NCBI RefSeq assembly: GCF_000152265.2
Contig: NC_021592.1
Coordinates: 1,860,001-1,924,000, forward strand
Direction: 5' to 3'
DNA length: 64,000 nt
Source: Ferroplasma acidarmanus Fer1
GTDB lineage: Archaea > Thermoplasmatota > Thermoplasmata > Thermoplasmatales > Thermoplasmataceae
Part shown: one piece after another, positions 1 through 64,000 of the stretch
Position numbering within the stretch: the first letter of the stretch is position 1
Layout of the letters: each line of letters starts with the position of its first letter
Translations under genes and position numbers: made by a program
Notes under the pieces: generated by a model
The model's database searches: none
The model's input: the letters and a program-made list of their open reading frames with translations, nothing else
What the model was told of the DNA's origin: nothing

Positions 1-171
1 TCCCCAATGGTGGTTGACCTTGTTGACCTTAAAAATATATTAATAGTAAAAATGGTTAATAATCAGACAAAGGTAGAACGTATATCAAATCCACGGCGGA
101 AAGCGGAAAGTTTGATTAAGGAAGGGATAACGCCCAGTGAATCCCTGCTTTATGGTGGTATAGATCACTAA
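1..171 (+). CDS. C-terminal end of an unidentified protein (partial)
   Basis: The reading frame is open from the first base and gives 56 residues ending GGIDH before a TAA at 169. The start lies outside the window. It overlaps the next open frame (which opens at 164), so the two are probably translationally coupled. No family is recognised from so short a tail. Because the following frame has TOPRIM-like features, this could be the end of a partner AAA-type ATPase, but that is inference from layout only. Confidence 0.5.
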   Translation, partial: SPMVVDLVDLKNILIVKMVNNQTKVERISNPRRKAESLIKEGITPSESLLYGGIDH

Positions 172-670
172 AATCTGTATTATTTATGAGGATGCTTTTG
201 GCAGCGAATTCTTTAAAAATATCATAAAAGACCTGAAAAATAAAAATATAATTAAAAAAAATATTAAGGTAGAGTACCTGGCACAGCTAACACTAAACAC
301 TAAATTGAAGCGTATTATCAGGTCTGTGACAGCAGGTAAAGAGGAATGTAATAAAATTATAATAGAGTATGATTGTGATGGTAATTGTAGCAGGATAACA
401 AAACAGATAAAAAATATTCTTGGCCAGGAGTACCAGAATAATATTTATTTGCTTGGAATAGAATTTGAAATAGAAGAATGGATATGTGATTCATTAAAAA
501 TTAAATATAGTGCTAAGAGACCCCCTGCTAAGGCTTTAAACGATTTTGAAAAAGAGCATTCTGGTAAATACAGGAAGGATAAATTACCATCCTATAGCAG
601 CAAACTGGATTATAACAGGTTAAATAAAAATAAAAGTTTTCAGGCATTTCTGGGATTAATGGAAGAATAA
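164..670 (+). CDS. Hypothetical protein, possibly TOPRIM-like
   Basis: The frame opens after a stop at 161-163 and runs 168 codons. The first canonical start is TTG at 305 (121 residues), but coding character begins upstream: IIYEDAFGSEFF is encoded at about 176-211. This suggests a non-canonical ATC/ATT start or a start lost by mutation. An acidic residue near the N-terminus (IYED) followed about 65 residues later by YDCDGN resembles the Glu and Asp-x-Asp-Gly signatures of TOPRIM nucleases. The match is weak and no family was assigned. It overlaps the preceding gene by 8 nt, as in many two-gene ATPase plus nuclease cassettes. Alternative: an unrelated archaeal hypothetical protein. Confidence 0.5.
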   Translation: MTKICIIYEDAFGSEFFKNIIKDLKNKNIIKKNIKVEYLAQLTLNTKLKRIIRSVTAGKEECNKIIIEYDCDGNCSRITKQIKNILGQEYQNNIYLLGIEFEIEEWICDSLKIKYSAKRPPAKALNDFEKEHSGKYRKDKLPSYSSKLDYNRLNKNKSFQAFLGLMEE

Positions 671-711
671 CAGTATATTATGTTTCAGGCACATGGATGT
701 AACTTCTCTGT

Positions 712-975
712 TTAATTGGCAACTATTAACTCAACTAATGACCTTATGTCCAGTTGTTCCATGACACTCTCTATATCCCTGATGTCTAAAGCCAGTGTTT
801 TAGAATCAATTCTACGATCCGTCAGAAGTAATTCAATATCTTTACGCCTTTCCTGGACAATATCTGCGCGCAGGAGGTTTAGACCCTAGCTTCCAAATAA
901 CATAGCTATCTCTTTTCGGACTCCAGAACTGGCCCCGGCTATAATTTCAATTTTGTCTTTTAAAACGTTTTCCAT
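712..975 (-). pseudogene. Remnant of a short-chain dehydrogenase (SDR)
   Basis: Reading the minus strand from ATG 975 gives MENVLKDKIEIIAGASSGVR, the glycine-rich nucleotide-binding start of a classical SDR (usual TGASSGIG, here AGASSGVR). An in-frame TAG follows LFGS, and the same frame then continues with LALDIRDIESV, the usual position of the DxxD/NAD-contact strand, before a TAA at 712-714. Classical SDRs are about 250 residues; only about 88 codons survive. Both the internal stop and the missing catalytic YxxxK half make this a dead gene. It sits just past the 3' end of the MFS gene. Confidence 0.75.
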
Positions 976-1037
976 ATATAACAATTCATACCTGTAATGA
1001 AAAGGAATATAATGGAATTGAAAGAATGCTGCTCTAA

Positions 1038-2300
1038 TCAACTGTGCGATAAATTACCGAGCTGGCGTTCCCTGCTCTTTATGGATTTTCTCGCTACCAG
1101 AGAAATAATGGCCAGAGAGGCATTTATAGCGAAAAACAGTGCCCACATTAAGATTTGTGGATTAAATAGATATGTCAGGAAAATTGTTCCCACAAGAGGC
1201 CCCAGTGGAAAAATGGTTCCAATAAGCGATGAACTAAAACCGAAATATTCTCCCCTTTTATTGGCAGGAGATATCCTTGATATTGTTACTGAAAGGAACG
1301 GATTGCAAAGGCATTCTCCAACAGTAAGCATAGCAGTGTTTCCAGCAAGCAATACCAAATTTCCTGTTGCCGCAAACCCGAGGAAGGAGAATGCGTAGAG
1401 GAGCATGCCCACAGAAAAGCTCTTTATATAGCCAAATCTTTCCCCTATCGAATTAAGCCTGAACTGCAGCAGGATCACAACAAGCGCATTCACACCATAA
1501 ATCAGGGTTATATAAAATTCAGTTATGTGCCTGTAAGTCTCAAGATATAGTGGAAGGGTTGGCATTTCAAACTGGTCAGCAAACAACATGGATATTGCCA
1601 TAAATATGGAAACAGCTACAAGGAGCCTATCCCTGTGCACCGTAAACTTCTTTTTTATGGTATTCAGCTTCTCCAATACTCTATTTAGCGATTCAGGCAC
1701 AAACCGGTAAAATATGTAAAATTCAAATATTGAAGCTATTACAGGAACTATGAAGAATACATAGGGCGATATCAATGACATAACACCTGCTATAACTAAG
1801 CCTATGCCAACCCCTGCATTTGCAGCCACGCGGATGAGGCTGAATGCACTTAGCCTCTCCTGGTCAATAGACATATCCGTTGTTATTGCGTTTATAAGGA
1901 CGTTCTGTACAGAAAGAAGAGTTGTTGAAGCAACAGTCTCAATGATTATGTATATGAGTTGCAGTTCCCGGTATGCCGTATAAAATAAAAGAAAATATGT
2001 TATGGAAATAAGAATGGGAATGATAAGAGACAATGTTCTTCTCCCTATCCTGTCCATAATTCTTCCAGCAAGTATATTGAATGGGAAAGAAATCGCTGAT
2101 GAAAGAAAGAATATCACCCCGATAATAAGGAACGGTGTATGGTAAACGGATGAAAGGAGTAGTGTTAGGACAATCCACACTGGATATCTTGTTGCACTGC
2201 TTAGCAGGGATACCAGAGCAAGTATCTTTACGGTTGGGGTCTGCTTTCTAATTTTAGAGAATGTTCCTCCCCCACTCATTAACTTTGAAATTGTTGTCAT
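1038..2300 (-). CDS. MFS transporter
   Basis: A 420-residue, almost entirely hydrophobic protein with a spacing consistent with about 12 membrane helices. The loop after the second helix reads AGRIMDRIGRR, the MFS motif A that gates the transport cycle, and a long polar loop (about residues 205-220, LEKLNTIKKK) separates the two six-helix halves. Substrate cannot be told from sequence; drug or sugar efflux are both possible. The gene stands alone with the dead SDR downstream. An AT-rich stretch around 2355-2368 reads as a TATA-like box on the minus strand, leaving a leader of some 30 nt. Start chosen at ATG 2300, which gives a short cytoplasmic N-terminus. Confidence 0.85.
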   Translation of the reverse strand: MTTISKLMSGGGTFSKIRKQTPTVKILALVSLLSSATRYPVWIVLTLLLSSVYHTPFLIIGVIFFLSSAISFPFNILAGRIMDRIGRRTLSLIIPILISITYFLLFYTAYRELQLIYIIIETVASTTLLSVQNVLINAITTDMSIDQERLSAFSLIRVAANAGVGIGLVIAGVMSLISPYVFFIVPVIASIFEFYIFYRFVPESLNRVLEKLNTIKKKFTVHRDRLLVAVSIFMAISMLFADQFEMPTLPLYLETYRHITEFYITLIYGVNALVVILLQFRLNSIGERFGYIKSFSVGMLLYAFSFLGFAATGNLVLLAGNTAMLTVGECLCNPFLSVTISRISPANKRGEYFGFSSSLIGTIFPLGPLVGTIFLTYLFNPQILMWALFFAINASLAIISLVARKSIKSRERQLGNLSHS

Positions 2301-2786
2301 TTATCCACCTTTCCCGTAATTACTCTTAATTACGTATACCGCCACACTGTTTCCTAAATATAAATTAGCATTGCTGATAGATAATATAGACGGCAAACTG
2401 GTTATAAAAACCGGCACACATCGCTACTGCCTATCTCAATATATTTTTTATTCCCTCCTGTTCTTTCCGGGAACATAGTAATGACTTTGAAGTATTTAGA
2501 CTCTCCACCTATTACGGCAAAATCGATACTAAAATATAATCCTTTGTTAGACAGATTCTGCAAATACTTTTATTTCCCGTTTTTTTCATCCTTGAATAAT
2601 GCGAATGCAGGTTTATCGAAAGTAAAATTACTTCTACACTGTTAAATTTATAAGCAAAAAACTAGTTCATACAGGTATAATCGATACTCATTCACAGAAT
2701 TTTCTATATTATAAATTAAATTTTTCATATAGCAGTGGCCTTCTTAAATCAACAGAATTATAGACACAATTATTTATGAAAATGTA
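2301..2786. other. Intergenic, no supported gene
   Basis: Upstream region of the MFS gene on one side and the end of a small membrane-protein gene on the other. It holds the MFS TATA-like box near 2360. A 54-codon plus-strand frame (ATG 2481 to TAA 2645) is present but has no recognisable family and no clear promoter, so it is not called. Confidence 0.6.
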
Positions 2787-3200
2787 TTATTCCTGTAATA
2801 CAATATGCTTTCTTTCAGGCCTTTTTATAAGAGTTACAATCTTTCTAACATTTGTTCCTATATACACTGATTGTGGAATCATTGCAAGAATTATAAATAG
2901 ATCTTCGCGGGTTATAAGGTAGTTCTGGTTAAATAAATACCCTTCTGTTGTGGGAAATGAAAAAATCATTGCAAATCCAAGTAATATCATTGTAACCAGT
3001 GGTTTCCTCCTATCCTCTCCCCTCGGAAAAGCCATCATAATTGGAGGTATAACTGAAAGATATAAGAATATCATATGCCCGAATATCAGTAAACAGAATA
3101 TCATTGAGAGGGTAAATGATGAACCTAAAATTTTAATAATATCCCACCGTTCTCGTTTTTTAAGTTTTCTTTTTTTATATTCTATTACTTTTTTAGTCAT
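2787..3200 (-). CDS. Small membrane protein of unknown function
   Basis: 137 residues. A very basic N-terminus (KKRKLKKRER) is followed by hydrophobic segments at about 27-55, 68-85 and 95-118, so three membrane helices with the N-terminus inside the cell is the likely topology. No family recognised. It is monocistronic, with long AT-rich intergenic DNA on both sides. The AT-rich TTTAAATATTATG stretch before the start (about 3223-3240 on the plus strand) would suit an archaeal promoter. Confidence 0.6.
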   Translation of the reverse strand: MTKKVIEYKKRKLKKRERWDIIKILGSSFTLSMIFCLLIFGHMIFLYLSVIPPIMMAFPRGEDRRKPLVTMILLGFAMIFSFPTTEGYLFNQNYLITREDLFIILAMIPQSVYIGTNVRKIVTLIKRPERKHIVLQE

Positions 3201-3766
3201 ATAATGTTAAAAATAAATCATTATATTTAAATATTATGTCATTTGATAATAGAATATCATTCATAATTTGTTATAAATATTAATTATTCCCTGTATTTTT
3301 AGAAAAATAAAGAGAACAGCATTGCTGAAGTTTTGCTATGTGCATTATATAATTATATAGGCCATATCAGGTGCATTTGCCTGATTCCTGGGCTTTATCC
3401 CTTTTCCATCAATTCATACTGATTTTTCTTATCTTGCATAGCCTTTACCAATAATATTACTGAATTTACCCGTTTTGATAAAAAATACCGGGAATCAGAG
3501 ACTGTTGGATTTTAATCCCGCCTTCTAAGTCTTTTTTAATTTCGTTTATTTATAACTCTATCTTGATAGAAACTGTTTTGATTACCAGGAGTATTCCATC
3601 TATTTCATTCCTCTTTTTTGTACAATCAGAAAAATTAAATCTGAACAATTAATAAATATATAACAATACAATCAAAAATTTACTGATAATGAAATAAAAT
3701 TTTAAATTCGCCTGAGACCCATTGACAATTTGAATTATTAAGCACAGCAATTACATTTCCGCTATT
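3201..3766. other. Long intergenic stretch, nothing recognised
   Basis: About 570 bp of AT-rich DNA without a convincing gene, tRNA or repeat. A few short open runs on the minus strand (for example around 3400-3470) look like eroded coding sequence but match nothing identifiable. Confidence 0.6.
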
Positions 3767-5089
3767 TCATGATGGAAGTACGTTACTGAGTTTTTCCAGG
3801 TACTGTGGCAGTATTGGCTCATCAAGTTTCCAGATTATGCTCACAGGGTTGCTTCCAGTATGCCTGACATGACGTACCCGCCCCAGGAATACATACGGAG
3901 AAGCGCCGAGGTCATTCTCCCTGTATTCCCTGGTAAATAGTAAAATTTTATGTTCCTGGCCCGTCTCGCCAAAATATCTTCTGGCCGTATCTGAATCCGA
4001 TGATACAGTACTCTGTGTTTGCCAGTGAAACTCATTCTCATTAATTGCATAATCCTTATACATAGTAGTGGGTGAATATGATTTTTCCTCCTTGTGAACG
4101 GTAACAAGCAAGATATCTATCTTCTTTTCCTTAATATATTTCACTCCTTCACGCATGGAAGCCGGGTCCATAATATCCAGTGCTCCAAGAATTTGATTTC
4201 TCGAATACTCACTGTGTACATGAAGTGGAATATCACCATTGATATTTTTAGAAGATTCAACAAAGTTAATTGTTGATAATAAATATAACAATAGGTCTTT
4301 CAACTCGGAAAACAGAACGGGATATGTACTTATTTCATTGAGTGCATCAAGGGAATTGGCATAATTTAGCTTCTCCGGTGGACTGTTGTATATTGTGAAA
4401 TAAAACATATTGACCATCCTGCGCTCTGTTGCACTTAACTCTTCCCATGTTTTATTATTTTCTTCCAGAGTTTTTTCTATGAATGAAATCCATGAATAGG
4501 AATTGATCTGGCAGATTCTTTTGAATGCCCCTGCCATGGTTTTTTCTATATCTTCATTAAAGTTATCTATTACTCCTGCATTGGCGCAAAGTCTGGAAAA
4601 TGTATTTTTCGAGTATATAATTTCCGGGGTTATATGATAATATTCTAAAAAGTTTTGAAGTGTCAGGGGAAGGCCTGAATGGGCTTTAAAATTCCTGATC
4701 TTTATAACCAGCCCTGATGAAGACTGGAAAGATTTTTTTATATTTTCCAGTATATATTTTTGAGCCTTTTCTTCCAGTTCAATATAACAATCTCCGGGCA
4801 GATGTGAAAATCCATTGGTAATCTCGTTCCCTGGATCCATATAGCCGTCTTTCAAAAGAGCAAGGTATTTCTCTGTAAAATTATAATTCTGGTTTGCCTT
4901 CCCAATAAAATCTAACACTGTGAGGCAATCTTTCCCATCAAAAAGCCGTAGCCCACGACCCAGTTGCTGGATAAATACTGTCAGGCTCTCTGTTGGCCGC
5001 AGAAATAATACTGTATTTATTTCCGGTATATCTACGCCTTCGTTATACAAATCAACGGCGAAAATTACTTTAATTTCACGATCCCCTCG
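3767..5089 (-). pseudogene. 3' half of a PLD-DEAD helicase-DUF3427 gene, split by TnpB element
   Basis: This is the C-terminal half of the helicase whose N-terminal half lies at 6294-8186. It begins in the second RecA-like domain: VDLYNEGVDIP and QQLGRGLR are helicase motifs V and VI (arginine finger). The remaining ~350 residues correspond to the long C-terminal region found in DUF3427-type helicases. A TTG at 5092, created partly by the inserted element, could give a 441-residue product, but that product lacks the ATP-binding domain and so could not act as a helicase. Taking the element as 5090-6293 joins the halves in frame (KLVF followed by RGDREIKV). The family is common in archaeal and bacterial defence islands. 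Confidence 0.85.
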
Positions 5090-5161
5090 CAAGGAAGCCT
5101 ACGACTTTAGTCACAGGAGGAATTGCGACAATTTTATATATTGAGTTTATATTTGAATAAT

Positions 5162-6277
5162 GTGCTTAAAACCCTTCAAATCAAATTGCTTCCAGAGGAT
5201 AATCAGAAAGATATACTCCTTGGCACATTTAAAAAGTTCAATGAAGCATGTAATTTTGTATCCAGAATAGCATGGGATAATAAAATATACAATAAAATAT
5301 CCCTCCAGAAATTGGTATATTATGATATCAGAAACAAATTCGGATTATCAGCACAGTTAACCATAAGAGTTATTGGAAAGGTTGTGGACACTTATTTAAC
5401 TGATAGGTCAGTATTCCATGAGTTCCGGGAATACGGTTCAATAGTATATGACCAGAGAGTTATGAGCTTTAAAAGCATGGATGAAGTAAGCCTTAACACC
5501 ATCAAGGGAAGAATAAGAATACCGGTAACCATTGGAAAATACGTTGAAATACCATTCAATAGGATGAGGGGCCAATGTGACCTTGTAAGGAAGCATAAGC
5601 TCTTCTATCTAATGGTAAGTGTTGATGTACCCGAACAACCAGTTATAGAACCTAAGAATGTTATAGGGGTAGACATGGGGATTGCTAATATTTCAGTAGA
5701 TTCTACAGGCAAATACTATTCCGGAGAAAAAGTAAAGGAAGTAAGGGAGCATAATTTAGATCTACGCTCCAGATTGCAATCCGTTAATACTAAATCAGCA
5801 AAAAGGCATCTTAAAAAGCTTTCAGGAAAGGAGCATAGGTTTGCTACAAATACCAACCATATAATATCTAAAGAAATAGTAAATAAAGCCAAAGGCACCT
5901 CTTCCGCTATTGCCATTGAGGATCTCAGTGGTATAAGAATGAGGGAAACTGTTAAGAAAGGAAATAGATATATGCATAATTCATGGGCTTTCTACCAGCT
6001 CAGGCTATTTATTGAGTACAAAGCTATGGAAGCAGGAATTCCGGTAATGGTTATAGACCCACATAACACAAGCAGGGAATGCCCCAACTGCCATACTATA
6101 TCTAAAAAGAACAGGCCTGAGAGATCTACATTTAAATGCATTTCCTGTGGATTAAAGGGAGAAGCGGATTATATTGCTTCCCTTAATATCAGGAACAGGG
6201 CTGTTGCCAACCAGCCTATTGTAGCGGGTGATTTTTTTGTCCATTGTGGCAGCCCAGTTGCAAGCTCACTGCTTTAG
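5162..6277 (+). CDS. tnpB: TnpB RNA-guided nuclease
   Basis: TnpB is an RNA-guided DNA endonuclease of IS200/IS605 elements, ancestor of Cas12. The frame is open from TTG 5123, but family start context (VLKTLQIKLLP) favours GTG 5162. In the longer numbering the RuvC residues are D184 (GVDMGIANIS), E266 (IEDLSG) and D349 (EADYIASLNI), with a four-Cys zinc ribbon at C320, C323, C339 and C342. All catalytic residues are present, so the protein is probably active. The 3' end of the gene runs into the right-end hairpin that should form the scaffold of its guide RNA, whose guide would be read from the adjacent helicase sequence. Confidence 0.93.
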   Translation: MLKTLQIKLLPEDNQKDILLGTFKKFNEACNFVSRIAWDNKIYNKISLQKLVYYDIRNKFGLSAQLTIRVIGKVVDTYLTDRSVFHEFREYGSIVYDQRVMSFKSMDEVSLNTIKGRIRIPVTIGKYVEIPFNRMRGQCDLVRKHKLFYLMVSVDVPEQPVIEPKNVIGVDMGIANISVDSTGKYYSGEKVKEVREHNLDLRSRLQSVNTKSAKRHLKKLSGKEHRFATNTNHIISKEIVNKAKGTSSAIAIEDLSGIRMRETVKKGNRYMHNSWAFYQLRLFIEYKAMEAGIPVMVIDPHNTSRECPNCHTISKKNRPERSTFKCISCGLKGEADYIASLNIRNRAVANQPIVAGDFFVHCGSPVASSLL

Positions 6278-6293
6278 CTGTGGGTAGTTGACC
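6257..6293 (+). ncRNA. 3' hairpin of the TnpB guide RNA (omega RNA) and element right end
   Basis: The sequence CTCACTGC-TTTA-GCTGTGGG forms a stem-loop overlapping the tnpB 3' end and is followed by GTAGTTGACC at the insertion border. In characterised TnpB systems the guide RNA covers this region and its guide begins just outside the element. Here the first guide bases would be CGAACACAAG from position 6294. The extent of the RNA upstream within tnpB is not visible from sequence. Confidence 0.55.
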
Positions 6294-8186
6294 GAACACA
6301 AGTTTTATTCTGGCATCATTTCTTTCCTGGTGTGTGGAATCGCTTGTTAATGCGATGGATTGTATTCCAGATTCCTGGAAATAGTGGGCCATAAACTTTG
6401 CATGGGCTTTTGTAACGCAAAATCCTAGGGCTTTCATGCTGTTAATATCTGTGCTATATTTCCGTACAGCGTCTATGATTAATTTAGCTCTTTCTCTGGC
6501 TCCACTGTTCTTAACGTATAAGTTCTCCAGTTCAGATACATCATATGAGCCCTTTTTCCATGCTATGTTTTCAAGGTCAACAGAGTCTGTTATTCCGAAA
6601 TACTGGAATGGGCAGAGAAGATGCTGATCTATAGCCTCGGGAAGCCTTATTTCTGATGTAATATGATTATTGAAATATTTCAGGATATCCCTTCCATCCA
6701 TCCTTTCTGGAGTGGCAGTAAGTCCAAGCATAATTTCTGGATTGAAATGATTCAGGAGATTTGCATAGGATTTAGCTGCGGCATGGTGGAATTCATCAAT
6801 AATAATAAAATCATAATAATGCTTATCCAGTTGTAGATCTGGCCTTATAGATTCAAATGTCTGAATTGACATGAAGAGATGTTCATCTGATAATGGTTTG
6901 TAGTTCCCAACATATAAATTTCCAAATTCAGGATCTTTCAGCACATTTCTGAAGCAGGCAATGCTTTGCTTGAGGATTTCCTCCCGATGGGCTATGAAGA
7001 GAAGGCGATTGGAGCTATCAGGATGTTCTCTAACAAATTGTTTATAATCAAATGCTGAAATGATGGTTTTTCCAGTACCTGTAGCTGAAACAACAAGATT
7101 GTGGTAATTTCCCCGTAATTGCCTGTCTGCCCTCAATTCTTCCAGGATTTTTGATTGATATGGGTAGGGATGAAAATCAAAAGAATATTCATTGCCGCTA
7201 TTGTTAATTGAAGATTCATTTTTCAGGGCTTTGTTTAATTGAGCCAGTTGATCCGGCGAGAAACTTTCAAACGCTTCAGAACTCCAGTATGAATCAAAAG
7301 TTGCATCTATTTTATCAAAAACATCCTGCATGTCAATCTTTGTTATCTTCAAGTTCCATTCAAGTCCACTGGATATCGCTGCACCTGAGAGATTAGAAGA
7401 GCCAACATAAGCTGTTGAATATCCTGTGTTTCTTAGGAATATATATGTTTTCGCATGCATCCTTGTATTTTTTGTATCGTATGATATCTTTATCTCTGTA
7501 TTGGTCAATTTGGCTAATTCTTCAATAGCTTTAATATCCGTTACTCCCATGTAAGTGGTTGTTATGACCCTTAATTTCCCACCATTATCTGTAAATTCCT
7601 TCAACTTTTTTATTATTAACCTTAATCCAGTCCACTTTATGAATGATACCAGCATATCTACCTGATCAGATGTTTGTATCTCTTTCTGCAACTCATAATA
7701 AAATTGTGGCTCATTTGATGAACCGGTGAAAAGGGAACTGTATGCAACAGATGTGTCCGGCCTGATTGTTAAATCGATTTTTTTATTTTCATTATTTTTA
7801 GGATATGCGGAAAGCAAAATCTTTGGGGGTGATTCTATATTATCACAATTTTGTTCTGTCTTGCTGCTTATTTTGTCCAGAGGATTATTGATATGAATTT
7901 TCTCTTTGGATGTACTTTCTCTCCCATCGCTGTTTATTTTATCTAAAAGATTATTGACGAAATCCAGACGGTCTGAAACAGGTAGACGTTTATCTTCCAT
8001 AATGTCCAGCCTATGTTTCGTTCTTTCACCAACATATGCAGCTAATATCCGTGATAGTTGATCATTAACAAGTGCCTTTTCCAGTGATTCAATTTCTGTG
8101 TTATTGTTTAGCTCATTTCTCAGGCAAAAATTTATCAGTTTTTCATACAATCCCTTTTCAAGCATGACTTTATTGCATTTTTCCAA
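6294..8186 (-). pseudogene. 5' half of a PLD-DEAD helicase-DUF3427 gene
   Basis: N-terminal part of the interrupted helicase. After a ~140-residue linker with an internal imperfect repeat (NNLLDKINS, later NNPLDKISS) comes a phospholipase-D-like nuclease domain (about 145-305) with MHAKTYIF (H244, K246) and GSSN. The first RecA domain follows: Walker A SATGTGKT (about 367-374), DEFH box (464-467) and TATPE (490-494). The frame continues about 20 residues into the inserted element before stopping. A truncated product could keep nuclease and ATP-binding activity but lacks motifs V-VI. TTG 8186 is the first start and ATG 8165 (MLEKGLYE) is an alternative. The PLD-helicase-DUF3427 arrangement is typical of phage-defence loci. 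Confidence 0.85.
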
Positions 8187-8495
8187 TTGATAATAATATT
8201 TCTATTTCCGAAATTTTAATTTACATTATAAGCAGTCTGAACAGACAAAATTGAATAGTGCCATGGAAATCGCATTATAATTCAACTTAACCGGTATATT
8301 TTAAATTGCCTGATATGCGGAAAAGTGTAAATTAATAAGTTTATTGAATGCTCAAGATACTTTGCCTGGATTTGCTATATAATTCCATAGCTTTGATAAT
8401 GGCTATATTATATTGATAGGGAAAATACCATTTGATTTGCATGAAATTTATAATATCCAATAATTATTATATATAGATTCTGAATATATGCATAT
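8187..8495. other. Divergent promoter region
   Basis: AT-rich spacer between the helicase gene (minus) and the 217-residue gene (plus). The only recognised signal is the TATA box at 8465-8474; nothing else is seen. Confidence 0.6.
8465..8474 (+). promoter_or_regulatory. TATA box, leaderless promoter
   Basis: TTATTATATATA-type box centred about 26 nt before ATG 8496, the archaeal spacing that puts transcription start at the start codon. Confidence 0.5.
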
Positions 8496-9149
8496 ATGCA
8501 GCAATCCGGTAAAAAACCAAAAGTAACAAAAAGGGGAAACATTAAAAATGACGTAATTAACATTCTAAATGAAAATAAAGCCTTTAAATGGATGCTCAAT
8601 ACAGGTGTTGTTAATTATAATTCATTATCACGTATAATCCAGAATCAAATAAAAGAGAAATATAATTATACCCCCAAAATTAATACAATTTCAACAATTT
8701 TAAGGAAAGATTATGATGCTACCAGGCAAAAAACTACAAACAACCCTTTTTCTGACATGAAAATTAATATTATTACAGGGCTTTCACTTTTATACTGTGA
8801 TTATGACGATGAGGCTATGAGAGCATATTATCCTTATTCACGTGCAATACGTATAACGCCAGAGAGCCATACTATGTGGGTTATGATTTCAGGGGAAACA
8901 CCGGAAAATATAAAAAAAACATATCCTGAAAAGTTATATGGTGATTTTATAGAAATTAACATAACAATAGACAGGGAGAAAATAAATGAGGAATCAATAC
9001 AGACCTTTATGGAAACTTTGTCATTCAATTACATAAATGTTTCACAGCTTATGATATCAAATGACGGCTTTGAATTATTTATCAGCGCAAGGTATCTTCC
9101 CATGGTGCTGAGATTAATAGAAGCAATAAAATCAAACAGATACCTTTAA
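8496..9149 (+). CDS. Hypothetical protein with possible ACT-like C-terminal domain
   Basis: 217 residues. The first ~80 are basic and helical (NIKNDVINILNENKAFKWML then NSLSRIIQNQI) and could form a winged-helix type DNA-binding domain. The C-terminal part has two repeats of a strand-rich pattern; the last (FNYINVSQLMISNDGFELFI then MVLRLIEAIK) reads like an ACT-type ligand-binding fold. On that basis a small-molecule responsive regulator is possible, but no family match is claimed. It is probably leaderless, from the TATA box at 8465. The transporter pair that follows at 9266 is separated by 116 bp, so co-regulation is uncertain. Confidence 0.55.
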   Translation: MQQSGKKPKVTKRGNIKNDVINILNENKAFKWMLNTGVVNYNSLSRIIQNQIKEKYNYTPKINTISTILRKDYDATRQKTTNNPFSDMKINIITGLSLLYCDYDDEAMRAYYPYSRAIRITPESHTMWVMISGETPENIKKTYPEKLYGDFIEINITIDREKINEESIQTFMETLSFNYINVSQLMISNDGFELFISARYLPMVLRLIEAIKSNRYL

Positions 9150-9265
9150 CCTTATCCTGAAATTTTTATATTAGGGCGTTGCATCGGGGTTAATCTCATT
9201 TAAGATTATTATAAATAGTAAATCACAATTAAGAATTATTAAATAGTAAATTAAAATATATATTT

Positions 9266-10024
9266 ATGTTCTATCTCTTCTATTTAGAATTCATCATACT
9301 GGGAATAATTGTGGGGGCATTAACCGGTGTACTTGGTTCCAGTGGAGTTGTTGCTGTTGTTCCTGCTTTGATAATTATAAATTCTGAATTACCCCAGGAG
9401 GCCATTGGCACAAGCCTGTTAATCGATGTAATTACATCAGTTATGGTTGCGTATGTATATTTTAAACGTGGCAGGGTAAATATCAAAAAGGGAATACCTA
9501 TGATCCTGGGAGCTATCATAGGTTCACAGATTGGTGTAAGAATAGCATTTCTTATTCCAGCTGAATCTGTAAAAATTGGTTTTGCCGTTTTTATAATTGC
9601 TATGGGTATTTATTCACTCATAAGACGAAAAGAAATGCAAAATACCAAAGATACTCAAAGATTATTAAATATCAAGCCCTGGGAAATTGTATTGATTACA
9701 ATACCGGTAGGGCTTGCAACCGGGATACTTGGAGCAAGTGGTGGAATAATGTTTTTGATAATATCAATTTTAATATTAAAACTTGATATAAAAACAGCTG
9801 TGGGAACATCTACCTTCTCTATGATTATATCTGCTTCTTCCGGAACTGTCGGATATCTAATTGCCGGCCATATCATGATAATAGCGGCTCTCATTATAGG
9901 CAGTATATCAATATTATCTGGACTTATCTTTTCCAGAATTGGAAATAACATAAATCCCTTATCAACATATAAAATCCTGGGAACTGTGTTTATAATTATA
10001 GGAATTGTGCAGATAGTTTTATAG
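9266..10024 (+). CDS. TauE/SafE family permease
   Basis: 252 residues with about eight hydrophobic helices and two homologous halves: GALTGVLGSSGV near the N-terminus and ATGILGASGGIM near residue 152. This duplicated glycine-rich motif is the hallmark of the TauE/SafE (DUF81) family, which exports or imports sulfite, sulfonates or other organic anions. An AT-rich tract (AAAATATATATT) ends right at the ATG. The MFS gene begins 11 bp after the stop, so the two form an operon, probably handling the same or related anionic substrate. Confidence 0.85.
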   Translation: MFYLFYLEFIILGIIVGALTGVLGSSGVVAVVPALIIINSELPQEAIGTSLLIDVITSVMVAYVYFKRGRVNIKKGIPMILGAIIGSQIGVRIAFLIPAESVKIGFAVFIIAMGIYSLIRRKEMQNTKDTQRLLNIKPWEIVLITIPVGLATGILGASGGIMFLIISILILKLDIKTAVGTSTFSMIISASSGTVGYLIAGHIMIIAALIIGSISILSGLIFSRIGNNINPLSTYKILGTVFIIIGIVQIVL

Positions 10025-10034
10025 TGGTGGTTGT

Positions 10035-11258
10035 ATGGAGGCTAAAAAATATAAATGGTTTGTTCTCATAATAATGAGCGTTTCTGAATTGATGGTGATG
10101 AGTTTATGGTTTAGTGCATCCACCATAGCACCCGAACTGGAACCTGTATGGGGTATTTCCGGATTAGGTACCCTTATTGTAACTTTAATGGTACAGATAG
10201 GCTTTGTTCTGGGTGCATTGATAAGTGCTACTCTGGGGCTGGCTGATAAAGTTAACCCAAGAAAATTATTCACCTTTTCTTCAATTATGAGTGCGATATT
10301 TACGCTGTTATTTGTTCTATTATATCGCCATTTTTTAATTGAAATGGTTTTAATGCTATCAACCGGAATTATGATGGCAGGGGTTTACCCTGTGGCAGTT
10401 TTAATTGTATCAAGCTGGTTTCCCACGAGAAGAGGTTTAGCACTTGGTATAGTAATAGCCGGGCTAACGCTTGGAACTGCATTGCCACATATAATACTGG
10501 ATTTGCCATTTATTACGGAATGGAGGGCATTGATGGAATTTTCATCGTTGTTATCCATTCTGGGTGGAGCTATGGTTTTATTTGCTTTGCACGATGATAA
10601 AAATCAGATAAAAGCACCTAAATTCAAATGGGATACAATAAAACAGATAATAAAAAATAAACCGGTGATGCTTGCAAATTTCGGTTATTTTGGACACATG
10701 TGGGAACTGTATGCTATGTGGACGTGGATTCCAATATTTCTCCTATCAAGTTTTGCCTTTTATTATACGGGAAGCAGGTTATTGTTTATAACGGGAATTG
10801 CTTCATTTTCAATTATAGGATTATCCGGTGTAACAGGGTCTGTCCTTGGTGGGGTTATATCTGACCGGATAGGGAGAACCTTATCTACGTCCATATACCT
10901 CAGTATAAGCGGAACAGCCGCCATATTAATAGGATTAACATATAGAGCTGTCCCGTATATTACAATAATTCTAGGTATTGTCTGGGGAATAACCGCCATA
11001 GCAGATTCAGCACAATTTTCTACCGCTGTCACAGAATTAAGTAACGATGCAATAAGGGGGAGTGCATTAACGTTTCAAATGGCTGTAGGTTTTTTAATAA
11101 CCGTTGGATCAATTTATGCTATAGATATATTGAGAAATATTGTAGGCTGGCACTGGGCATTTTCATTTCTTTCAATCGGCGCATTCGCCGGTATGATTTC
11201 AATGATAAGACTAAGATATAAAAAAGAATCTTTATTAATGTGCCATGGAAAAAGGTAG
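10035..11258 (+). CDS. MFS transporter, second gene of a permease operon
   Basis: 407 residues, about 12 helices. The motif A-like loop in the second half reads GGVISDRIGRTL, and helix 5 carries the G-rich ALGIVIAGLTLGTALP pattern. Overall layout resembles MFS subfamilies for nitrate/nitrite, cyanate or organic anions, but the specificity cannot be read from sequence. It starts 11 bp downstream of the TauE-like gene, with GTGGTGGTT before ATG as a weak ribosome-binding site. Fewer charged residues in the helices than expected of proton-coupled sugar porters. Confidence 0.85.
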   Translation: MEAKKYKWFVLIIMSVSELMVMSLWFSASTIAPELEPVWGISGLGTLIVTLMVQIGFVLGALISATLGLADKVNPRKLFTFSSIMSAIFTLLFVLLYRHFLIEMVLMLSTGIMMAGVYPVAVLIVSSWFPTRRGLALGIVIAGLTLGTALPHIILDLPFITEWRALMEFSSLLSILGGAMVLFALHDDKNQIKAPKFKWDTIKQIIKNKPVMLANFGYFGHMWELYAMWTWIPIFLLSSFAFYYTGSRLLFITGIASFSIIGLSGVTGSVLGGVISDRIGRTLSTSIYLSISGTAAILIGLTYRAVPYITIILGIVWGITAIADSAQFSTAVTELSNDAIRGSALTFQMAVGFLITVGSIYAIDILRNIVGWHWAFSFLSIGAFAGMISMIRLRYKKESLLMCHGKR

Positions 11259-11506
11259 TGCATTACGGAAACAATGCAAGGACAGGAAGAATTTAAACAT
11301 AAATAGTCATATAAACAATAGAAGATAATTTAACATTGTTAACCGGAAATCCCCGGTCATTTTATCCAGAACAGCATTTAAAGATCCTATCTATGTCTGG
11401 ATTCATAGAGAGTCAGCTAACTATATTAATGAGCCTATTCAATTTCTATATTGTCTTATCCCCTGATATTAGTAAATAACTTTTTATATTAACCTGTAAT
11501 CAAATT

Positions 11507-12883
11507 ATGATAATTATGATACAGCAATTTATAAACAGGAAATATGAATTAAATTTTCTTAATAAAAAATATGATGAGGATAAACCACAATTAATAATAA
11601 TATATGGCCGGAGAAGAATAGGAAAAACTGAACTTATCAAAGAGTTTATTTCCGGAAAAAAGACGGTATATCATTTATGCACAGCAGACAGTATAGAGGA
11701 GAATATAACATATTTAAAATCAGAATTTTCCAGTATTACAGGCAAGTCGTATTTTTTGAATCTTGAAGTGGACCTGTTTACCCTGTTTAAATACCTAATA
11801 GATGAAATTAAAGATGAAAAAATCATAATAGCATTAGATGAAATTACCTATCTAGTTTCATTAAATAAAGGTATTCTATCCATATTCCAGAAAATATATG
11901 ATGAATTAATGGTAAATTCCAGACTGTTTATTATCTTTTCAGGTTCAAGCATAAGCATGATGGAGGATGAGATTTTAAATTTCAAGTCGCCGGTATATGG
12001 CAGGAGAACCGGTAGTTTAGAAATATCTGGCTTCGATCCGAATTTAATAGAATATTTTTATCCTGGAGATTTCGAAGATATTGTGAAAATACATTCAATT
12101 TTTGGAAATGTCCCATTCTACCTTTCCCTGATAGATAAAAATCAGAATATTGAATGGAATATCAAAAATATAATACTCTCAAAGGGGGAGATATTATATG
12201 AAGAACCAAAAATACTGTTGAAAGAAGAATTCCGGGAACCCAGGATATATGAAATGATTTTAAAAAGAATATCGGAGGGTAAAAATACATATGGAGAGCT
12301 GCAGAATGCACTCCATCTAGATTCCGGAAATATCTCCAGGTATCTGGAAACCCTTATTTCCAGTAGATTCATCAAATATATTATCCCTCTTAATCAAAAA
12401 AGGCGTGGAATCTATGAAATTAATGATTATTTTTTAAATTTTTATTATAAGTTTGTAGATCCAAATAGGTCTGACCTGGAGCTGGGGAATATTGAGAGCG
12501 TTTTTAAAAAAATCAATAATAATTTAAATACATTCTACGGGCATACCTTTGAAAGAATTGCACTTGAAATGGTTTCCAGGGGAATAATACCTATCCCGAT
12601 TCACAATTTCCAGGTTAACAAATTCTGGCATAAAGATGTTGAAATAGATGGAGTTGCTACTAACGACAAAAATGATGTTGTCTTTATAGAAATTAAATTT
12701 GTACCAGATGTTGACGGAATAAAAATATACAACGAATTAAAATATAAGTCATTAAGTGTTAATATTAAAAGGAATAAAGAGTATTATATGATTATTGCAA
12801 AATCTTTTAAAACAAAGAGTAACGAAGCAATCAATGTGGATTTTGCCGGTATAGATAGGATAATAAAAAAATTGAATGAATAG
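11507..12883 (+). CDS. Archaeal AAA ATPase with DUF234-type C-terminus
   Basis: 458 residues. Start region NRKYELNFLNKKY and Walker A YGRRRIGKTELI (about residues 33-45) are typical of the STAND-related archaeal ATPase family; Walker B is IIIALDEITYL. A winged-helix segment (about 255-300, YGELQNALHLDSGNISRYLE) precedes a C-terminal domain with VEIDGVA and VFIEIKF. This acidic pair looks like the PD-(D/E)XK nuclease-like core often called DUF234. Function in this family is not established; plasmid, virus and genome maintenance roles have been suggested. ATG codons at 11507, 11516 and 11519 are all possible. A fragment of a related gene lies at 46415-46576. Confidence 0.85.
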   Translation: MIIMIQQFINRKYELNFLNKKYDEDKPQLIIIYGRRRIGKTELIKEFISGKKTVYHLCTADSIEENITYLKSEFSSITGKSYFLNLEVDLFTLFKYLIDEIKDEKIIIALDEITYLVSLNKGILSIFQKIYDELMVNSRLFIIFSGSSISMMEDEILNFKSPVYGRRTGSLEISGFDPNLIEYFYPGDFEDIVKIHSIFGNVPFYLSLIDKNQNIEWNIKNIILSKGEILYEEPKILLKEEFREPRIYEMILKRISEGKNTYGELQNALHLDSGNISRYLETLISSRFIKYIIPLNQKRRGIYEINDYFLNFYYKFVDPNRSDLELGNIESVFKKINNNLNTFYGHTFERIALEMVSRGIIPIPIHNFQVNKFWHKDVEIDGVATNDKNDVVFIEIKFVPDVDGIKIYNELKYKSLSVNIKRNKEYYMIIAKSFKTKSNEAINVDFAGIDRIIKKLNE

Positions 12884-12927
12884 AACTATAGCCAGGTATA
12901 ACGAATTCACACACCGTCTAATCGTAA

Positions 12928-13178
12928 AAAAATGAAAGAATTTATAAATGTCCTAGCTGTGGCTATATCATTGATAGGGATTATAATTCTTCATTGAATA
13001 TGATTTATTATGGAATGAAAACAAAAAAGTTTAAAAATACAGTACCTGAGGATAGCAGGGAATTTACGCCCGGGGAAACATTAACCGATACCTTCGAAGG
13101 ACGTAATACTCCATATGTGAAGGAAAGTTATGTCGATGAACCAGGAAGCTTCAATGCTTTGGCATGAAGTAGTTCACC
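12928..13178 (+). pseudogene. tnpB 3'-end remnant with guide-RNA-like hairpin, copy 1
   Basis: The frame 12928-13167 reads YKCPSCGYIIDRDYNSSLN, the second half of the TnpB zinc ribbon and the third RuvC aspartate motif, then a tail (VPEDSREFTPGET) ending at TGA 13165. A stop lies directly upstream at 12925, and the rest of tnpB is gone. A stem-loop follows at about 13145-13169 (GAAGCTTCAATGC, TTT, GGCATGAAG) and then TAGTTCACC, the equivalent of the right end of the intact element at 6257-6293. The tail differs from the intact TnpB, so this was a different subgroup. Confidence 0.8.
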
Positions 13179-13315
13179 CACTGAATAACTCCCTGTGAAT
13201 GGATGAATAGGCTATATCATTGTGTAAATACCCATATTTCATACAAATAAAAATATGTGAATTGTCGAGAAAATTTGTTTGAATATATAAAGCCTATTCT
13301 TATTTGTTAAGCAAG

Positions 13316-13326
13316 ATTTAAATATA
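13316..13326 (+). promoter_or_regulatory. TATA box of the solute-binding protein gene
   Basis: ATTTAAATATA centred 25 nt before ATG 13346, consistent with a leaderless transcript. Confidence 0.5.
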
Positions 13327-13345
13327 ATAATAAATTAAATATTTA

Positions 13346-15382
13346 ATGAAAAATAAATTAAAGATAATAATAGTAGTTGTGGTTGCAATAATCCTTATCA
13401 GTACAGCATTTTTAGTTTTATACCATCCAACGGAGCCATTCACAGATACATCCCAGGCGTGCCCTCCAGAAGAATTAGATCCTGCAACAGGATTTTTTAT
13501 AAGTAACGGCCCTCTCTTCGCAGCGACATTTCAAAGCCTAGTAGCATATAATGGTAGTTTAACTTCAGTTGTCCCAATTTTAGCCAGCCATTATACAAAC
13601 ATCAATGACACTCACTACCTATTTGATATGAGGAATGGTGCTAAATTTAGCAATGGGCAATCCTTAAATGCAACATCTGTATGGTTCTCACTTGCCAGGG
13701 GAATTGTAATGGGACAAGGCCCTTTTTCATCTGATTATTCGGGAACATTGTTCAATGCAACTATGGCAGGAATAACTGGAATATATCTTCCTGTAAATAT
13801 AACATACGCCCTTGTCAACGCAGGATACAATATACCAATGGTAACGTATCATGTTAATAGTACACTTACAATAACAAGATATAATTACACTATTGCTGCG
13901 ACTGACCTTGCAGACATGCTATCTAACTTTAACTATAATACAACTGAAATGAAAGTTATGGAATACCCGAACCAGGCACTCGTTGTTAATACAAATGGCA
14001 CATTTACCATTAATACTGAACATGAATATGCGTATCTGCTCAGTGATTTGGCTGGTGGCAGCTGGGGGGATATAGTGGAGCCAAGTTATGTTGACGCCCA
14101 CGGCGGTGTACAGGTCAATACTCCCAGTTCTTATATAGATGCGAATGGCGCAATAGGTTCTGGGCCATATGTTATATCAAGTGTTGTTAAAGGCTTCTCA
14201 ACAATAGTCCTTAAGGCAAATCCTGATTACTGGGTAACAAGCGCAATGGTTAAAAATGGCAGTATAAGTGTAATGGCCGAGCCGGCAAGCATTAAAACTG
14301 TGGTAATAGACTACGGTTTATCCCATGCAGACAGGCTTGAAGACTTTGATAAGGGAATATCGCAGATATCAACAATAGCACCATCGTCATTTAAATCTAT
14401 GATAGACGGATTCCATAATAAAACAGAAAGAACAGGCGCTCTTGTTAAATCATTCAGTGAAGCAGGAACATACTATATATCTATGAACGTCGCCGACAAT
14501 TACACAAATAATACCAATTTCAGGGAAGCATTGTACGATGCCATGAACTACTCTGCACAGTTAAAAATATACGACAATAACTATAACAGCACACCTGAAG
14601 CTTACGCGGAATTGGGGCCATTATCGCCAATATATGGGCACGCATTCTATAATCCCGATAATTTGCCTATGCCTTCACAGAACATTACAGCAGCACTAAA
14701 AAACATATCTATAGCAGGAGATGCAATGCACTTTTATGTTAAATTATCCAACGGCACAAGATATGGTGATAAAACTGGAACGGATCTATCTACACATACA
14801 TTCACTCTAACCGCAATAAGCCCGGCAACAAGTATAGAAACGGCCCAGCTATCATCCGCAATAAGTTCATTTGAGCAAATTGGATTGGCATTCACAACTA
14901 AACTCGTTACTGACTCCATAGCCGATACCTATACAACTAATAACTCAACTCCACAGTTTTACGATATTTACTGGCTACCAGATTATCCTGATCCAATAGG
15001 CCAACAGTTGATAGATATCTACAGCCCCTTGTATGGTGGTACATTTGGTGGCAATGATGCATGGGTAGATAACAGCACATTAAACACATACTTTAAAACT
15101 CTTGATTTTGAAAACAAAACCACCCAGGAACAGATGATGAAAAACAATGTTTCAAAATTAGTCTATGACCAGTACGCGTATATCTGGCTGCCGATGGTCA
15201 ACGGGGTGTTTTTTGTTTCACCAGACGTTCACGGATTTGTATATAATTCCATAATGGATTCGTATTTCTACAATCAGATGACTTACACAGGAAAGTTGAC
15301 AAGTAGCGTTGGGTTCATGACGGTCTATACACTTATAGCTAATATTGAAATGGCATTTACAAATGCAATCCCAAAATTTTAA
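13346..15382 (+). CDS. Family-5 extracellular solute-binding protein (peptide type)
   Basis: 678 residues. The N-terminus KNKLKIIIVVVVAIILISTA is a membrane anchor (residues about 5-25); the rest is exported and rich in Asn, Ser and Thr with many N-glycosylation sequons, as in archaeal surface proteins. Signature features of OppA/DppA-like proteins are visible: LDPATGFFI near the start, a FSNGQSLNATSVWFSL motif, and GSGPYVISS in the lid region. A hydrophobic C-terminus (last 25 residues) could be a second anchor. No permease or ATPase genes adjoin, so its ABC partners must be elsewhere. It is flanked on both sides by dead tnpB ends. Confidence 0.88.
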   Translation: MKNKLKIIIVVVVAIILISTAFLVLYHPTEPFTDTSQACPPEELDPATGFFISNGPLFAATFQSLVAYNGSLTSVVPILASHYTNINDTHYLFDMRNGAKFSNGQSLNATSVWFSLARGIVMGQGPFSSDYSGTLFNATMAGITGIYLPVNITYALVNAGYNIPMVTYHVNSTLTITRYNYTIAATDLADMLSNFNYNTTEMKVMEYPNQALVVNTNGTFTINTEHEYAYLLSDLAGGSWGDIVEPSYVDAHGGVQVNTPSSYIDANGAIGSGPYVISSVVKGFSTIVLKANPDYWVTSAMVKNGSISVMAEPASIKTVVIDYGLSHADRLEDFDKGISQISTIAPSSFKSMIDGFHNKTERTGALVKSFSEAGTYYISMNVADNYTNNTNFREALYDAMNYSAQLKIYDNNYNSTPEAYAELGPLSPIYGHAFYNPDNLPMPSQNITAALKNISIAGDAMHFYVKLSNGTRYGDKTGTDLSTHTFTLTAISPATSIETAQLSSAISSFEQIGLAFTTKLVTDSIADTYTTNNSTPQFYDIYWLPDYPDPIGQQLIDIYSPLYGGTFGGNDAWVDNSTLNTYFKTLDFENKTTQEQMMKNNVSKLVYDQYAYIWLPMVNGVFFVSPDVHGFVYNSIMDSYFYNQMTYTGKLTSSVGFMTVYTLIANIEMAFTNAIPKF

Positions 15383-15574
15383 ATTTTTAATTATTAATTG
15401 CAAAATTTTTTATTAAATATTTGTGTACCAGTCTGTTGAAATCATTTTAGAAGAAATCTCTGAATAAAAATTATAAAATAAAGAGATTAAAAATATCATG
15501 AAGTAGTAATAGTTGTTTCCAGAGTACAATATTAACATTTTAAATGCCTAATGGAAATGAAGTTCTTATCATAT

Positions 15575-15834
15575 AAATGTATTCAAATTGGATATAACCC
15601 GGGAGGATTATAAGTATGCTTGATGATATATCGGGCATAAAATATTATAAAATATGTAAAGCTACATATTATTGCAAGTCTTTATTGCTATTGTACCTGA
15701 GGATAGTAGGGAATTAACGCCTGGGCAGATTATTGCCTCTGATCTTGAAGGACTTAATATAAGCCCCTATGTGAAGGTTAAGCATGGTCAATGAAGCAGG
15801 AAGCTTCTATGCTTTAGCATGAGGTAGCTCACTA
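15575..15834 (+). pseudogene. tnpB 3'-end remnant with guide-RNA-like hairpin, copy 2
   Basis: A more decayed relative of copy 1. From 15575 nucleotide similarity to the zinc-ribbon and RDYNSS region persists but with frame breaks. From 15693 to 15794 the same frame as copy 1 is readable (VPEDSRELTPG then LEGLN). The hairpin at 15800-15822 (GAAGCTTCTATGC, TTTA, GCATGAGG) and the terminal TAGCTCACTA match copy 1 closely. The hairpin is better preserved than the protein. Confidence 0.75.
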
Positions 15835-16130
15835 ATGATCTGGCAAAACGTGCAGAACAACAATCTGGTTATAAAAATATTATATTTAATTTAAAAACAA
15901 GAAGTTATATATTCTATCAAATTATATATTTATATGTGTAGAATGTTTGCCTATAAAGGCAATTCACAGGAAATAAACATCTTTTAGAAACTGGAAACCG
16001 AAACAAAGACAATATTTAAAAAATAGTATCTTATATTAGTACACAAAACTGTAGATACAATTCTACATAGAAGGGCAACAACTTTATACATAATATCTAA
16101 ATAAGGCTATAAAATATTAAGAGGATATAG

Positions 16131-16517
16131 GTGTCATTTAGTGAAGCTGAAATTTTAAAGAAAAGAGCCAATGATTTTCTAGAAGAGGGTGCACACTTAA
16201 TAGATATTAAAAAATATGACCTTGCAATCTTTAATCTGGATCAATATTGCGAATTAATTTTAAAATATAAAATCCTGACAAAATTGGGTTTCTATCTTGA
16301 TACACATTCATTAAAAGAATTAATAAATAAATTATCCGAGTTTGATGATAATATAAAAGACCTTGTTAATAATGAGAAAGATTTACTTTATATAGGCAGG
16401 TTAACAGACGCTTATATTTCTGCAAGATATATGCCGTTTGAATTTGACGAAAAAGAAACAAAAAATGTATATAAATTTATAGTAGAGGTATTTAATAGAT
16501 ATGTCAATAGAATATGA
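16131..16517 (+). CDS. HEPN-domain toxin of a HEPN-MNT pair
   Basis: 128 residues, all helical. The pattern ANDFLEEGAHLIDIKKYDLA followed by AYISARYMP matches the HEPN domain proteins paired with minimal nucleotidyltransferases. In studied pairs HEPN is an RNase toxin and MNT silences it by nucleotidylation. The classical R-x4-6-H motif is not obvious; the C-terminal YISARY segment stands in the usual place of the R-x4-x-Y variant. GTG start at 16131 is preceded by AAGAGGAT, a plausible ribosome-binding site. The MNT gene overlaps its 3' end by 17 nt, indicating translational coupling. Confidence 0.85.
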   Translation: MSFSEAEILKKRANDFLEEGAHLIDIKKYDLAIFNLDQYCELILKYKILTKLGFYLDTHSLKELINKLSEFDDNIKDLVNNEKDLLYIGRLTDAYISARYMPFEFDEKETKNVYKFIVEVFNRYVNRI

Positions 16518-16815
16518 GTTAAAAAAATTAAATTATCTGAAAAATTATCGGGAAGTGTGCAAAGAAGTTTATATATTTGTAAAAAACATAGATAATAATG
16601 CACGGGTTTTCGTTTTCGGGTCAGTTTTAACTGGAAATACAACCGCATCAAGTGATATAGATATACTGGTGCTGGAAAGTAATAAGAACTTAAAAGATGA
16701 AATAAATATTAAAGTGTTGAAGTATATTGATGCGCCTGTGGAATTACATATCGTGGATAATAATGGCCTCAACTGGTATAAAAGATTTTTAGATAATATT
16801 GAAGAAATCACATAA
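16501..16815 (+). CDS. MNT-domain nucleotidyltransferase antitoxin
   Basis: 104 residues with the nucleotidyltransferase signature VFGSVLTGNTTASSDIDILV (GSx10-12DxD) at about 39-58 and a later acidic residue in VELHIVD that may complete the metal site. The length is normal for minimal nucleotidyltransferases. It overlaps the HEPN gene by 17 nt in another frame. The usual gene order is variable; here the toxin comes first. Start ATG 16501. Confidence 0.88.
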   Translation: MSIEYELKKLNYLKNYREVCKEVYIFVKNIDNNARVFVFGSVLTGNTTASSDIDILVLESNKNLKDEINIKVLKYIDAPVELHIVDNNGLNWYKRFLDNIEEIT

Positions 16816-16879
16816 GTCCTTATAAACAATTAACATAGAATATCTTTCTGACATTGTATAAAGGCTATACATTCCTGTT

Positions 16880-17569
16880 ATGTTTTTGGCACATCATATA
16901 AGCCAGGCGGAAAGAATAGTTATTAGTTTTAGAAGAATACCGCCATTTATGGACATAAAAATAGTACATGAAAATAACAATGTGATATTCTACACAGATG
17001 GAGTTGCATTGTCTTCTACCATCAGTGGAGGAGGGCATATCCGGTCAATTGTATTCAACACCCTTCAGGAATATATACAGGAAGATAAATTCGATTTATA
17101 TATAAACAAAATATTGGAAAATTACGGTTTGGGAGCCAATACCCCTGTATTTGTCACACTTGTAGATATAAACCATATGAAGATAATAAATACGGAGGAT
17201 TACCTTATAGCCGTAACAGCAGGAATCTCGGAACCAGCATCATTTAAAGGCAACAGGAAACCCGGAACAATAAATGTCATGGTCATTGTGAAAAGAAAGC
17301 CTGAAGGCAATGCTATGGCAGATATGTTCAGAGTAGCTACAGAGGCGAAATCTATGGCTGCTTTTGCTCTGGGCTTAAAATTCGGGAATATCCCATCCCC
17401 GGGAACAGTTTCAGATGCAGTATGTGTTGTTTTTGCTGGGGAAGAGGGTATACGCTACTGCGGATTTGGAACTGCATTGGGAGACAAAATTATTGAAAGC
17501 ATCTATGATTCTGTTTATGCAGCAGGAAAAGAATACATGGAACACCATGGGCATAACAATGGTACATGA
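16880..17569 (+). CDS. cbiZ: Adenosylcobinamide amidohydrolase CbiZ
   Basis: CbiZ cleaves the aminopropanol side chain from adenosylcobinamide to give adenosylcobyric acid, letting archaea salvage incomplete corrinoids. The protein shows VTAGISEPASFKG, then GTINVMVIV, then FRVATEAKSMAAFALGL and SPGTVSDAVCV, the ordered blocks of this family. ATG 16880 gives 229 residues; ATG 16949 (MDIKIVHENN) is a good alternative because a TATA-like TATAAAGG lies at about 16858 and the family normally starts near there. It precedes a B12-type ABC importer by 220 bp, the usual association. Confidence 0.85.
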   Translation: MFLAHHISQAERIVISFRRIPPFMDIKIVHENNNVIFYTDGVALSSTISGGGHIRSIVFNTLQEYIQEDKFDLYINKILENYGLGANTPVFVTLVDINHMKIINTEDYLIAVTAGISEPASFKGNRKPGTINVMVIVKRKPEGNAMADMFRVATEAKSMAAFALGLKFGNIPSPGTVSDAVCVVFAGEEGIRYCGFGTALGDKIIESIYDSVYAAGKEYMEHHGHNNGT

Positions 17570-17791
17570 ATATTGTTAAAATCAATAACCATGTACTGGC
17601 TTATAGAACCTTTTAAAATTACTCTATCTCTATTAATCCACGCCTATTTATAACCTTTATTTAACAGTATACTTGTATTCTTGATGTAGAATATTTGCCC
17701 GGCAATACGTTAAAAATTAAAATGGCAAATGTGTTTTTTCCTAAAGTTAACTTTATTAAACTTAAATGGATTTACCGTCAAGTGACCTTGA

Positions 17792-18772
17792 ATGGATCAT
17801 ACTAAACGTTTACGAATTACCGGAGTTATTGTTGCTGTGATTGTAGTTTTCAGTATTGCAGGTTACATTGATTTAATTCATCCTGGCACTGTAGATAAGG
17901 GAAAAGAGATTACAGTCGGAACAGATGTCAATGGAATCCATATCAATAAAATTGTCTCACTTTCACCGGCTGCAACAGGGACACTGTATGCCCTTGGTGT
18001 ATCCAGCGATATTATAGCTGTTGGCCCATGTACACATTTTCCCTATAATGTAACAGAAAACCTACAGAAAGTTACCTGTTATCCAGACTTCAGTGCACAG
18101 CAGATTATCAACTTAAAACCTGATGCTGTTATTTCTTCATCCAGTTATAAGGCAACAGAAGTACAGGAACTTCTGGATGCTGGAATAAATTATATTTATC
18201 TGGATAGTGGCAGCGGATCGACATTTCACCTTATTGAAAAACAGGATACACTGTTAGGGAAATTAACCGGCACCATGAGCAATGCTTCAAAATTGAATAG
18301 CTGGATGAATACCTCTTTGAATGATTTTAAGGATACCGGTTTAACAAATAAATCTGTATTTTATGCCTTATGCATAGAAAATCATGCTCCATGGACATCC
18401 GGAAATAATACGTTCATTAACAGTATGTTTAATTATGCCCATTTAAAGAACGTTATGACGGATAGCGGATTCTTCCAGGCATCTACCCAGGTTGTTGCCA
18501 ATGATTCACCGCAGGTTCTGCTTCTGGGCACACGTGTTAACCTAAGCCAGATAAATACGCCAACATATGAGTCCACCCCTGCTTATAAAAACGACAGCGT
18601 TTTCCAGATAACTGATGCTGATGTCTACTCGGAACCTAACTTCAGGGATATTTTCGCAATACAGGACCTTATCCAGTCTGTTTATAATAAAACAGTTAAT
18701 ATTCCAGAGTTTCCATTGCACCTGGAATATAATGTTAATCCCACATCTACAGTGGAAAAGGTAAAAACCTGA
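17792..18772 (+). CDS. btuF: Corrinoid ABC transporter substrate-binding protein (BtuF-like)
   Basis: 326 residues. A single N-terminal membrane segment (about 9-27, GVIVAVIVVFSIAGYIDLI) anchors a PBP2-type helical-backbone domain: IVSLSPAATGTLYALGV begins the first lobe, and LKPDAVISSSS is the conserved strand. It binds corrinoids or iron chelates outside the membrane and hands them to the permease that starts 22 bp downstream. The neighbouring cbiZ favours cobinamide or B12 as ligand. ATG 17792 is preceded by ACCTTGA; no B12 riboswitch could be recognised upstream. Confidence 0.85.
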   Translation: MDHTKRLRITGVIVAVIVVFSIAGYIDLIHPGTVDKGKEITVGTDVNGIHINKIVSLSPAATGTLYALGVSSDIIAVGPCTHFPYNVTENLQKVTCYPDFSAQQIINLKPDAVISSSSYKATEVQELLDAGINYIYLDSGSGSTFHLIEKQDTLLGKLTGTMSNASKLNSWMNTSLNDFKDTGLTNKSVFYALCIENHAPWTSGNNTFINSMFNYAHLKNVMTDSGFFQASTQVVANDSPQVLLLGTRVNLSQINTPTYESTPAYKNDSVFQITDADVYSEPNFRDIFAIQDLIQSVYNKTVNIPEFPLHLEYNVNPTSTVEKVKT

Positions 18773-18794
18773 CGTTGATATAAGGTGAAAAGAA

Positions 18795-19844
18795 ATGCCT
18801 GGCAATAAGTACAGTGAAATGCAACATCATCGAGACACTATGTTCGCCATAGCCATAGCTATTTTTATAATTGCGTTTATTGTTTCCCTGGATACCGGGC
18901 CAGTCCATATTTCATTAAAAAATATTGTGAATATAATTTTATTCCAGATTGGTGCTGGAAAGCTTACCGCCACACAGGGGAATTATGTAATAATAGCAAT
19001 GATACGGGAACCAGAAGTTGTTGCATCCGCTGCTGTGGGTGCGGCTTTAGGTGTTGGAGGGGCGGTGATTCAGAGCATATTTAGAAATCCAATATCAGAG
19101 CCATATGTTACCGGTGTCTCCAGTGGAGCAGCACTTGGGGCCGTTTTGGCTATAGTATTCAGCATTACCATATTCGGGTTGTTTACCCTTCCCATATTTG
19201 CTTTCGTATTTGCAATCATAGTAGTGTCTTTGGTTTATATGCTTTCAATTAGAAGTGGCAGAACTCCTCCTGTGATACTTCTCCTTACAGGAATTGCAAT
19301 CTCACTGTTTGCTACATCCCTTGTGGCAATAATGCTTTATTCAAGGCCAGCACTTGAAAATACCATATTTTTCTGGTTCCTCGGTTCCCTTTCAGGGATA
19401 TTGTGGTCAGAGGATGAAATTGTTGTCCCGCTGGTAATTGTTACATCTGTTATTTTGGGAATGATGTATAAGCAGTTAAATGCCCTCCAGATGGGTGATG
19501 TATATGCAAAATCAGCGGGGATTAATGTGGAGAGATCCAAGCTCGGGGCTCTGGGTCTTACAACGATAGCTGTTTCAGCTTCGGTCTCCATAAGCGGCCT
19601 GATCGGCTTTGTTGGCTTAATATTTCCGCATGTATCACGTTTAATATTCGGCGGCTCGAATAAGTATGTTATACCTGCATCCGCAATACTTGGAGCCACT
19701 TTTCTTATGCTTTGCAATGACATTGCACATTTAATTATAACAGGAATCGTATTCCCTGTGGGAGTCATAACGGGCATGATAGGTGTTCCATTCTTCATGA
19801 TTTTAATGGCAAGGGTTTCAAAGAAGGGGTATTACAATGCTTGA
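18795..19844 (+). CDS. btuC: Corrinoid ABC transporter permease (BtuC/FecCD)
   Basis: 349 residues with about ten helices. Family blocks are clear: VGGAVIQSIFRNPISEPYV (about residues 89-107), GVSSGAALGAVLA, and GLIGFVGLIFPHVSRLIFG near residue 275. The latter contains the coupling helix that meets the ATPase. The basic N-terminal extension before the first helix is short. It lies between the binding protein and the ATPase, overlapping the latter by 8 nt, so all three are one operon. Confidence 0.92.
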   Translation: MPGNKYSEMQHHRDTMFAIAIAIFIIAFIVSLDTGPVHISLKNIVNIILFQIGAGKLTATQGNYVIIAMIREPEVVASAAVGAALGVGGAVIQSIFRNPISEPYVTGVSSGAALGAVLAIVFSITIFGLFTLPIFAFVFAIIVVSLVYMLSIRSGRTPPVILLLTGIAISLFATSLVAIMLYSRPALENTIFFWFLGSLSGILWSEDEIVVPLVIVTSVILGMMYKQLNALQMGDVYAKSAGINVERSKLGALGLTTIAVSASVSISGLIGFVGLIFPHVSRLIFGGSNKYVIPASAILGATFLMLCNDIAHLIITGIVFPVGVITGMIGVPFFMILMARVSKKGYYNA

Positions 19845-20580
19845 ACTTGTAGATGTGGAGTTTAAAAGGGGCAATTTTACAGTCGGCCCTCTTTCATTTA
19901 GCCTGGGCAGAGGAGAAATCCTGTCCATATGCGGGAAAAATGGTTCCGGTAAAACATCAACGCTGGTTGCAGCAAATAATTATATTAAACTGGAAAAGGG
20001 GGAAGTCAATGTTGATGGCAATAATATTAAAAATATGAAAATAAACCAGATTGCAACAAAGATAGCATACGTCCAGCAGGAAATACCGGAGCCCATGGGA
20101 TTAACAGTAAGGGATATTATGGAGATAGCAGGATATACCCGGGAAAATAAGGAAGAAGATATTCAGAAAGCACTTGACCTGTGCGAAATGGGAGATTCTA
20201 TAGATCGGGATTTTGCCACACTTAGCGGAGGTGAAAAACGGATGGTATCCATTGCCAGCGGAATTTACCAGAACTCAGATTATATTTTAATGGATGAGCC
20301 AACATCGTTTTTAGACATAGATAAAATTCACCTTCTTGAAAATATTATAAAATCATTAAAGAAAATGGGGAAAGGCATCCTGCTCGTTTTGCATGATATT
20401 AATATAGCTATTAATATGTCCGATACTGCTATATTAATGGCAAAGGGAAAGATGGTTTCATACGGGCCGCCTGATTCCTCAATTACTGTAGAAACTCTGG
20501 AAAAAACATACAATACCCGATTTGGAAAATATGATTCTCCTGAAGGAGTGAGGTTTTATCCCCTGGAGTATGATAAATAA
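19837..20580 (+). CDS. btuD: Corrinoid ABC transporter ATPase (BtuD-like)
   Basis: 247 residues. Walker A GKNGSGKTST (about 34-43), Q-loop AYVQQE, signature LSGGEKRMVSIA, Walker B YILMDEPTSFLD and the switch histidine in LVLHDI are all present, so it is an intact ABC ATPase of the FepC/BtuD type. Together with the two upstream genes it forms a complete importer energised by ATP. The start overlaps the permease stop by 8 nt. Confidence 0.92.
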   Translation: MLELVDVEFKRGNFTVGPLSFSLGRGEILSICGKNGSGKTSTLVAANNYIKLEKGEVNVDGNNIKNMKINQIATKIAYVQQEIPEPMGLTVRDIMEIAGYTRENKEEDIQKALDLCEMGDSIDRDFATLSGGEKRMVSIASGIYQNSDYILMDEPTSFLDIDKIHLLENIIKSLKKMGKGILLVLHDINIAINMSDTAILMAKGKMVSYGPPDSSITVETLEKTYNTRFGKYDSPEGVRFYPLEYDK

Positions 20581-20733
20581 AAATTGCAGGAGTACAGCCA
20601 GGAATGCATATATTACTTATTTTATATCCAGCCCATAAAATAATTTTATAAATCCCCACATAAATTGCTGGCGACCATTCTTTTCATTAGACTAAATTCC
20701 CATATTGTTATTGCCCTGGTGACTATGAAGTTC

Positions 20734-21084
20734 TTAATGATTCCTGGAGTCTAGCTCCAACACTACTGCCGTCCCATATGCTACAATTTCGCTCATGGTT
20801 TGGCCGATCTCTGAGGAGTCAAATCGCATAGCAACAACTCCATTAGCTCCCAGTTCACTGGCATTGGCCTTCATCCGCCCGACCGCATGGATACGGGCTT
20901 CAGTCAACATAGCTGTATATTCCTTGATCTCTCCACCTGCAAGGGACCGGAGCCCTGCTACCACATTGCCTCCCAATCCGCGGCTTCTTACTACGATCCC
21001 GAACACTGTGCCGATAGTGCGCACGATAGTCATCCCCGATACCTCTGGCGTGGTAACCGTGATTACATCCTGGATATCACCCAT
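20734..21084 (-). CDS. YbjQ-family (UPF0145) protein
   Basis: 116 residues matching the YbjQ fold: VVRSRGLGGNVVAGLRSLAG, then RIHAVGRMKANASELGANGV and EIVAYGTAVVLE. Members form pentamers and have been proposed to bind heavy metals; a function has not been proven. By eye the gene is much richer in G+C than its neighbours (about half the bases) and uses GC-ending codons, which suggests recent acquisition. Monocistronic, convergent with the btuFCD operon. Confidence 0.88.
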   Translation of the reverse strand: MGDIQDVITVTTPEVSGMTIVRTIGTVFGIVVRSRGLGGNVVAGLRSLAGGEIKEYTAMLTEARIHAVGRMKANASELGANGVVAMRFDSSEIGQTMSEIVAYGTAVVLELDSRNH

Positions 21085-21294
21085 ATAAAATTCCTTCCCA
21101 TGCTAGAATTAATATTCCTGCCATAAAAAAATATGTATCATCTGTATATTATTTTTTGTATTTAATGGTGCTATATTAGATATGAATGTTTAAGCGTATG
21201 CGCATGCTGTCAATATTATACTGAATTGCCCGGTTTAGAAAATTAATAAACAACAATATTTATTTACTGTACCGGGATAATCTCTTATACTTAA

Positions 21295-22617
21295 ATGAAG
21301 GATAAGAAATTTATCAGTGTTCCTGTGGCAACGGCAGTTGGACTGGGGGCTATAATAGGCGCGGGCATATTTGTTTTAAGTGGGACTACCATAGCACTGG
21401 CAGGGGCTAATGCACTTATAGCTTTTGTTCTTGTAGGAGTACTTGCAATTATTATTGCAATGGAATTAGGTGAATTGGGTTCAATAATGCCCCATGCCAA
21501 AGGTGCTTCCTTTTCCTATATTTATGAGGCTTTTGGCAGTGAAATGGGTTTTATTACTGGCATATTATTATATTTTAGCTTCTCCACAGCCATAGCAGCA
21601 ATTGCATTGGGCTTCGGGTCATATCTTGGCTCCCTGGTAGGGTTGCACACCGGCTATTACCCTATCATATTTGCCATTATCTTGATATTTGTACTTGCAA
21701 TTGTAAATATTGTAGGAATAAAAAAGGCTGCAAAAGCAGATTTTTACCTTGTTATGGTCAAATTAGCTATATTAACAATATTTGTAATAGCTGCAGTTAT
21801 TCTCGCATACACAACCAAATCACTAAACACTTCAAATTTTGTTACGCCGGTTGCTAAAGACAATATATCGGCTATATTTGCTGCCAGCATTGCAGTGTTT
21901 TTTGCATATTCAGGTTTCCAGTCCATTTCAACATTTACATCAGATATAAAGGGTGGAGCCAATAAGGCAGCAAAGGCCATAATTCTATCCGTGCTTATCA
22001 GTATGGTATTTTATATTTTAGTGGTACTGGCCCTTATACTCATGGTGCCTGCTTCTAAATATACCATATCGGCTGACCCGCTTGCATTTGCCTTAAAATA
22101 TGTCCATGCACCCTATTCAATCTATGCGCTTGTGACCATCGGTGCCCTTATTGCAACAACTTCAGCTACACTCGCCATGATTATGACCTCTTCCAGAATA
22201 TTATACCAGATTGGTGACAACAAGCTTTTGCCGAAATTTTTCCGTAAGTTCAACTATAAAAAGGATGTTTCGGTTAACGGTGTAATTATTTCATCATTAA
22301 TCGGGATAGTTATGCTATTCTCCGGAAATATTTACATTATAGCCGCAATAAGCAATTTTGGATTGCTTTTATCGTATTTGGTAGCAAGCTTTGCAATAAT
22401 ACATTTCAGGAGAATTAAGAAATTCGGGAGCTTTAAAACTCCACTGTATCCATTTACCATTATTGCCGGAATAATACTGCTGATTGTATTCATACTTGGG
22501 ATGCCCAGGGAGGCACTGGATATAGGGGTTGTAATAATACTATTGCTGTTTATGCTATATTATTTCTTTATTGAACTTAGAAGGGATAAGGTAATTAAAG
22601 AGGAACTATTCAAATAA
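21295..22617 (+). CDS. APC-family amino acid permease
   Basis: 440 residues, about 12 helices. The N-terminus AVGLGAIIGAGIFVLSG is the broken helix 1 that forms the substrate and ion site in the APC superfamily, and FFAYSGFQSISTFTSDIK corresponds to the helix 6 region. It is likely a proton-coupled importer of amino acids or amines. A TATA-like AATATTTATTTA lies about 30 nt upstream. Followed by another APC gene 186 bp downstream with its own AT-rich promoter region. Confidence 0.9.
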   Translation: MKDKKFISVPVATAVGLGAIIGAGIFVLSGTTIALAGANALIAFVLVGVLAIIIAMELGELGSIMPHAKGASFSYIYEAFGSEMGFITGILLYFSFSTAIAAIALGFGSYLGSLVGLHTGYYPIIFAIILIFVLAIVNIVGIKKAAKADFYLVMVKLAILTIFVIAAVILAYTTKSLNTSNFVTPVAKDNISAIFAASIAVFFAYSGFQSISTFTSDIKGGANKAAKAIILSVLISMVFYILVVLALILMVPASKYTISADPLAFALKYVHAPYSIYALVTIGALIATTSATLAMIMTSSRILYQIGDNKLLPKFFRKFNYKKDVSVNGVIISSLIGIVMLFSGNIYIIAAISNFGLLLSYLVASFAIIHFRRIKKFGSFKTPLYPFTIIAGIILLIVFILGMPREALDIGVVIILLLFMLYYFFIELRRDKVIKEELFK

Positions 22618-22803
22618 TATATTTTTACTGTATAAGTCCAGTAATGTAGAACTGAAATTTTCTTCAATGTAATTAAATATATATAAATAGTATTTATTAT
22701 ATATAATTCATTATTAATCAAGTATGTATAAACCAATGCCGATAATTCTGCATAAATTCACGCTTTATAAATTATTTAAATATTAATTCTGTCTGATTGA
22801 ATT

Positions 22804-24237
22804 ATGGATAATGCTCTTAACAGAAATAGCATGACTTTCTGGGGCCTTGTATTCTATGCCATAATGGTTATTGCACCTGCAGGGCCATTTGCATTCACCG
22901 GTGCCAGTGCTATGGAATATGCCGGTAAGATAGCCCCACTTACATTTTTAATTGGCGGTGCAATTCTTTTCCTTGCGGTTATAGCAGTTTATATTTATTC
23001 CGAAAAAGTTAGCAATGCCGGAGGTTATTACAAATATGTGGAAGTTGCAACACATAATAAATACTTAAGCAAAAGCGTTGGATTTTATTACCTGTTTATG
23101 GTTTTAAGCAGCATTATAGGTTCCAGCATTCTTCTTGGATGGTTTCTCTATATAGGATTGGAGGTAATGGTTGGCTATACCCTACCATTCGTATTTGTTG
23201 TCCTTGTTTCATTCATAACTCCGGTAATTTATCTGGTAGTGGGAATATTAGCATTAAATTACAGCCAGAAAATAGCCATAGTAGTAGGATTATTTGATCT
23301 GGCTTTCTTTTTAACATTATCAGTAGCTATAGTAATCAAATCACCATATAATGTAATCCAGTACTTTAATATCTTTAATTCCACAAACGGATTCCATGGG
23401 TTTTTCCTTGGAATGGTAACCGGAGGTTTTGTCGCATTCTCAGGTTATGGCTCTATAGTTGTACTTGCCGAGGAAACAAAAACGCCAGGCAAAACTATAA
23501 AAAAGGCTATTGTTACATCGCTCCTTATAATGATAGCCTATGATACATTTGTTATATACGCTAATGTTGGAGGATTAGGCCCCAACCTTCCGGCTGGATT
23601 GGCTTATTTTGCTCCAGGATTATACGTAACCGATAGTTATTATGGCATATATATAACTTTACTGGCATTCAGTGTATTCCTGGTTTCTGCACTTATTTCA
23701 ACGGTGATATTCGGAAACAGTGCAGCTAGAGATTTATATTCCCTGGCAAGAGATGGCATATTGCCAAAAACCTTTACAAAAATACATAAAAAATACCGCA
23801 TCCCGTATATGGCTGTCATAGCAGTATTCGTTGTGGCTGTAGTCGGCATAAGCCTGGGGCTGGTTCCGCTGGTATACTACTATGGAGAAAATAATGGATT
23901 ATTTGATTTACTTGTTATCAATTCAATTATTGGTTCTGTATTCACCCTGTCCTATCACATAATAGTAAACGAAACTCTCCCTGTTTTAATGCACAGGCTA
24001 AAACAATTAAATCCAGTGACACATATAATAGCACCTACTGCTGCATCAGTAATGATCGGTATAGCAATATATTATTCATTAATTGGCCTTGTATGGCCAT
24101 TATCAGCGGCGTATATATTCCTTCCCGGATTGATAATACTTGCTATTATCATAACCTATAGCAGGAAAAATAAAGTGCAGATGGATACTATCGAACAGGA
24201 AGATAGTGAGAGAAAGGCACGGCGCGCACAGCAATGA
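22804..24237 (+). CDS. APC-family amino acid permease
   Basis: 477 residues, about 12 helices. Helix 1 is less glycine-rich than in the upstream paralogue (VIAPAGPFAFTGASAMEYAG), a form seen in APC subgroups for larger or less-defined substrates. FVAFSGYGSIVVLAEETKTPG is the conserved helix 6 plus the loop after it. The C-terminal tail is charged and cytoplasmic. A TATA-like TTATTTAAATATT lies just upstream of the ATG, so it has its own promoter. Confidence 0.9.
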   Translation: MDNALNRNSMTFWGLVFYAIMVIAPAGPFAFTGASAMEYAGKIAPLTFLIGGAILFLAVIAVYIYSEKVSNAGGYYKYVEVATHNKYLSKSVGFYYLFMVLSSIIGSSILLGWFLYIGLEVMVGYTLPFVFVVLVSFITPVIYLVVGILALNYSQKIAIVVGLFDLAFFLTLSVAIVIKSPYNVIQYFNIFNSTNGFHGFFLGMVTGGFVAFSGYGSIVVLAEETKTPGKTIKKAIVTSLLIMIAYDTFVIYANVGGLGPNLPAGLAYFAPGLYVTDSYYGIYITLLAFSVFLVSALISTVIFGNSAARDLYSLARDGILPKTFTKIHKKYRIPYMAVIAVFVVAVVGISLGLVPLVYYYGENNGLFDLLVINSIIGSVFTLSYHIIVNETLPVLMHRLKQLNPVTHIIAPTAASVMIGIAIYYSLIGLVWPLSAAYIFLPGLIILAIIITYSRKNKVQMDTIEQEDSERKARRAQQ

Positions 24238-24547
24238 TTCAGGTTAATTATGCTGAGTTCAGTGTGTGATATCCCGTAATTAATTCATTTATAATTTTAT
24301 TATTCTTTACCTTTTCAGGAACTTCTTTACCGTGAATTATATGAATACATGTACACTATAAAAAGGATAGATATTATGAAACTGCTTAGAACAACTGGCA
24401 TACATTTCGAAAAAATGACGCATGATATTGCATAATTATAGGATAATAGGAAATATACTTACAGAATAGTCAAAGAGAACTTATAAACAAGATGTTAGAG
24501 AATAGATTTATGGAAAAAAATATCTGGATAATGTTCTGATAAATTTA
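24238..24547. other. Convergent intergenic region, nothing recognised
   Basis: AT-rich DNA between the APC permease and the aminotransferase, which converge here. Short T-runs on both strands could end transcripts; no gene or RNA is recognised. Confidence 0.6.
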
Positions 24548-25636
24548 TTATAATTTATAAAATGATTTAATGCAATCACAGATATATCCTATTTCATCGT
24601 CAGATAATTTCACACTGCTGGGCAAATTGATTCCCCTTTCTGAGATGCTGGTGCTATTGGGATAATTCACCTTATTAAACTCCTTATAGGGTGGCATAAC
24701 ATGCACAGGATAAAAGAACTTCCTTGTATCTATTCCTTTACCGAATAAGAAGCTTATTAACCGTTCCCTTTCATCCTTATCCTTAGCGAGTATAGAGTAG
24801 AGCCAGTAGGTTCCCTTATATAATTTCCCCTCAGGATGTGGCAATACATTTCCCGGTAAGTTTTTCTTATATTCTGATGCAATATGCCTCTTCTTCTCTA
24901 TAAAAGAGTTTAACCTCTCAAGCTGAGCAACTCCCAGTGCAGCCTGGAGATTTGTCATCCTGTAATTATATCCAATATAATCATGCCAGTATCTGTTTTC
25001 AGGCCTCATTCCATGGTCTCTGAGCAGCAGCATCATTCTGTAAATTTCCTCATTATTGGTTGTGCAGAACCCACCTTCTCCTGTTGTCATTGTTTTATTT
25101 CCATAAAAGGAGAAGCATCCGGCATCACCGAACGAACCGAGTTTTTTCCCCTTATATTCCGTACCAAGTGATTCTGCTGTATCCTCGATCAAATAAAGAT
25201 TATATTTTTCCTTTATCTCCATAAGCCTATCCATATTAGCAGAGTTGCCATAAAGATGTACCACTATTATTGCTTTAGTTTTTTCTGTAATTAATTTTTC
25301 AATTTTTTCTGCATCAATGCACCAGTTCTCAGGATCAATATCGCATAAAACAGGTGTTGCATGGTTATATAGCACTGCATTCACCGGGCTTATGAATGTT
25401 AAATCAGGAACTATTACCTCATCCCCTTCCTTAATGCCCATAGCAGATAATGCAAGGTGCAGTGCAGTGGTTCCATTTGACGTTGTAAGCCCGAATTTTG
25501 TGCCTATGAATGACTTAAAATTATCCTCAAATCTGTTTATATATTCGCCATGTGAACTTACCCATCCTGATCTTACCGCATCATCCACATATTCTATTTC
25601 CTTCTCGCCTATATCAGGCTCTGATACTGGAATCAT
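24548..25636 (-). CDS. DegT/DnrJ/EryC1 sugar aminotransferase, probable GDP-perosamine synthase
   Basis: 362 residues. PLP-dependent aminotransferase of nucleotide sugars: TSNGTTALHLAL in the N-terminal part, EDTAESLGTEYKGKKLG, and the PLP lysine in SFYGNKTMTTGEGG. The length is normal. Its start overlaps by 4 nt the stop of a GDP-mannose 4,6-dehydratase, whose product GDP-4-keto-6-deoxymannose is the substrate of GDP-perosamine synthase. The pairing therefore suggests GDP-perosamine (GDP-4-amino-4,6-dideoxymannose) as product. Other 4-aminotransferases of the same family remain possible. Confidence 0.85.
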   Translation of the reverse strand: MIPVSEPDIGEKEIEYVDDAVRSGWVSSHGEYINRFEDNFKSFIGTKFGLTTSNGTTALHLALSAMGIKEGDEVIVPDLTFISPVNAVLYNHATPVLCDIDPENWCIDAEKIEKLITEKTKAIIVVHLYGNSANMDRLMEIKEKYNLYLIEDTAESLGTEYKGKKLGSFGDAGCFSFYGNKTMTTGEGGFCTTNNEEIYRMMLLLRDHGMRPENRYWHDYIGYNYRMTNLQAALGVAQLERLNSFIEKKRHIASEYKKNLPGNVLPHPEGKLYKGTYWLYSILAKDKDERERLISFLFGKGIDTRKFFYPVHVMPPYKEFNKVNYPNSTSISERGINLPSSVKLSDDEIGYICDCIKSFYKL

Positions 25637-26688
25637 TTTACATTGCCCCTGTATGTTTTTAACAGATTATTCTCATTAGGATAGTTTGGAACATCCCATG
25701 CAAATTTCTCACCTTCGGTATATCTCTTCCACCTGTCTATTTCAGCTTTAACCATCATATTTACCAGTTCCCTGAATTTAGTTTCAGGCTTCCATTTAAA
25801 TGTCTTTTCTGCCTTGGAATAATCGCCCTGAAGTGCGGGGACATCCAGCGGCCTGATGAATCTCTTATCTATTTCCAGATAATCTCTGTAATCTTCTTTA
25901 ATATAATCAAATGCATATTTTACAAATTCTTCCACGGAATGCGTCTCGTTTGTTGCTATTACAAAATCATCAGCTTTATCAAGCTGCAGCATGGAATGCA
26001 TGGCTTCTACATATTCAGGCGCATATCCCCAATCCCTTCTGGCATTGATATTCCCTAAATGTATTTTCTTTTCAAGCCCGAGATTTATCTTTGCAACTTC
26101 ATTTGCTATTTTCCTTGTGACAAATTCCATTCCCCGCAATGGAGATTCATGATTGAATAAAATTCCAGAAGCAACATATATGCCGTATCCTTCCCTGTAG
26201 ATTTTTGATATCCAGTATCCATATAGTTTTGCTGCAGCATATGGGCTCATGGGGTTAAATGGATGGTTTTCATTTAATGGTTCTCCGGTATATGATGAGC
26301 CGAACATTTCGCTTGTTCCTGCAAAATATACCTTTGTGGAATTTGAGAATAGCTTAACGGCTTCAAGTATTCTTGTGACCGATAAACCTGTAACATCAGC
26401 AGTTGACAATGGCGATTCAAAGGAAGCTTCAACAAAGCTCTGGGCTGCTAAATGGTAAACCTCATCTGGCTGTGATGCCTTGAACGCATTAAGGATAGAT
26501 GATAAGTCACTTAAGTCTCCAGATATTAAATTAACCCTGTCATATATATCAAGAGCCTGCAACCTCCAGAAATTTGGTGTACTTACTCTCCTGTACAAAC
26601 CATATACCTTATAATTTTTTTTAAGAAGCAACTTTGCCAGGTATGCCCCATCCTGGCCTGTAATCCCTGTTATCAATGCCGTTTTCAT
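25633..26688 (-). CDS. gmd: GDP-mannose 4,6-dehydratase
   Basis: 351 residues of the extended SDR type. NAD(P)-binding motif TGITGQDGAYL (about 7-17), then YGLYRRVSTPNFWRL, and the catalytic SPYAAAKLYGYW (Tyr-x3-Lys). GITGQDG and the RR loop are characteristic of Gmd, which converts GDP-D-mannose to GDP-4-keto-6-deoxy-D-mannose. First gene of a two-gene operon with the aminotransferase; it supplies the deoxysugar for the surface glycans made by the glycosyltransferases around it. Confidence 0.9.
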   Translation of the reverse strand: MKTALITGITGQDGAYLAKLLLKKNYKVYGLYRRVSTPNFWRLQALDIYDRVNLISGDLSDLSSILNAFKASQPDEVYHLAAQSFVEASFESPLSTADVTGLSVTRILEAVKLFSNSTKVYFAGTSEMFGSSYTGEPLNENHPFNPMSPYAAAKLYGYWISKIYREGYGIYVASGILFNHESPLRGMEFVTRKIANEVAKINLGLEKKIHLGNINARRDWGYAPEYVEAMHSMLQLDKADDFVIATNETHSVEEFVKYAFDYIKEDYRDYLEIDKRFIRPLDVPALQGDYSKAEKTFKWKPETKFRELVNMMVKAEIDRWKRYTEGEKFAWDVPNYPNENNLLKTYRGNVK

Positions 26689-26768
26689 AATTAGGCATAT
26701 GTTATTTGTATATTAAAATTCTTTACAATCTTCCCATACCACTTATCCGGATAAGAATTTTCAGGCAA

Positions 26769-27914
26769 TTAAAAATCAGAATTTAATATTATATTAGCTA
26801 TATCGGCGTATGAAATTATGCTGTTTTCTGCATTGAATTTAAACTCGCCTGATTCTATAACTTGTATTCCTTCTTTGATGGCATTACCAAGTGATTGTAT
26901 ATCACTCTCTGGAACAATGTGCAATCCATATTTTAAAAAATCCATTGCACAACCAGCGGTGGTTGAAATCACATACATTCCCTGGGAAATCGCTTCTAAC
27001 CTGCTTATGGCAAAGCTTTCATGTAACGATGCAAGGCAGAATATTGCTGAACTTCTGTATTTTTCTATTAATTGTATCCGGGTGAATATGCCAGAGAATT
27101 TTACACTTTCTCCGAGACCTAATTCATCTATAAGCTTTATGAGTTTATTATATTCTTCATTGTCTGTGATTTCGCCTATAATTTCAAGATTCCATGCAGG
27201 GTAACTACTAGATACACGATAAAACGATTTTATTAAAATATCCAGACCCTTATCTGGTGTTATTCTTGAAACTGTTATGATATTTCTTTGCCTTTTAACC
27301 GGGTCGTATTTACTCAAAAATTCATTCGATACACTGTTGGGAACAACTCTTAAACGTTTTTTTAATGCTGGCATTTCTTTAAAGACATCATATCCGCAGG
27401 TTGTTTCGGTTAATATGCGCTGGAATATAACTGACAGATACCCATAATATAAATTTATTAATTTTTTTCTTGCTCCTGGCATAGTTGCAATAGAGGATCC
27501 ATCGTTATCAAGTTTTAATATAAGCCTGGTGTGTACCAGGAAGATTTTACAGTACACTTTATATAGAAATACTATAAGCCCTGTTAATGTTGAATTATTG
27601 TAAGCCATAAAAATATCCGGCTTTTCACGAATTAAAATCTTCAAGACAGGAATAAGTTCCCGTATATTTAAAAAATTTTTAATTCTCTTCATAAGGTTCA
27701 TTTCAGAATAATCATCAACATATTCTGTATCAAGATTTCCAGTTTCATAAATTTTTATGCCCAGCTTTTTATATCTCTCTGATTTCATTATCCCAACGAT
27801 TAATTGTGAATCGTAACCGGTATCCCTGAAACCAACAGGTATTGCACCGAGTGCTTTATGCTCATAGGCATCTATAAATTCTGAATAGGGTAGATAAAGA
27901 ATAAATTTGTTCAT
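26769..27914 (-). CDS. GT4-type glycosyltransferase
   Basis: 381 residues, two Rossmann domains (GT-B fold). The C-terminal domain carries RRNIITVSRITPDKGLDILI-like (here QRNIITVSRITPDKGLD) and the retaining-transferase E-x7-E pattern in HESFAISRLEAISQG. The donor and acceptor are unknown. Part of a run of glycan genes on the minus strand; 80 bp upstream of gmd. Start ATG 27914, with an AT-rich sequence just before it. Confidence 0.88.
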   Translation of the reverse strand: MNKFILYLPYSEFIDAYEHKALGAIPVGFRDTGYDSQLIVGIMKSERYKKLGIKIYETGNLDTEYVDDYSEMNLMKRIKNFLNIRELIPVLKILIREKPDIFMAYNNSTLTGLIVFLYKVYCKIFLVHTRLILKLDNDGSSIATMPGARKKLINLYYGYLSVIFQRILTETTCGYDVFKEMPALKKRLRVVPNSVSNEFLSKYDPVKRQRNIITVSRITPDKGLDILIKSFYRVSSSYPAWNLEIIGEITDNEEYNKLIKLIDELGLGESVKFSGIFTRIQLIEKYRSSAIFCLASLHESFAISRLEAISQGMYVISTTAGCAMDFLKYGLHIVPESDIQSLGNAIKEGIQVIESGEFKFNAENSIISYADIANIILNSDF

Positions 27915-27987
27915 TTGAAATTTATTATTTAAACTGCATATATTAAATTTTTCAGTATTGGATGGAATAAAGATTATATTGCATGGA

Positions 27988-29211
27988 TCAGGCTATGTAT
28001 TTATCAATAATTTCCATATGTGCATTAGCAACTCTGTCCCAGCTGATATGCTGTTCAATGAAACTATCCAGTGCAGGGTCAATGAAGTCTACTTTTTCTC
28101 CATTCATGATATCTATTGTTTTATTTGCTATGGCTGTTGTATCAAATTCCTTTACAAGTTTTACGCAGTTGAATTTTTTATAAACAGAAATGCCAGCTAT
28201 ATCATATGCTACAACAGGAGTATTCAGGTATATTGCCTGAAGTATCGAAATGGAAAATGAATCACTGTGTGATGGGTATACCATTGCCTTAGCTGTTGAA
28301 AGTTCACTGTAAAGTTCATCATCTGTTAATTTTCCTTTATATTTGACAAATTTCTCCAGATGGTATTTTGACAATAGTTCAAAAAAATAGCGTTCCTCAT
28401 AGGAATGCTGGAACTGGCCAGCTACTACTACTTCTACTCTTAAACTTTTTACTATTTCCTTTACGATTAAAATGAAATCAAATATTCCCTTCCTGTACAC
28501 AAGCCTTGCAAAAAATATAATTTTATTTTCCTTTTCTTTCCCTCTGAAGTTTTTTATCCCGGTATCAAGGGCATTTGACGGTTCAAGCATGTATATATTT
28601 TTAAAATTAATTTTCATATTTGTTGTATATGAACGGTTAACCATAGTAATAAAGCCAAGGTTCCTTGCACCGGTAAGTTTTAGCATGGTTAATTTTCTAT
28701 TTGTATAGTCATAAAGGGCAATTCCAGCTACCAGGCCAGACAATTTAGGGGCAATCCTGGCAAATTTATACCCGGAGTAAATTTCTGGCACAAAATGCAT
28801 ATTCACATCACCAAGATCCTGCAGGCACACACCAAGCTTTATACCTGTTTTATTGCTCATTAATAATGAAAGCTCCCCTCCATATTTTATATTCTCAAAA
28901 TAATACTGAAAATCCAGATCATATATTAATTCACATGTACTTATGTCTTTAGAGTATTTTTCAATAATGCCATTAATATTTATCTTATCTCCCTTATATT
29001 GGATAAAATATTCACTTATTACAACTTTGAGTTTTGCCAGATGTACAATATACTCTGAATTGCACTTAGATCTATCCAAATATGCTTGTGGCTCGGGGAA
29101 ATAATATATCTCATAATGTGTAGCAAGCCTTTCAATAACCTCACGCATATGCTTCTGAGCACCACCTACACGGTTAAATAATATTCCATTTGCAAATATT
29201 GCTATTCTCAA
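27988..29211 (-). CDS. GT4-type glycosyltransferase
   Basis: 407 residues. The N-terminus FANGILFNRVGGAQKHM is typical of GT4 proteins (glycine loop for the acceptor), and YPSHSDSFSISILQAIYL is the C-terminal donor-binding motif, though the second Glu of E-x7-E is replaced by a Gln. Start is TTG 29211: a TATA box sits 24 nt upstream, which fits a leaderless message. Divergent from the glycosyltransferase at 29290. Confidence 0.85.
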   Translation of the reverse strand: MRIAIFANGILFNRVGGAQKHMREVIERLATHYEIYYFPEPQAYLDRSKCNSEYIVHLAKLKVVISEYFIQYKGDKININGIIEKYSKDISTCELIYDLDFQYYFENIKYGGELSLLMSNKTGIKLGVCLQDLGDVNMHFVPEIYSGYKFARIAPKLSGLVAGIALYDYTNRKLTMLKLTGARNLGFITMVNRSYTTNMKINFKNIYMLEPSNALDTGIKNFRGKEKENKIIFFARLVYRKGIFDFILIVKEIVKSLRVEVVVAGQFQHSYEERYFFELLSKYHLEKFVKYKGKLTDDELYSELSTAKAMVYPSHSDSFSISILQAIYLNTPVVAYDIAGISVYKKFNCVKLVKEFDTTAIANKTIDIMNGEKVDFIDPALDSFIEQHISWDRVANAHMEIIDKYIA

Positions 29212-29228
29212 TAGAAACCGATAGAATG

Positions 29229-29240
29229 TTTATATATAAT
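29229..29240 (-). promoter_or_regulatory. TATA box for the minus-strand glycosyltransferase
   Basis: Reads ATTATATATAAAC on the minus strand, centred 24 nt before the TTG start at 29211; supports that unusual start codon and a leaderless message. Confidence 0.45.
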
Positions 29241-29260
29241 TTTTCTTTAACAGTCAAATA

Positions 29261-29269
29261 TATTTTATA
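29261..29269 (+). promoter_or_regulatory. TATA box for the plus-strand glycosyltransferase
   Basis: TATTTTATA centred 25 nt before ATG 29290; with the box at 29229 it makes a compact divergent promoter pair. Confidence 0.5.
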
Positions 29270-29289
29270 CCCTATTATTATAAACCAGC

Positions 29290-30345
29290 ATGGGCAAAAC
29301 CTTATTTCTTGGCCACGCAGATACCGGAATGAGAGGAGGCCCGGCAATTTTTACTTCCATATACAAAGCATGGTCAGGTGATAAATATATGATTTTCGAA
29401 AAAAGTTACACGACCATGATAAAACGGCTTTTAACTTATGTATTAAAAAATAAAGTTGATAAGATTATAATGGAAAACGAATATTTTTCAGATGTTTTAA
29501 TTGCTCTATTGATTAAAATATTTAATAGAAAGATAATGATTTATGGTCCTGCATACCATATTCCACCGAAACCTGCACTGCATAAGGAATTTATAAAACA
29601 GTTCCTTCATTACGCTGATTATAAACTTGGAATCTGGTTTATGGCGGTTAGTTATAATGCCATATACACTGAAAATTCCTATATGAAACATTATTTAGAA
29701 TCAATAAATTCAAAGGCAAATATCATTGTTGAAAGTCCGGGAATTGATAATAAATATCTAAAGCCACTTTCATACATATTAAACCTGAATAAAGATATTG
29801 ATTTTTTATTCCTTACTTCCTTTACATATAACAAGGGAATGTATGATTTTCTTAACCTTGTTGCTGGCTTGTCAAATAAATACAATAATATTAAATTTGC
29901 AATGGGCGGTTTTGCTACGGAACAAACACTTTCAGAAATAAGGAGTTTTATGAAGTCCAATAATATTGAAAATATAGAAATACATCCGGATCTCACCGAA
30001 CAGGAGAAATATAATTTATATTCACGGGCTAAGGTATACATACTTCCGAGCATGGAAGATGGGATACCTATCACATTCTATGAAGCCTGGGGTTATGGCA
30101 ATATTGTTGTTTCTTACCTGCTGGACACATATATAGATGTTAAGGATCTTATAGTTCCTGTAGAGTTGCGTAATCAGAAACAGTTGCTTGATAGTTGTAT
30201 AGAAATATACGAAAATTATGATAAATTTAAAAGAATATATGCTGAAAAATGTTACGATTATTCCCTCAAACATTCATATGAGGCAGGAATAAATAATATT
30301 GTAAACAGGTTATCTCGAAATAGCAGAATAGAAACAGTATCATAA
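29290..30345 (+). CDS. GT4-type glycosyltransferase
   Basis: 351 residues. The N-terminal glycine loop is HADTGMRGGPAIFTSIYKAW, and the C-terminal donor site is LPSMEDGIPITFYEAWGYG, a complete E-x7-E. A hydrophobic patch near residues 70-90 (IALLIKIFNRKIMIYG) may contact the membrane. It is the only plus-strand gene between two minus-strand blocks and is convergent with the DUF2079 gene, 10 bp apart. Confidence 0.86.
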   Translation: MGKTLFLGHADTGMRGGPAIFTSIYKAWSGDKYMIFEKSYTTMIKRLLTYVLKNKVDKIIMENEYFSDVLIALLIKIFNRKIMIYGPAYHIPPKPALHKEFIKQFLHYADYKLGIWFMAVSYNAIYTENSYMKHYLESINSKANIIVESPGIDNKYLKPLSYILNLNKDIDFLFLTSFTYNKGMYDFLNLVAGLSNKYNNIKFAMGGFATEQTLSEIRSFMKSNNIENIEIHPDLTEQEKYNLYSRAKVYILPSMEDGIPITFYEAWGYGNIVVSYLLDTYIDVKDLIVPVELRNQKQLLDSCIEIYENYDKFKRIYAEKCYDYSLKHSYEAGINNIVNRLSRNSRIETVS

Positions 30346-30355
30346 TGTTGCCATA

Positions 30356-31942
30356 TTAATTTCTCTCAAGTACAATTACTCCATAGTTATCTGCATACAC
30401 CTTATAATTACCAGATGCCATATATTCATGTTCCAGCATATTCAGGGATATGCTTGTTCCTGATATGTTAGCTGTTTCAATTGACCACATACTATTCTGG
30501 TTATCAACAAGATACTGGTAATAATCAGCATTTATGACTACATCAGGCGTAAAGGGAAATGCTGTAGCATTCAGATCATTGCCAAATAAAGGGAACAAGT
30601 TATTTGATGTTACCAGTGTTGCATTTTTTGGAATTGAATTTGCTATTTTATGTTCAAATATTACCTGATTCATATATGTATTATTTCCGTACTGTGAAAC
30701 TGAGGCATACATGCTATTGGAATTAGTGTCTCCCGATACTATTGGAGTGGCAATTGAAAATCCCAGAAGTGCTATAACTATTATAACGCTCAGGGCTATA
30801 CGGAGTTGTAATTTAAATGAAGGTTTATGCATCTGGCTCTTTATCAGTATATATATTCCTATCGCCCCGCTTACAGCCACCATGGGAATGAACATCATAG
30901 TATATTGATAGCCTATCGTATAATATGAGGGGTAAGTAGAAAACATAGAATAAATAATGTAAGGTATAAATGTTAATATGGATGCTGGATACCTTACGAA
31001 TAAAAATGCAAATCCGCCGAATGCGAAAAATAATAATGTAAGTTTTAAAATATAATTCTGTACGAGGAGGTGCAGGATAAGTGCAGGATTGGTAAAGGTA
31101 TCAATAACTAGAGCTGTGGGCCCTACCGACCCGCTAACATGTATACGCAATACTGAGGCTGGTACTCCCGCAATATCACCTTTTAAAATTCCTGCAAGTA
31201 TAAAATAAGGCCCTAAAATCGCAAGGGAAATAAAAAAATAAATAGAACTTCTGACCGGTGAATGAATACTAGTTATCATAAATGTCCTGTTCAGGAATAT
31301 TTCAAACAATATTGCCATCAATGCAATTGATACAAAGGTTGAATGGAGCGATACTATCAAAGCCAGGAATATGATGTTAAGTATATATTGCTTCTTCATA
31401 AATGAATAGATGGCAAGAAAGAAGAAAAGGGGGAGAAAAACCATTAAATGAAAATCAAAAAAAACCGGGCTTTCTGTCAACGGAGACATAATATATGCCA
31501 TCGATATTATAAATGAGATTGTTGAAGTATTGAGCCATTTTCCTGTTTTAATAATTTCTATCTTTTGAAGTATTTCTTTAGAAAGCAGATAAAGCACAAG
31601 TGTTGAAAATCCTATGGCAAATGACTGTAGTACAATAAGGGTATACGCTGATGGGAATAAATAGTACGGAATCAATAAGATGAAGAGAATAGGTGAGAAA
31701 TGCTCGGCAAGGTAACTCCCCGGAACAAGTGCCGAATAGAAAAGATGCCCGGAAATGCCTGAGGACAATGCCTGCATATAAATGCCCATATCCCAGCCGC
31801 TCATCTCTACAAGATTAAATGCCATTGATGAATAAACTGTAAAGAGTATTGAGAATACCAGTGATACAATGAAAATCCACAGAAGGTACGGGTCTTTTTT
31901 TAACTTACTGACAATATTTCCAATTAATTTTTCGTGTGACAT
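30356..31942 (-). CDS. DUF2079 multi-spanning membrane protein
   Basis: 528 residues with about 10-11 helices and a long extracytoplasmic C-terminus (about 400-528). The segment SGWDMGIYMQAL after the first helix is the family mark (aspartate in an otherwise hydrophobic context, as in GT-C glycosyltransferases), and YLAEHFSPILFIL follows. DUF2079 proteins are thought to be GT-C-like sugar transferases using lipid-linked donors. The location in a glycan locus agrees with that. A paralogue is at 59756-61432. Confidence 0.85.
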   Translation of the reverse strand: MSHEKLIGNIVSKLKKDPYLLWIFIVSLVFSILFTVYSSMAFNLVEMSGWDMGIYMQALSSGISGHLFYSALVPGSYLAEHFSPILFILLIPYYLFPSAYTLIVLQSFAIGFSTLVLYLLSKEILQKIEIIKTGKWLNTSTISFIISMAYIMSPLTESPVFFDFHLMVFLPLFFFLAIYSFMKKQYILNIIFLALIVSLHSTFVSIALMAILFEIFLNRTFMITSIHSPVRSSIYFFISLAILGPYFILAGILKGDIAGVPASVLRIHVSGSVGPTALVIDTFTNPALILHLLVQNYILKLTLLFFAFGGFAFLFVRYPASILTFIPYIIYSMFSTYPSYYTIGYQYTMMFIPMVAVSGAIGIYILIKSQMHKPSFKLQLRIALSVIIVIALLGFSIATPIVSGDTNSNSMYASVSQYGNNTYMNQVIFEHKIANSIPKNATLVTSNNLFPLFGNDLNATAFPFTPDVVINADYYQYLVDNQNSMWSIETANISGTSISLNMLEHEYMASGNYKVYADNYGVIVLERN

Positions 31943-32002
31943 TTATAACTAGTTATTAAAAATGTTAATATAAGATTTCCCATAACAAAAAAAGTTAGTA
32001 TA

Positions 32003-33394
32003 TCAATCCATACAGCAGCTCATCTTTGATATATCCCTTATAAATGCCTGCCCTGTGATTTTAATTGACTCTGCCACAGTAGGGAATACGTGTATAGTGT
32101 CTATAAGATCGTCGTAGGTTAAACCATTTTTAATAAGGTATACACCTTCTGTTATGAATTCAGCTGCCATGGGGGCTATCACATGGATACCAAGAATTTT
32201 TTTGTCCTTTCCGGATATTATTTTGGCAATTCCAGTATAACTGTTGAGAATATTTGCTTTTACCACATTTTTCAATTCTACTGTGCGTACATCGTATTCT
32301 ATGTGTTTCTTTTTCAGTTCTGCTTCCGTGTAACCAACTGATGCAACATTTGGTTCAGTGAAAACTACCCATGGTACCTCCTGCATATTTATCTTCCTAT
32401 TCCCTCCAAGTATATTCTCTACTGCTATTACGCCTTCTTTTCCTGCAAGTGTTTCAAGCTTAAGGGATTGCCTTACACAGTCCCCTGCTGCATATATTTT
32501 CGGATTTGTTGTTCTAAAATCGGGGTTAACAACAATACCATTGTCTGCTGTAATCCCTCCTGCCCTGAGGTCCAATCCATCGATGTTGGGCATCCTTCCG
32601 GTAGCTACAATGATTTCATCGAAATCGCCAAATGTCCCTGTCCATGTAACTATATCCTTTTTTCCCTCCTCATTCTTAATTTCATAGAAATTAACTCCAA
32701 GGTGGAACACTATACCATTAGATTTTAGAGCAGCCATCAGCTGGCTGTTGACATCATCATCAAACCCTTTCAGTATCCTGTTAGACCTGTTAAATATATG
32801 AACTTCTGATCCGAAATTTGAAAAGGCGTATGCCAGTTCAAGTGCCACTTCTCCGGAACCGATGACAGCTAACTTTCCAGGTAGTTTTCTCATTTTCCAC
32901 ACTGTATCACTGGTATAATAATCTGTCAGCCCCCTGACCTCCGGTATAAATGTCCTTGAGCCCGTTGCTATAATAAAATTAGTGGCCTTGAGTTCTGTGT
33001 TGTTTACCGATATAGTATCATTATCAATGAACTTTGCAAGACCTTCTATCAGGTCAATATTCTCAAAATTTTTCATTACGCTGGTATATTTAGTCTCCCT
33101 TTCTCCGGAAACAAATTGATTCAAGGATTCCATAAATTCTGAAAAATCAAGGGTCGCAGAAGACGTTATCCCGGCGTATGCCGGACTTTTAGCCTCCTTA
33201 TAATTCTTTGATGCCTCTATTAAAAACTTTGATGGAACGCAACCAACGTTTACACAGGTACCACCTAATTCGCCTGTCCCGATCAAAGCTATTTTCATCT
33301 GGTTAGATGTTAATTCGCTTGCTTTTATAGCCGCTGCAAAACCCGCTGCACCCCAGCCTATAATGGCTAGATCATATTCAGTCATTTTTAACAC
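32003..33394 (-). CDS. merA: Mercuric reductase MerA
   Basis: 463 residues. Flavoprotein disulfide reductase that reduces Hg(II) to Hg(0) with NAD(P)H. FAD motif GWGAAGFAAA; redox pair in GGTCVNVGCVPSK (C47, C52); second nucleotide motif AVIGSGEVALELA; and, deciding for MerA rather than lipoamide dehydrogenase, the C-terminal vicinal pair SCCMD (C460, C461) that takes up mercury. No N-terminal HMA domain is fused; instead a free HMA mini-protein is encoded just upstream. No merR-like gene is seen nearby. Confidence 0.92.
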   Translation of the reverse strand: MLKMTEYDLAIIGWGAAGFAAAIKASELTSNQMKIALIGTGELGGTCVNVGCVPSKFLIEASKNYKEAKSPAYAGITSSATLDFSEFMESLNQFVSGERETKYTSVMKNFENIDLIEGLAKFIDNDTISVNNTELKATNFIIATGSRTFIPEVRGLTDYYTSDTVWKMRKLPGKLAVIGSGEVALELAYAFSNFGSEVHIFNRSNRILKGFDDDVNSQLMAALKSNGIVFHLGVNFYEIKNEEGKKDIVTWTGTFGDFDEIIVATGRMPNIDGLDLRAGGITADNGIVVNPDFRTTNPKIYAAGDCVRQSLKLETLAGKEGVIAVENILGGNRKINMQEVPWVVFTEPNVASVGYTEAELKKKHIEYDVRTVELKNVVKANILNSYTGIAKIISGKDKKILGIHVIAPMAAEFITEGVYLIKNGLTYDDLIDTIHVFPTVAESIKITGQAFIRDISKMSCCMD

Positions 33395-33432
33395 TCCTTA
33401 CTGTGCCCTGTACTGGCCTTAAGACGTCCAGT

Positions 33433-33603
33433 TTATGAGATCATGGAATTAGCTGTATCAGTAGCTCTGATATGTGCAATGCCATCTGTAAGCGAAACGG
33501 AGACTTCCTTTACACCGTTGAGATTCTTCAAACCGGTGGAAACATGCTTCGGACAATCGTCGCATGTCATACCATATACCCTCAGTTCAATTGTTTTCGT
33601 CAT
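33433..33603 (-). CDS. HMA-domain mercury-binding mini-protein (MerP-like)
   Basis: 56 residues from ATG 33603 to TAA 33433. It reads MTKTIELRVYGMTCDDCPKH, with the GMTCxxC metal-binding motif of heavy-metal-associated domains, followed by GVKEVSVSL. The typical domain is about 68 residues, so the last strand is shortened. It lies 38 bp before merA on the same strand and probably delivers Hg(II) to MerA inside the cell, as the fused N-terminal domain does in many bacterial MerA proteins. No signal peptide, so it is cytoplasmic. Confidence 0.85.
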   Translation of the reverse strand: MTKTIELRVYGMTCDDCPKHVSTGLKNLNGVKEVSVSLTDGIAHIRATDTANSMIS

Positions 33604-33732
33604 AAGATATTATTACATACTTCTATAAAAATAATAAGTACTAAAAATTTTACTTTGGTTAAAGATTTACATGTATTAATAGTGCAACACTATGTTAAAC
33701 ATAAAAAAATGAAAAACGGTTTGTTTCTAAAT

Positions 33733-34719
33733 TCAATCTTTAATGGCCTTATAGGCAAACTTCATAACCAATAATTTCAATCTGCCCGGCAATATAGATA
33801 TTATATAGTATGCCGATTCATGTAGCAGATCTGCCTTTAAAATTATTTTTAATTCCGAACGCATAATTTTATATTTTCTCTTCAGTGCCCAGAAATTGTA
33901 GGCCAGTTTAAGATTAATTATACGTAATTTCATGTAACTTGAATATGACGTATTTTCTAAAAAATTTGAGTAATAGCAGAAAATTCTAATTCCTTCCGAG
34001 AAAGCTCTCATGAATGTATTGCGCATTTTAGTCACGGGGGCATTGTAAGAAGTACTCACGTTATCTGCGTATAACCTGTAATGTGTCAGTACTTTACTAT
34101 CGAAAAAAAGTGATAGATCAGAGAGCAATGCCATAATCAGTAAAAATGTGTCTGGCCTTACATTGAATTCAAAGTTTTTCTGAAAGTTTGTAATAATAGA
34201 TTTTCTTATACAGATAGAAGTAGCATTAAAATCAGGTCTGATATAGTTTAATAATTCAATTTTTTTATTAAAATACAGTGTTTTTTCAGAATTTTTAATG
34301 TATAACGATACAAACTTAGGTGTTTTATAATTTCTGTTATAGACAGCATTGCCTTCCTGGTCTATGGTATCAAAATTATTATGGTAATATCCAAGATCCT
34401 CATGCTGGCAGAATAAATTGTATACATAACTTACTTTTTCATCTATAAATTGATCGTCATCATCGTGAAACATCAAGATTTCTCCCAGAGACTCCTTCAC
34501 TGCGCATTTAATGTAATCGCTCTGTTTTTTGTGGTCCAATAATGTAAAAAATCTAATGTTATTGTCTTTTAAAAAATTATCTATTTCTGGATCCTCGTAA
34601 CTCTTAATTACTAAAATTTCAATATTCTTATCGCCTATATTAACGGCAATGGACTTAACAATATCTTTAATGAAATTCTTTCTATCATAATCAAATATTA
34701 CAACAGAGGCATCTACCAT
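33733..34719 (-). CDS. GT2-type glycosyltransferase
   Basis: 328 residues with a GT-A fold: DASVVIFDYDRKNFIKDIV at the start and the metal-binding acidic run LMFHDDDDQFIDEKV at about residue 95. Inverting sugar transferases of this family decorate polysaccharides. The C-terminus is amphipathic and rich in basic residues (ALKRKYKIMRSELKIILK), which may seat it on the membrane. It lies 90 bp downstream of the flippase gene, same strand. Confidence 0.87.
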   Translation of the reverse strand: MVDASVVIFDYDRKNFIKDIVKSIAVNIGDKNIEILVIKSYEDPEIDNFLKDNNIRFFTLLDHKKQSDYIKCAVKESLGEILMFHDDDDQFIDEKVSYVYNLFCQHEDLGYYHNNFDTIDQEGNAVYNRNYKTPKFVSLYIKNSEKTLYFNKKIELLNYIRPDFNATSICIRKSIITNFQKNFEFNVRPDTFLLIMALLSDLSLFFDSKVLTHYRLYADNVSTSYNAPVTKMRNTFMRAFSEGIRIFCYYSNFLENTSYSSYMKLRIINLKLAYNFWALKRKYKIMRSELKIILKADLLHESAYYIISILPGRLKLLVMKFAYKAIKD

Positions 34720-34808
34720 GAAAAGGATATTTGTAGTCTAATTATAAATATTGCCAATTCAGATATTTTCAGGCTTATGATATATATTATCCGAAAGTCT
34801 GTGTAAAA

Positions 34809-36353
34809 TCAGGATGAAATATATTTTAGCATATCCCTCATTTTCCGGAATCTTTCTGGAATTATAGTGAAGAGGAAATCACGTTCATCTGGCTTTATAA
34901 CCCTGAAAAGTTTCAGTTCCAGAGTATATATGATTATACCCAGGAATATGTATAAAATTTCCAGGGGTATATTATAACTGAATATACTTTGCAGATAAAA
35001 TAAAATAGAAAACATGATCAATGAAGACCCCCATATCTTGCCTATAGTTCTAATATCGTAATTGGAAATATTAAATTTCCTTGCATAGACATATATAACT
35101 ATAAAGTTAACAATGGTCATGGATGAGTATGCTATGGAAGCACCAATAATGGAAAATCTTGGAATCAAAACTATTGAGAATATTAAATTTGTTAAAAGTG
35201 CAAGGCCGGATGATAATAAAAATATTCTTGTTTTCCGGACACTTTTTATTCCTGAAGCCAGTATCACTGACCCCACAAATAAAGATGTTGCGATCATTAT
35301 TATAATGATGGGAATGTATGCTATAGTATAATTTTTCCCTGCAAAGTTATAAAGTGTAATCCTTGACATGGCGGCTATTCCCATTGCAGCCGGAATATAT
35401 ACAAGTGAAGCTATATTAAGCAACATCCTGATACTTCTCTTAAATCCTCTAATATCATCCAGTGAGAAATAAGATGACAATCTCGGTATCAACATATTAG
35501 AAATGGGCATTATGAAAACAGTTGCTGCACTGCTGATAACCAGTGCAAAGTTGTATATTCCAATAAAAGATAAATTTAGAAAATAAGATACTACTATTCT
35601 GTCAAGATAATTTGCACCTGTTGTCATAATTGACGCGAAGAATAGTGGAAATGAGTAAATAAATAGTGTTTTGAAAGGATCAATGGTTTCAGAATTCAAG
35701 GTTCTTTCCAGATGGAGATAAATTCTCAAGACCATAATTATAAAAATTACGGCATTTACTAATCCCGCGAGTGCTATTCCTATTATTACATAAATTGCCT
35801 TTCCGGAATAAAATAGCAATAGTATTGGAAAGAAATAAGAAAATATATTTACAAATATGTAGCTCAATGAATAGGTGCGGTAACGCTTCAATCCAAGAAT
35901 AATAGATGAAAAAAGGTCCCTGAAGATAAATGCCGAGATGGCTATTCCTATTAATCTGATGAATTCCACATAAAAGTCTGAATGAAACAGTGTTATTGCA
36001 ATAAATGGCGATATAAAATATATAATAGTCATTGCTGCAATAGAGGAAATTATTGCAAATATTCCGATTCTTCGTATCATTGCCCTTACATTTCTATAGT
36101 TTCCCCTTGAAATATGGTATGATATAAAATGCTCCAGCCCCTGGGAAAAACCCAGGACAAAAGCAACTCCAGCAATGTTCATTATAGCATAGAGAAGGGA
36201 AATTGAACCTACTAACGTGGTTGAAAGCAAATGTGCTATGAGAAAATAAAATACGGTGGACGACAAGAACATTGAAGCTACTGCACCATATTGGAGAGCG
36301 ACTCCAGAACCGAATGTTTCTTCTTTGTCTGGCAATTTTTTGGATATAGTCAA
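34809..36353 (-). CDS. Polysaccharide flippase (Wzx/MATE-like)
   Basis: 514 residues, about 14 helices. Starts with ALQYGAVASMFLSSTVFYFL and shows the repeated polar helix starts of the polysaccharide-export MOP superfamily; ANYLDRIVVSYFLNLSFIGI (about residue 240) is the conserved mid-protein block. It should flip lipid-linked glycans to the outer face of the membrane for S-layer or lipid decoration. Divergent from the GT2 gene at 36418. Confidence 0.88.
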   Translation of the reverse strand: MTISKKLPDKEETFGSGVALQYGAVASMFLSSTVFYFLIAHLLSTTLVGSISLLYAIMNIAGVAFVLGFSQGLEHFISYHISRGNYRNVRAMIRRIGIFAIISSIAAMTIIYFISPFIAITLFHSDFYVEFIRLIGIAISAFIFRDLFSSIILGLKRYRTYSLSYIFVNIFSYFFPILLLFYSGKAIYVIIGIALAGLVNAVIFIIMVLRIYLHLERTLNSETIDPFKTLFIYSFPLFFASIMTTGANYLDRIVVSYFLNLSFIGIYNFALVISSAATVFIMPISNMLIPRLSSYFSLDDIRGFKRSIRMLLNIASLVYIPAAMGIAAMSRITLYNFAGKNYTIAYIPIIIIMIATSLFVGSVILASGIKSVRKTRIFLLSSGLALLTNLIFSIVLIPRFSIIGASIAYSSMTIVNFIVIYVYARKFNISNYDIRTIGKIWGSSLIMFSILFYLQSIFSYNIPLEILYIFLGIIIYTLELKLFRVIKPDERDFLFTIIPERFRKMRDMLKYISS

Positions 36354-36388
36354 AGAATTTAAAAAGTTATGTTAATCCTGACTTCAGA

Positions 36389-36398
36389 TTTATATATA
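36389..36398 (+). promoter_or_regulatory. TATA box, leaderless promoter
   Basis: TTTATATATA centred about 25 nt before ATG 36418. Confidence 0.55.
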
Positions 36399-36417
36399 TT
36401 ATAATTATCCTCTTTTT

Positions 36418-37188
36418 ATGCTGTATATATACGGAACTGTTTATAACTCCAGAAAACGTGTACTTCAATCTCTGAATTCTATAATAGGCATAAAAATTGA
36501 AAAATCTGTTTACATAGTAGATAATTATTCTAGCGATGGCACCTTCGAATTATTGCGGAAGAATCAGGATAAGTATAATATGGTTGTAATTCAGGCCCAT
36601 TGCACACGTGGATGGGGCAGGTATCTCGCAATTCAAAAGGCAGAGGAAAAGGCATCTAATGATGATATGTTTATGTTTATAGATCTAGATACAATATATA
36701 ACGCTGAATTTGCCAGGTTGGTTGAATACGCATATGCCCATATAGACCATAAAACAGTCTTTCTAGACAATCATTTGTGTTACTATGATGTAAACCATGC
36801 AGTTCCATGGAAAGACCTCACGGCAGCGGAGGATGTGGAACGAGAGGCGAGGTTTATTAACCTTGGATATAAGCTAACCTATCCTTCTAATAATCCTGTG
36901 TTATGGGAAAATGAACCAGTAGAATTCGACAGGGAAAAAAGATACGCAAAAGGCATTGAATATTATAAAAGGAAGTCAAGGTCTGCAGTGGATGTTTTGA
37001 GGGGTGTAGGATGCAATAATATGAGAAATCTTATGTTTTTTATGAGAAATGCAAAGGTACACAGGCGTTTCTACCTGATTTTCACTCTAATATTTTTATA
37101 TGTGCGGACGTTTAAAAAGATATATAATTATTCTGATGATACTAATATTGAACTTATACGGAGAGAATCAAGTTATATCGATATATAA
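36418..37188 (+). CDS. GT2-like glycosyltransferase
   Basis: 256 residues. N-terminal IYGTVYNSRKRVLQSLNSI and VDNYSSDGTFELL are the nucleotide-binding parts of a GT-A fold; MFIDLDTIY is the DxD metal motif. The C-terminal half has no recognised domain, apart from a single hydrophobic stretch (about 222-240) that may anchor it. Leaderless, from the TATA box 25 nt upstream. Confidence 0.82.
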   Translation: MLYIYGTVYNSRKRVLQSLNSIIGIKIEKSVYIVDNYSSDGTFELLRKNQDKYNMVVIQAHCTRGWGRYLAIQKAEEKASNDDMFMFIDLDTIYNAEFARLVEYAYAHIDHKTVFLDNHLCYYDVNHAVPWKDLTAAEDVEREARFINLGYKLTYPSNNPVLWENEPVEFDREKRYAKGIEYYKRKSRSAVDVLRGVGCNNMRNLMFFMRNAKVHRRFYLIFTLIFLYVRTFKKIYNYSDDTNIELIRRESSYIDI

Positions 37189-37266
37189 TAAATAAGATAT
37201 CTTATAAACAGTAAGCCTGTGTGTATAAACATTGAAATAGATTACACTTCGTGCCACTATAAATTT

Positions 37267-38085
37267 TTATTTCATGCCTATCCTTTCAGAATGGGTATAA
37301 ATATTGAAACTGTTTCCCCTAACAAAGGATACAAGAGTCATATTGAATTCATCTGCAAGTTCTACTGCGAGCGATGATGGGGCAGATACTGAACTGACCA
37401 CAGGAATTCCATACATAGCCGCCTTCTGGACGATTTCAAAGCCTGCTCTGCCACTTACCTGCAACACTGCTTCCGGACTTCTGTTTATCCCTTTTAAGAC
37501 CATTTTTCCTATTGCTTTGTCCACTGCATTATGCCTGCCTACGTCCTCACCCATCGATAAAATATTGCCGGAGTAATCAAGTATAGCAGCAGCATGCACA
37601 CCACCTGTATTTTTAAAAATTTTCTGGTTGTTTTTCATGATGCCGGGAAGTTTCAACAGTTGATTATAATGTATTTTATTCCTCTGGCTAATCAGGTGCT
37701 CAGCCTTGAGAAAAATATCATTTATGTTAGTTTTTCCGCACACACCGCAACTGGAGTTCACATAAAAATTCCTGTTCCCTACTAACTGTTTCTCAAACGA
37801 ATTAACAGAAACAATTACTATGTTATTCTTTTCAGAAATACCAGCATCTGTGGGATATTTAATATCTATTATATTTTCTGGCTTTATTATTCCCTCTGTG
37901 AATAGAAACCCGGCAGCAAGTGCAAAATCATCCACTGGTGTCCTCATAATTACAGATACATCGTATGTATTATTCTCATAGTCTATTCTTATCTCCAGTG
38001 GTTCCTCAACCGTAACGTTATCGTATGTTTGCTCCCGGCTACCGGACACGGAGTGGATAATCTGGCGTTTTATGTATCCACTCAT
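37267..38085 (-). CDS. fdhD: Formate dehydrogenase accessory sulfurtransferase FdhD
   Basis: 272 residues. FdhD passes sulfur from a cysteine desulfurase to the Mo/W-bis-MGD cofactor and is needed for FDH activity. The Cys pair in SSCGVCGKTN (about residues 112-121) is the sulfur carrier. GGVHAAAILDYSGN, GEDVGRHNAVDKAIG and SGRAGFEIVQKAA are the cofactor-binding blocks. Its start overlaps the DUF1641 stop by 4 nt: third gene of the fdhA operon. Confidence 0.93.
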   Translation of the reverse strand: MSGYIKRQIIHSVSGSREQTYDNVTVEEPLEIRIDYENNTYDVSVIMRTPVDDFALAAGFLFTEGIIKPENIIDIKYPTDAGISEKNNIVIVSVNSFEKQLVGNRNFYVNSSCGVCGKTNINDIFLKAEHLISQRNKIHYNQLLKLPGIMKNNQKIFKNTGGVHAAAILDYSGNILSMGEDVGRHNAVDKAIGKMVLKGINRSPEAVLQVSGRAGFEIVQKAAMYGIPVVSSVSAPSSLAVELADEFNMTLVSFVRGNSFNIYTHSERIGMK

Positions 38086-38522
38086 TTCTTTTCAGACATG
38101 CCTGCCAGAATTTTTAATAATACAGATATTGGGCCAGCCACATCACTGCTGTTCATCATTCTGACAATAGACATTAAACCGCCTGATTCCGGCTTTCCTG
38201 CATTGTTTATAGAATCACCGAGCCGATTCATAAGGCTTACCATCATATCCGGATCGAGCTTAGAAAGGAGGTCAAATATACTCATTACGTTGGTTAGTGA
38301 TTTCTTGGTTGTGTCAGAATTGAACTGTTCTGAAAATGTGTCTATTATGTACTTATAGTTTACAGACATGGCATTTACCAGGGTTAAAAATCCAGAATCA
38401 TTGAGACGTTTAATAGTTTTCAGTAAATTATTGAAGCTTTCCCTGTACTCATCCGGTATCATCGCAGGCAATTTATCTTCTTCCGTTTCAACATATTCTA
38501 TAGGCTTCGACATTTTAATCAT
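38082..38522 (-). CDS. DUF1641-family formate dehydrogenase partner
   Basis: 146 residues, all helical. NLLKTIKRLNDSGFLTLVNA near residue 33 and ESGGLMSIVRMMNSSDVAG near 113 are typical DUF1641 blocks; the second is the part usually quoted as the domain. In Bacillus the same pair (YjgC-YjgD type) is a formate dehydrogenase alpha subunit plus this small subunit. Overlaps fdhA by 8 nt and fdhD by 4 nt, so coexpressed. Its role is probably structural or in electron transfer. Confidence 0.85.
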   Translation of the reverse strand: MIKMSKPIEYVETEEDKLPAMIPDEYRESFNNLLKTIKRLNDSGFLTLVNAMSVNYKYIIDTFSEQFNSDTTKKSLTNVMSIFDLLSKLDPDMMVSLMNRLGDSINNAGKPESGGLMSIVRMMNSSDVAGPISVLLKILAGMSEKK

Positions 38523-41451
38523 CCGTTAACTTTGAGTAATCTTTCCTCTTCCATTTCTCACTGACAAGTATTCCAATCTGTGGTTCCGGCTTTCCGTACC
38601 TGGAATTGTTTGCAGGAAGCGGGCTCCCGCCATTTTTCTTCAGTTTTTCAATTTTCACAGGCAGTTCCTTGTAGGCAGGTGTATCTGAATCTGGATCCCT
38701 TGTGTATGATGTGAGCAGATTTACCGTTGCGTCATCAGATGCAGCATTCATTGGCATGTAAAGCTCATTGCCACTCACCCTTTCTGTAATCAATGCTCTG
38801 GCCTTTATGCTGCCCCACTTTGATGTGACCCTTACGAAATCTCCGGTTTGTATTTTATACTCAGCGGCAAGTTTTTCAGATATTTCCAGGAATGTGTCAG
38901 GAACCTTCTCCTTTATCCCTTCTGTTTTGAATGTTTCATTACCCTCATGGAAATGCTCCAGCATCCTGCCATTGTTAAGATGCAGCGGGTATTCTTCGGA
39001 GACTGTAAGTGGTGGCCTGTATGATAATGGATAAAGCCTTGCCTTTCCATCAGGGAAGTTGAATCTGTCTTCATAGAGGTACTCTGATCCTTCGCCGTTT
39101 TCTTTCATTGGCCACTGCAGGCTCTTGAATCCCTCAAGCCTCTCATATGATACTCCATGGAACATAGGAGATAATGATGCTGCCTCATCCATTATTTCGG
39201 ATGGGTGCTTATAGTTCCAGTCATAACCCAGGGATTTTGCAATTCCCTGTATAATTTCCCAATCTGGCTTTGTTTGTTCATATGGTTCCATAACCTGATA
39301 TATCCTCTGTATACGCCTTTCCGTGTTGGTGAATGTTCCTTCCTTTTCCAGACTTACAGTTGCAGGCAATACGACATCAGCATATTTTGCGGTTTCTGAG
39401 AAGAATACATCCTCTACTATAAGGAAATCAAGTTTTTCAAGGGAATCCCTGATCATATTGGAATCGGGCCCTGTTGATGCAATTTCCTGACCTACCACGT
39501 ACATTGCCTTGATTTTATCGTTATCTATATTCTCAATGCATGATACGTTGTCTATTCCGGGTTTAGTTGGCAACTCAGTATGCCATGCCTTTTCAAACTT
39601 CTTTATTACTTCTTTGTCCTTTATTGGCTGGTATCCCGGAAGGTATGTGGGCATTGCTCCAAAATCACTTGCTCCCTGGACGTTGTTGTGTCCTCTTAAT
39701 GGATACGCACCGGTGCCAGGCCTTCCGTAATTTCCTGTTAGAACAAGAAGGTTTGATATTGCTGTTGATTCATCTGATCCTGCAGAATGCTGGGTTATTC
39801 CCATTGCCCACAGTATGCACATGCTCTTTACGCTGTGTATCATTTCGGCAGTTTCGATAATTTGCTTCTCAGGAATTCCTGTTATGCTGGATGCATTTTC
39901 CAGTGTGAATGGCTCTAAACTCTTATAATACTCATCAAAGCCATTTACCCTCTTCTCAATAAATTCTCTGTCATGCCATCCCTGGTCTATTATATATTTT
40001 GATAGTGCAGATAGGAGTACTATATCAGTTCCCGGGGAGGGGTGAAGGTATATGTCAGCACGCTCAGCCATTTCATTTTTTCTTAAATCGGATACTATAA
40101 GTTTCTGGTGGTTTAATTTATGTGCCCTCTTTACCCTTGTTGCAAGTACCGGATGTGATTCTGCTGTATTTGCACCCACTATCATAACCAGTTCGGATTT
40201 GTATATATCCTGTATTGACCCTGCATCGCCGCCGTATCCCACAGTTCTCCACAGACCGGTTGTTGCTGGAGCCTGGCAGAATCTGGATGAGTTGTCCACA
40301 TTGTTATTGTGGAATATCTGCCTCGCCATTTTCTGGAGAAGGTATGATTCTTCGTTGGTTCCCTTGGATGACGCTATGAACATCAATGACTCATTGCCAT
40401 ACTTTTCACCTACCTTTTTCAGGCCTTTAGCAGCAAAGTCAATGGCTTCATCCCATGATGCCTGGACAAATTTTCCATTTTTCCTGATTAATGGATACTT
40501 AAGCCTCTCTTCGCTGTTAACAAAGCCCCATCCGAATTTGCCTTTAATACAGGTGGATATTCCGTTTGCAGGTGATTCAACCTCTGGCTGTACTTTTAAT
40601 ATTTTTCTCCCCTTGGTCCACATGGTGAAAGAACAGCCAACACCACAGTAGGTACATACTGTTTTTGTCTTCTTTATCTGTTCCTCCCTCATTTTAGCCT
40701 CTATGTTGCTAATTTTCATTATCATGCCATTTCCAACAGGCTTTTCAAGGTCTTTTCCAAACTCTATGAGGTTATACTTTGCTTTCCTGGTAAGTGAAGT
40801 GAAATACCCGGCTTCCTCAAGCATGGATTTTTCCATAAGTGCATTTACAGGGCATACTGTAACACAGTGCCCGCATGATACACACGAAGAATCATTAATT
40901 GCCTTATTGTCATCCCAGACAACCCTTGGCCTTTCCAGAGACCAGTCAATATGCAACGTTTCATTGACTTCCACATCCTGGCATGCCTCCACGCACCTGC
41001 CGCAGAGAATACACTGGTCCGGGTCATACCTGTAAAAAGGATTGGAATAATCTGGTTCGTATCCCTTGCTGGTAAAGGGATATTTCTGCCTTGTTACCTG
41101 CAAGGTATCAACAGCGCTATGCAATGCACAGTCACCGTTGTTATTTTCGCATACAGTGCAGTAAAGGTCATGGTTGTGCAATATTCTGTTCACAGCCTCG
41201 GTTTCCCTTGCTTTTACATCTGGAGAGTTAAACAGAACCTTCATGTTGTTTTTAGCTTGAGTGGTGCATGCACGGACATATTTTCCATCGGCATTGACTA
41301 TGCACGTATCACAGGATTCTATGGCTCCCAGTGCAGGATTGTAGCAGACATGCGGTATATCGATATTGTTATCCATCATTGCCTGCAATATTGTTTCCTC
41401 GCCCTTAATATTCAAAGGAATGCCATCAATAAAAATTTTTCCTGAAGACAT
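38515..41451 (-). CDS. fdhA: Formate dehydrogenase alpha subunit (Mo/W-bis-MGD)
   Basis: 978 residues. Order of domains: 2Fe-2S (C36, C47, C50, C62), His/Cys NuoG-like cluster (about H94-C108), two 4Fe-4S ferredoxin clusters (C147-C157 and C190-C200), then the molybdopterin domain with its own 4Fe-4S site (CTYCGVGC at C266-C273, plus C301). The metal ligand is C392 in SRFCQAPATTGL. Classical FDHs have His after this Cys/Sec; here it is Gln, as in the Bacillus YjgC-type group. Cytoplasmic: no twin-arginine signal. Formate oxidation is inferred from the fdhD and DUF1641 neighbours. Confidence 0.92.
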   Translation of the reverse strand: MSSGKIFIDGIPLNIKGEETILQAMMDNNIDIPHVCYNPALGAIESCDTCIVNADGKYVRACTTQAKNNMKVLFNSPDVKARETEAVNRILHNHDLYCTVCENNNGDCALHSAVDTLQVTRQKYPFTSKGYEPDYSNPFYRYDPDQCILCGRCVEACQDVEVNETLHIDWSLERPRVVWDDNKAINDSSCVSCGHCVTVCPVNALMEKSMLEEAGYFTSLTRKAKYNLIEFGKDLEKPVGNGMIMKISNIEAKMREEQIKKTKTVCTYCGVGCSFTMWTKGRKILKVQPEVESPANGISTCIKGKFGWGFVNSEERLKYPLIRKNGKFVQASWDEAIDFAAKGLKKVGEKYGNESLMFIASSKGTNEESYLLQKMARQIFHNNNVDNSSRFCQAPATTGLWRTVGYGGDAGSIQDIYKSELVMIVGANTAESHPVLATRVKRAHKLNHQKLIVSDLRKNEMAERADIYLHPSPGTDIVLLSALSKYIIDQGWHDREFIEKRVNGFDEYYKSLEPFTLENASSITGIPEKQIIETAEMIHSVKSMCILWAMGITQHSAGSDESTAISNLLVLTGNYGRPGTGAYPLRGHNNVQGASDFGAMPTYLPGYQPIKDKEVIKKFEKAWHTELPTKPGIDNVSCIENIDNDKIKAMYVVGQEIASTGPDSNMIRDSLEKLDFLIVEDVFFSETAKYADVVLPATVSLEKEGTFTNTERRIQRIYQVMEPYEQTKPDWEIIQGIAKSLGYDWNYKHPSEIMDEAASLSPMFHGVSYERLEGFKSLQWPMKENGEGSEYLYEDRFNFPDGKARLYPLSYRPPLTVSEEYPLHLNNGRMLEHFHEGNETFKTEGIKEKVPDTFLEISEKLAAEYKIQTGDFVRVTSKWGSIKARALITERVSGNELYMPMNAASDDATVNLLTSYTRDPDSDTPAYKELPVKIEKLKKNGGSPLPANNSRYGKPEPQIGILVSEKWKRKDYSKLTDD

Positions 41452-41519
41452 GTATAAAACAGTATGAATAGGTATTTGTCCGTAATGTAGTCAAATGTAT
41501 ATCAATAAGATTATATTTA

Positions 41520-42122
41520 ATGAAAGCGTATTTACGTATGGTAGTATTTGCTGCTTTGCCACCGTTGGCAATCGGATTCTTTGGCCTTGGAATAGGCTAT
41601 TTTGTGTTTGGCGGATCCACTTTTTTCAGGTTCCCCAGGGAGAACAATGAAAATATAAACCATGCAATGGGTCTCTGGGGAATATTTATGCCTGGATTTA
41701 TGCAGTTTATTGCGGGAACATATATATTCCTCGGATTGACCATATTTCCGGCGTTCAGATCTACACCGATTCTGTATATGGCTGGACTTGCGTTTACATC
41801 TTATGGTGTACACTGGTTTGCACTGGGATACAACAAATATAAGGGTGCGGATACAACAGTGGATGGGTTTATGGCAGTTGGATTCCTCTGGATTTCCATA
41901 ATAGGAGCAGTGGTTTTCGGACTTGGCCATGATATCCCCGTGACAATACTGTTCATATTGCTGGCACTGGTATATATCAACGATATACCTGCAAGTCTTT
42001 TCCATTCTCCAGTATGGGAGAGGGGAAAGGCATTGTTCCAGCTTATAACAGGAACATGGTTAATGTACCTTACATTTGCCGCAACACTTAATTTTGCACT
42101 GGGATACCATTTATTCCTGTGA
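41520..42122 (+). CDS. GPR1/FUN34/YaaH-like membrane protein
   Basis: 200 residues, six hydrophobic helices. FMQFIAGTYIFLGLTIFPAF then LAFTSYGVHWFALGY resembles the central block of acetate/succinate transporters (YaaH/SatP), but the N-terminal NPAPLG motif of that family is absent, so the assignment is partial. Divergent from fdhA (68 bp apart) and followed by mobB; a role in formate or other small-acid uptake for the dehydrogenase is plausible but is inference from position. Confidence 0.65.
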   Translation: MKAYLRMVVFAALPPLAIGFFGLGIGYFVFGGSTFFRFPRENNENINHAMGLWGIFMPGFMQFIAGTYIFLGLTIFPAFRSTPILYMAGLAFTSYGVHWFALGYNKYKGADTTVDGFMAVGFLWISIIGAVVFGLGHDIPVTILFILLALVYINDIPASLFHSPVWERGKALFQLITGTWLMYLTFAATLNFALGYHLFL

Positions 42123-42154
42123 TAAAATTTTATATTTTTAATTAATAAGGAAAT

Positions 42155-42613
42155 ATGAAAATTTTCTCTTTTTTTGGTTCATCATCTTCTGGAAAGACTA
42201 CTATAATTGCTAACATTATTTCCGAACTGTCGGGAAGCATGAAAATAGGGTATATCAAAAATATTCCACATGATAATATTTCACTGGATACCGAATATAA
42301 AGATACGTGGAAGATGGAGAATGCTGGAGCCTACAGAATTTACGGGTTAGCACCGTCAAGAACATATAGTATGGTTGAGAAAGAAACCAGCACTGATGAA
42401 ATTATAGAAAAAGAAAATGATGTTGATATTTTCATTATTGAGGGTTTCAAGGCATTCGACAAATCAATTAAATTTCTTGTCCTGGGCAGTGAAGATTACC
42501 TTGCAATAAAGCATGATTATACGATAACAGCTACAAACAGAACCTATGAAGGTGAATCCATAAAGTATCCGGAGGAGTTTAATAAAATTATTTCAATATT
42601 AAGGGCACCTTAG
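42155..42613 (+). CDS. mobB: Molybdopterin-guanine dinucleotide adaptor MobB
   Basis: 152 residues. P-loop FFGSSSSGKTTIIANI at residues 6-21 and IFIIEGFKAFDKS (Walker B region) match the MobB family, a GTP-binding partner of MobA in making bis-MGD. The length is normal. Lies 32 bp after the membrane-protein gene and its 3' end overlaps the convergent mobA by 15 nt. Confidence 0.85.
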   Translation: MKIFSFFGSSSSGKTTIIANIISELSGSMKIGYIKNIPHDNISLDTEYKDTWKMENAGAYRIYGLAPSRTYSMVEKETSTDEIIEKENDVDIFIIEGFKAFDKSIKFLVLGSEDYLAIKHDYTITATNRTYEGESIKYPEEFNKIISILRAP

Positions 42614-43144
42614 ATTTTTTCTTGCATCTATAAGGTCTTCCTCTGTATTTATGCTCTTTAGTTTTTCTTGATCACCTTCTATGAATAGCATACTGTATTC
42701 ATCCATGAATTTTCTTATGCTTCCGTTACCCTCCTTTCTGTATTTTAACATAGGTTGCTCCACATCCCTAGAGTATACTGCAAAGAGGGGTTGATAAAAA
42801 TTACCTGACTTATATGCCACGCTATTTCCTTTATAATTATCAAAGATATTCTCGATACTTTTTTTGTCTATATATGGCATATCACCGCCTATTGCAAGAA
42901 ATTCATGGTACTTTTCAAGGCAATAGAGAATTGAATCAAATAGTATGCCATTGGTATCGTCTTCTTCTGTTACTGCAAATTTTGATTTAAGTGAAAAATT
43001 TTTTGTGAATAGTATTATATTACTGAAACGCCCTGTTTCAGATAGTATTCTGGAAATACGATCTATCATTTTCTCCCCGCATAATTCCATGTTGTGCTTG
43101 TTTTGAAGTCTCTGGCTATTTTTAGCAAATATTATGGCAATCAT
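42599..43144 (-). CDS. mobA: Molybdenum cofactor guanylyltransferase MobA
   Basis: 181 residues, nucleotidyltransferase fold. IAIIFAKNSQRLQNKHNMEL is a degenerate form of the usual LAGGxSxRMGxDK loop (the glycines are missing), while AIGGDMPYIDK carries the conserved acidic motif. It would transfer GMP to molybdopterin to form the MGD cofactor of FdhA. Overlaps the upstream moeA stop by 4 nt. The altered loop is odd but the gene context is strong. Confidence 0.8.
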   Translation of the reverse strand: MIAIIFAKNSQRLQNKHNMELCGEKMIDRISRILSETGRFSNIILFTKNFSLKSKFAVTEEDDTNGILFDSILYCLEKYHEFLAIGGDMPYIDKKSIENIFDNYKGNSVAYKSGNFYQPLFAVYSRDVEQPMLKYRKEGNGSIRKFMDEYSMLFIEGDQEKLKSINTEEDLIDARKNLRCP

Positions 43145-44895
43145 GTCGTTTTGCCAGCAATTGAGTTAAAAGCATCTTTCAATTCATTAAACTTTGTGCT
43201 GTTTTTATTGATATAGACATGGAACGTTATTTTTCCGTTCTCAACGAATTTTAATGAGTACAGTTCCGCATATTCCCTATAGGTAATTCCGGCACCACAG
43301 CGACCATTCTTAATGTAATCACATATTATTTCAGGCTTGTCAAGGTATGTAGTATCCATGCCTTCAGCTAAGGAAAGAGATTTTTCGTAAAGCCCGGAAC
43401 CACGGTATGGAACAGCTATTGTAGTGTAATTTTCTTCAGAGTATGCAATGCCATAGGGGATTTCTATGGTTATAGATGAGTCATAGTTCTTATTATCTGG
43501 CAACTCTTCATAGTTCCAGAGGTAAACATCAGCATCTGCATTTTCCATGGAACGCTTTATTTCATTGAATCCAGATTCCACAAAGGTTGATATACTGGAT
43601 ATGGGGGATGGAAGTTTTTCCATTGCAGGAAGATACTGACCATATATTAGTATGGATGGAATATTCCCTGTAAACAGTTTAACATTTATTCTGGAATTAA
43701 TATCCATAAAAGAGGTCTTTGAATCTATAATGGAATAGCCGGTAGCCTTGCTTATTCTTGATATTGAACCAGAGTTTCCCGGTACCTGATAGGCTTTATA
43801 AGTTTCACCATGTTTTACAAGTTTTATCAGCAATAGGTCGGTATTTCCCTGATGCAATTCAAAGCGCTGCCCTGTTATTGCGTCAACTGAAACCTCTGAA
43901 AATTCATAGCCTGTTTTCCTGAATAGGTTCGGTATGACCAGAGAATAAAGTATCATCATGGATGAAACAGGAAATCCGGGGAGGCCAAACATTATTTTCT
44001 CACCGGACATGGCAAAAATTGCAGGTTTTCCGGGCTTTACCCTTATTCCGTGGAATATAATGCCTGGAGTTTTATCTCCAAGTATCTTGTATACCATATC
44101 GTGGTCTCCTGCTGATGTGCTCCCAATGGTAAGTGTAACATCGTTCTCTTCTATTGATCTATCGATTGCACTTTTGATTTTATCATAATTATCCTCAATA
44201 ATTCCATAATCATTTACATTGAAAGCAGGGTATTTAGAAAGTTCAGCCTTAATGGAAAGGCTGTTTGATTCGTATATTTTTCCTTCCTTATATGGAGTTC
44301 CTGGATAAAGCAGCTCATTTCCTGTTGACACAATTCCAATATTGAGTTTTCTTTTTACCTTTATATTGCCAATTCCGGTAGAGGCAAGAACCGCTATGTT
44401 TCTGGGGTCAATCATAGAATTGCTATCCAGTAGCTTCTCTCCCTTAGTCACATCTATGCCAGCATTGGAAAGCTCATTGAACCGGTTCACCTGCTGGAAA
44501 AATTGTATTGCATTTCCTTCTTGCTTTGTATCCTCAAATGGCACCATGGCATCGGCACCAACAGGTATTACGCCGCCGGTAGGAACCTTAATACATTTGC
44601 CACTTCCTGGAAATTCCACTGCCTTTTCACCTATATTTGTTTCTCCCGCAAGTTTTAAGCTTACAGGAGAATCATAGGATGCTCCTTTTATGTCACTTGC
44701 TATAATAGCATAGCCATCAACCTGGGACCTTGAGAACAGTGGAAGGTTATTATTGCTGAATATGGTTTCAGCTGAAATCCTTCCTGTGGCATTGTAAAGC
44801 GGTATTTCCTCTGCATCCTTTAATTCTGCCATATTATTTTTTACTATTTCCAGTGCATCCTGGAATTTTGTCAAATCATGAAATATTAATCCCAT
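43141..44895 (-). CDS. moeA: MoeA with C-terminal binding-protein-like domain
   Basis: 584 residues. Residues 1-400 are MoeA (molybdate or tungstate insertion into adenylated molybdopterin): SRSQVDGYAI, GGVIPVGADAMVPFEDT, GSTSAGDHDMVYK, and PGKPAIFAMSGEK followed by FGLPGFPVSS. Residues about 410-584 form an extra domain resembling a periplasmic-binding or LysR-type ligand domain, a fusion known in archaea and some bacteria, perhaps sensing molybdate or the cofactor. Start overlaps the upstream moeA by 10 nt and the stop overlaps mobA by 4 nt. Confidence 0.9.
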   Translation of the reverse strand: MGLIFHDLTKFQDALEIVKNNMAELKDAEEIPLYNATGRISAETIFSNNNLPLFSRSQVDGYAIIASDIKGASYDSPVSLKLAGETNIGEKAVEFPGSGKCIKVPTGGVIPVGADAMVPFEDTKQEGNAIQFFQQVNRFNELSNAGIDVTKGEKLLDSNSMIDPRNIAVLASTGIGNIKVKRKLNIGIVSTGNELLYPGTPYKEGKIYESNSLSIKAELSKYPAFNVNDYGIIEDNYDKIKSAIDRSIEENDVTLTIGSTSAGDHDMVYKILGDKTPGIIFHGIRVKPGKPAIFAMSGEKIMFGLPGFPVSSMMILYSLVIPNLFRKTGYEFSEVSVDAITGQRFELHQGNTDLLLIKLVKHGETYKAYQVPGNSGSISRISKATGYSIIDSKTSFMDINSRINVKLFTGNIPSILIYGQYLPAMEKLPSPISSISTFVESGFNEIKRSMENADADVYLWNYEELPDNKNYDSSITIEIPYGIAYSEENYTTIAVPYRGSGLYEKSLSLAEGMDTTYLDKPEIICDYIKNGRCGAGITYREYAELYSLKFVENGKITFHVYINKNSTKFNELKDAFNSIAGKTT

Positions 44896-46115
44896 TTTAT
44901 ATCACCTATTACATAAATATTGACCCTTGAACCCTCGGGAATCCCTTCCAGATTCTCGTCTATTTTTATTATTGAATTGCCTTTAATAATGGCTGTAAGA
45001 TTGCCTGAAACTTTTGTGTTCAATGGTATAGAGTGCAATTCCCCATCTATTGCATAACTCCTTGCAATCTGAAATGTGGTAAACCCTGCCCTGTTATGTA
45101 TGCTTTTATCAAGTATTGAACTGGCTCTATGTATATAGTTTACCCCGTATATATTTTTTATATAGCTATCAACAAATATCATGGATGATAGAAGGGCAGC
45201 AACTGGAAGCCCGGAAACCGATAATACAGGTCTATTTTTTATGTTAAACAACCCTATTGTCCTTCCGGGCTTTATGGATACGCCCGAGAATAGCATTTTT
45301 CCTTCACCAGAGAGTGCATCGGTGGTCATATCCCTCCTTCCCAGGCTACTTCCTCCTGTGACTATGAGTATATGGCATTTTTCTATCATGGAACGTACAG
45401 CTACAGCTATTGATGGCTTATCGTCATCCACTATGCCCCCATCTATTGTTTCTGTAAAGCTGCTGGTATAAAATGTTCTTAGAAGCATGCCGGTTGAGTT
45501 TTCTATCTGTTTATTTATAAGTTCCTTTCCGGTATTTATAATGCCTATTGAGATATTGCCATAGACATTTACCTCAGAAATGCCGCTAGATTTCAGGGCC
45601 GCCAGGTTCTGTGGATATATCAAGCTATTTTTACCCAGTATTGTATCTCCTATATTTAAATCCTCACCTGCAGGTGCGACGTTTTCTCCCGAGTTTACTG
45701 AAGAATAGACATAGATGTAATTTCCAATTACTTCGCAATTTTCTGCCCTTGCGACAGCATCACTGCCTTCAGGCATTATGGAACCGGTATAGATTTCTAT
45801 GCATGTCCCATCTTTTACTATTTCTTCTGGAGTATCCCCTGCGGCAATAGTCCCTTTCAGTACCAGTTTAACCGGATTTGCCGGTGTAGCATTTAAGGTA
45901 TCTGTTGATTTTAATGCATATCCATCCATTGCGGATTTATTTTTATCAGGGATATTTACAGTGGTTATTATTTCCCCGGATGAAATTTTTCCACTTGCAC
46001 TATCGAGAGGAAGTTGAATAGAATCAGGATAGGTCCACTTTTCACCCTTGAAAGTGGAAAGTGCAGTGTTATATGGTAATAAACTGTCGAATCCCTTCAT
46101 AGTGTGTTTTGCCAT
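44886..46115 (-). CDS. moeA: MoeA molybdopterin molybdenumtransferase
   Basis: 409 residues, normal MoeA length. Blocks: KSAMDGYALKS (the catalytic region), GSIMPEGSDAVARAENCEV, GENVAPAGEDL, VTGGSSLGRRDMT and SIKPGRTIGLFNI. First gene of a moeA-moeA-mobA operon. Two MoeA paralogues are common in archaea and may separate molybdate and tungstate insertion; which is which cannot be read from the sequence. Confidence 0.9.
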   Translation of the reverse strand: MAKHTMKGFDSLLPYNTALSTFKGEKWTYPDSIQLPLDSASGKISSGEIITTVNIPDKNKSAMDGYALKSTDTLNATPANPVKLVLKGTIAAGDTPEEIVKDGTCIEIYTGSIMPEGSDAVARAENCEVIGNYIYVYSSVNSGENVAPAGEDLNIGDTILGKNSLIYPQNLAALKSSGISEVNVYGNISIGIINTGKELINKQIENSTGMLLRTFYTSSFTETIDGGIVDDDKPSIAVAVRSMIEKCHILIVTGGSSLGRRDMTTDALSGEGKMLFSGVSIKPGRTIGLFNIKNRPVLSVSGLPVAALLSSMIFVDSYIKNIYGVNYIHRASSILDKSIHNRAGFTTFQIARSYAIDGELHSIPLNTKVSGNLTAIIKGNSIIKIDENLEGIPEGSRVNIYVIGDIKWD

Positions 46116-46414
46116 GGTTTTCCTATTGTTATCGATTGATTGTATTAATTTTTATTGAAACCATCAGTGCCAAAAATAATGGTAATACTTTTGCATTTTT
46201 TCAGCAACCCTGCAATTTTGATAATAATGAACTATCAGTTTTTACCAGATATTGAAATTCATCAATTACAAATACTAATTATTCTTTTAGTGATTTATTA
46301 CATAAATATTTAAATAGAGGAACAAATTGTTCAGTGAATTTTTGCTTAAAACGTAGTCGTCAAAATTACTTAATAGTTTAGAGAACCTATTAAATTATAT
46401 CTTTGTCGATTATT
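46116..46414. other. Intergenic, nothing recognised
   Basis: Upstream of the moeA operon. Very AT-rich; TATAAATATTTAAATAG-like stretches near 46305-46318 may serve as promoter elements. No gene or repeat recognised. Confidence 0.5.
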
Positions 46415-46576
46415 TCACATTGTAAATATTATTCCATCATGATTGTTCATAAATTGTTTCAATAGTTCAGTTTTGCCAACACGTCGCCTACCATAAATTA
46501 CTATAAATTCTGCTTTGCCGCTGTCATACCGGTCATTTAACGCTTTTAATTCATTTATTCTATCAATGAATATCAT
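46415..46576 (-). pseudogene. N-terminal fragment of an archaeal AAA ATPase
   Basis: From ATG 46576 the minus strand reads IDRINELKALNDRYDS then IVIYGRRRVGKTELLKQF, the start and Walker A of the same ATPase family as the gene at 11507 (YGRRRIGKTELI). A TGA stops it after 53 codons where the full protein is about 450 residues. No continuation is found in other frames, so the gene was truncated by a deletion. Confidence 0.8.
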
Positions 46577-46724
46577 ATACTTGAAAGTATATTACTTGAA
46601 AGTATACTAAAATGTTTATGAACTTAGGCACTCTAAAATATAAATTGAGGTTTATTGTTTAGACAATAGTGATAGATATATATTAGATAATGAATTGAAA
46701 AATTACCTTAAAAATTGCGGCAAA

Positions 46725-46732
46725 GTTTATAT
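46725..46732 (+). promoter_or_regulatory. TATA box of candidate small RNA
   Basis: GTTTATAT, about 27-30 nt upstream of the structured segment starting near 46757, with no protein start nearby. Confidence 0.35.
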
Positions 46733-46756
46733 CGGGCTAATTAATGTTTTATTAAC

Positions 46757-46831
46757 AGGTAAGACAGACTGGTCAAGTGTACCTTGAGGTGCGCAGAGAA
46801 AGTACCAGCCTGCACTGGTCTATTCTTTTTT
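46757..46831 (+). ncRNA. Candidate small structured RNA
   Basis: A ~75-nt segment, more G+C rich than its surroundings, lies between a TATA box (46725-46732) and a T-run (TTCTTTTTTCTTT, 46823-46835). The ends AGACTGGT (46766-46773) and ACTGGTCT (46813-46820) pair over 8 bp with two G-U wobbles, closing a stem; inside, short GTAC and CCAG/CTGG complementarities could fold further. There is no open frame. The RNA class is unknown; no box C/D or H/ACA signature was recognised. Confidence 0.4.
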
Positions 46832-46834
46832 CTT

Positions 46835-47053
46835 TCATAAATCTATACAGTATTGTGGGAATTTATTATTGTCGATTAATTCTATATAATATGGATCACT
46901 ATTATTGAGTTTATCAGTAATAAGTAATGATATTATTAAAACTCTGGAACTCCTCTCTGATAACCCTAAGTCACTGCTTTCGCCAATGTAGACATATTTT
47001 TTTGTCACCTCTATACCCTCCGTGGTGAAGTATATTGAATAGTCTGTATACAA
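46835..47053 (-). pseudogene. DUF3800-like N-terminal remnant
   Basis: 72 codons with VTKKYVYIGESSDLGLSERS followed by SRVLIISLLIT. This resembles the start of DUF3800 proteins (normally YxxxDESGDxG then a strand), which are RNase H-like and often associated with mobile elements and defence. The expected DESG is changed to GESS and the rest of the ~200-residue protein is missing. A short uncharacterised gene is the alternative. Confidence 0.45.
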
Positions 47054-47079
47054 TTATTCGAGCGCCCCATCTCAATAAG

Positions 47080-47250
47080 TTATTGTATGTCTTCAGGTCT
47101 TATTAACCATTTTTTGTAGACTCTGAATGCATATAAATAAATTATTGCCTTTTTCGCTATTGCACACAAGCCGTTATATTTGGCAACTCCAGTCTCTATA
47201 TATTGCAATAGATCGAAAATATTAAGGCACTTTAGTACATTGTTTATTAC
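47080..47250 (-). pseudogene. C-terminal fragment of an unknown protein
   Basis: The minus strand is open for 57 codons from a stop at 47251 to TAA 47080, has no start codon, and gives a protein-like sequence (VAKYNGLCAIAKKAIIYLYA then KWLIRPEDIQ). No family recognised. It lies between the IS256-type end and the DUF3800-like remnant, so it is probably another eroded gene tail. Confidence 0.35.
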
Positions 47251-47289
47251 CTAATAATGTTATTACTTTAATGATTTCAGATAGTGTAA

Positions 47290-47324
47290 GTAATTGTCTG
47301 TAAATTATAAATGGCCTTGCACAA
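47290..47324 (+). repeat. IS256-type left terminal repeat
   Basis: 35 bp starting GTAATTGTCTGTAAATTATA. An inverted copy with 33 of 35 identical bases is at 53822-53856. Located just before the transposase gene as expected of an IS end. Confidence 0.8.
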
Positions 47325-47335
47325 TTTAGATTGGG

Positions 47336-48091
47336 GTGAAAAAAGTGCAAGACCAATTAAAAGAAGTAAAAGAAAAGATAAAAAGTTATGGATTGAATAG
47401 AGAGAATATGAGGGATTTAAAGAAGTGGATTCTTAATGATCTCATGAATGAGGAAGCAGAAGAGCAAATAAATGCATCCAGGTATGAGAGGAATAACAAT
47501 AGAAAGGATTACAGGAATGGATATAAGCAGAGATCATTATTGACAACAGATGGAAAGATTCTATTAGATAAGCCACAGTTCAGGGAAACATCTTTCCATA
47601 CAGCTGTATTTGACAATTATTCAAGGGTAGAGAAATCAGTAGAATCCATTATACTGGAATCATACTTAAGTGGAGTATCTACAAGAAGCGTTAATAAAGT
47701 AGTACAATCCTTAGATGTACAGGTATCAGCATCATATGTATCATCATTATCCTCAAGGCTTGATAAAACAGTTAATGAATTCCTTGAAAGGAAAATAGAT
47801 GGAGAATATAGATTCATATACATAGATGGCACATACCTTAAAATAAGAGATAATGGAAGGTACAGGAATAAGGCAATATACATATGTGTAGGAATTAACA
47901 GTGATGGATACAGGGAGATATTAGGATCAAGAATATATGATTCTGAAACTGAAATAGAGTGGGAATTATTCCTTGATGATCTTAAGAAAAGGGAATTAAC
48001 TGGTTTTCATGCTCTATTAAACTGCCTGAATGTGTTAATAATTATACTTCTATGGTTACCGTTTGGAAGCAATTTTATTGAGCAGGTTTAA
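47336..48091 (+). pseudogene. Truncated IS256-family (mutator) transposase
   Basis: 251 residues where the family has about 400. N-terminal region (RNNNRKDYRNGYKQR, SVESIILESYLSGVSTR, VSASYVSSLSSRLD) and the first catalytic Asp in YIDGTYLKI are present. After DDLKKRELTG the sequence no longer follows the family, and the second Asp and the Glu of the DDE triad are missing, so it is inactive. GTG starts at 47336 or 47345. The TIR lies 11 bp upstream. A second decayed copy of its beginning is at 53762-53807 on the other strand. Confidence 0.85.
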
Positions 48092-48178
48092 GCACAATAT
48101 TCGTGTATAAACACTAGAGTTTCCGCGATTTGTCTGTAAAAGTATTAGACCTCCTTGAAACCACATCTTGAAATTCTG

Positions 48179-48784
48179 TTAATTATCTGAATCATTTAAA
48201 ATTTTCTTTATAGGTAGATGCTCCTTATTATTAATAAACAGTGAAAGTTCATCGTTATCTGGAATATTATTTTCAAATGATGGTAATTCATCTTCAAGAC
48301 TTACTTTAAAAAATATAAATATAATATTATCAGCATATACATTTTTATTGTTATTAACACCCTGTATTTTGGATGCATAAATATGATCACAGTTAATTAA
48401 CTGCTTCCCAATTTTAAACTTATATGTATTTCCCCTTGCTTTAAAATCATCATTCATTTTATTAATCATATCAAATGGTTCTTTATTATCTAAGTCGGTT
48501 ATATAAATTAGCTGTAATTGTTCCATTGCCTGAACAATTAGCGGTAAGGATTTTGTCATCAGTTTTAATAGATTATATTTCCCATCTTCAATTTTGATTG
48601 CCATTTTTTTAGTATTATACCGGGTATCCTGGATGAAGTTTCTTAAAAAATTAGTCTCGGCTTTATTTTTATTTGCGTTGCTGAAGTTATAAGTGGATAT
48701 ATCTTTTTCACTGTATTTATTTTTAACTAGATATTTTATAAATTGATAATCGTGATTGCCCTCCAGCATTATAAGTTTCTTCAA
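48179..48784 (-). CDS. TOPRIM-like effector of a two-gene ATPase system
   Basis: 201 residues. LIMLEGNHDYQFIKYLV resembles TOPRIM motif 1 (the catalytic Glu in xEGxxD) and LIYITDLDNKEP the DxD motif, the two metal-binding signatures of OLD-family and PARIS AriB-type proteins. The start is TTG 48784 immediately after the ATPase stop (ATG 48769 is an alternative), so the two are coupled. In characterised relatives the ATPase senses infection and releases the nuclease. TOPRIM assignment rests on two short motifs; a different Rossmann-like fold is possible. Confidence 0.65.
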   Translation of the reverse strand: MKKLIMLEGNHDYQFIKYLVKNKYSEKDISTYNFSNANKNKAETNFLRNFIQDTRYNTKKMAIKIEDGKYNLLKLMTKSLPLIVQAMEQLQLIYITDLDNKEPFDMINKMNDDFKARGNTYKFKIGKQLINCDHIYASKIQGVNNNKNVYADNIIFIFFKVSLEDELPSFENNIPDNDELSLFINNKEHLPIKKILNDSDN

Positions 48785-49996
48785 TTATATTCCCCGTAAA
48801 TCAAGTAATAGGTCTTCCATATCAGAAACAGCATCATTATAATCTAAATTGGATAATATTATGTCATCTTTCCATTTAGAAAATTGCAAAATTAAAAGTT
48901 CCTTTTTTAAAAATTCTATATCCTTTTCAGGTAGAGCGTCGTCGGAAATCAGCGTATAAAGAAAATCCTGGCTATGTGTGGTAATAAATAGCTGAACATG
49001 GCTGTTATTTGCAATTGAAATAATGTAATGAATTAGTTCCCTTATATACCCAGGGTGCATATAATTTTCAGGCTCTTCAATTACAATTATGTCGCCTTCA
49101 TTGTCATACAATTTTATAAGAATATGAACAAGGGATTTAAATCCATCACCCATAGATTCTACAGGAATTTCTTGATCTCCCTCTTCTGTGTCCAATACAA
49201 TCGAGTAGAAATCAAATCTTTTCAGATTTGGTATGATATTATCTTTTTTAATTATATTTTCCACCTGTAATGCAAGTTTTTGGCTTTTATGAAAAAATTC
49301 TGCCGAGAGCAATGTATCATTAATAAATGTTACATTGTCCTTTTTGTCTATTATAAACGAATCATTCCTAGTTAAAGGGTAACGATATCTTAGCATATTA
49401 AGCCTATCTCTAAATTCCATCCTATTGCTATTTGATTTGCCGGTTGCGGAATTTTTTTCATTTTTAGATATATAAGTATCATATAATTTAGATAATGTAT
49501 CTATAAGTAAATCATTATATCTTTCCGCTGTTAAAATTACTGGGTGGTCTGAATAGTTAACTAAAACTGCAATAGAATCAAGGGATGCTTCATAAATACT
49601 ATCTTTGTCAAGAACTTTAATAATTTTTTCAACATCAATATACCTACCTATATCCACATATACGTTATCTTTTTTAATGGACAACTCGTTTAAATCGTTT
49701 TTAAGCAAATTAAGAATTTGCTCAGGAGTTGGATTTCGAAGATTCAGTTTTTTAACCTTATTATCATCTGTATCAATTTTTATTGAAGCCTTATCACTTG
49801 AATAATTGATAAAAAAAGGTCCATATTTATACATCAATAAATCTTTTATTAAGTTGGGGTTCGTGCAGACAGAAATAGCTTCAAGAATAGAAGTTTTTCC
49901 GGTATTATTTCTACCGACGAGAACATTAAATTTCTTTGGTGTGATTTCTAGAGAATTAATTCCTTTAAAATTTTTTATAGCAATATGCTTTATCAT
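48785..49996 (-). CDS. AAA15/OLD-like ABC-type ATPase
   Basis: 403 residues. Walker A NVLVGRNNTGKTSILEAI at about 26-43; Walker B IIVIEEPENYMHPG and the His switch in LFITTHSQDFL near the C-terminus; the middle is a helical insert (about 90-280). This is the SMC/OLD-type ATPase seen in OLD, Gabija, PARIS and retron systems. Unlike single-chain OLD nucleases it ends without a TOPRIM domain, which is on the next gene. Flanked by the truncated transposase and the AbiE pair, in an IS-bounded accessory island. Confidence 0.88.
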   Translation of the reverse strand: MIKHIAIKNFKGINSLEITPKKFNVLVGRNNTGKTSILEAISVCTNPNLIKDLLMYKYGPFFINYSSDKASIKIDTDDNKVKKLNLRNPTPEQILNLLKNDLNELSIKKDNVYVDIGRYIDVEKIIKVLDKDSIYEASLDSIAVLVNYSDHPVILTAERYNDLLIDTLSKLYDTYISKNEKNSATGKSNSNRMEFRDRLNMLRYRYPLTRNDSFIIDKKDNVTFINDTLLSAEFFHKSQKLALQVENIIKKDNIIPNLKRFDFYSIVLDTEEGDQEIPVESMGDGFKSLVHILIKLYDNEGDIIVIEEPENYMHPGYIRELIHYIISIANNSHVQLFITTHSQDFLYTLISDDALPEKDIEFLKKELLILQFSKWKDDIILSNLDYNDAVSDMEDLLLDLRGI

Positions 49997-50174
49997 AAGT
50001 GTGAATTTATACCATTAAACTATTTAATATTTTTTAAGCCTCTTCAACCTATAGTAGTCTGAGTTTATAAAAAGCAATTAATAATATATGTAATATGCCC
50101 GTAAAATATTATAACACATTGTTTATCAATTATGATAAACAATAATCATAAATACTTAATTAAAATAATGAAAT

Positions 50175-50771
50175 GTGAATACTATTAACTTACTTGATAC
50201 AATTAAAAATGACTATAAAGGTATATTCAGAACATATGATATAGAAATCATAGAAAATAGCAATATAAGGTATTCATCACTGGTAGCAAATCGTTTAGTA
50301 AAACACGGCTATGCAAAAAGGGCAGGCAGGAATAATTTCTATATGCCCGGGACAGATATATTTACTATCGCATCCAATATTCTGGAACCATCGTATATAG
50401 GCATATCATCTGCTTTTTCTTATTATGACCTGGTAACCCAGATATACAATACAATATATGTTATTTCACCAAAAAGGCATAAGGATGTAGAAATTGAAGG
50501 GTATAAAATAAAATTTATAACATTAAAGAACACTAAAGTTTATGGTTACCATATAGATAAAAATACATATATTTCTATTTCCGATCCGGAAAAAGCAATA
50601 GTTGATTCTGTATATTTATCAAACCCGCCTATTGCATATATAGAAGAAGCCCTTGATAACGGGATTAGAAATAAATTAATAAATATAGATAAATTATTAT
50701 TTTATTCAGAAAAAATGCATTCAAAAAAAACATATGAAATAATTCTAGCATTAATAAATAAAAGGCGGTGA
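50175..50771 (+). CDS. abiEi: AbiEi-type antitoxin
   Basis: 198 residues. N-terminal winged helix (FRTYDIEIIENSNIRYSSLV and ANRLVKHGYAKRAGRNNFY) and a C-terminal part with ISDPEKAIVDSVYLSNPP, both typical of AbiEi proteins, which repress their own operon and counter the toxin. GTG start at 50175; a TATA-like CATAAATACTTA lies around 50148-50159. The toxin gene begins 4 bp after its stop. Confidence 0.88.
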   Translation: MNTINLLDTIKNDYKGIFRTYDIEIIENSNIRYSSLVANRLVKHGYAKRAGRNNFYMPGTDIFTIASNILEPSYIGISSAFSYYDLVTQIYNTIYVISPKRHKDVEIEGYKIKFITLKNTKVYGYHIDKNTYISISDPEKAIVDSVYLSNPPIAYIEEALDNGIRNKLINIDKLLFYSEKMHSKKTYEIILALINKRR

Positions 50772-50775
50772 TTTT

Positions 50776-51657
50776 ATGAATAATAATATTGAAATCAAGA
50801 AGTGGAAGAATTACACAAAAATTATGGGATTTAAAAATTCATACAGTACGGAAAAGGATTATCTGCAGGAAATTGTTCTAAACAGTCTTTTTTATGTTAG
50901 TCCAGTTGAAGATATAATATTTATTGGTGGCACTGCTATATCAAAAATTTATGGTTCAGGGAGATTTTCAGAGGATCTTGACTTTATTTTTGATAAAAGT
51001 TATGATACATCTGATGTAGAAAATAGAGTTAAAAAAGCTATTAATGAAGTTAATAATTTTTATCCTATAGAGTATAGTACCCTTAAAAGAAGAGATATGC
51101 TTAGATACAATTTAAAAATTAAAGGGCCTTTTTATGAAATGTCCCATAGTGTAAGGGCAATACAGTCCATAAAACTTGATATAAATTTGTATGTACGGCC
51201 ATTTTATAATCCTAAAAAGGTTTTAAGAACTACAATTTATCCGGAAATAAGGCCCTATTTTCTTTTTACATTAGAGACAGAAGAATTCGCAGCAGAAAAA
51301 ATAAAAGCTATTATGGAGAGAAAAAACCCTGTTGCCTGGGATTTATATGATTTATGGCTCCTAATCACAAAATATAATGTTAAAATAAATATGGAAATGA
51401 TAAATTATAAACTGCAAAAATATACGCAAGTTCAAGGATTTAATATAGATGAATTCCTGGAAAAAGTAATGCTAATAGGGGATATCTGGAATACAGAAAT
51501 GGAAAGTTTATTGAATGTAGTTATCCCGTTTAATACTGGTGTGTCCCCTCTAAATTTGGACACTTTTGATGATATGGTTAGATTAATAAAATCCTTTATT
51601 TTGCTGTATCTCCATAGGCGAACCTTATCATCATATTTTTACAGTATATCCGTGTGA
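50776..51657 (+). CDS. abiEii: AbiEii-type nucleotidyltransferase toxin
   Basis: 293 residues. GGTAISKIYGSGRFSEDLDF is the AbiEii/DUF1814 nucleotidyltransferase motif (G-G-T then S-x-D-x-D-F), and ETEEFAAEKIKAIMERKNP is the second conserved block with the catalytic Lys. The toxin transfers nucleotides, probably to tRNA or GTP-bound targets, and gives abortive infection in known cases. Preceded by AGGCGGTGAT as a ribosome-binding site. Its C-terminal end has a decayed duplicate at 52471. Confidence 0.9.
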   Translation: MNNNIEIKKWKNYTKIMGFKNSYSTEKDYLQEIVLNSLFYVSPVEDIIFIGGTAISKIYGSGRFSEDLDFIFDKSYDTSDVENRVKKAINEVNNFYPIEYSTLKRRDMLRYNLKIKGPFYEMSHSVRAIQSIKLDINLYVRPFYNPKKVLRTTIYPEIRPYFLFTLETEEFAAEKIKAIMERKNPVAWDLYDLWLLITKYNVKINMEMINYKLQKYTQVQGFNIDEFLEKVMLIGDIWNTEMESLLNVVIPFNTGVSPLNLDTFDDMVRLIKSFILLYLHRRTLSSYFYSISV

Positions 51658-52054
51658 TTTTTACTGGGTTAATAGGTAAATTATGTTCTGGGAATGGTTA
51701 ACCTGTATGTTCGTATATATGTCAATAATTATGAATATAGCACATTCCTGAGATATTTTAATATTTTTATATATTCTCAATTATAACTGTCCTAAATTAA
51801 GTGGAACAGATCAAATACTGTTAAAGATAGTGTTATTGATTATATAGAAAATCCCGGCAGTTCCATATAACAACAATTCATTCCATACCAGTTTGCAATA
51901 TATTTGTAATTTGATATAAATAACATATGTTTTATTTATTTAACTGTATTTTAGCAACACGGATGCAAATATTTAAATATTTTCAATAATAACGTAATTT
52001 GTGATATTCATAAATTTATCATTTAATACTGTATATGCTTGGGGATGATTTAAA
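51658..52054. other. Intergenic, eroded AT-rich DNA
   Basis: Between the AbiE pair and the 62-residue gene. Holds no recognisable gene. TATA-like and AT-rich stretches near 51983-52030 could serve the small gene that follows. Confidence 0.5.
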
Positions 52055-52243
52055 ATGAAGATGCTTGAAGGAAATACTACAACATTTGAAGATAAAAAAA
52101 TAAGGAAGAAAACAGACGATATAGTAAAAGAGTTACTTGAAACTAAAGAAGTAATATCAACAACTAAAAAGCCTAAACATAATGTAGATTATCTTGTAGG
52201 AGAGTATAATGGAAAACTAATTTATACATATGCAAAGAAATAA
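52055..52243 (+). CDS. Small protein of unknown function
   Basis: 62 residues, strongly charged: a lysine-rich helix (FEDKKIRKKTDDIVKELLE) followed by a strand-like end (YLVGEYNGKLIYTYAKK). ATG 52055 follows TTGGGGATGA, a reasonable ribosome-binding site. No family recognised; the size and charge resemble antitoxins or small regulators, but there is no partner gene next to it. Confidence 0.45.
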   Translation: MKMLEGNTTTFEDKKIRKKTDDIVKELLETKEVISTTKKPKHNVDYLVGEYNGKLIYTYAKK

Positions 52244-52470
52244 TTCTTAATACTGGTGAATTCTTGTATTTTTCCCGCAATTTAAATATATTAACAAGGA
52301 GGATTGATTATCAGTATTTATCCAGTAAAAGTACAAATTATATAAATGAAGAATAAACACTACTTCCCATCGAAATAGAATCTTTATATATGGCATACGC
52401 TACAAAAACGGAAAAATATAGAATTTTTATTTCATCTGTGGAAAATCTTAGGATAAGGAAACACTGATAT

Positions 52471-52548
52471 ACTGTCGGTAAATTTGGGCACTTTGATGTT
52501 ATAGTTAGATTAATGAAATCTTTTATTTTCCCAGTACAATTAAATAGA
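52471..52548 (+). pseudogene. Decayed AbiEii C-terminal tail (duplicate)
   Basis: Reads VGKFGHFDVIVRLMKSFIF, clearly related to the end of the intact toxin at 51551-51605 (LDTFDDMVRLIKSFILLYL) at both DNA and protein level. The rest of the gene is gone (a stop at 52466-52468 lies just upstream) and the protease gene overlaps its end. It marks an earlier second AbiE locus or a duplication. Confidence 0.7.
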
Positions 52549-52947
52549 TGTTGCGCGATGAATAGAAGCACTTTCATTATCAGGTCTGAAATCCAGTATC
52601 ATTTCGAGATATTGCATTAAGGGGTGGCCTATTATTGCTTCATCGGCTATCTTCATAAGAGTAAATGTAGTGAATCTAGGGTCAGTAATTGTAAAACCAC
52701 CGATAATTATGCTTTCAAATGTTAACGTCCCAAAGATTTGTTTCTCTTCTGTATCTGGAATAAGTGCTTCGGTTCCCTCAGAATTATAAACTTCTGGACC
52801 AATTTCAAAAGTTAAATGCCCATCTGGAAGCTGATGGCCTAGGACATTAAGAGAAGAACCTGTATCAAGCAAGGCATTGAGTATAGGTTTCATTCTCCGC
52901 CCATTAATTTGGATATTGTAATGTATTTCTCCCATTAAAATGCACAC
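52540..52947 (-). CDS. Retropepsin-like aspartic protease
   Basis: 135 residues. NALLDTGSSLNVLG holds the Asp-Thr-Gly active-site motif, followed by FGTLTFESIIIGGFTI and AIIGHPLMQYLEMILDF, the pattern of single-domain retropepsin-like proteases that work as dimers. GTG start 52947, or ATG 52935 (MGEIHYNIQ). Overlaps by a few bases the stop of the small gene upstream when that gene is read through its frameshift, so the two are an operon. Substrate unknown; the partner is the first candidate. Confidence 0.8.
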   Translation of the reverse strand: MCILMGEIHYNIQINGRRMKPILNALLDTGSSLNVLGHQLPDGHLTFEIGPEVYNSEGTEALIPDTEEKQIFGTLTFESIIIGGFTITDPRFTTFTLMKIADEAIIGHPLMQYLEMILDFRPDNESASIHRATSI

Positions 52948-52949
52948 TC

Positions 52950-53187
52950 TTATTGCATTATAGCTTCTATTTTACCTGTGTCAGGTTCTACATTTAATGC
53001 GGTTGTCTTGGTTTGAAGAAAATGAGCTACTCCTCCTGGTCCATTCTGGATTTCCTGGTATTTGTATGACTAAAACCCAAAATTTCTCTTTACGTTCCGC
53101 TGCAACAATTTTAAAAGTATCAACATCTAAAAGACTCTTCAGTTGTGGTTTAAGCTTTTCTTTAATTTCCACGAGTGAAAGTTCCAT
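52950..53187 (-). pseudogene. Small gene with a frameshift, partner of the protease
   Basis: From ATG 53187 the frame gives MELSLVEIKEKLKPQLKSLL and continues to EWT, then low-complexity sequence to a TGA at 52981. Skipping one base near 53040 gives a better continuation (PGGVAHFLQTKTTALNVEPD then IEAIMQ) to TAA 52950, exactly where the protease gene begins. The restored protein is about 78 residues, alpha-beta, of unknown family. The frameshift may be real decay, programmed, or a sequencing error. Confidence 0.6.
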
Positions 53188-53406
53188 AATTCTTTATCGG
53201 GATTAGGTATTAATTTTTAACGATTCCTTTGGGGAAAGCCAACTGGCTTTACAGTAGATCACAAATAACCTCCATGATGCCTCTTAGACAGTGCAGGATT
53301 TATGCAAAATGGATTTGCTTAATCAGTATCGAGGCTATGAATATCCTGAGGTTGTCTTGTATTATTATGATTCTTGATACAATATTTATGGGTGTTTGAC
53401 ACTATT

Positions 53407-53760
53407 CTAAAGTCTTCCTATATTGAACAAATCATACCAGACTCTGGTGTATGACAGTACATTGCTTATCCTGCCATCCATTCTTTTCGGCATATTCCGG
53501 CCAAGTATCTTCCTGTCTTTAGCAAATACTAACTCTGAATTGCCTCTTTCGTTGTGCTTTTCCAGGCAATCCATAGTGTCATTGACAAATTTCTTTATAA
53601 TATATTTCTAGTTATTAGAAGCATGGAGTATAGAAATACGGGATTTGCAATACAATGGCCAAGATAACAACTCGGGCATACAGAAAAATATCTAAACGCT
53701 CAGTAATTTCCTGTATCTTGCATCGTAATTGCGCGGACGCTCAATGTCCGGCATAGGTTC
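53407..53760 (-). pseudogene. Transposase remnant, family uncertain
   Basis: The minus strand reads PMPDIERPRNYDARYRKLLS, a TAG, further open sequence, another TAG, then KHNERGNSELVFAKDRKILG and YTRVWYDLFNIGRL to TAG 53407. The last part looks like the C-terminal end of a DDE transposase (short helix then W-x2-LF just before the stop). Two in-frame stops make it dead. It directly abuts the IS256-type left end at 53762. Confidence 0.5.
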
Positions 53761-53761
53761 A

Positions 53762-53856
53762 ATCCATAATTTTTTATCTTTACTTTAATTGGTATTACAT
53801 TTTTCATCTCTCAGATATAAATTATGCAAGGTCATTTATAATTTACAGACAATTAC
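53762..53856 (-). repeat. Second IS256-type left end with transposase start, inverted
   Basis: Bases 53822-53856 are the inverted copy of the terminal repeat at 47290-47324 (33 of 35 identical). Inward of it, ATG 53807 begins a frame with MKN, then KIKNYGLN, homologous to the start of the transposase at 47336 (MKKV then KIKSYGLN). Similarity ends near 53762. So this is the left end of another copy on the opposite strand, not the right end of the first one. Confidence 0.75.
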
Positions 53857-54028
53857 TGCACTTTCAAATAGAAATACTGAAATTATAAAGATTTAGAAAA
53901 CCTGACAAACAATTTGATGAGCCTAAAGCAGAAATTCCGAGAAAGGTTGTTGAATCTGCTTAAATCCTGGAACTGAAATCAGAATAGTTCCATATAAATG
54001 TGCAATGCTATGTGGGTGTATAGATACA

Positions 54029-54960
54029 CTATAATAAATATACCAGGCCAGTTACAAATAAGATACCCATTAATATTATTGATATGGCAGTCCATATTCT
54101 ATAGTTGACGAATTTTGTTCTTAGCTGCGCAAAGCTAGTGTTAGAATAAGAACGACCTCAACTTCCAGTATATCAAATAAATGTGAGATATGTTTAAATG
54201 TAAAAACACGAATAACGGTACTGTGAATGGGAATAATAGCATAAACGTCAATAATGAACGTATTAAATATTTTTCATCTTTTTCGGGCGCTATAAAATAA
54301 GTATGATAAATAAAATCTATGTCGTATTTTATTTTTAAATTTTGAGATATAGAATATTGAAAAAAATGAGATTCCTTATTCATACGGAAATGGATTGTAT
54401 CATCCTGCAATAATATAATGTTATCTAGCTCATTATAGATACTTGATTTTATTGGAGATGGAAGAAAAGACAAAATTTTTTCTTTTTTTGTTATAGCGAA
54501 TATAGGAAACTTTTCAACAGATAATCCCTCGGCCCAGTTTGCACTGATAGTAATAGTCTCGTTATCATAAAAAATGATTTTATCCTTAATGTTTTCATTC
54601 AAAAAGATGGACAATTTTCTTCTTTTACCCTTTCTCCCGGGTTGTTTAACGTACTTCATAAATAGAATCTGTTGCTGCCCTGGCAACAAGGGTTCATTTA
54701 AGATAATCCATAGCAGGTAAATTTTATTATCTCTTACCTTATTAATAATATCTGGACTAAGCTCACCTTTAGATTCCCCTCTATTTATTATCTCATATTT
54801 AGGCAGATATACTAAGTTTATACCGTTTTTATCCGATATTTTTAGATTATCCCTAAACCCATCTATTTCCAGTATAATTTCTATAATTTCCTTATTACCT
54901 GTGTTTTGAAAAGTTAGTTCTTCTGTTATATATTTCTGTCTTCCCGAGCCGGGTGATCAT
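54029..54960 (-). pseudogene. Membrane-anchored protein gene with two apparent frameshifts
   Basis: An excellent ribosome-binding site (54968-54974) precedes ATG 54960 (MITRLG), but the frame must shift by one base at the CCC of 54943-54945 to enter the long frame RQKYITEELTFQNTGNKEII that continues to 54141. A second shift near 54141-54158 would add TKFVNYRIWTAISIILMGIL up to TAG 54029. The central frame is open for about 270 codons and has one membrane helix near its end; the extension adds another. The extracytoplasmic-looking N-terminal domain is unknown. Internal TTG 54689 could give a shorter 182-residue product. Confidence 0.5.
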
Positions 54961-54967
54961 AATAAAA

Positions 54968-54974
54968 CCTCCTT
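54968..54974 (-). promoter_or_regulatory. Strong ribosome-binding site deciding the start at 54960
   Basis: AAGGAGG on the minus strand, 7 nt before ATG 54960. Such a perfect site is unusual among the many leaderless genes here and shows that translation began at 54960, upstream of the apparent frameshift. Confidence 0.6.
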
Positions 54975-55031
54975 GTTAGTATCAGCAAGTTTCCAGGAAA
55001 ATAAAAAAGCAAAAGTTATCACTATACGGAC

Positions 55032-55241
55032 TTATTTCTTATCTACAGCACACTGATATACTAATTTGCCTGTTATTAAATCTATAGATGGGACACAGTG
55101 CTCACCCTTTTTAGGTTTATTCCTTATCTCAACACTATCAGCATTAAGCAATAAAGTTACATTCTTATTTACATCAAAAACAGGATAATTTATACTAGCT
55201 TCATTTTTATTATACTCCTTTGCACTTTTCAGTATTCTCAT
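55032..55241 (-). CDS. Small hypothetical protein
   Basis: 69 residues, predicted beta-rich: VTLLLNADSVEIRNKPKKGE, then a C-terminal GKLVYQCAVDKK. ATG 55241 is preceded by AAGGGGGGAG, a strong ribosome-binding site. It is the first of a pair with the frameshifted gene at 54960, 71 bp downstream, also with a strong site, so they may be an acquired operon. Family unknown. Confidence 0.55.
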   Translation of the reverse strand: MRILKSAKEYNKNEASINYPVFDVNKNVTLLLNADSVEIRNKPKKGEHCVPSIDLITGKLVYQCAVDKK

Positions 55242-55546
55242 TTTCTCCCCCCTTAAAATTATACAGTATGCATACTACGCAACAAAATATCACATAGCAA
55301 TATATAAAATATTGCATCTAAACTATCCCGGCCATCGAGTGCCCGCACTTTTACTATATAGAAGTTGGAAATTGGTATACTTTTAGATATTTTCAGGTAT
55401 GTCCTCATTTTTATCTAAACCTTTGTAAGAAAAATTGGTATTTCTATACCCATATAACTCTTTTTTCTATATTGTGGTGTTTATACAGGAACTCAATTCG
55501 TGATATCATATTGTGAAGTAACAAATAATTATAATTTACATTTTCC
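55242..55546. other. Intergenic, nothing recognised
   Basis: AT-rich spacer. A TATA-like stretch (ATATATAAAATATTG on the plus strand, 55300-55314) could drive the minus-strand pair below it; otherwise nothing seen. Confidence 0.5.
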
Positions 55547-56182
55547 TTACTGCAATTTCTGTTTTCTGGATTTCACGGAAGCATGTTTGTCAATATATTT
55601 TTTCCAATCTATGCGATTTATAATATAGGTTATAAGCACAGCCAGGATTGCAAATATTATTCCTATTATGATAATTTCTATTGTGCTATATTTATCTTCT
55701 CCAAGGTTCAGGGAGCCAAATACAGAATGAGATAATATGCCTGCACCAAGAACTGTCAAGGCAGTAATTACGGTTTTTCCAGCAAGCAGGGCAGTTAAAA
55801 AACGTATTCTACTGTATCTTGCAATCCCAAGTGGAACGTAAACAATATCGTCTGGAGATGGAGTACTTGCTACTATAAACACTGCAATCCAGGCGTATCT
55901 GGAAACAAGAGTTTGAAAGGCAGTTAGGTTTTCCCTGGTTTTAACCTTTGTAATAGCAGCTCCACTGTAAAATGACTGGAAAAGGACCATTTTCCCAATT
56001 GTTGGACCACCGGTGCTTGATAATATCAATAGTCCTGGATCAAATCTTCCGCTTAGGGCAGCAAATAGTATAACAAATAGATAAGGCACAGGTATAAAAA
56101 TTATAAGGCTGGATAACAGGCTTAAAGCGAATATGCCTATATATCCAAGTGAAGAAAAAAATGCGTAAGGTAAAAGCGCCAC
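55547..56182 (-). CDS. VTT-domain (YqaA/DedA-like) membrane protein
   Basis: 211 residues with about five hydrophobic segments including two re-entrant-like loops: FIPVPYLFVILFAALSGRFD and STPSPDDIVYVPLGIARYS, the paired Pro/Asp-rich patterns of VTT domains. Members of this superfamily act as lipid scramblases or in proton-dependent polyprenyl-phosphate recycling in bacteria; archaeal roles are not established. Basic C-terminus inside the cell. Monocistronic. Confidence 0.85.
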   Translation of the reverse strand: MALLPYAFFSSLGYIGIFALSLLSSLIIFIPVPYLFVILFAALSGRFDPGLLILSSTGGPTIGKMVLFQSFYSGAAITKVKTRENLTAFQTLVSRYAWIAVFIVASTPSPDDIVYVPLGIARYSRIRFLTALLAGKTVITALTVLGAGILSHSVFGSLNLGEDKYSTIEIIIIGIIFAILAVLITYIINRIDWKKYIDKHASVKSRKQKLQ

Positions 56183-56328
56183 TATAATCTATATAGCATG
56201 AATTTTAACTTAATAATTATATGTATTTCCGTAGAAATTCAGTTGTTTGAGTTAGCCAGTATTCAATAGATCTTTAAGTTTTTCCTTCTTCCTGCAAAAT
56301 TTCAGCACAGTATATATATCATAAAATA

Positions 56329-56523
56329 ATGTGCACCTTCTGTTATCCTGAATCATCTGCTATCTTGCAGTATGTTACTATTGGCCTTATTACCATTTTT
56401 ACCTTATTGTTTGTATATTCAACGGAGCTGCTTATCATCAATATAATAAATTACAAATTTTCACCTTGGTTGACCCATTTCTATAAAGGGAATATATGGA
56501 TTCAAAGAGAGGAAATGAACTAA
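56329..56523 (+). CDS. Possible small membrane protein
   Basis: 64 residues with one long hydrophobic segment (about 15-40, VTIGLITIFTLLFVYSTELL) and a charged tail. TATA-like GTATATATAT lies upstream at about 56309-56317, closer than ideal. No family recognised. Could be chance, given the AT-rich sequence. Confidence 0.3.
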   Translation: MCTFCYPESSAILQYVTIGLITIFTLLFVYSTELLIINIINYKFSPWLTHFYKGNIWIQREEMN

Positions 56524-56554
56524 GTTTGGATCAGGTGCAAAGCCGGATTGGTGG

Positions 56555-56617
56555 AATAAACTCTCGGCAAGAGAATTTATATTGTAAGTATATAGCACAA
56601 GGAATCGTGCTACATAC
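56555..56617 (+). ncRNA. Two tandem hairpins, candidate leader or small RNA
   Basis: Hairpin 1 (56555-56583): AATAAACTCT, loop CGGCA, AGAGAATTTATATT, pairing with a small bulge. Hairpin 2 (56588-56617): GTATATAGCAC, loop AAGGAATC, GTGCTACATAC, 10 of 11 positions paired. They end 46 nt before ATG 56664. They could regulate that gene, form a small RNA, or be a protein-binding palindrome. No known family recognised; not a tRNA. Confidence 0.4.
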
Positions 56618-56663
56618 CCCGTTCTCATGAATAATTTAAATAATTAAGTGCCCATAAACTAGT

Positions 56664-58046
56664 ATGGGAAGGCATGAGGATATAAAGGAATTATGTTCGC
56701 GTATATTGAACTACTACTATGTTGATGCTGATACTGAGTACCCAATATATGGAGACCAAAGAATAGATGTTGTGGGTTACCGCACAAATAAAGCCGATCC
56801 CGACATCGGAATAGAGGTTGAACTTACAAGCCATTTTCAACACGACGCGTCTAAACTCGCAAACACATCCAGTTTCCAGTTAAGATTTATTGTAACAGAA
56901 AATTCTGATACTTTGTCTATGGGGCCAATTACAAAAATTAACGAAAAAGTCATTGATATTGTACAACCACCCGATATAGATATGTCTTTCGAGAAGAAGG
57001 TGAGGGAATTTACAAATCAAAATGATAGGCCTTGGTATAATTATAAACAACCTTCTATGTCATCAGAAAGTGACAGGGATATACTCCCAGATTTTATTAA
57101 AGATATACAATACCAGAGACTCAACGTTAATGCAGCCGAGGATGTATTGTTCCGGGCTGCATTAGGTGGTATTCGCATGGGCGTCTACAAACAGGGGAGG
57201 ATTAATACAGAATATCATGGAGGTAATCCCACAAAGGAAATACTATATTTAAGTGCACAGGGTCTAATTTTGGAGGATAGGCCAGGAAGAAACTATGAAA
57301 CGGGAAGGCAATCTGTATATTATATATCAGATAACGGCCGCAGCTTAGCCTCGAAAATCATAGAAGAAAGGGTAGACCATAATATTGATGGCCTGTATAG
57401 TGTTAGGGAAAAGTATGGCTTCCCTGTTCTACTTATATCTTTAATTGGCGGGGGTGGAAACATTCTGGACTGGGATGATACCCCATATTCAAGCGTTGGT
57501 GACCAGTATTCATACATGTCCACATCAGTGAATTCAATACCCCGAGATTTAGTTGAAAAATTCAATATCCCTTCGAATCTGTATTCTCAAATGGTTCTCG
57601 TTGCTAACTCACCACTTTTTAGAGATATCGTTCGAGAAATATACAGGGATCTGATAGCAGCAGGGCTTGGGAACGAAACTGTATATGTTAGCTCCAGGGG
57701 CGATATATCTAAAGCATACGTTGTTCCTTTGCATACATTGCTCCAACAGCTCAACGTATCGGAAGGCCTATCGCATATGGGAAAATTGAAATCTTATGCA
57801 GAATGGCTGATACTAAGAGGGCATAATCCAGTAGTGCCATCCACACTATATGACGCATTTAAAGGTATCGGGTCAGATGTTCATAACGTAGAGAACCTGG
57901 TAGATAAATTATCGTCAGTAGAGATAACTTCAAGGCTACTGAAAAATGGCCCTAATACTATGGCAATTTACGATCAGACAAAATTCAATGATTTCTGTGA
58001 GAACGAAATGAAAACAATACTTAAAGATATTCTTGAAAATGATTAG
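56664..58046 (+). CDS. Hypothetical protein with PD-(D/E)XK-like N-terminus
   Basis: 460 residues. The N-terminal 70 carry YPIYGDQRIDVVGYR (D35) and DIGIEVELTSHFQHDASKL (E51, E53, K64), the alpha-beta arrangement of the nuclease-like fold, although the usual E-x-K is E-x-E. Next comes a segment like a winged helix (about 160-235, AGDVLFRAALGGIRMG-type, here AEDVLFRAALGGIRMG, then LYLSAQGLILEDR). The remaining ~220 residues are unassigned. May be a nuclease-helix-turn-helix defence or regulatory protein. ATG 56664 follows two hairpins. Convergent with the HEPN-like gene. Confidence 0.6.
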   Translation: MGRHEDIKELCSRILNYYYVDADTEYPIYGDQRIDVVGYRTNKADPDIGIEVELTSHFQHDASKLANTSSFQLRFIVTENSDTLSMGPITKINEKVIDIVQPPDIDMSFEKKVREFTNQNDRPWYNYKQPSMSSESDRDILPDFIKDIQYQRLNVNAAEDVLFRAALGGIRMGVYKQGRINTEYHGGNPTKEILYLSAQGLILEDRPGRNYETGRQSVYYISDNGRSLASKIIEERVDHNIDGLYSVREKYGFPVLLISLIGGGGNILDWDDTPYSSVGDQYSYMSTSVNSIPRDLVEKFNIPSNLYSQMVLVANSPLFRDIVREIYRDLIAAGLGNETVYVSSRGDISKAYVVPLHTLLQQLNVSEGLSHMGKLKSYAEWLILRGHNPVVPSTLYDAFKGIGSDVHNVENLVDKLSSVEITSRLLKNGPNTMAIYDQTKFNDFCENEMKTILKDILEND

Positions 58047-58243
58047 TAATACACTGTTTTTTAAATTTTTGTGCAATTTCTAACTGAATGCCATAAAGTA
58101 TAGTAAGTTAGAATGGTTGTTAACTTTATAATTGTCATCTATCTTTTCCAGTTCATTCATTAATATATATGCAAAATGAATCTATATACTCTCTTCCTAA
58201 TTTATGGGTAATAATCGAATCCTGCCTTTAAATTGTACTTCGC

Positions 58244-59479
58244 TCAATTTTGAGTATCTCCCCACAATGGCCTCGCTAATATACATTGTAATACAGTGGA
58301 TGTAGGTAAGAAGAAATCATCAAACCATTCTGAAATGCTAGGCTCTCTTACAATATTTGAATGTGCATAGTCATTGAGTCGGGAATATATTTCCGAATAA
58401 ATTATGTCGCCAAAATAACCAGTTACATGCTTCCCTATTAGAGCAAATGAATCTATAATGCATGAATTAATGCTCTCCAGTTCATCCTTTTGTAATTGAA
58501 CTTTTATGAGATTAGACATTAACCTGGTATCAGGCCTTGAAATCAACGCATAAATCGTTGCTTTATTATCACAATAATCACATAAACCAGTTACTGTTTC
58601 ATCATCGAATTCCGGTCCGGTGAACATCAATGACTTAATGTTTTGTATTGATTCAGTGGATGAATTCTCATTAATGCTGATTTTCTTTTTTAAACTTTCC
58701 GATAATTCAACTTCATGATTCCCACAAGCTCTCAAAGAAAACTCGTCACTACTCAGTAACATTAAATAGAAATATTCAACATTGCCAAAAACCTCTTTTT
58801 TAATTGTGGACCACCCATCACTATCAATATATTTTATCGTATTCATAAAAAATATACCAAGTGAATTTTCCAAGAAATGTTTTATTTTTTTCTCCTTTTT
58901 TGATGTTTTAGTATAATCCAAACCCAATTCTGAAAATATTTCCGGGTAAAATTTTTCCGATACTGCATGCAAAGAGCTTTTAACAGATTTCCTATCTACA
59001 TTAGATTCTAACGTAGAAAGAACTAAATCATCCAGATTTAAAGGTGTCAATTTTCCCCAATACCCAGAAAAAAAGGCATTAGCAAATGGATTTATACTAT
59101 CTTTATTTTTTATATCCTCAGGACTCCATGACGAAACAGTAAATAAACCTGCAAAAAGGAGATCTAATGCTGATCTAATTCCCCTTAAGGAATATTTAAT
59201 ATATCCTTCCCCAGCCAACTTGACCGAAATTGATAACTCTCCAAAAATATCTTCAAGTAAAAGTTTAAAGTAGCTCTCGGTTTTATTCCTTGTATTGTCT
59301 TTAGAAATATTTTCCAAATACCATGAATAATTCTCAAACAGTTCATGTAAAGTTGAAATGGCTTTTGAAATCTCCGGGTAAGTAGGATAGGGAACATTGA
59401 AAATTTCATAAAAATCCTTGGGAAAATATCCACTATGTGCCCATTGTGTGATACGTATTATATCCATTTGTTCAGTCAT
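58244..59479 (-). CDS. Large unknown protein with C-terminal HEPN-type RNase motif
   Basis: 411 residues. Near the C-terminus IYSEIYSRLNDYAHSNI fits the HEPN catalytic pattern R-x4-6-H (R367, H373), with a polar Asn close to Arg as common in defence HEPN RNases. A Cys pair (C300, C303, CDYCDNKA) just upstream may bind zinc or mark the domain border. The helical N-terminal part includes LRGIRSALDLLFAGLF. No family recognised overall. It is not beside an MNT gene. Could be an abortive-infection protein; inference from motif only. Confidence 0.6.
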   Translation of the reverse strand: MTEQMDIIRITQWAHSGYFPKDFYEIFNVPYPTYPEISKAISTLHELFENYSWYLENISKDNTRNKTESYFKLLLEDIFGELSISVKLAGEGYIKYSLRGIRSALDLLFAGLFTVSSWSPEDIKNKDSINPFANAFFSGYWGKLTPLNLDDLVLSTLESNVDRKSVKSSLHAVSEKFYPEIFSELGLDYTKTSKKEKKIKHFLENSLGIFFMNTIKYIDSDGWSTIKKEVFGNVEYFYLMLLSSDEFSLRACGNHEVELSESLKKKISINENSSTESIQNIKSLMFTGPEFDDETVTGLCDYCDNKATIYALISRPDTRLMSNLIKVQLQKDELESINSCIIDSFALIGKHVTGYFGDIIYSEIYSRLNDYAHSNIVREPSISEWFDDFFLPTSTVLQCILARPLWGDTQN

Positions 59480-59755
59480 TCTGTCTCAACCTTATGCTTA
59501 AGAAAACTATCAAACTATTTAGCTTTTCTGGAATATTGTAGGAGTTCATAGGTTTGAATCAATATGAATTTAATATACTATAAGGTTCCACTTCCTGTAA
59601 GATTTCAGCATATTGTATATTCCTGTAAATAACCCGCCTTCCACGCATTATTTTACTCAGAACTGGTTGAAATAGTTTCTCGATATAATTATGCTAATGT
59701 TAGTTACTAACCGTAAAAGAATACATTAATTAATAATATTTACTTATAGATTTAG

Positions 59756-61432
59756 ATGCTTTCTAACCTTCATGAAAGAATACCTCAATACATTCATCAC
59801 CATAAAAAAGATTTTCTGGCGTTTTTAGTAGCCATTTCGTTCGCTATAGCATATTCAATATTTTCTATCCGGCAGTATTACTCCCTTGGAACATCTGCAT
59901 TTGACCTCGGTTTAAATGCACAGGAACTTTATAGTTTTCTTCACACCGGAAGTTTCTATACGTCTTTGATGGGTGAAAATGCATTGGCGCAGCATTTCAC
60001 ATTGTTTAAATTTATAGAAGTTCCACTTTATTATTTGTTTCCTTCTCCTATTACCCTGATGATTTTTGAAGATATATTTATCGCCCTAGCAGGATATATT
60101 GTATACCTTATTTCTACAAATCTATTAAAAGACCATATAAAATCTGAAAAGATACTATTTCTTGTATCAATAGGGTTTTTACTGTCATATGAGTTTTCGC
60201 CATTTTCTGAAAGTTTGGTATCCTTCTCTTTTCACAATATGGCATTTCTGCCCTTCTTCTTCTTGTTGGCATTTTACTCATTCCTAGCAGAACGGAGAAT
60301 CCTGCATATTGTCTCCATAATATTCATAATATCTTTACATGCGAATTTTGTTTACATCGTGGGTGTACTTTTATTGTATGAATTCCTATTTCTTCATACA
60401 TACAGAGGCAAGAAAATTAATACCTGGTTTGTGCGTAATACAAACTCCAGGAGAATTGCAAGCGTTTCTATCTTCATATTAGCCATAGTATTGCTATATG
60501 GATATATTCTGCTCGCAGGGATTATAAAACTCCGTATAGCAGGAATATCTTCATTTTCCATTCTCCCCACAACAGGAGAAACTGGAACTCCTGCAGGATC
60601 CCCAATCGGATTGATATTATTGCTGATTGAAAAACCAGGTGAATTCATATCAATTATCAGCTCCAATCATGGGGAAAAGGTATTCTTCATTAATCTTCTG
60701 TTAAAGTCCAATCTTTACCTGCCTTTTTTTTCACCAATGTCACTTATTCTATCTATACCATATATGCTATATGCAATCCCATCGTCATATGCCTCATACT
60801 ATCAGCTTGGATACCAGTATTTTGCAATGTTGTTGGGTGCTATCTATATATCAGCCATAATGGGGGCGTATAACCTGATCAGGCTTGGAAAATATATGTA
60901 CCATCATTCGAAACAACTAAGATTAAAACTACAAAAGATTCTAAGTTATAAACCTGAAAGGACAGGAATTGCTATAGTATCTATATTAATAGTCCTGGTA
61001 CTGGTCATATCCCTACCATATGGAATCTTAGCGCCATTAGAATTGGAACAGACACCCCCTGGAAGTGTAATGAACGATATAAATAAAGAAATACCATGCG
61101 GGAGTGCCACATATCTCATCAATATGTCAGGGTATCTCCCAAAAAATGCATATATATTGACAGAAAACACATTAATGCCATATTTCAGCAACTATCTACA
61201 TGTATATGTAAGTCCATATACACCAGGATACTATATGAATTTATCAAAATACCAGTATATAATTATCCAGAATAATTCATTCTGGGCCACATATGGTGGG
61301 AACTATTCCCTGCAGAATATAGTTAACGATGGTTTAACAAATAGTAATTACACAATAATTGACATATATGTCCCTGGGAATATAATGATTCTGGAGAACA
61401 CACACGATATGCATGGTTACATAAAGAAATAA
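59756..61432 (+). CDS. DUF2079 multi-spanning membrane protein
   Basis: 558 residues, about 11 helices plus an extracytoplasmic C-terminal domain. GTSAFDLGLNAQELYSFL after the first helix and ALAQHFTLFKFIEVPLYYLF align with the same places in the paralogue at 30356 (SGWDMGIYMQAL; LAEHFSPILFIL). It belongs to the GT-C-like membrane transferases and starts the second glycan locus. ATG 59756 follows an AT-rich promoter-like tract (TTAATAATATTTACTTATAG). Confidence 0.85.
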   Translation: MLSNLHERIPQYIHHHKKDFLAFLVAISFAIAYSIFSIRQYYSLGTSAFDLGLNAQELYSFLHTGSFYTSLMGENALAQHFTLFKFIEVPLYYLFPSPITLMIFEDIFIALAGYIVYLISTNLLKDHIKSEKILFLVSIGFLLSYEFSPFSESLVSFSFHNMAFLPFFFLLAFYSFLAERRILHIVSIIFIISLHANFVYIVGVLLLYEFLFLHTYRGKKINTWFVRNTNSRRIASVSIFILAIVLLYGYILLAGIIKLRIAGISSFSILPTTGETGTPAGSPIGLILLLIEKPGEFISIISSNHGEKVFFINLLLKSNLYLPFFSPMSLILSIPYMLYAIPSSYASYYQLGYQYFAMLLGAIYISAIMGAYNLIRLGKYMYHHSKQLRLKLQKILSYKPERTGIAIVSILIVLVLVISLPYGILAPLELEQTPPGSVMNDINKEIPCGSATYLINMSGYLPKNAYILTENTLMPYFSNYLHVYVSPYTPGYYMNLSKYQYIIIQNNSFWATYGGNYSLQNIVNDGLTNSNYTIIDIYVPGNIMILENTHDMHGYIKK

Positions 61433-61477
61433 ATGTTAGATAAATTGAAACTGTAAAAATCTTAATTGCACATTAAA

Positions 61478-61951
61478 ATGTTAAAGTTTGTATGTGCTCG
61501 TATAAATTATAGTACGTATAATGGGATAACTCCACATTATCATCGAAATATTTTTAATAGGCATTTTCCATATGGAAGAGTGGTTACATATGTCACAACT
61601 GATTCAACATTAACAGGAGTAGGCAAATATGCCCAGGATCTATATCTTTTGCTCGCACCCGAAAGCAAAATATACCAGTTTCTTTTTAACCGCAAATTTT
61701 TAGATAGTTTTTATGAGAAACCATATATCGGATTCAAATCACCCTTATTGAATTATACTATCTCAGGGATGGCATTCAAATCCGGAATAAATACTATAAA
61801 CCATACTAATGATATAATACACATAACATCACAAACTATAAAGCCTGTTTTTAGAAATAAAAAAATGGTAATTACAATCCATGATGTCATTCCATTTCAC
61901 AGGAATATAGAAAATGATAGTACTATGGAAAATATAAAACAACATTTCATA
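61478..61951 (+). pseudogene. GT4 glycosyltransferase, 5' part, split by IS5-type insertion
   Basis: 158 codons up to the insertion. YVTTDSTLTGVGKYAQDLYL is the N-terminal GT-B motif of GT4 and MVITIHDVIPFHRN the following strand; the frame then meets TAG at the border. Removing the IS and one copy of the target duplication joins it in frame to 63002 (QHFI followed by KKYIKEY), restoring a 377-residue protein. ATG 61478 preferred over TTG 61466. The split must have happened recently. Confidence 0.9.
61942..61951 (+). repeat. 10-bp target duplication, left copy
   Basis: ACATTTCATA directly before the IS end; an identical copy is at 62992-63001. Confidence 0.9.
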
Positions 61952-62991
61952 TAGTGTGTTGCATAATTCATTTTAATTTAATAATTATCCCATAATAAAT
62001 TTAAAACTTAAAAGGAAAACCCCTATATAGTGAAATATAGGGGCGATTTGCTTTGACACCACAAATCAATAATAAAATAAATAGAAGTATAAAAAGATAC
62101 TGGATTGGTTCCAACAGAAGATGGGAAAAGTATAATGAATCACTTGTAGACAGGGTGGAATACCTTACAGATTTATCATTTATAAAGGATTATGATACTC
62201 TATTAGAGGAAAAGAATAGTGGAAAAATAGGCCATCCATACAAAGTTCCTGATGCATTGATAATGTATTTAGCAAGATTAAGATCTATATTTAATGTACC
62301 GTTCAGGTCACTTGAAGGGATATTGAGATCCTTAGCAATTATAACAGGAATAAAATCAATATCATACAGTGAAATATTCAGGAGGATAAGGAGAATTCAG
62401 CCAGAATTGAATAATACTAACAGTAAACTGGATTGCATTATAGATTCTACTGGATATAAGATAACAATAAGGGGAGATTACTTAGGCCATAAATGGCATA
62501 AGAAAAGGAAGGGATGGATAAAATTACATGTAATAATATCATTGAAGGATGTTAATGTATTATCATTTACTATAACAGATGAGCATACACATGACTCTAA
62601 GGCTGCTAGAAAACTATTGAGTAAGATGAAAAATAATATTCTAAGAATATTTGGGGATAAGGGATACGATTCAAAGTATATCTATAATATGTTCGGATAT
62701 AATGCAGTAATACCACCCAGGAAAAATGCTTCTACTAAATCCAGAGGTTCATCTGCAAGGGCTAAGATTGTAAGATATATTAAAAAGAATTCTATGGAAC
62801 AGTGGAAGGAGAATAATAGCTATGGTAAAAGGTGGATTGTAGAAATATATTTTTCAGGATTAAAGAGGGTAATGTCAGAGGTTATTAAAGCTAAGAAAAT
62901 AGAGTATATTATACAGGAATTAGCTCTTAAGGTTGTTAATTACAATATTATGAGGGGGATGACACATGCATATTAATTATACAACACACTA
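61952..62991 (+). mobile_element. IS5-type insertion sequence, 1040 bp
   Basis: Terminal inverted repeats of about 17 bp: TAGTGTGTTGCATAATT at the left and, inverted, TAGTGTGTTGTATAATT at the right, one mismatch. Flanked by the 10-bp duplication ACATTTCATA. Contains one complete transposase gene. All parts are intact, so the element is likely active or very recently arrived. Confidence 0.9.
62053..62976 (+). CDS. IS5-family DDE transposase
   Basis: 307 residues. DDE triad visible: D in CIIDSTGYKI (about 135), D in FGDKGYDS (about 198) and E in RWIVEIYFSGLKRVM (about 275, the Y-x2-R-like helix). Length and terminal repeats match IS5-group elements. TTG start 62053; no ATG is available in frame upstream. 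It is transcribed in the same direction as the interrupted glycosyltransferase. Confidence 0.9.
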   Translation: MTPQINNKINRSIKRYWIGSNRRWEKYNESLVDRVEYLTDLSFIKDYDTLLEEKNSGKIGHPYKVPDALIMYLARLRSIFNVPFRSLEGILRSLAIITGIKSISYSEIFRRIRRIQPELNNTNSKLDCIIDSTGYKITIRGDYLGHKWHKKRKGWIKLHVIISLKDVNVLSFTITDEHTHDSKAARKLLSKMKNNILRIFGDKGYDSKYIYNMFGYNAVIPPRKNASTKSRGSSARAKIVRYIKKNSMEQWKENNSYGKRWIVEIYFSGLKRVMSEVIKAKKIEYIIQELALKVVNYNIMRGMTHAY

Positions 62992-63001
62992 ACATTTCAT
63001 A
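62992..63001 (+). repeat. 10-bp target duplication, right copy
   Basis: ACATTTCATA directly after the IS right end, matching 61942-61951. Confidence 0.9.
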
Positions 63002-63661
63002 AAAAAGTATATTAAAGAATATCTGAAATATGATAACATTGTTACACTGACATCACACATCAAAAATCAGTTAATATCGGAATTCAAAGTAAACGATAAA
63101 AATATCACCGTTATTCCACCTTACATTCCAAACTCTTTTTTTCCGATGTCCAGCAAAGAACAATTGCGGAAAGAATTAGGTCTCCCTCTGGATAAAAAAC
63201 TCATACTATCTGTATCATCTGACCAGCCGAGAAAGAATATCCCCATGGTTAAAAGTGTGATGGATAATCTGGATAGCTCCTTCAAACTTGTCCGGGTAGG
63301 TATTCCGGTAGGTGATAGCATTACATTCAATGACGTGGATACTGTAAAAATAAATAAAATATACAATGCTTCAGACATGTTATTCCTTCCAACACTTGAA
63401 GAAGGTTTTGGCTATCCGGTGGTTGAAGCTTTTAAAACAGGGTTGCCTGTGCTTACATCAAACATAGATGTAATTAAAGAAGTTTCAAACGGGGCTGCAT
63501 TGCTTGTAAACCCTGAGGAATTAAAGGAAAATGTGGAAGGTATATACGGTATAATGGACAACCACGAATATTATGTAAAAAAAGGCTATGAAAGGGCAAA
63601 ATATTATGCTTCTTCAACTATAAAGGAAAAATTAATCTCATATTATAATGGCATTTTATAA
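62992..63661 (+). pseudogene. GT4 glycosyltransferase, 3' part
   Basis: Open from the right copy of the target duplication. Holds LILSVSSDQPRKNIPMV (donor-site strand) and LPTLEEGFGYPVVEAFKTG, the complete E-x7-E motif of retaining GT4 enzymes. A start at 63146 could give a 171-residue fragment without the acceptor domain, presumably inactive. Bases 62992-63001 are the duplicated target. Confidence 0.9.
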
Positions 63662-63714
63662 ATACGCGATTCTGTATAGCTGTAGAAATTATTAGGTTTT
63701 TGTAGAAAATTCTA

Positions 63715-64000
63715 TTAAATATATATTCTTGAATTCTCGCCCAGCAATAAGCGTTTTCCAGCGGGTTTTAATAAATTTGCATTCATGATAACAGAATTTT
63801 CTCCAATTATGGAATCGACTATTGTATTTTCCGTATCTATATTTGAATTATCCATTATTATAGAGTTCTCAATTGACGCCTTTTTTATGGTGCAGTTATC
63901 GCCTATACTTGTATATGGCCCTATAAACGTTTTATCCTGTATAACAGTATTATCTCCAATGATAGCCGGGCCCCTGATAAGTGAATCATCTGATAAAACA
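63715..64000 (-). CDS. Sugar-1-phosphate nucleotidylyltransferase, C-terminal beta-helix (partial)
   Basis: Minus-strand frame ending at TAA 63715, open to the window edge (95 codons). It shows hexapeptide repeats of a left-handed beta helix: RGPAIIGDNTVIQDKTFIGP, YTSIGDNCTI, SIENSIIMDNSNI, SIIGENSVI, and ends LLLGENSRIYI. This is the C-terminus of archaeal long-type RmlA or UTP/dTTP glucose-1-phosphate nucleotidylyltransferases. The catalytic domain lies beyond the window. It would provide dTDP- or UDP-sugars for the glycan locus. Confidence 0.8.
   Translation of the reverse strand, partial: VLSDDSLIRGPAIIGDNTVIQDKTFIGPYTSIGDNCTIKKASIENSIIMDNSNIDTENTIVDSIIGENSVIMNANLLKPAGKRLLLGENSRIYI

Follow-up and report, generated by a model that had tools for sequence, protein, structure and literature searches.

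Small RNA locus and DUF3800 remnant in the window

The window, by which we mean the whole stretch of 64,000 nucleotides analysed here, comes from Ferroplasma acidarmanus Fer1, whose genome is a single contig of 1,935,211 bases. It contains a short structured RNA locus that is followed, on the opposite strand, by what is left of a DUF3800 gene. The features of the locus are as follows.

46726..46733, plus strand: TATA box TTTATATC of the RNA gene, read directly from the letters
46754..46830, plus strand: short structured RNA, whole extent of the R1 covariance-model match (transcript ends approximate)
46765..46773, plus strand: 5' arm of the conserved 9-bp main stem, from pair counts in 43 sequences
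46804..46812, plus strand: 3' arm of the conserved 9-bp main stem, from pair counts in 43 sequences
46777..46794, plus strand: inner 7-bp hairpin (46777-46783 with 46788-46794) with a UUGA loop, from pair counts in 43 sequences
46822..46832, plus strand: T-rich end, a possible terminator, read directly
46835..47053, minus strand: remnant of a convergent DUF3800 gene, 72 aa, from a protein match to intact DUF3800

A preliminary description of this segment, made from the letters, had proposed a small RNA with its own promoter. The TATA box, the G+C-richer segment from about 46754 and the T-rich end at about 46822-46832 are all present as it claimed. Its remark that the segment matches no RNA family agrees with our scan of the window, which gave no Rfam match at gathering thresholds, and ARAGORN found no tRNA in the window. 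The statement that no gene lies on the RNA's strand holds as far as we see, with a 43-aa open reading frame being all that is there, but the description overlooked the DUF3800 remnant on the opposite strand (46835-47053), which has its stop right next to the RNA.

Folded alone, the window segment is unremarkable: its minimum free energy (MFE) is -22.5 kcal/mol (z -1.52) and 12 of 200 shuffles fold as well, so that single-sequence folding is weak evidence here. An RNA read from the minus strand was considered and rejected; its fold is weaker (z -0.53), and the G-U excess described below sits on the plus strand.

Homologous copies and a covarying fold

To find relatives of the segment, we used positions 46725-46845 as a blastn query against 77 genomes of the GTDB family, which returned 16 places in 15 genomes, the window's own included. 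Covariance model R1, built from 16 sequences, matched 26 places in 23 of the 77 genomes at E<=1. All but one of these had E<1e-9; the weakest, L042 (E 0.82), was treated as chance and dropped from the counts. The window copy, itself one of the 16 sequences behind R1, scores E 1.8e-19 and is the sole match in its own genome at E<=1. A second model, R2, was built from the 25 copies matched by R1, and the window copy matches it at E 8.5e-18. Across the phylum, R2 matched 18 of 389 genomes at E<=0.01, three of them outside the class and two of the 18 weak (E 0.0014 and E 0.0051). In the wider scan for DUF3800 loci described below, the record titles of the loci matched by R2 name Thermoplasmata, Methanosarcinales, Methanoperedens, Aenigmarchaeota, Woesearchaeota, Pacearchaeota, Micrarchaeota, Nanoarchaeota and Diapherotrites.

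We then asked which stem these homologues conserve. The preliminary description had named an 8-bp closing stem, AGACTGGT/ACTGGTCT, with two G-U pairs. It can be drawn at 46766-46773/46814-46821, but it is the wrong pairing: across 16 homologues 75.8% of its cells are paired against 74.7% in shuffles, and 158 of 500 shuffles score as high, so we rejected it. The conserved fold, which consists of the 9-bp main stem and the inner hairpin, behaves differently. In the same number of sequences, aligned with MAFFT, 95.7% of its cells are paired and 12 show two-sided changes, compared with 2.6 in shuffles, none of 500 of which reached that count. The compensatory changes that the description had offered as its check are thus no commoner than in shuffles for the stem it named, and well above them for the conserved one. 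With 25 sequences, 95.3% of cells are paired and 43 are two-sided (11.2 in shuffles), and with 43 archaeal copies the figures are 96.5% and 134 (41.1 in shuffles, at most 29 in slid controls), although both of these alignments lean towards the model because they were fitted to it. RNAalifold, run on the 16-sequence alignment with no structure given, recovers the main stem and five of the seven hairpin pairs. An alternative hairpin, UCAAG-UGUAC-CUUGA, was discarded, as it breaks in several rows (judged by eye, in alignment A1 only).

The 43-row alignment (A8), which omits near-duplicates, refetched loci, L109, L043 (whose DUF3800 layout matches that of L103) and the divergent L046-L052, shows where the constraint lies. 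Two-sided changes occur at eight of the nine main-stem pairs and at three of the seven pairs of the inner hairpin, 96.0% of whose cells are paired. From group to group the stems are spelled very differently yet still pair, and there is almost no variation in the flanks GGUAA and CUG or in the hairpin around CCUUGAGGUG. When the invariant U-G pair is excluded, there are 31 G-U cells and 11 A-C cells, an excess that favours the modelled plus strand as the RNA strand. Taking the best TATA-like 8-mer of each locus placed its start 25-31 nt before the RNA alignment in 30 of the 43, a raw count with no shuffle control. Conservation, covariation and the positioned TATA box together support the reading of the window segment as a copy of a small-RNA gene with its own putative archaeal promoter. 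This much of the preliminary proposal stands, even if its stem was wrong, its partner gene was overlooked and, as discussed below, the window copy is probably degenerating.

The RNA is paired with convergent DUF3800 genes

The gene that converges on the RNA encodes a DUF3800 protein; the protein at L022, for example, matches PF12686 with 60.3 bits, against a cut-off of 21. We searched the 77 family genomes with a profile (A3) and found 13 full-length DUF3800 genes, one of them with an in-frame stop, and the RNA lies at the end of all 13. A wider, pattern-led scan of genome contigs with A3 yielded 49 DUF3800 loci, some of which are records of family genomes already counted (e.g. L078 and L102). 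R2 matches at the end of the DUF3800 gene in every one of the 29 loci L075-L103, where identity is at least 43% over most of the protein, and also in L104 (33% identity) and L109 (31%, E 0.0078). In 30 of these 31 loci (L075-L104 and L109) the end of the RNA model falls between -12 and +23 nt from the DUF3800 stop, the exception being L076, where the open frame ends early.

More distant DUF3800 genes, at 17 of the 49 scanned loci, gave no R2 match at default filters. They include Methanobrevibacter genes (L105, L107, L108, L110 and L112, at 34-40% identity) and L116 (47%, over 51 residues only). The match in L106 (E 0.24), some 2 kb away from the DUF3800 gene there, was treated as chance and dropped. 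Two distant genes found with PF12686, in G039 (L126, open over 255 aa) and in G016 (L130, open over 236 aa), likewise have no R2 match nearby, and they count against a strict rule that joins the RNA to DUF3800.

Around loci L075-L104 no other partner recurs: no Pfam family appears in more than three of the 150 scanned neighbouring open reading frames (150 of 155, the five of L104 being left out), on which PADLOC was also run. A viral origin was rejected: viral contigs gave one DUF3800 relative, at 28% identity.

We consider it likely that the window segment is one copy of an RNA gene widespread in archaea, which together with a convergent DUF3800 gene makes up a two-part cassette, and we infer that this cassette has spread horizontally. 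Between L024 and L025 the RNA and its upstream flank are very similar, while the two genomes belong to different genera (G069, g18, and G021, g1), which suggests recent transfer or mis-binning. At L133 (genome G432, 6314-8097) two DUF3800 genes stand in tandem on the plus strand (6438-7094 and 7357-8016), and at the end of each lies a convergent minus-strand RNA, at 7095-7175 for the first gene and at 8015-8097 (E 0.0015) for the second; a further RNA stands upstream of them on the plus strand (6314-6393).

The predicted DUF3800 fold resembles RNase HII

To assess what the partner protein might be, we built an AlphaFold2 model from 20 sequences (alignment A6) of this protein of about 210 aa, which reached a pLDDT of 94.8. 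The best matches of the model among solved structures are type 2 RNases H. Foldseek placed it against 1eke_B at E 2.5e-6, and VIA-align against RNase HII 1eke_A at Z 13.1, over 158 residues at 2.6 A. Residues D8, E9 and D175 are invariant, and E57 and D129 nearly so. The predicted fold is therefore RNase HII-like, with the acidic residues conserved. The likeness lies in the fold of the model and in these acidic residues, whereas the best alignment has 18% identity, a profile search of DUF3800 against solved chains gave no match at E<=0.1, and nuclease activity of DUF3800 is a prediction.

PADLOC assigns the archaeal DUF3800 protein to PDC-M04A (E 3.8e-9) and, more weakly, to DUF3800_VII (E 0.0004), a name that we take to denote a retron effector. 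Our literature search found no paper that joins retrons and DUF3800, and none on PDC-M04. Passages in two papers bear on the protein: one (PMC10910872) gives it an RNase H fold that has undergone a catalytic rearrangement and links it with putative noncoding RNAs, and the other (PMC12669027) counts it as a nuclease of RNase H fold present at some VI-F and V-A2 loci.

Relation to known DUF3800-associated RNAs

RNAs associated with DUF3800 genes reportedly figure in the survey of Weinberg et al. in 2017, among them the Rfam family DUF3800-V (RF02964). A passage in PMC10910872 treats such RNAs as already known and credits them to the 2017 survey. The archaeal RNA bears both marks of the kind, namely linkage to DUF3800 genes and a conserved structure. 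A literature search found no paper that assigns a function to DUF3800-associated RNAs, and none on noncoding RNA and the transcriptome of Ferroplasma.

We compared the archaeal RNA with DUF3800-V in layout and in sequence. In 12 scanned loci, mostly bacterial, DUF3800-V was found at L113, L114 and L119, convergent at the 3' end of the DUF3800 gene as the archaeal RNA is, so the tail-to-tail arrangement of RNA and DUF3800 has now been seen in both prokaryotic domains. Its conserved letters, UAA.ACC ... GGCAC and GUGU.CC, look by eye like the archaeal core. It differs in being longer, with 96 positions and more helices, and 121-base stretches with the archaeal RNA (L017 and L085) do not match DUF3800-V at E<=10. 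Rfam at gathering thresholds also gave no match in 19 further loci, nor did its DUF3800 families at E<=5 in 11 loci, and we rejected the possibility of a known Rfam RNA after scans of loci at weaker thresholds gave no more than chance-level matches at the RNA. The archaeal RNA is thus of a known kind, the DUF3800-associated RNAs, and matched none of the listed families in these scans.

When R2 was run with filters off on ten bacterial and Methanobrevibacter loci (55,501 bases), the best match was in Parcubacteria (L117), exactly at the DUF3800 stop, at E 0.064; the other 15 matches were weaker and were treated as chance. Just 3' of DUF3800 in Methanobrevibacter (L105-L108, L110 and L112) we noticed a longer conserved element that contains GGTAAAA and GGTTCTTC, which neither R2 nor Rfam matched at the thresholds used.

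Probable decay of the RNA beside broken DUF3800 genes

The DUF3800 remnant in the window aligns to residues 2-31 and 182-205 of an intact protein; an N-terminal and a C-terminal piece have been joined and the middle lost. Pfam recognises no family in these 72 aa, and a PF12686 search of the window's whole genome found no DUF3800 at E<=0.01. The RNA itself has an A-C mismatch in the main stem, at 46768-46809. At two other pairs, 46766-46811 and 46769-46808, both letters have changed in compensation in the window species, from which earlier selection on the RNA structure may be inferred. The MFE structure of the window copy keeps the hairpin and loses the main stem, and the family fold lies 6 kcal/mol above it. 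Since this gap is 2 to 16 kcal/mol over the 25 family rows, and the same occurs elsewhere (e.g. in L035), it adds little.

Is such decay tied to the state of the DUF3800 gene? The 25 family RNAs stand beside an intact DUF3800 gene in 12 cases, a broken one in eight and none detected in four, with one at a contig end (L038), which is left out of the count. Main-stem mismatches occur in none of the 12 beside an intact gene and in seven of the 12 beside a broken or missing one (Fisher p 0.0046, uncorrected for relatedness), and they represent few independent events, with L028 and L029 from one species and L024 and L025 very similar. Counter-cases exist among the 21 further rows of A8, four of which (L090, L094, L097 and L104) are mismatched in the main stem beside an open DUF3800 frame. 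Judged from these comparisons, the window RNA copy is probably decaying, beside a DUF3800 gene that is already broken; it may be a relic or an orphan antidote that is still transcribed.

The RNA is retained where no DUF3800 is detected at E<=0.01 in G000 (the window genome), G020, G021, G069, G011 and G014, of which only G000 and G020 (1,826,943 bases, the same species) are single-contig assemblies. We saw by eye pieces of TnpB-like genes near two RNA copies with broken DUF3800, downstream of the RNA at L016 and upstream at L003.

Possible functions of the cassette

We propose that the RNA would be a transcript of its own, about 65-75 nt long, that binds the DUF3800 protein and, less certainly, that it would restrain the DUF3800 nuclease much as an RNA antitoxin does. 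RNA copies are found without a detectable protein, yet no close full-length DUF3800 gene in the family (profile A3) is without the RNA, which fits restraint of a harmful nuclease. Because L126 lacks an RNA match and four mismatched rows stand beside an open DUF3800 frame, we advance restraint tentatively, and would put its chances somewhat short of even. A short RNA is also a smaller target, which is another possible reason for its outliving DUF3800. In known type III toxin-antitoxin systems of the ToxIN kind, a tandem-repeat RNA antitoxin lies upstream of the toxin gene. The logic proposed here is similar, in that a small RNA sits beside a nuclease gene. The archaeal RNA, however, is a single unit rather than a tandem repeat, and it lies on the opposite strand, converging on the gene from downstream instead of preceding it; neutralisation is a proposal here.

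Alternatively, the RNA could activate or position the DUF3800 nuclease as its cofactor or scaffold, a reading that we rate slightly below restraint. The strict pairing of the RNA with close DUF3800 genes would be expected in that case, and parts of PMC10910872 and PMC12669027 present DUF3800 proteins as accessory parts of RNA-guided CRISPR systems. The 43-row alignment, however, has no long variable stretch of the kind that a guide would need, and the RNAs persist in the genomes listed above in which no DUF3800 was found.

The structure might instead belong to the DUF3800 message, as its shared 3' end or an antisense part, and work as a bidirectional terminator or an antisense regulator instead of a separate RNA partner. 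Transcripts could overlap, since the model runs up to or into the DUF3800 stop in 30 of 31 loci. Nevertheless, we hold this to be improbable: a TATA box precedes the RNA by 25-31 nt in most loci, a terminator needs no unpaired flanks such as the nearly constant GGUAA, the G-U excess favours the RNA strand, and the RNA persists without detectable DUF3800. Still less credible is a DNA hairpin such as the recombination site of a mobile cassette, for although the cassette is present in widely separated archaea and a tyrosine recombinase gene adjoins DUF3800 in four of the 30 loci L075-L104, the one integrase query used found no recombinase in the other 26, and the positioned TATA box is present.

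Restraint of the nuclease by the RNA could be part of a broader picture, which we offer as a rather speculative one: an ancient module, horizontally spread and common to Archaea and Bacteria, whose small structured RNA would hold an RNase HII-derived nuclease in check. Its archaeal branch would be an RNA family that goes undetected here by Rfam 15 models, and genomes such as the window's would keep the RNA once the nuclease is gone, where it would serve as an antidote to incoming copies. This archaeal branch combines a short, strongly covarying RNA, an RNase HII-like predicted partner of about 210 aa, tandem copies (L133) and RNA-only genomes, which makes the effect of the RNA on the nuclease directly testable.

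Neighbourhood of the locus in the window

Upstream of the RNA, at 46202-46625, lies the remnant of an ATPase-like gene (P-loop by eye) that is 74% identical to stretches in G023 and G025. The relatives L137 and L138 align to 46202-46625 only, leaving the RNA locus unmatched, and for this reason no insertion boundary can be drawn. On the other side, a transposase gene fragment (47268-48091; mutator type by eye) adjoins the DUF3800 remnant, and its other copies in the same genome have 89-91% identity. It is followed at 48179-49996 by a gene for an AAA-type ATPase (403 aa) and a 201-aa companion on the same strand, identified by eye, which could be a defence pair. Farther upstream, at 43141-46115, two adjacent genes resemble, by eye, MoeA-type molybdopterin genes.

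Follow-up and report, generated by a model that had tools for sequence, protein, structure and literature searches.

The gene at 58244..59479 (minus strand) of the window, by which we mean the whole 64,000-nucleotide stretch of Ferroplasma acidarmanus Fer1 DNA analyzed here, behaves in comparative analysis as a working gene, and it belongs to a small family that is patchily distributed in the Thermoplasmatales. Its 411-residue product, P0001, is very probably a stand-alone, zinc-containing helical protein of a variable island, probably of a defence type, leaving its mechanism aside. An earlier note on this DNA took the string RLNDYAH near its C-terminal end for the active site of a HEPN RNase. 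That string by itself carries almost no information, and its Arg is replaced in the relatives of P0001.

A working gene with few relatives

The open reading frame of 411 codons on the minus strand is intact, and its product is unrecognised, as the earlier note had said. The protein has no homologue in named families: the P0001 family finds no match (HEPN, Abi or other) in Pfam, NCBIfam, PADLOC or PHROGs, and a PDB sequence search with P0001 returns no significant relative. Compared with two orthologues, each 63% identical to it, P0001 has a dN/dS of ~0.22 (dN 0.255/dS 1.18 and dN 0.269/dS 1.17), and because of this ratio we take it to be a real, working gene, under purifying selection by this measure.

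The family has five intact members in 5 of the 117 genomes of the order, plus one decayed copy. All intact members fall within one Thermoplasmatales family (genomes G000, G024, G016, G053 and G045); G053 is a Thermoplasmata MAG, and the G016 copy has coordinates identical to those in CP009479 (uncultured archaeon ASS_A1). The decayed copy is found in a genome of the same genus (G008), and a C-terminal scrap in G024. The four other intact orthologues are 63, 63, 29 and 27% identical to P0001 in the alignment, and identity across all five ranges over 27-73%. No further members appear in phylum- and class-wide genome scans, plasmid records, phage records or viral contigs. The matches that the homologue search reports at E-values of 0.003-1 look like chance hits (kinase-like, TetR-type regulator and thioredoxin-reductase-like proteins, and other unrelated proteins or frames), and we rejected them.

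A patchy distribution, nearby transposases, a decayed copy and a scrap are what one might expect of mobile-element cargo, or of an accessory gene without any defence role, for instance one derived from a virus or plasmid. A dN/dS of ~0.2 argues against this, and so does the lack of any relative in the phage and plasmid records and viral contigs. We consider this explanation unlikely.

How informative is an Rx4-6H string?

The string RLNDYAH is indeed present at residues 367-373, within YSRLNDYAH (residues 365-373; 58361..58387, minus strand). In the five intact orthologues Y365, L368, N369, Y371 and H373 are invariant, and H373 is the only invariant His among the seven in P0001. R367 is not invariant. 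The earlier note proposed a HEPN RNase using R367 and looked to conservation in homologues as a test; across the five aligned sequences residue 367 varies (R, K, K, E, E), and there the claim fails. The two orthologues that are 63% identical to P0001 (L002 and L003) have no R in the 4-6 residues ahead of H373.

Nor do the counts bear out a motif above chance level: one or more Rx4-6H matches turn up in 44.5% of composition shuffles. P0001 itself has three matches, starting at R9, R250 and R367, and the pattern occurs in 22 of the 53 window ORFs of at least 100 aa and in 14 of the 28 of at least 300 aa. Whatever becomes of the HEPN-like reading that we discuss below, half of the larger ORFs of the window have an Rx4-6H string, and finding one in a single protein does not count as evidence for HEPN.

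The residue that comes right after the HEPN motif Arg is typically N, D or H (PMC3710099). In P0001 the residue following R367 is the invariant L368, and N369 comes one further on. A canonical HEPN motif with a four-residue spacer reads RNxxxH (we base this alignment on the spacing in PMC3710099 and on the RNDIMHSN of a protein encoded at L098 17295-18116, described below). Because the invariant stretch is L368-N369-x-Y371-x-H373, aligning it to RNxxxH would put a Leu at the place of the catalytic Arg.

What would speak for a canonical HEPN RNase, with R367 and H373 catalytic and acting as a stand-alone abortive-infection toxin, is that the string exists, that H373 is invariant, and that clade 2 of the family, which reads RELNPYxH, also has an Arg near the motif. 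But that Arg sits one residue earlier, on a different face of the helix, and the remaining evidence goes the other way: the variable column 367, the Leu after it, the high base rate of the pattern, and the lack of any HEPN family or fold match. We rejected this reading on column conservation and base rate, and it is in our judgment highly improbable. Since R367 is replaced in relatives, P0001 is not a classical HEPN RNase. The suggestion of a stand-alone abortive-infection RNase with its own sensor domain is favoured by the lone gene, a conserved Cys/His site of its own, the patchy distribution and the variable setting near AbiE and AAA/AriA-like genes; against the RNase part stand a varying R367 and the lack of a family match, of a significant PDB relative and of a Foldseek match.

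The loss of a conserved R removes the canonical RNase, and the literature allows that it does not remove every HEPN-like fold, because HEPN families that have the H but no R are known, such as Parep1/8 and c2405 (PMC3710099); in Parep1/8, other conserved basic residues are present (PMC3710099). P0001 can be likened to these R-less families (Parep1/8, c2405/AbiTii) by description rather than by sequence, in that the His is kept and the motif Arg is lost.

Helical ends and a probable zinc site

AF2 models of P0001 and of a clade-2 orthologue (L004), built on five sequences only, are poor, with mean pLDDT of 54.9 and 65.0, respectively. The two share helices that are predicted with confidence towards either terminus, while the middle is of low confidence. 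In the low-confidence P0001 model, helices are predicted at 62-90, 94-117, 331-347, 356-372 and 382-401. Foldseek against PDB and viral models gives no match with E below 1. The models suggest an N-terminal helical core at residues 35-117 (helices 35-56, 62-90 and 94-117; 59129..59377, minus strand), which is the best-conserved region of the protein, and a C-terminal helical core at residues 318-401 (58277..58528, minus strand). The latter includes RLNDYAH.

The N-terminal core carries a hairpin signature, GEGYIKYSLRGIRSALD, at residues 90-106 (59162..59212, minus strand). It follows the pattern GEGY..SL..IRS..D, in which G90, E91, G92, Y93, S97, R102, S103 and D106 are invariant in the five intact orthologues. 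R102 is, together with R315, one of the only two invariant Args among the eleven of P0001.

Between the two cores, C252-x2-H255 (58715..58726, minus strand) and C300-x2-C303 (58571..58582, minus strand) appear in the alignment as the two halves of a probable zinc site. Position 255 is H/H/H/C/C across the orthologues, E256 is invariant, and the spacing of the second pair is x4 in two orthologues. From the His/Cys swap at 255 and the paired Cys/His spacing, we infer that C252, [HC]255, C300 and C303 likely form a zinc site. The CxxC noticed before is there, as CDYC at C300-C303, and sits 64 residues ahead of R367. In Cxorf38, a HEPN domain is known to contain an inserted Zn ribbon (PMC3710099).

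The conserved Cys/His quartet with its swap at 255, the many invariant residues of a structural type (G, P, W, Y) and the lack of a recognisable enzyme family would all fit a non-catalytic zinc-containing helical protein, such as a nucleic-acid-binding regulator, a scaffold or a sensor, in which the conserved polar residues are structural. This is a serious possibility, if short of a probable one. Against it, the invariant R102, D106, N369, Y371 and H373 are grouped into two motifs that resemble those of DUF5677, which goes beyond what structure alone would lead one to expect.

Resemblance to DUF5677 and DUF4145

From the members of DUF5677 (PF18928) that we examined, a hairpin GG[FY]..GA..R.R[ST]L[HY]E and a C-terminal [YF]..A[SCT]...H can be read off, and P0001 has similar motifs in the same order. 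The resemblance can be written as G-[FY]-x2-[GAS]-..-R[ST]-x2-[DE] followed by [YF]-x2-x-[SNCT]-x3-H. Three DUF5677 proteins of other Thermoplasmatota show the hairpin ..R-x3-[DE] and later Y-x2-x-[SN]-x3-H. A bipartite pattern, which we wrote post hoc and loosened after inspecting P0001, its orthologues and the three DUF5677 proteins, matches among 253 ORFs only its eight source proteins (the P0001 family and those three). We also ran the two halves separately on nine DUF5677 plasmid proteins that had been held out: the one for the hairpin matches 8 of 9 (vs. 2 of 133 background ORFs) and the strict C-terminal one 3 of 9 (vs. 0 of 133). In the other six, [YF]-x2-A-[CST]-x3-H can be seen by eye.

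DUF5677 proteins are similar in size to P0001, and their genes are likewise stand-alone and accessory; they lie on plasmids, in some cases with AbiEii, TIR or methyltransferase genes close by. Different from them, P0001 has the Cys/His zinc-type site, and IRS..D in the place of RT.HE. P0001's own genome has no DUF5677 match.

DUF4145 is a HEPN family (PMC3710099). The DUF4145-like HEPN proteins of the Thermoplasmatales (PF13643; for example L071 and L079) have a hairpin, G-x-F/Y..S....IRSA-x-D, that is nearly identical to that of P0001 over 15 residues; proteins of the same species are among those that carry it. They differ in their length (226-243 aa), in a C-terminal RxxGNFSAH and in having no zinc-type site, and the scores are low as well, with E = 0.22 for the A1 profile and a probability of 0.3% in HHalign. 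A genuine HEPN protein of the same genome is encoded elsewhere in the window, in a HEPN + nucleotidyltransferase (MNT) pair with a 17-base overlap (16131-16815, plus strand): it has 128 aa, its own nucleotidyltransferase and a clear family match (PF05168, E 4.5e-19), whereas P0001 has 411 aa and is alone.

HHalign and HMMER both pair the P0001 hairpin, at scores below significance, with DUF5677 and with a same-species DUF4145-like protein. HHalign gives the P0001 family a probability of ~0.3% against DUF5677 and DUF4145-like alignments, and also against PF05168 (HEPN-T) members, none of them significant, and the DUF5677 profile has no match at E <= 10 for any of the five members. Because these scores are below significance, the DUF5677/DUF4145 resemblance is, at the level of sequence, a lead and not a membership. 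A distant HEPN-like relationship with an R-less fold is possible, and we keep it so because H373 is invariant and because of the motif-level resemblance to DUF5677 and DUF4145.

The comparisons show that the gene is selected, conserved and exchangeable; taking fold, zinc, target and activity as things that we infer, the proposal would run as follows. P0001 would be an accessory protein that stands alone, from a small family of the Thermoplasmatales, and its gene would be exchangeable cargo of a variable region rich in defence genes. Its N-terminal hairpin and three C-terminal helices would pack as a DUF5677/DUF4145-like (HEPN-like) bundle, interrupted by the zinc-bearing middle region. H373 and N369, perhaps with R102/D106 of the hairpin rather than with R367, would border a polar site for the binding, or putative cleavage, of RNA or another nucleotide-containing target, and the variable middle region may sense infection and trigger that site. 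The proposal as a whole, with its bundle, polar site and sensing middle region, we advance tentatively, as a reading with more chance of being wrong than right. A bolder version is correspondingly doubtful: an R-less, HEPN-like (DUF5677-related) archaeal effector family, with an RNase site made of R102/D106 and Y..LNxYxH, and with the zinc module and the fast-evolving middle acting as a virus sensor in a single-gene defence. If the HEPN-like reading is true, the uncharacterised DUF5677 group would become linked to HEPN-like proteins, and in P0001 the Thermoplasmatales would have a candidate effector for defence by a single gene, equipped with a zinc module of its own.

Genomic setting

P0001 has AbiE and AAA/AriA-like genes within ~10 kb of it in the window: an AbiEi/AbiEii toxin-antitoxin pair (50175-51657, plus strand) and an AAA ATPase resembling AbiLi/AriA/PDC-M38A (48179-49996, minus strand). 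Downstream of the ATPase there is a DUF3226-like (sub-threshold) partner, and the two may constitute a two-gene defence system.

Another genome of the same species (G151) keeps the flanks, with a VTT-domain gene on one side and a DUF2079 gene plus a glycosyltransferase on the other, without P0001 and without the convergent gene beside it. In their place it has sugar-nucleotide genes, a DUF6791-ThiF gene followed by DUF6527 (L098 10496-12059), and a transposase. We take this DUF6791-ThiF + DUF6527 pair to resemble Bub-type ubiquitin-like systems, here in an archaeon. The region of P0001 is variable within the species, rich in defence genes and exchangeable. AbiE, the AbiLi/AriA-like ATPase, a transposase and the same-species replacement all support placing P0001 in a defence region.

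Among the other orthologue loci, one (L016) adjoins a type IIG-like methylase and an HKD (PLD)/SNF2 helicase, and another (L017) lies ~5 kb from Cas1. Around L018 and L019 no defence gene is obvious. The first two loci speak for a defence setting, the last two against it. No neighbour family recurs across the orthologue loci, and therefore P0001 would act alone or with unlinked partners. This agrees with what had been said of it before, that the gene stands alone and has no nucleotidyltransferase next to it.

The convergent neighbour of P0001 encodes an unnamed 460-aa protein (56664-58046, plus strand) with no family match. We rejected it as an operon partner on its own distribution: it is found in 10 of the 117 genomes, only two of them (G000 and G016) in common with P0001, and in G016 it lies far from the P0001 orthologue. 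By eye, its N-terminal RIDVVGYR..GIEVELTS resembles a PD-(D/E)xK nuclease core. Close by, at 56480-56588, there is a 109-bp sequence that recurs seven more times in the genome, at 81% identity.

Further along G151, roughly where the window has AbiEi/AbiEii, there is a DUF4145-like gene together with a possibly ApeA-like HEPN gene. The protein encoded at L098 17295-18116 has 273 aa, a weak, sub-cut-off match to ApeA-like HEPN, and the string LRNDIMHS, which is a canonical Rx4H; it is a better candidate for a HEPN RNase than P0001. Finally, the glycosyltransferase region of the window (61466-61954, 62053-62976 and 63146-63661) is apparently interrupted by the insertion of a DDE transposase, and the same region is continuous in G151 (L098 ~3361-4524).
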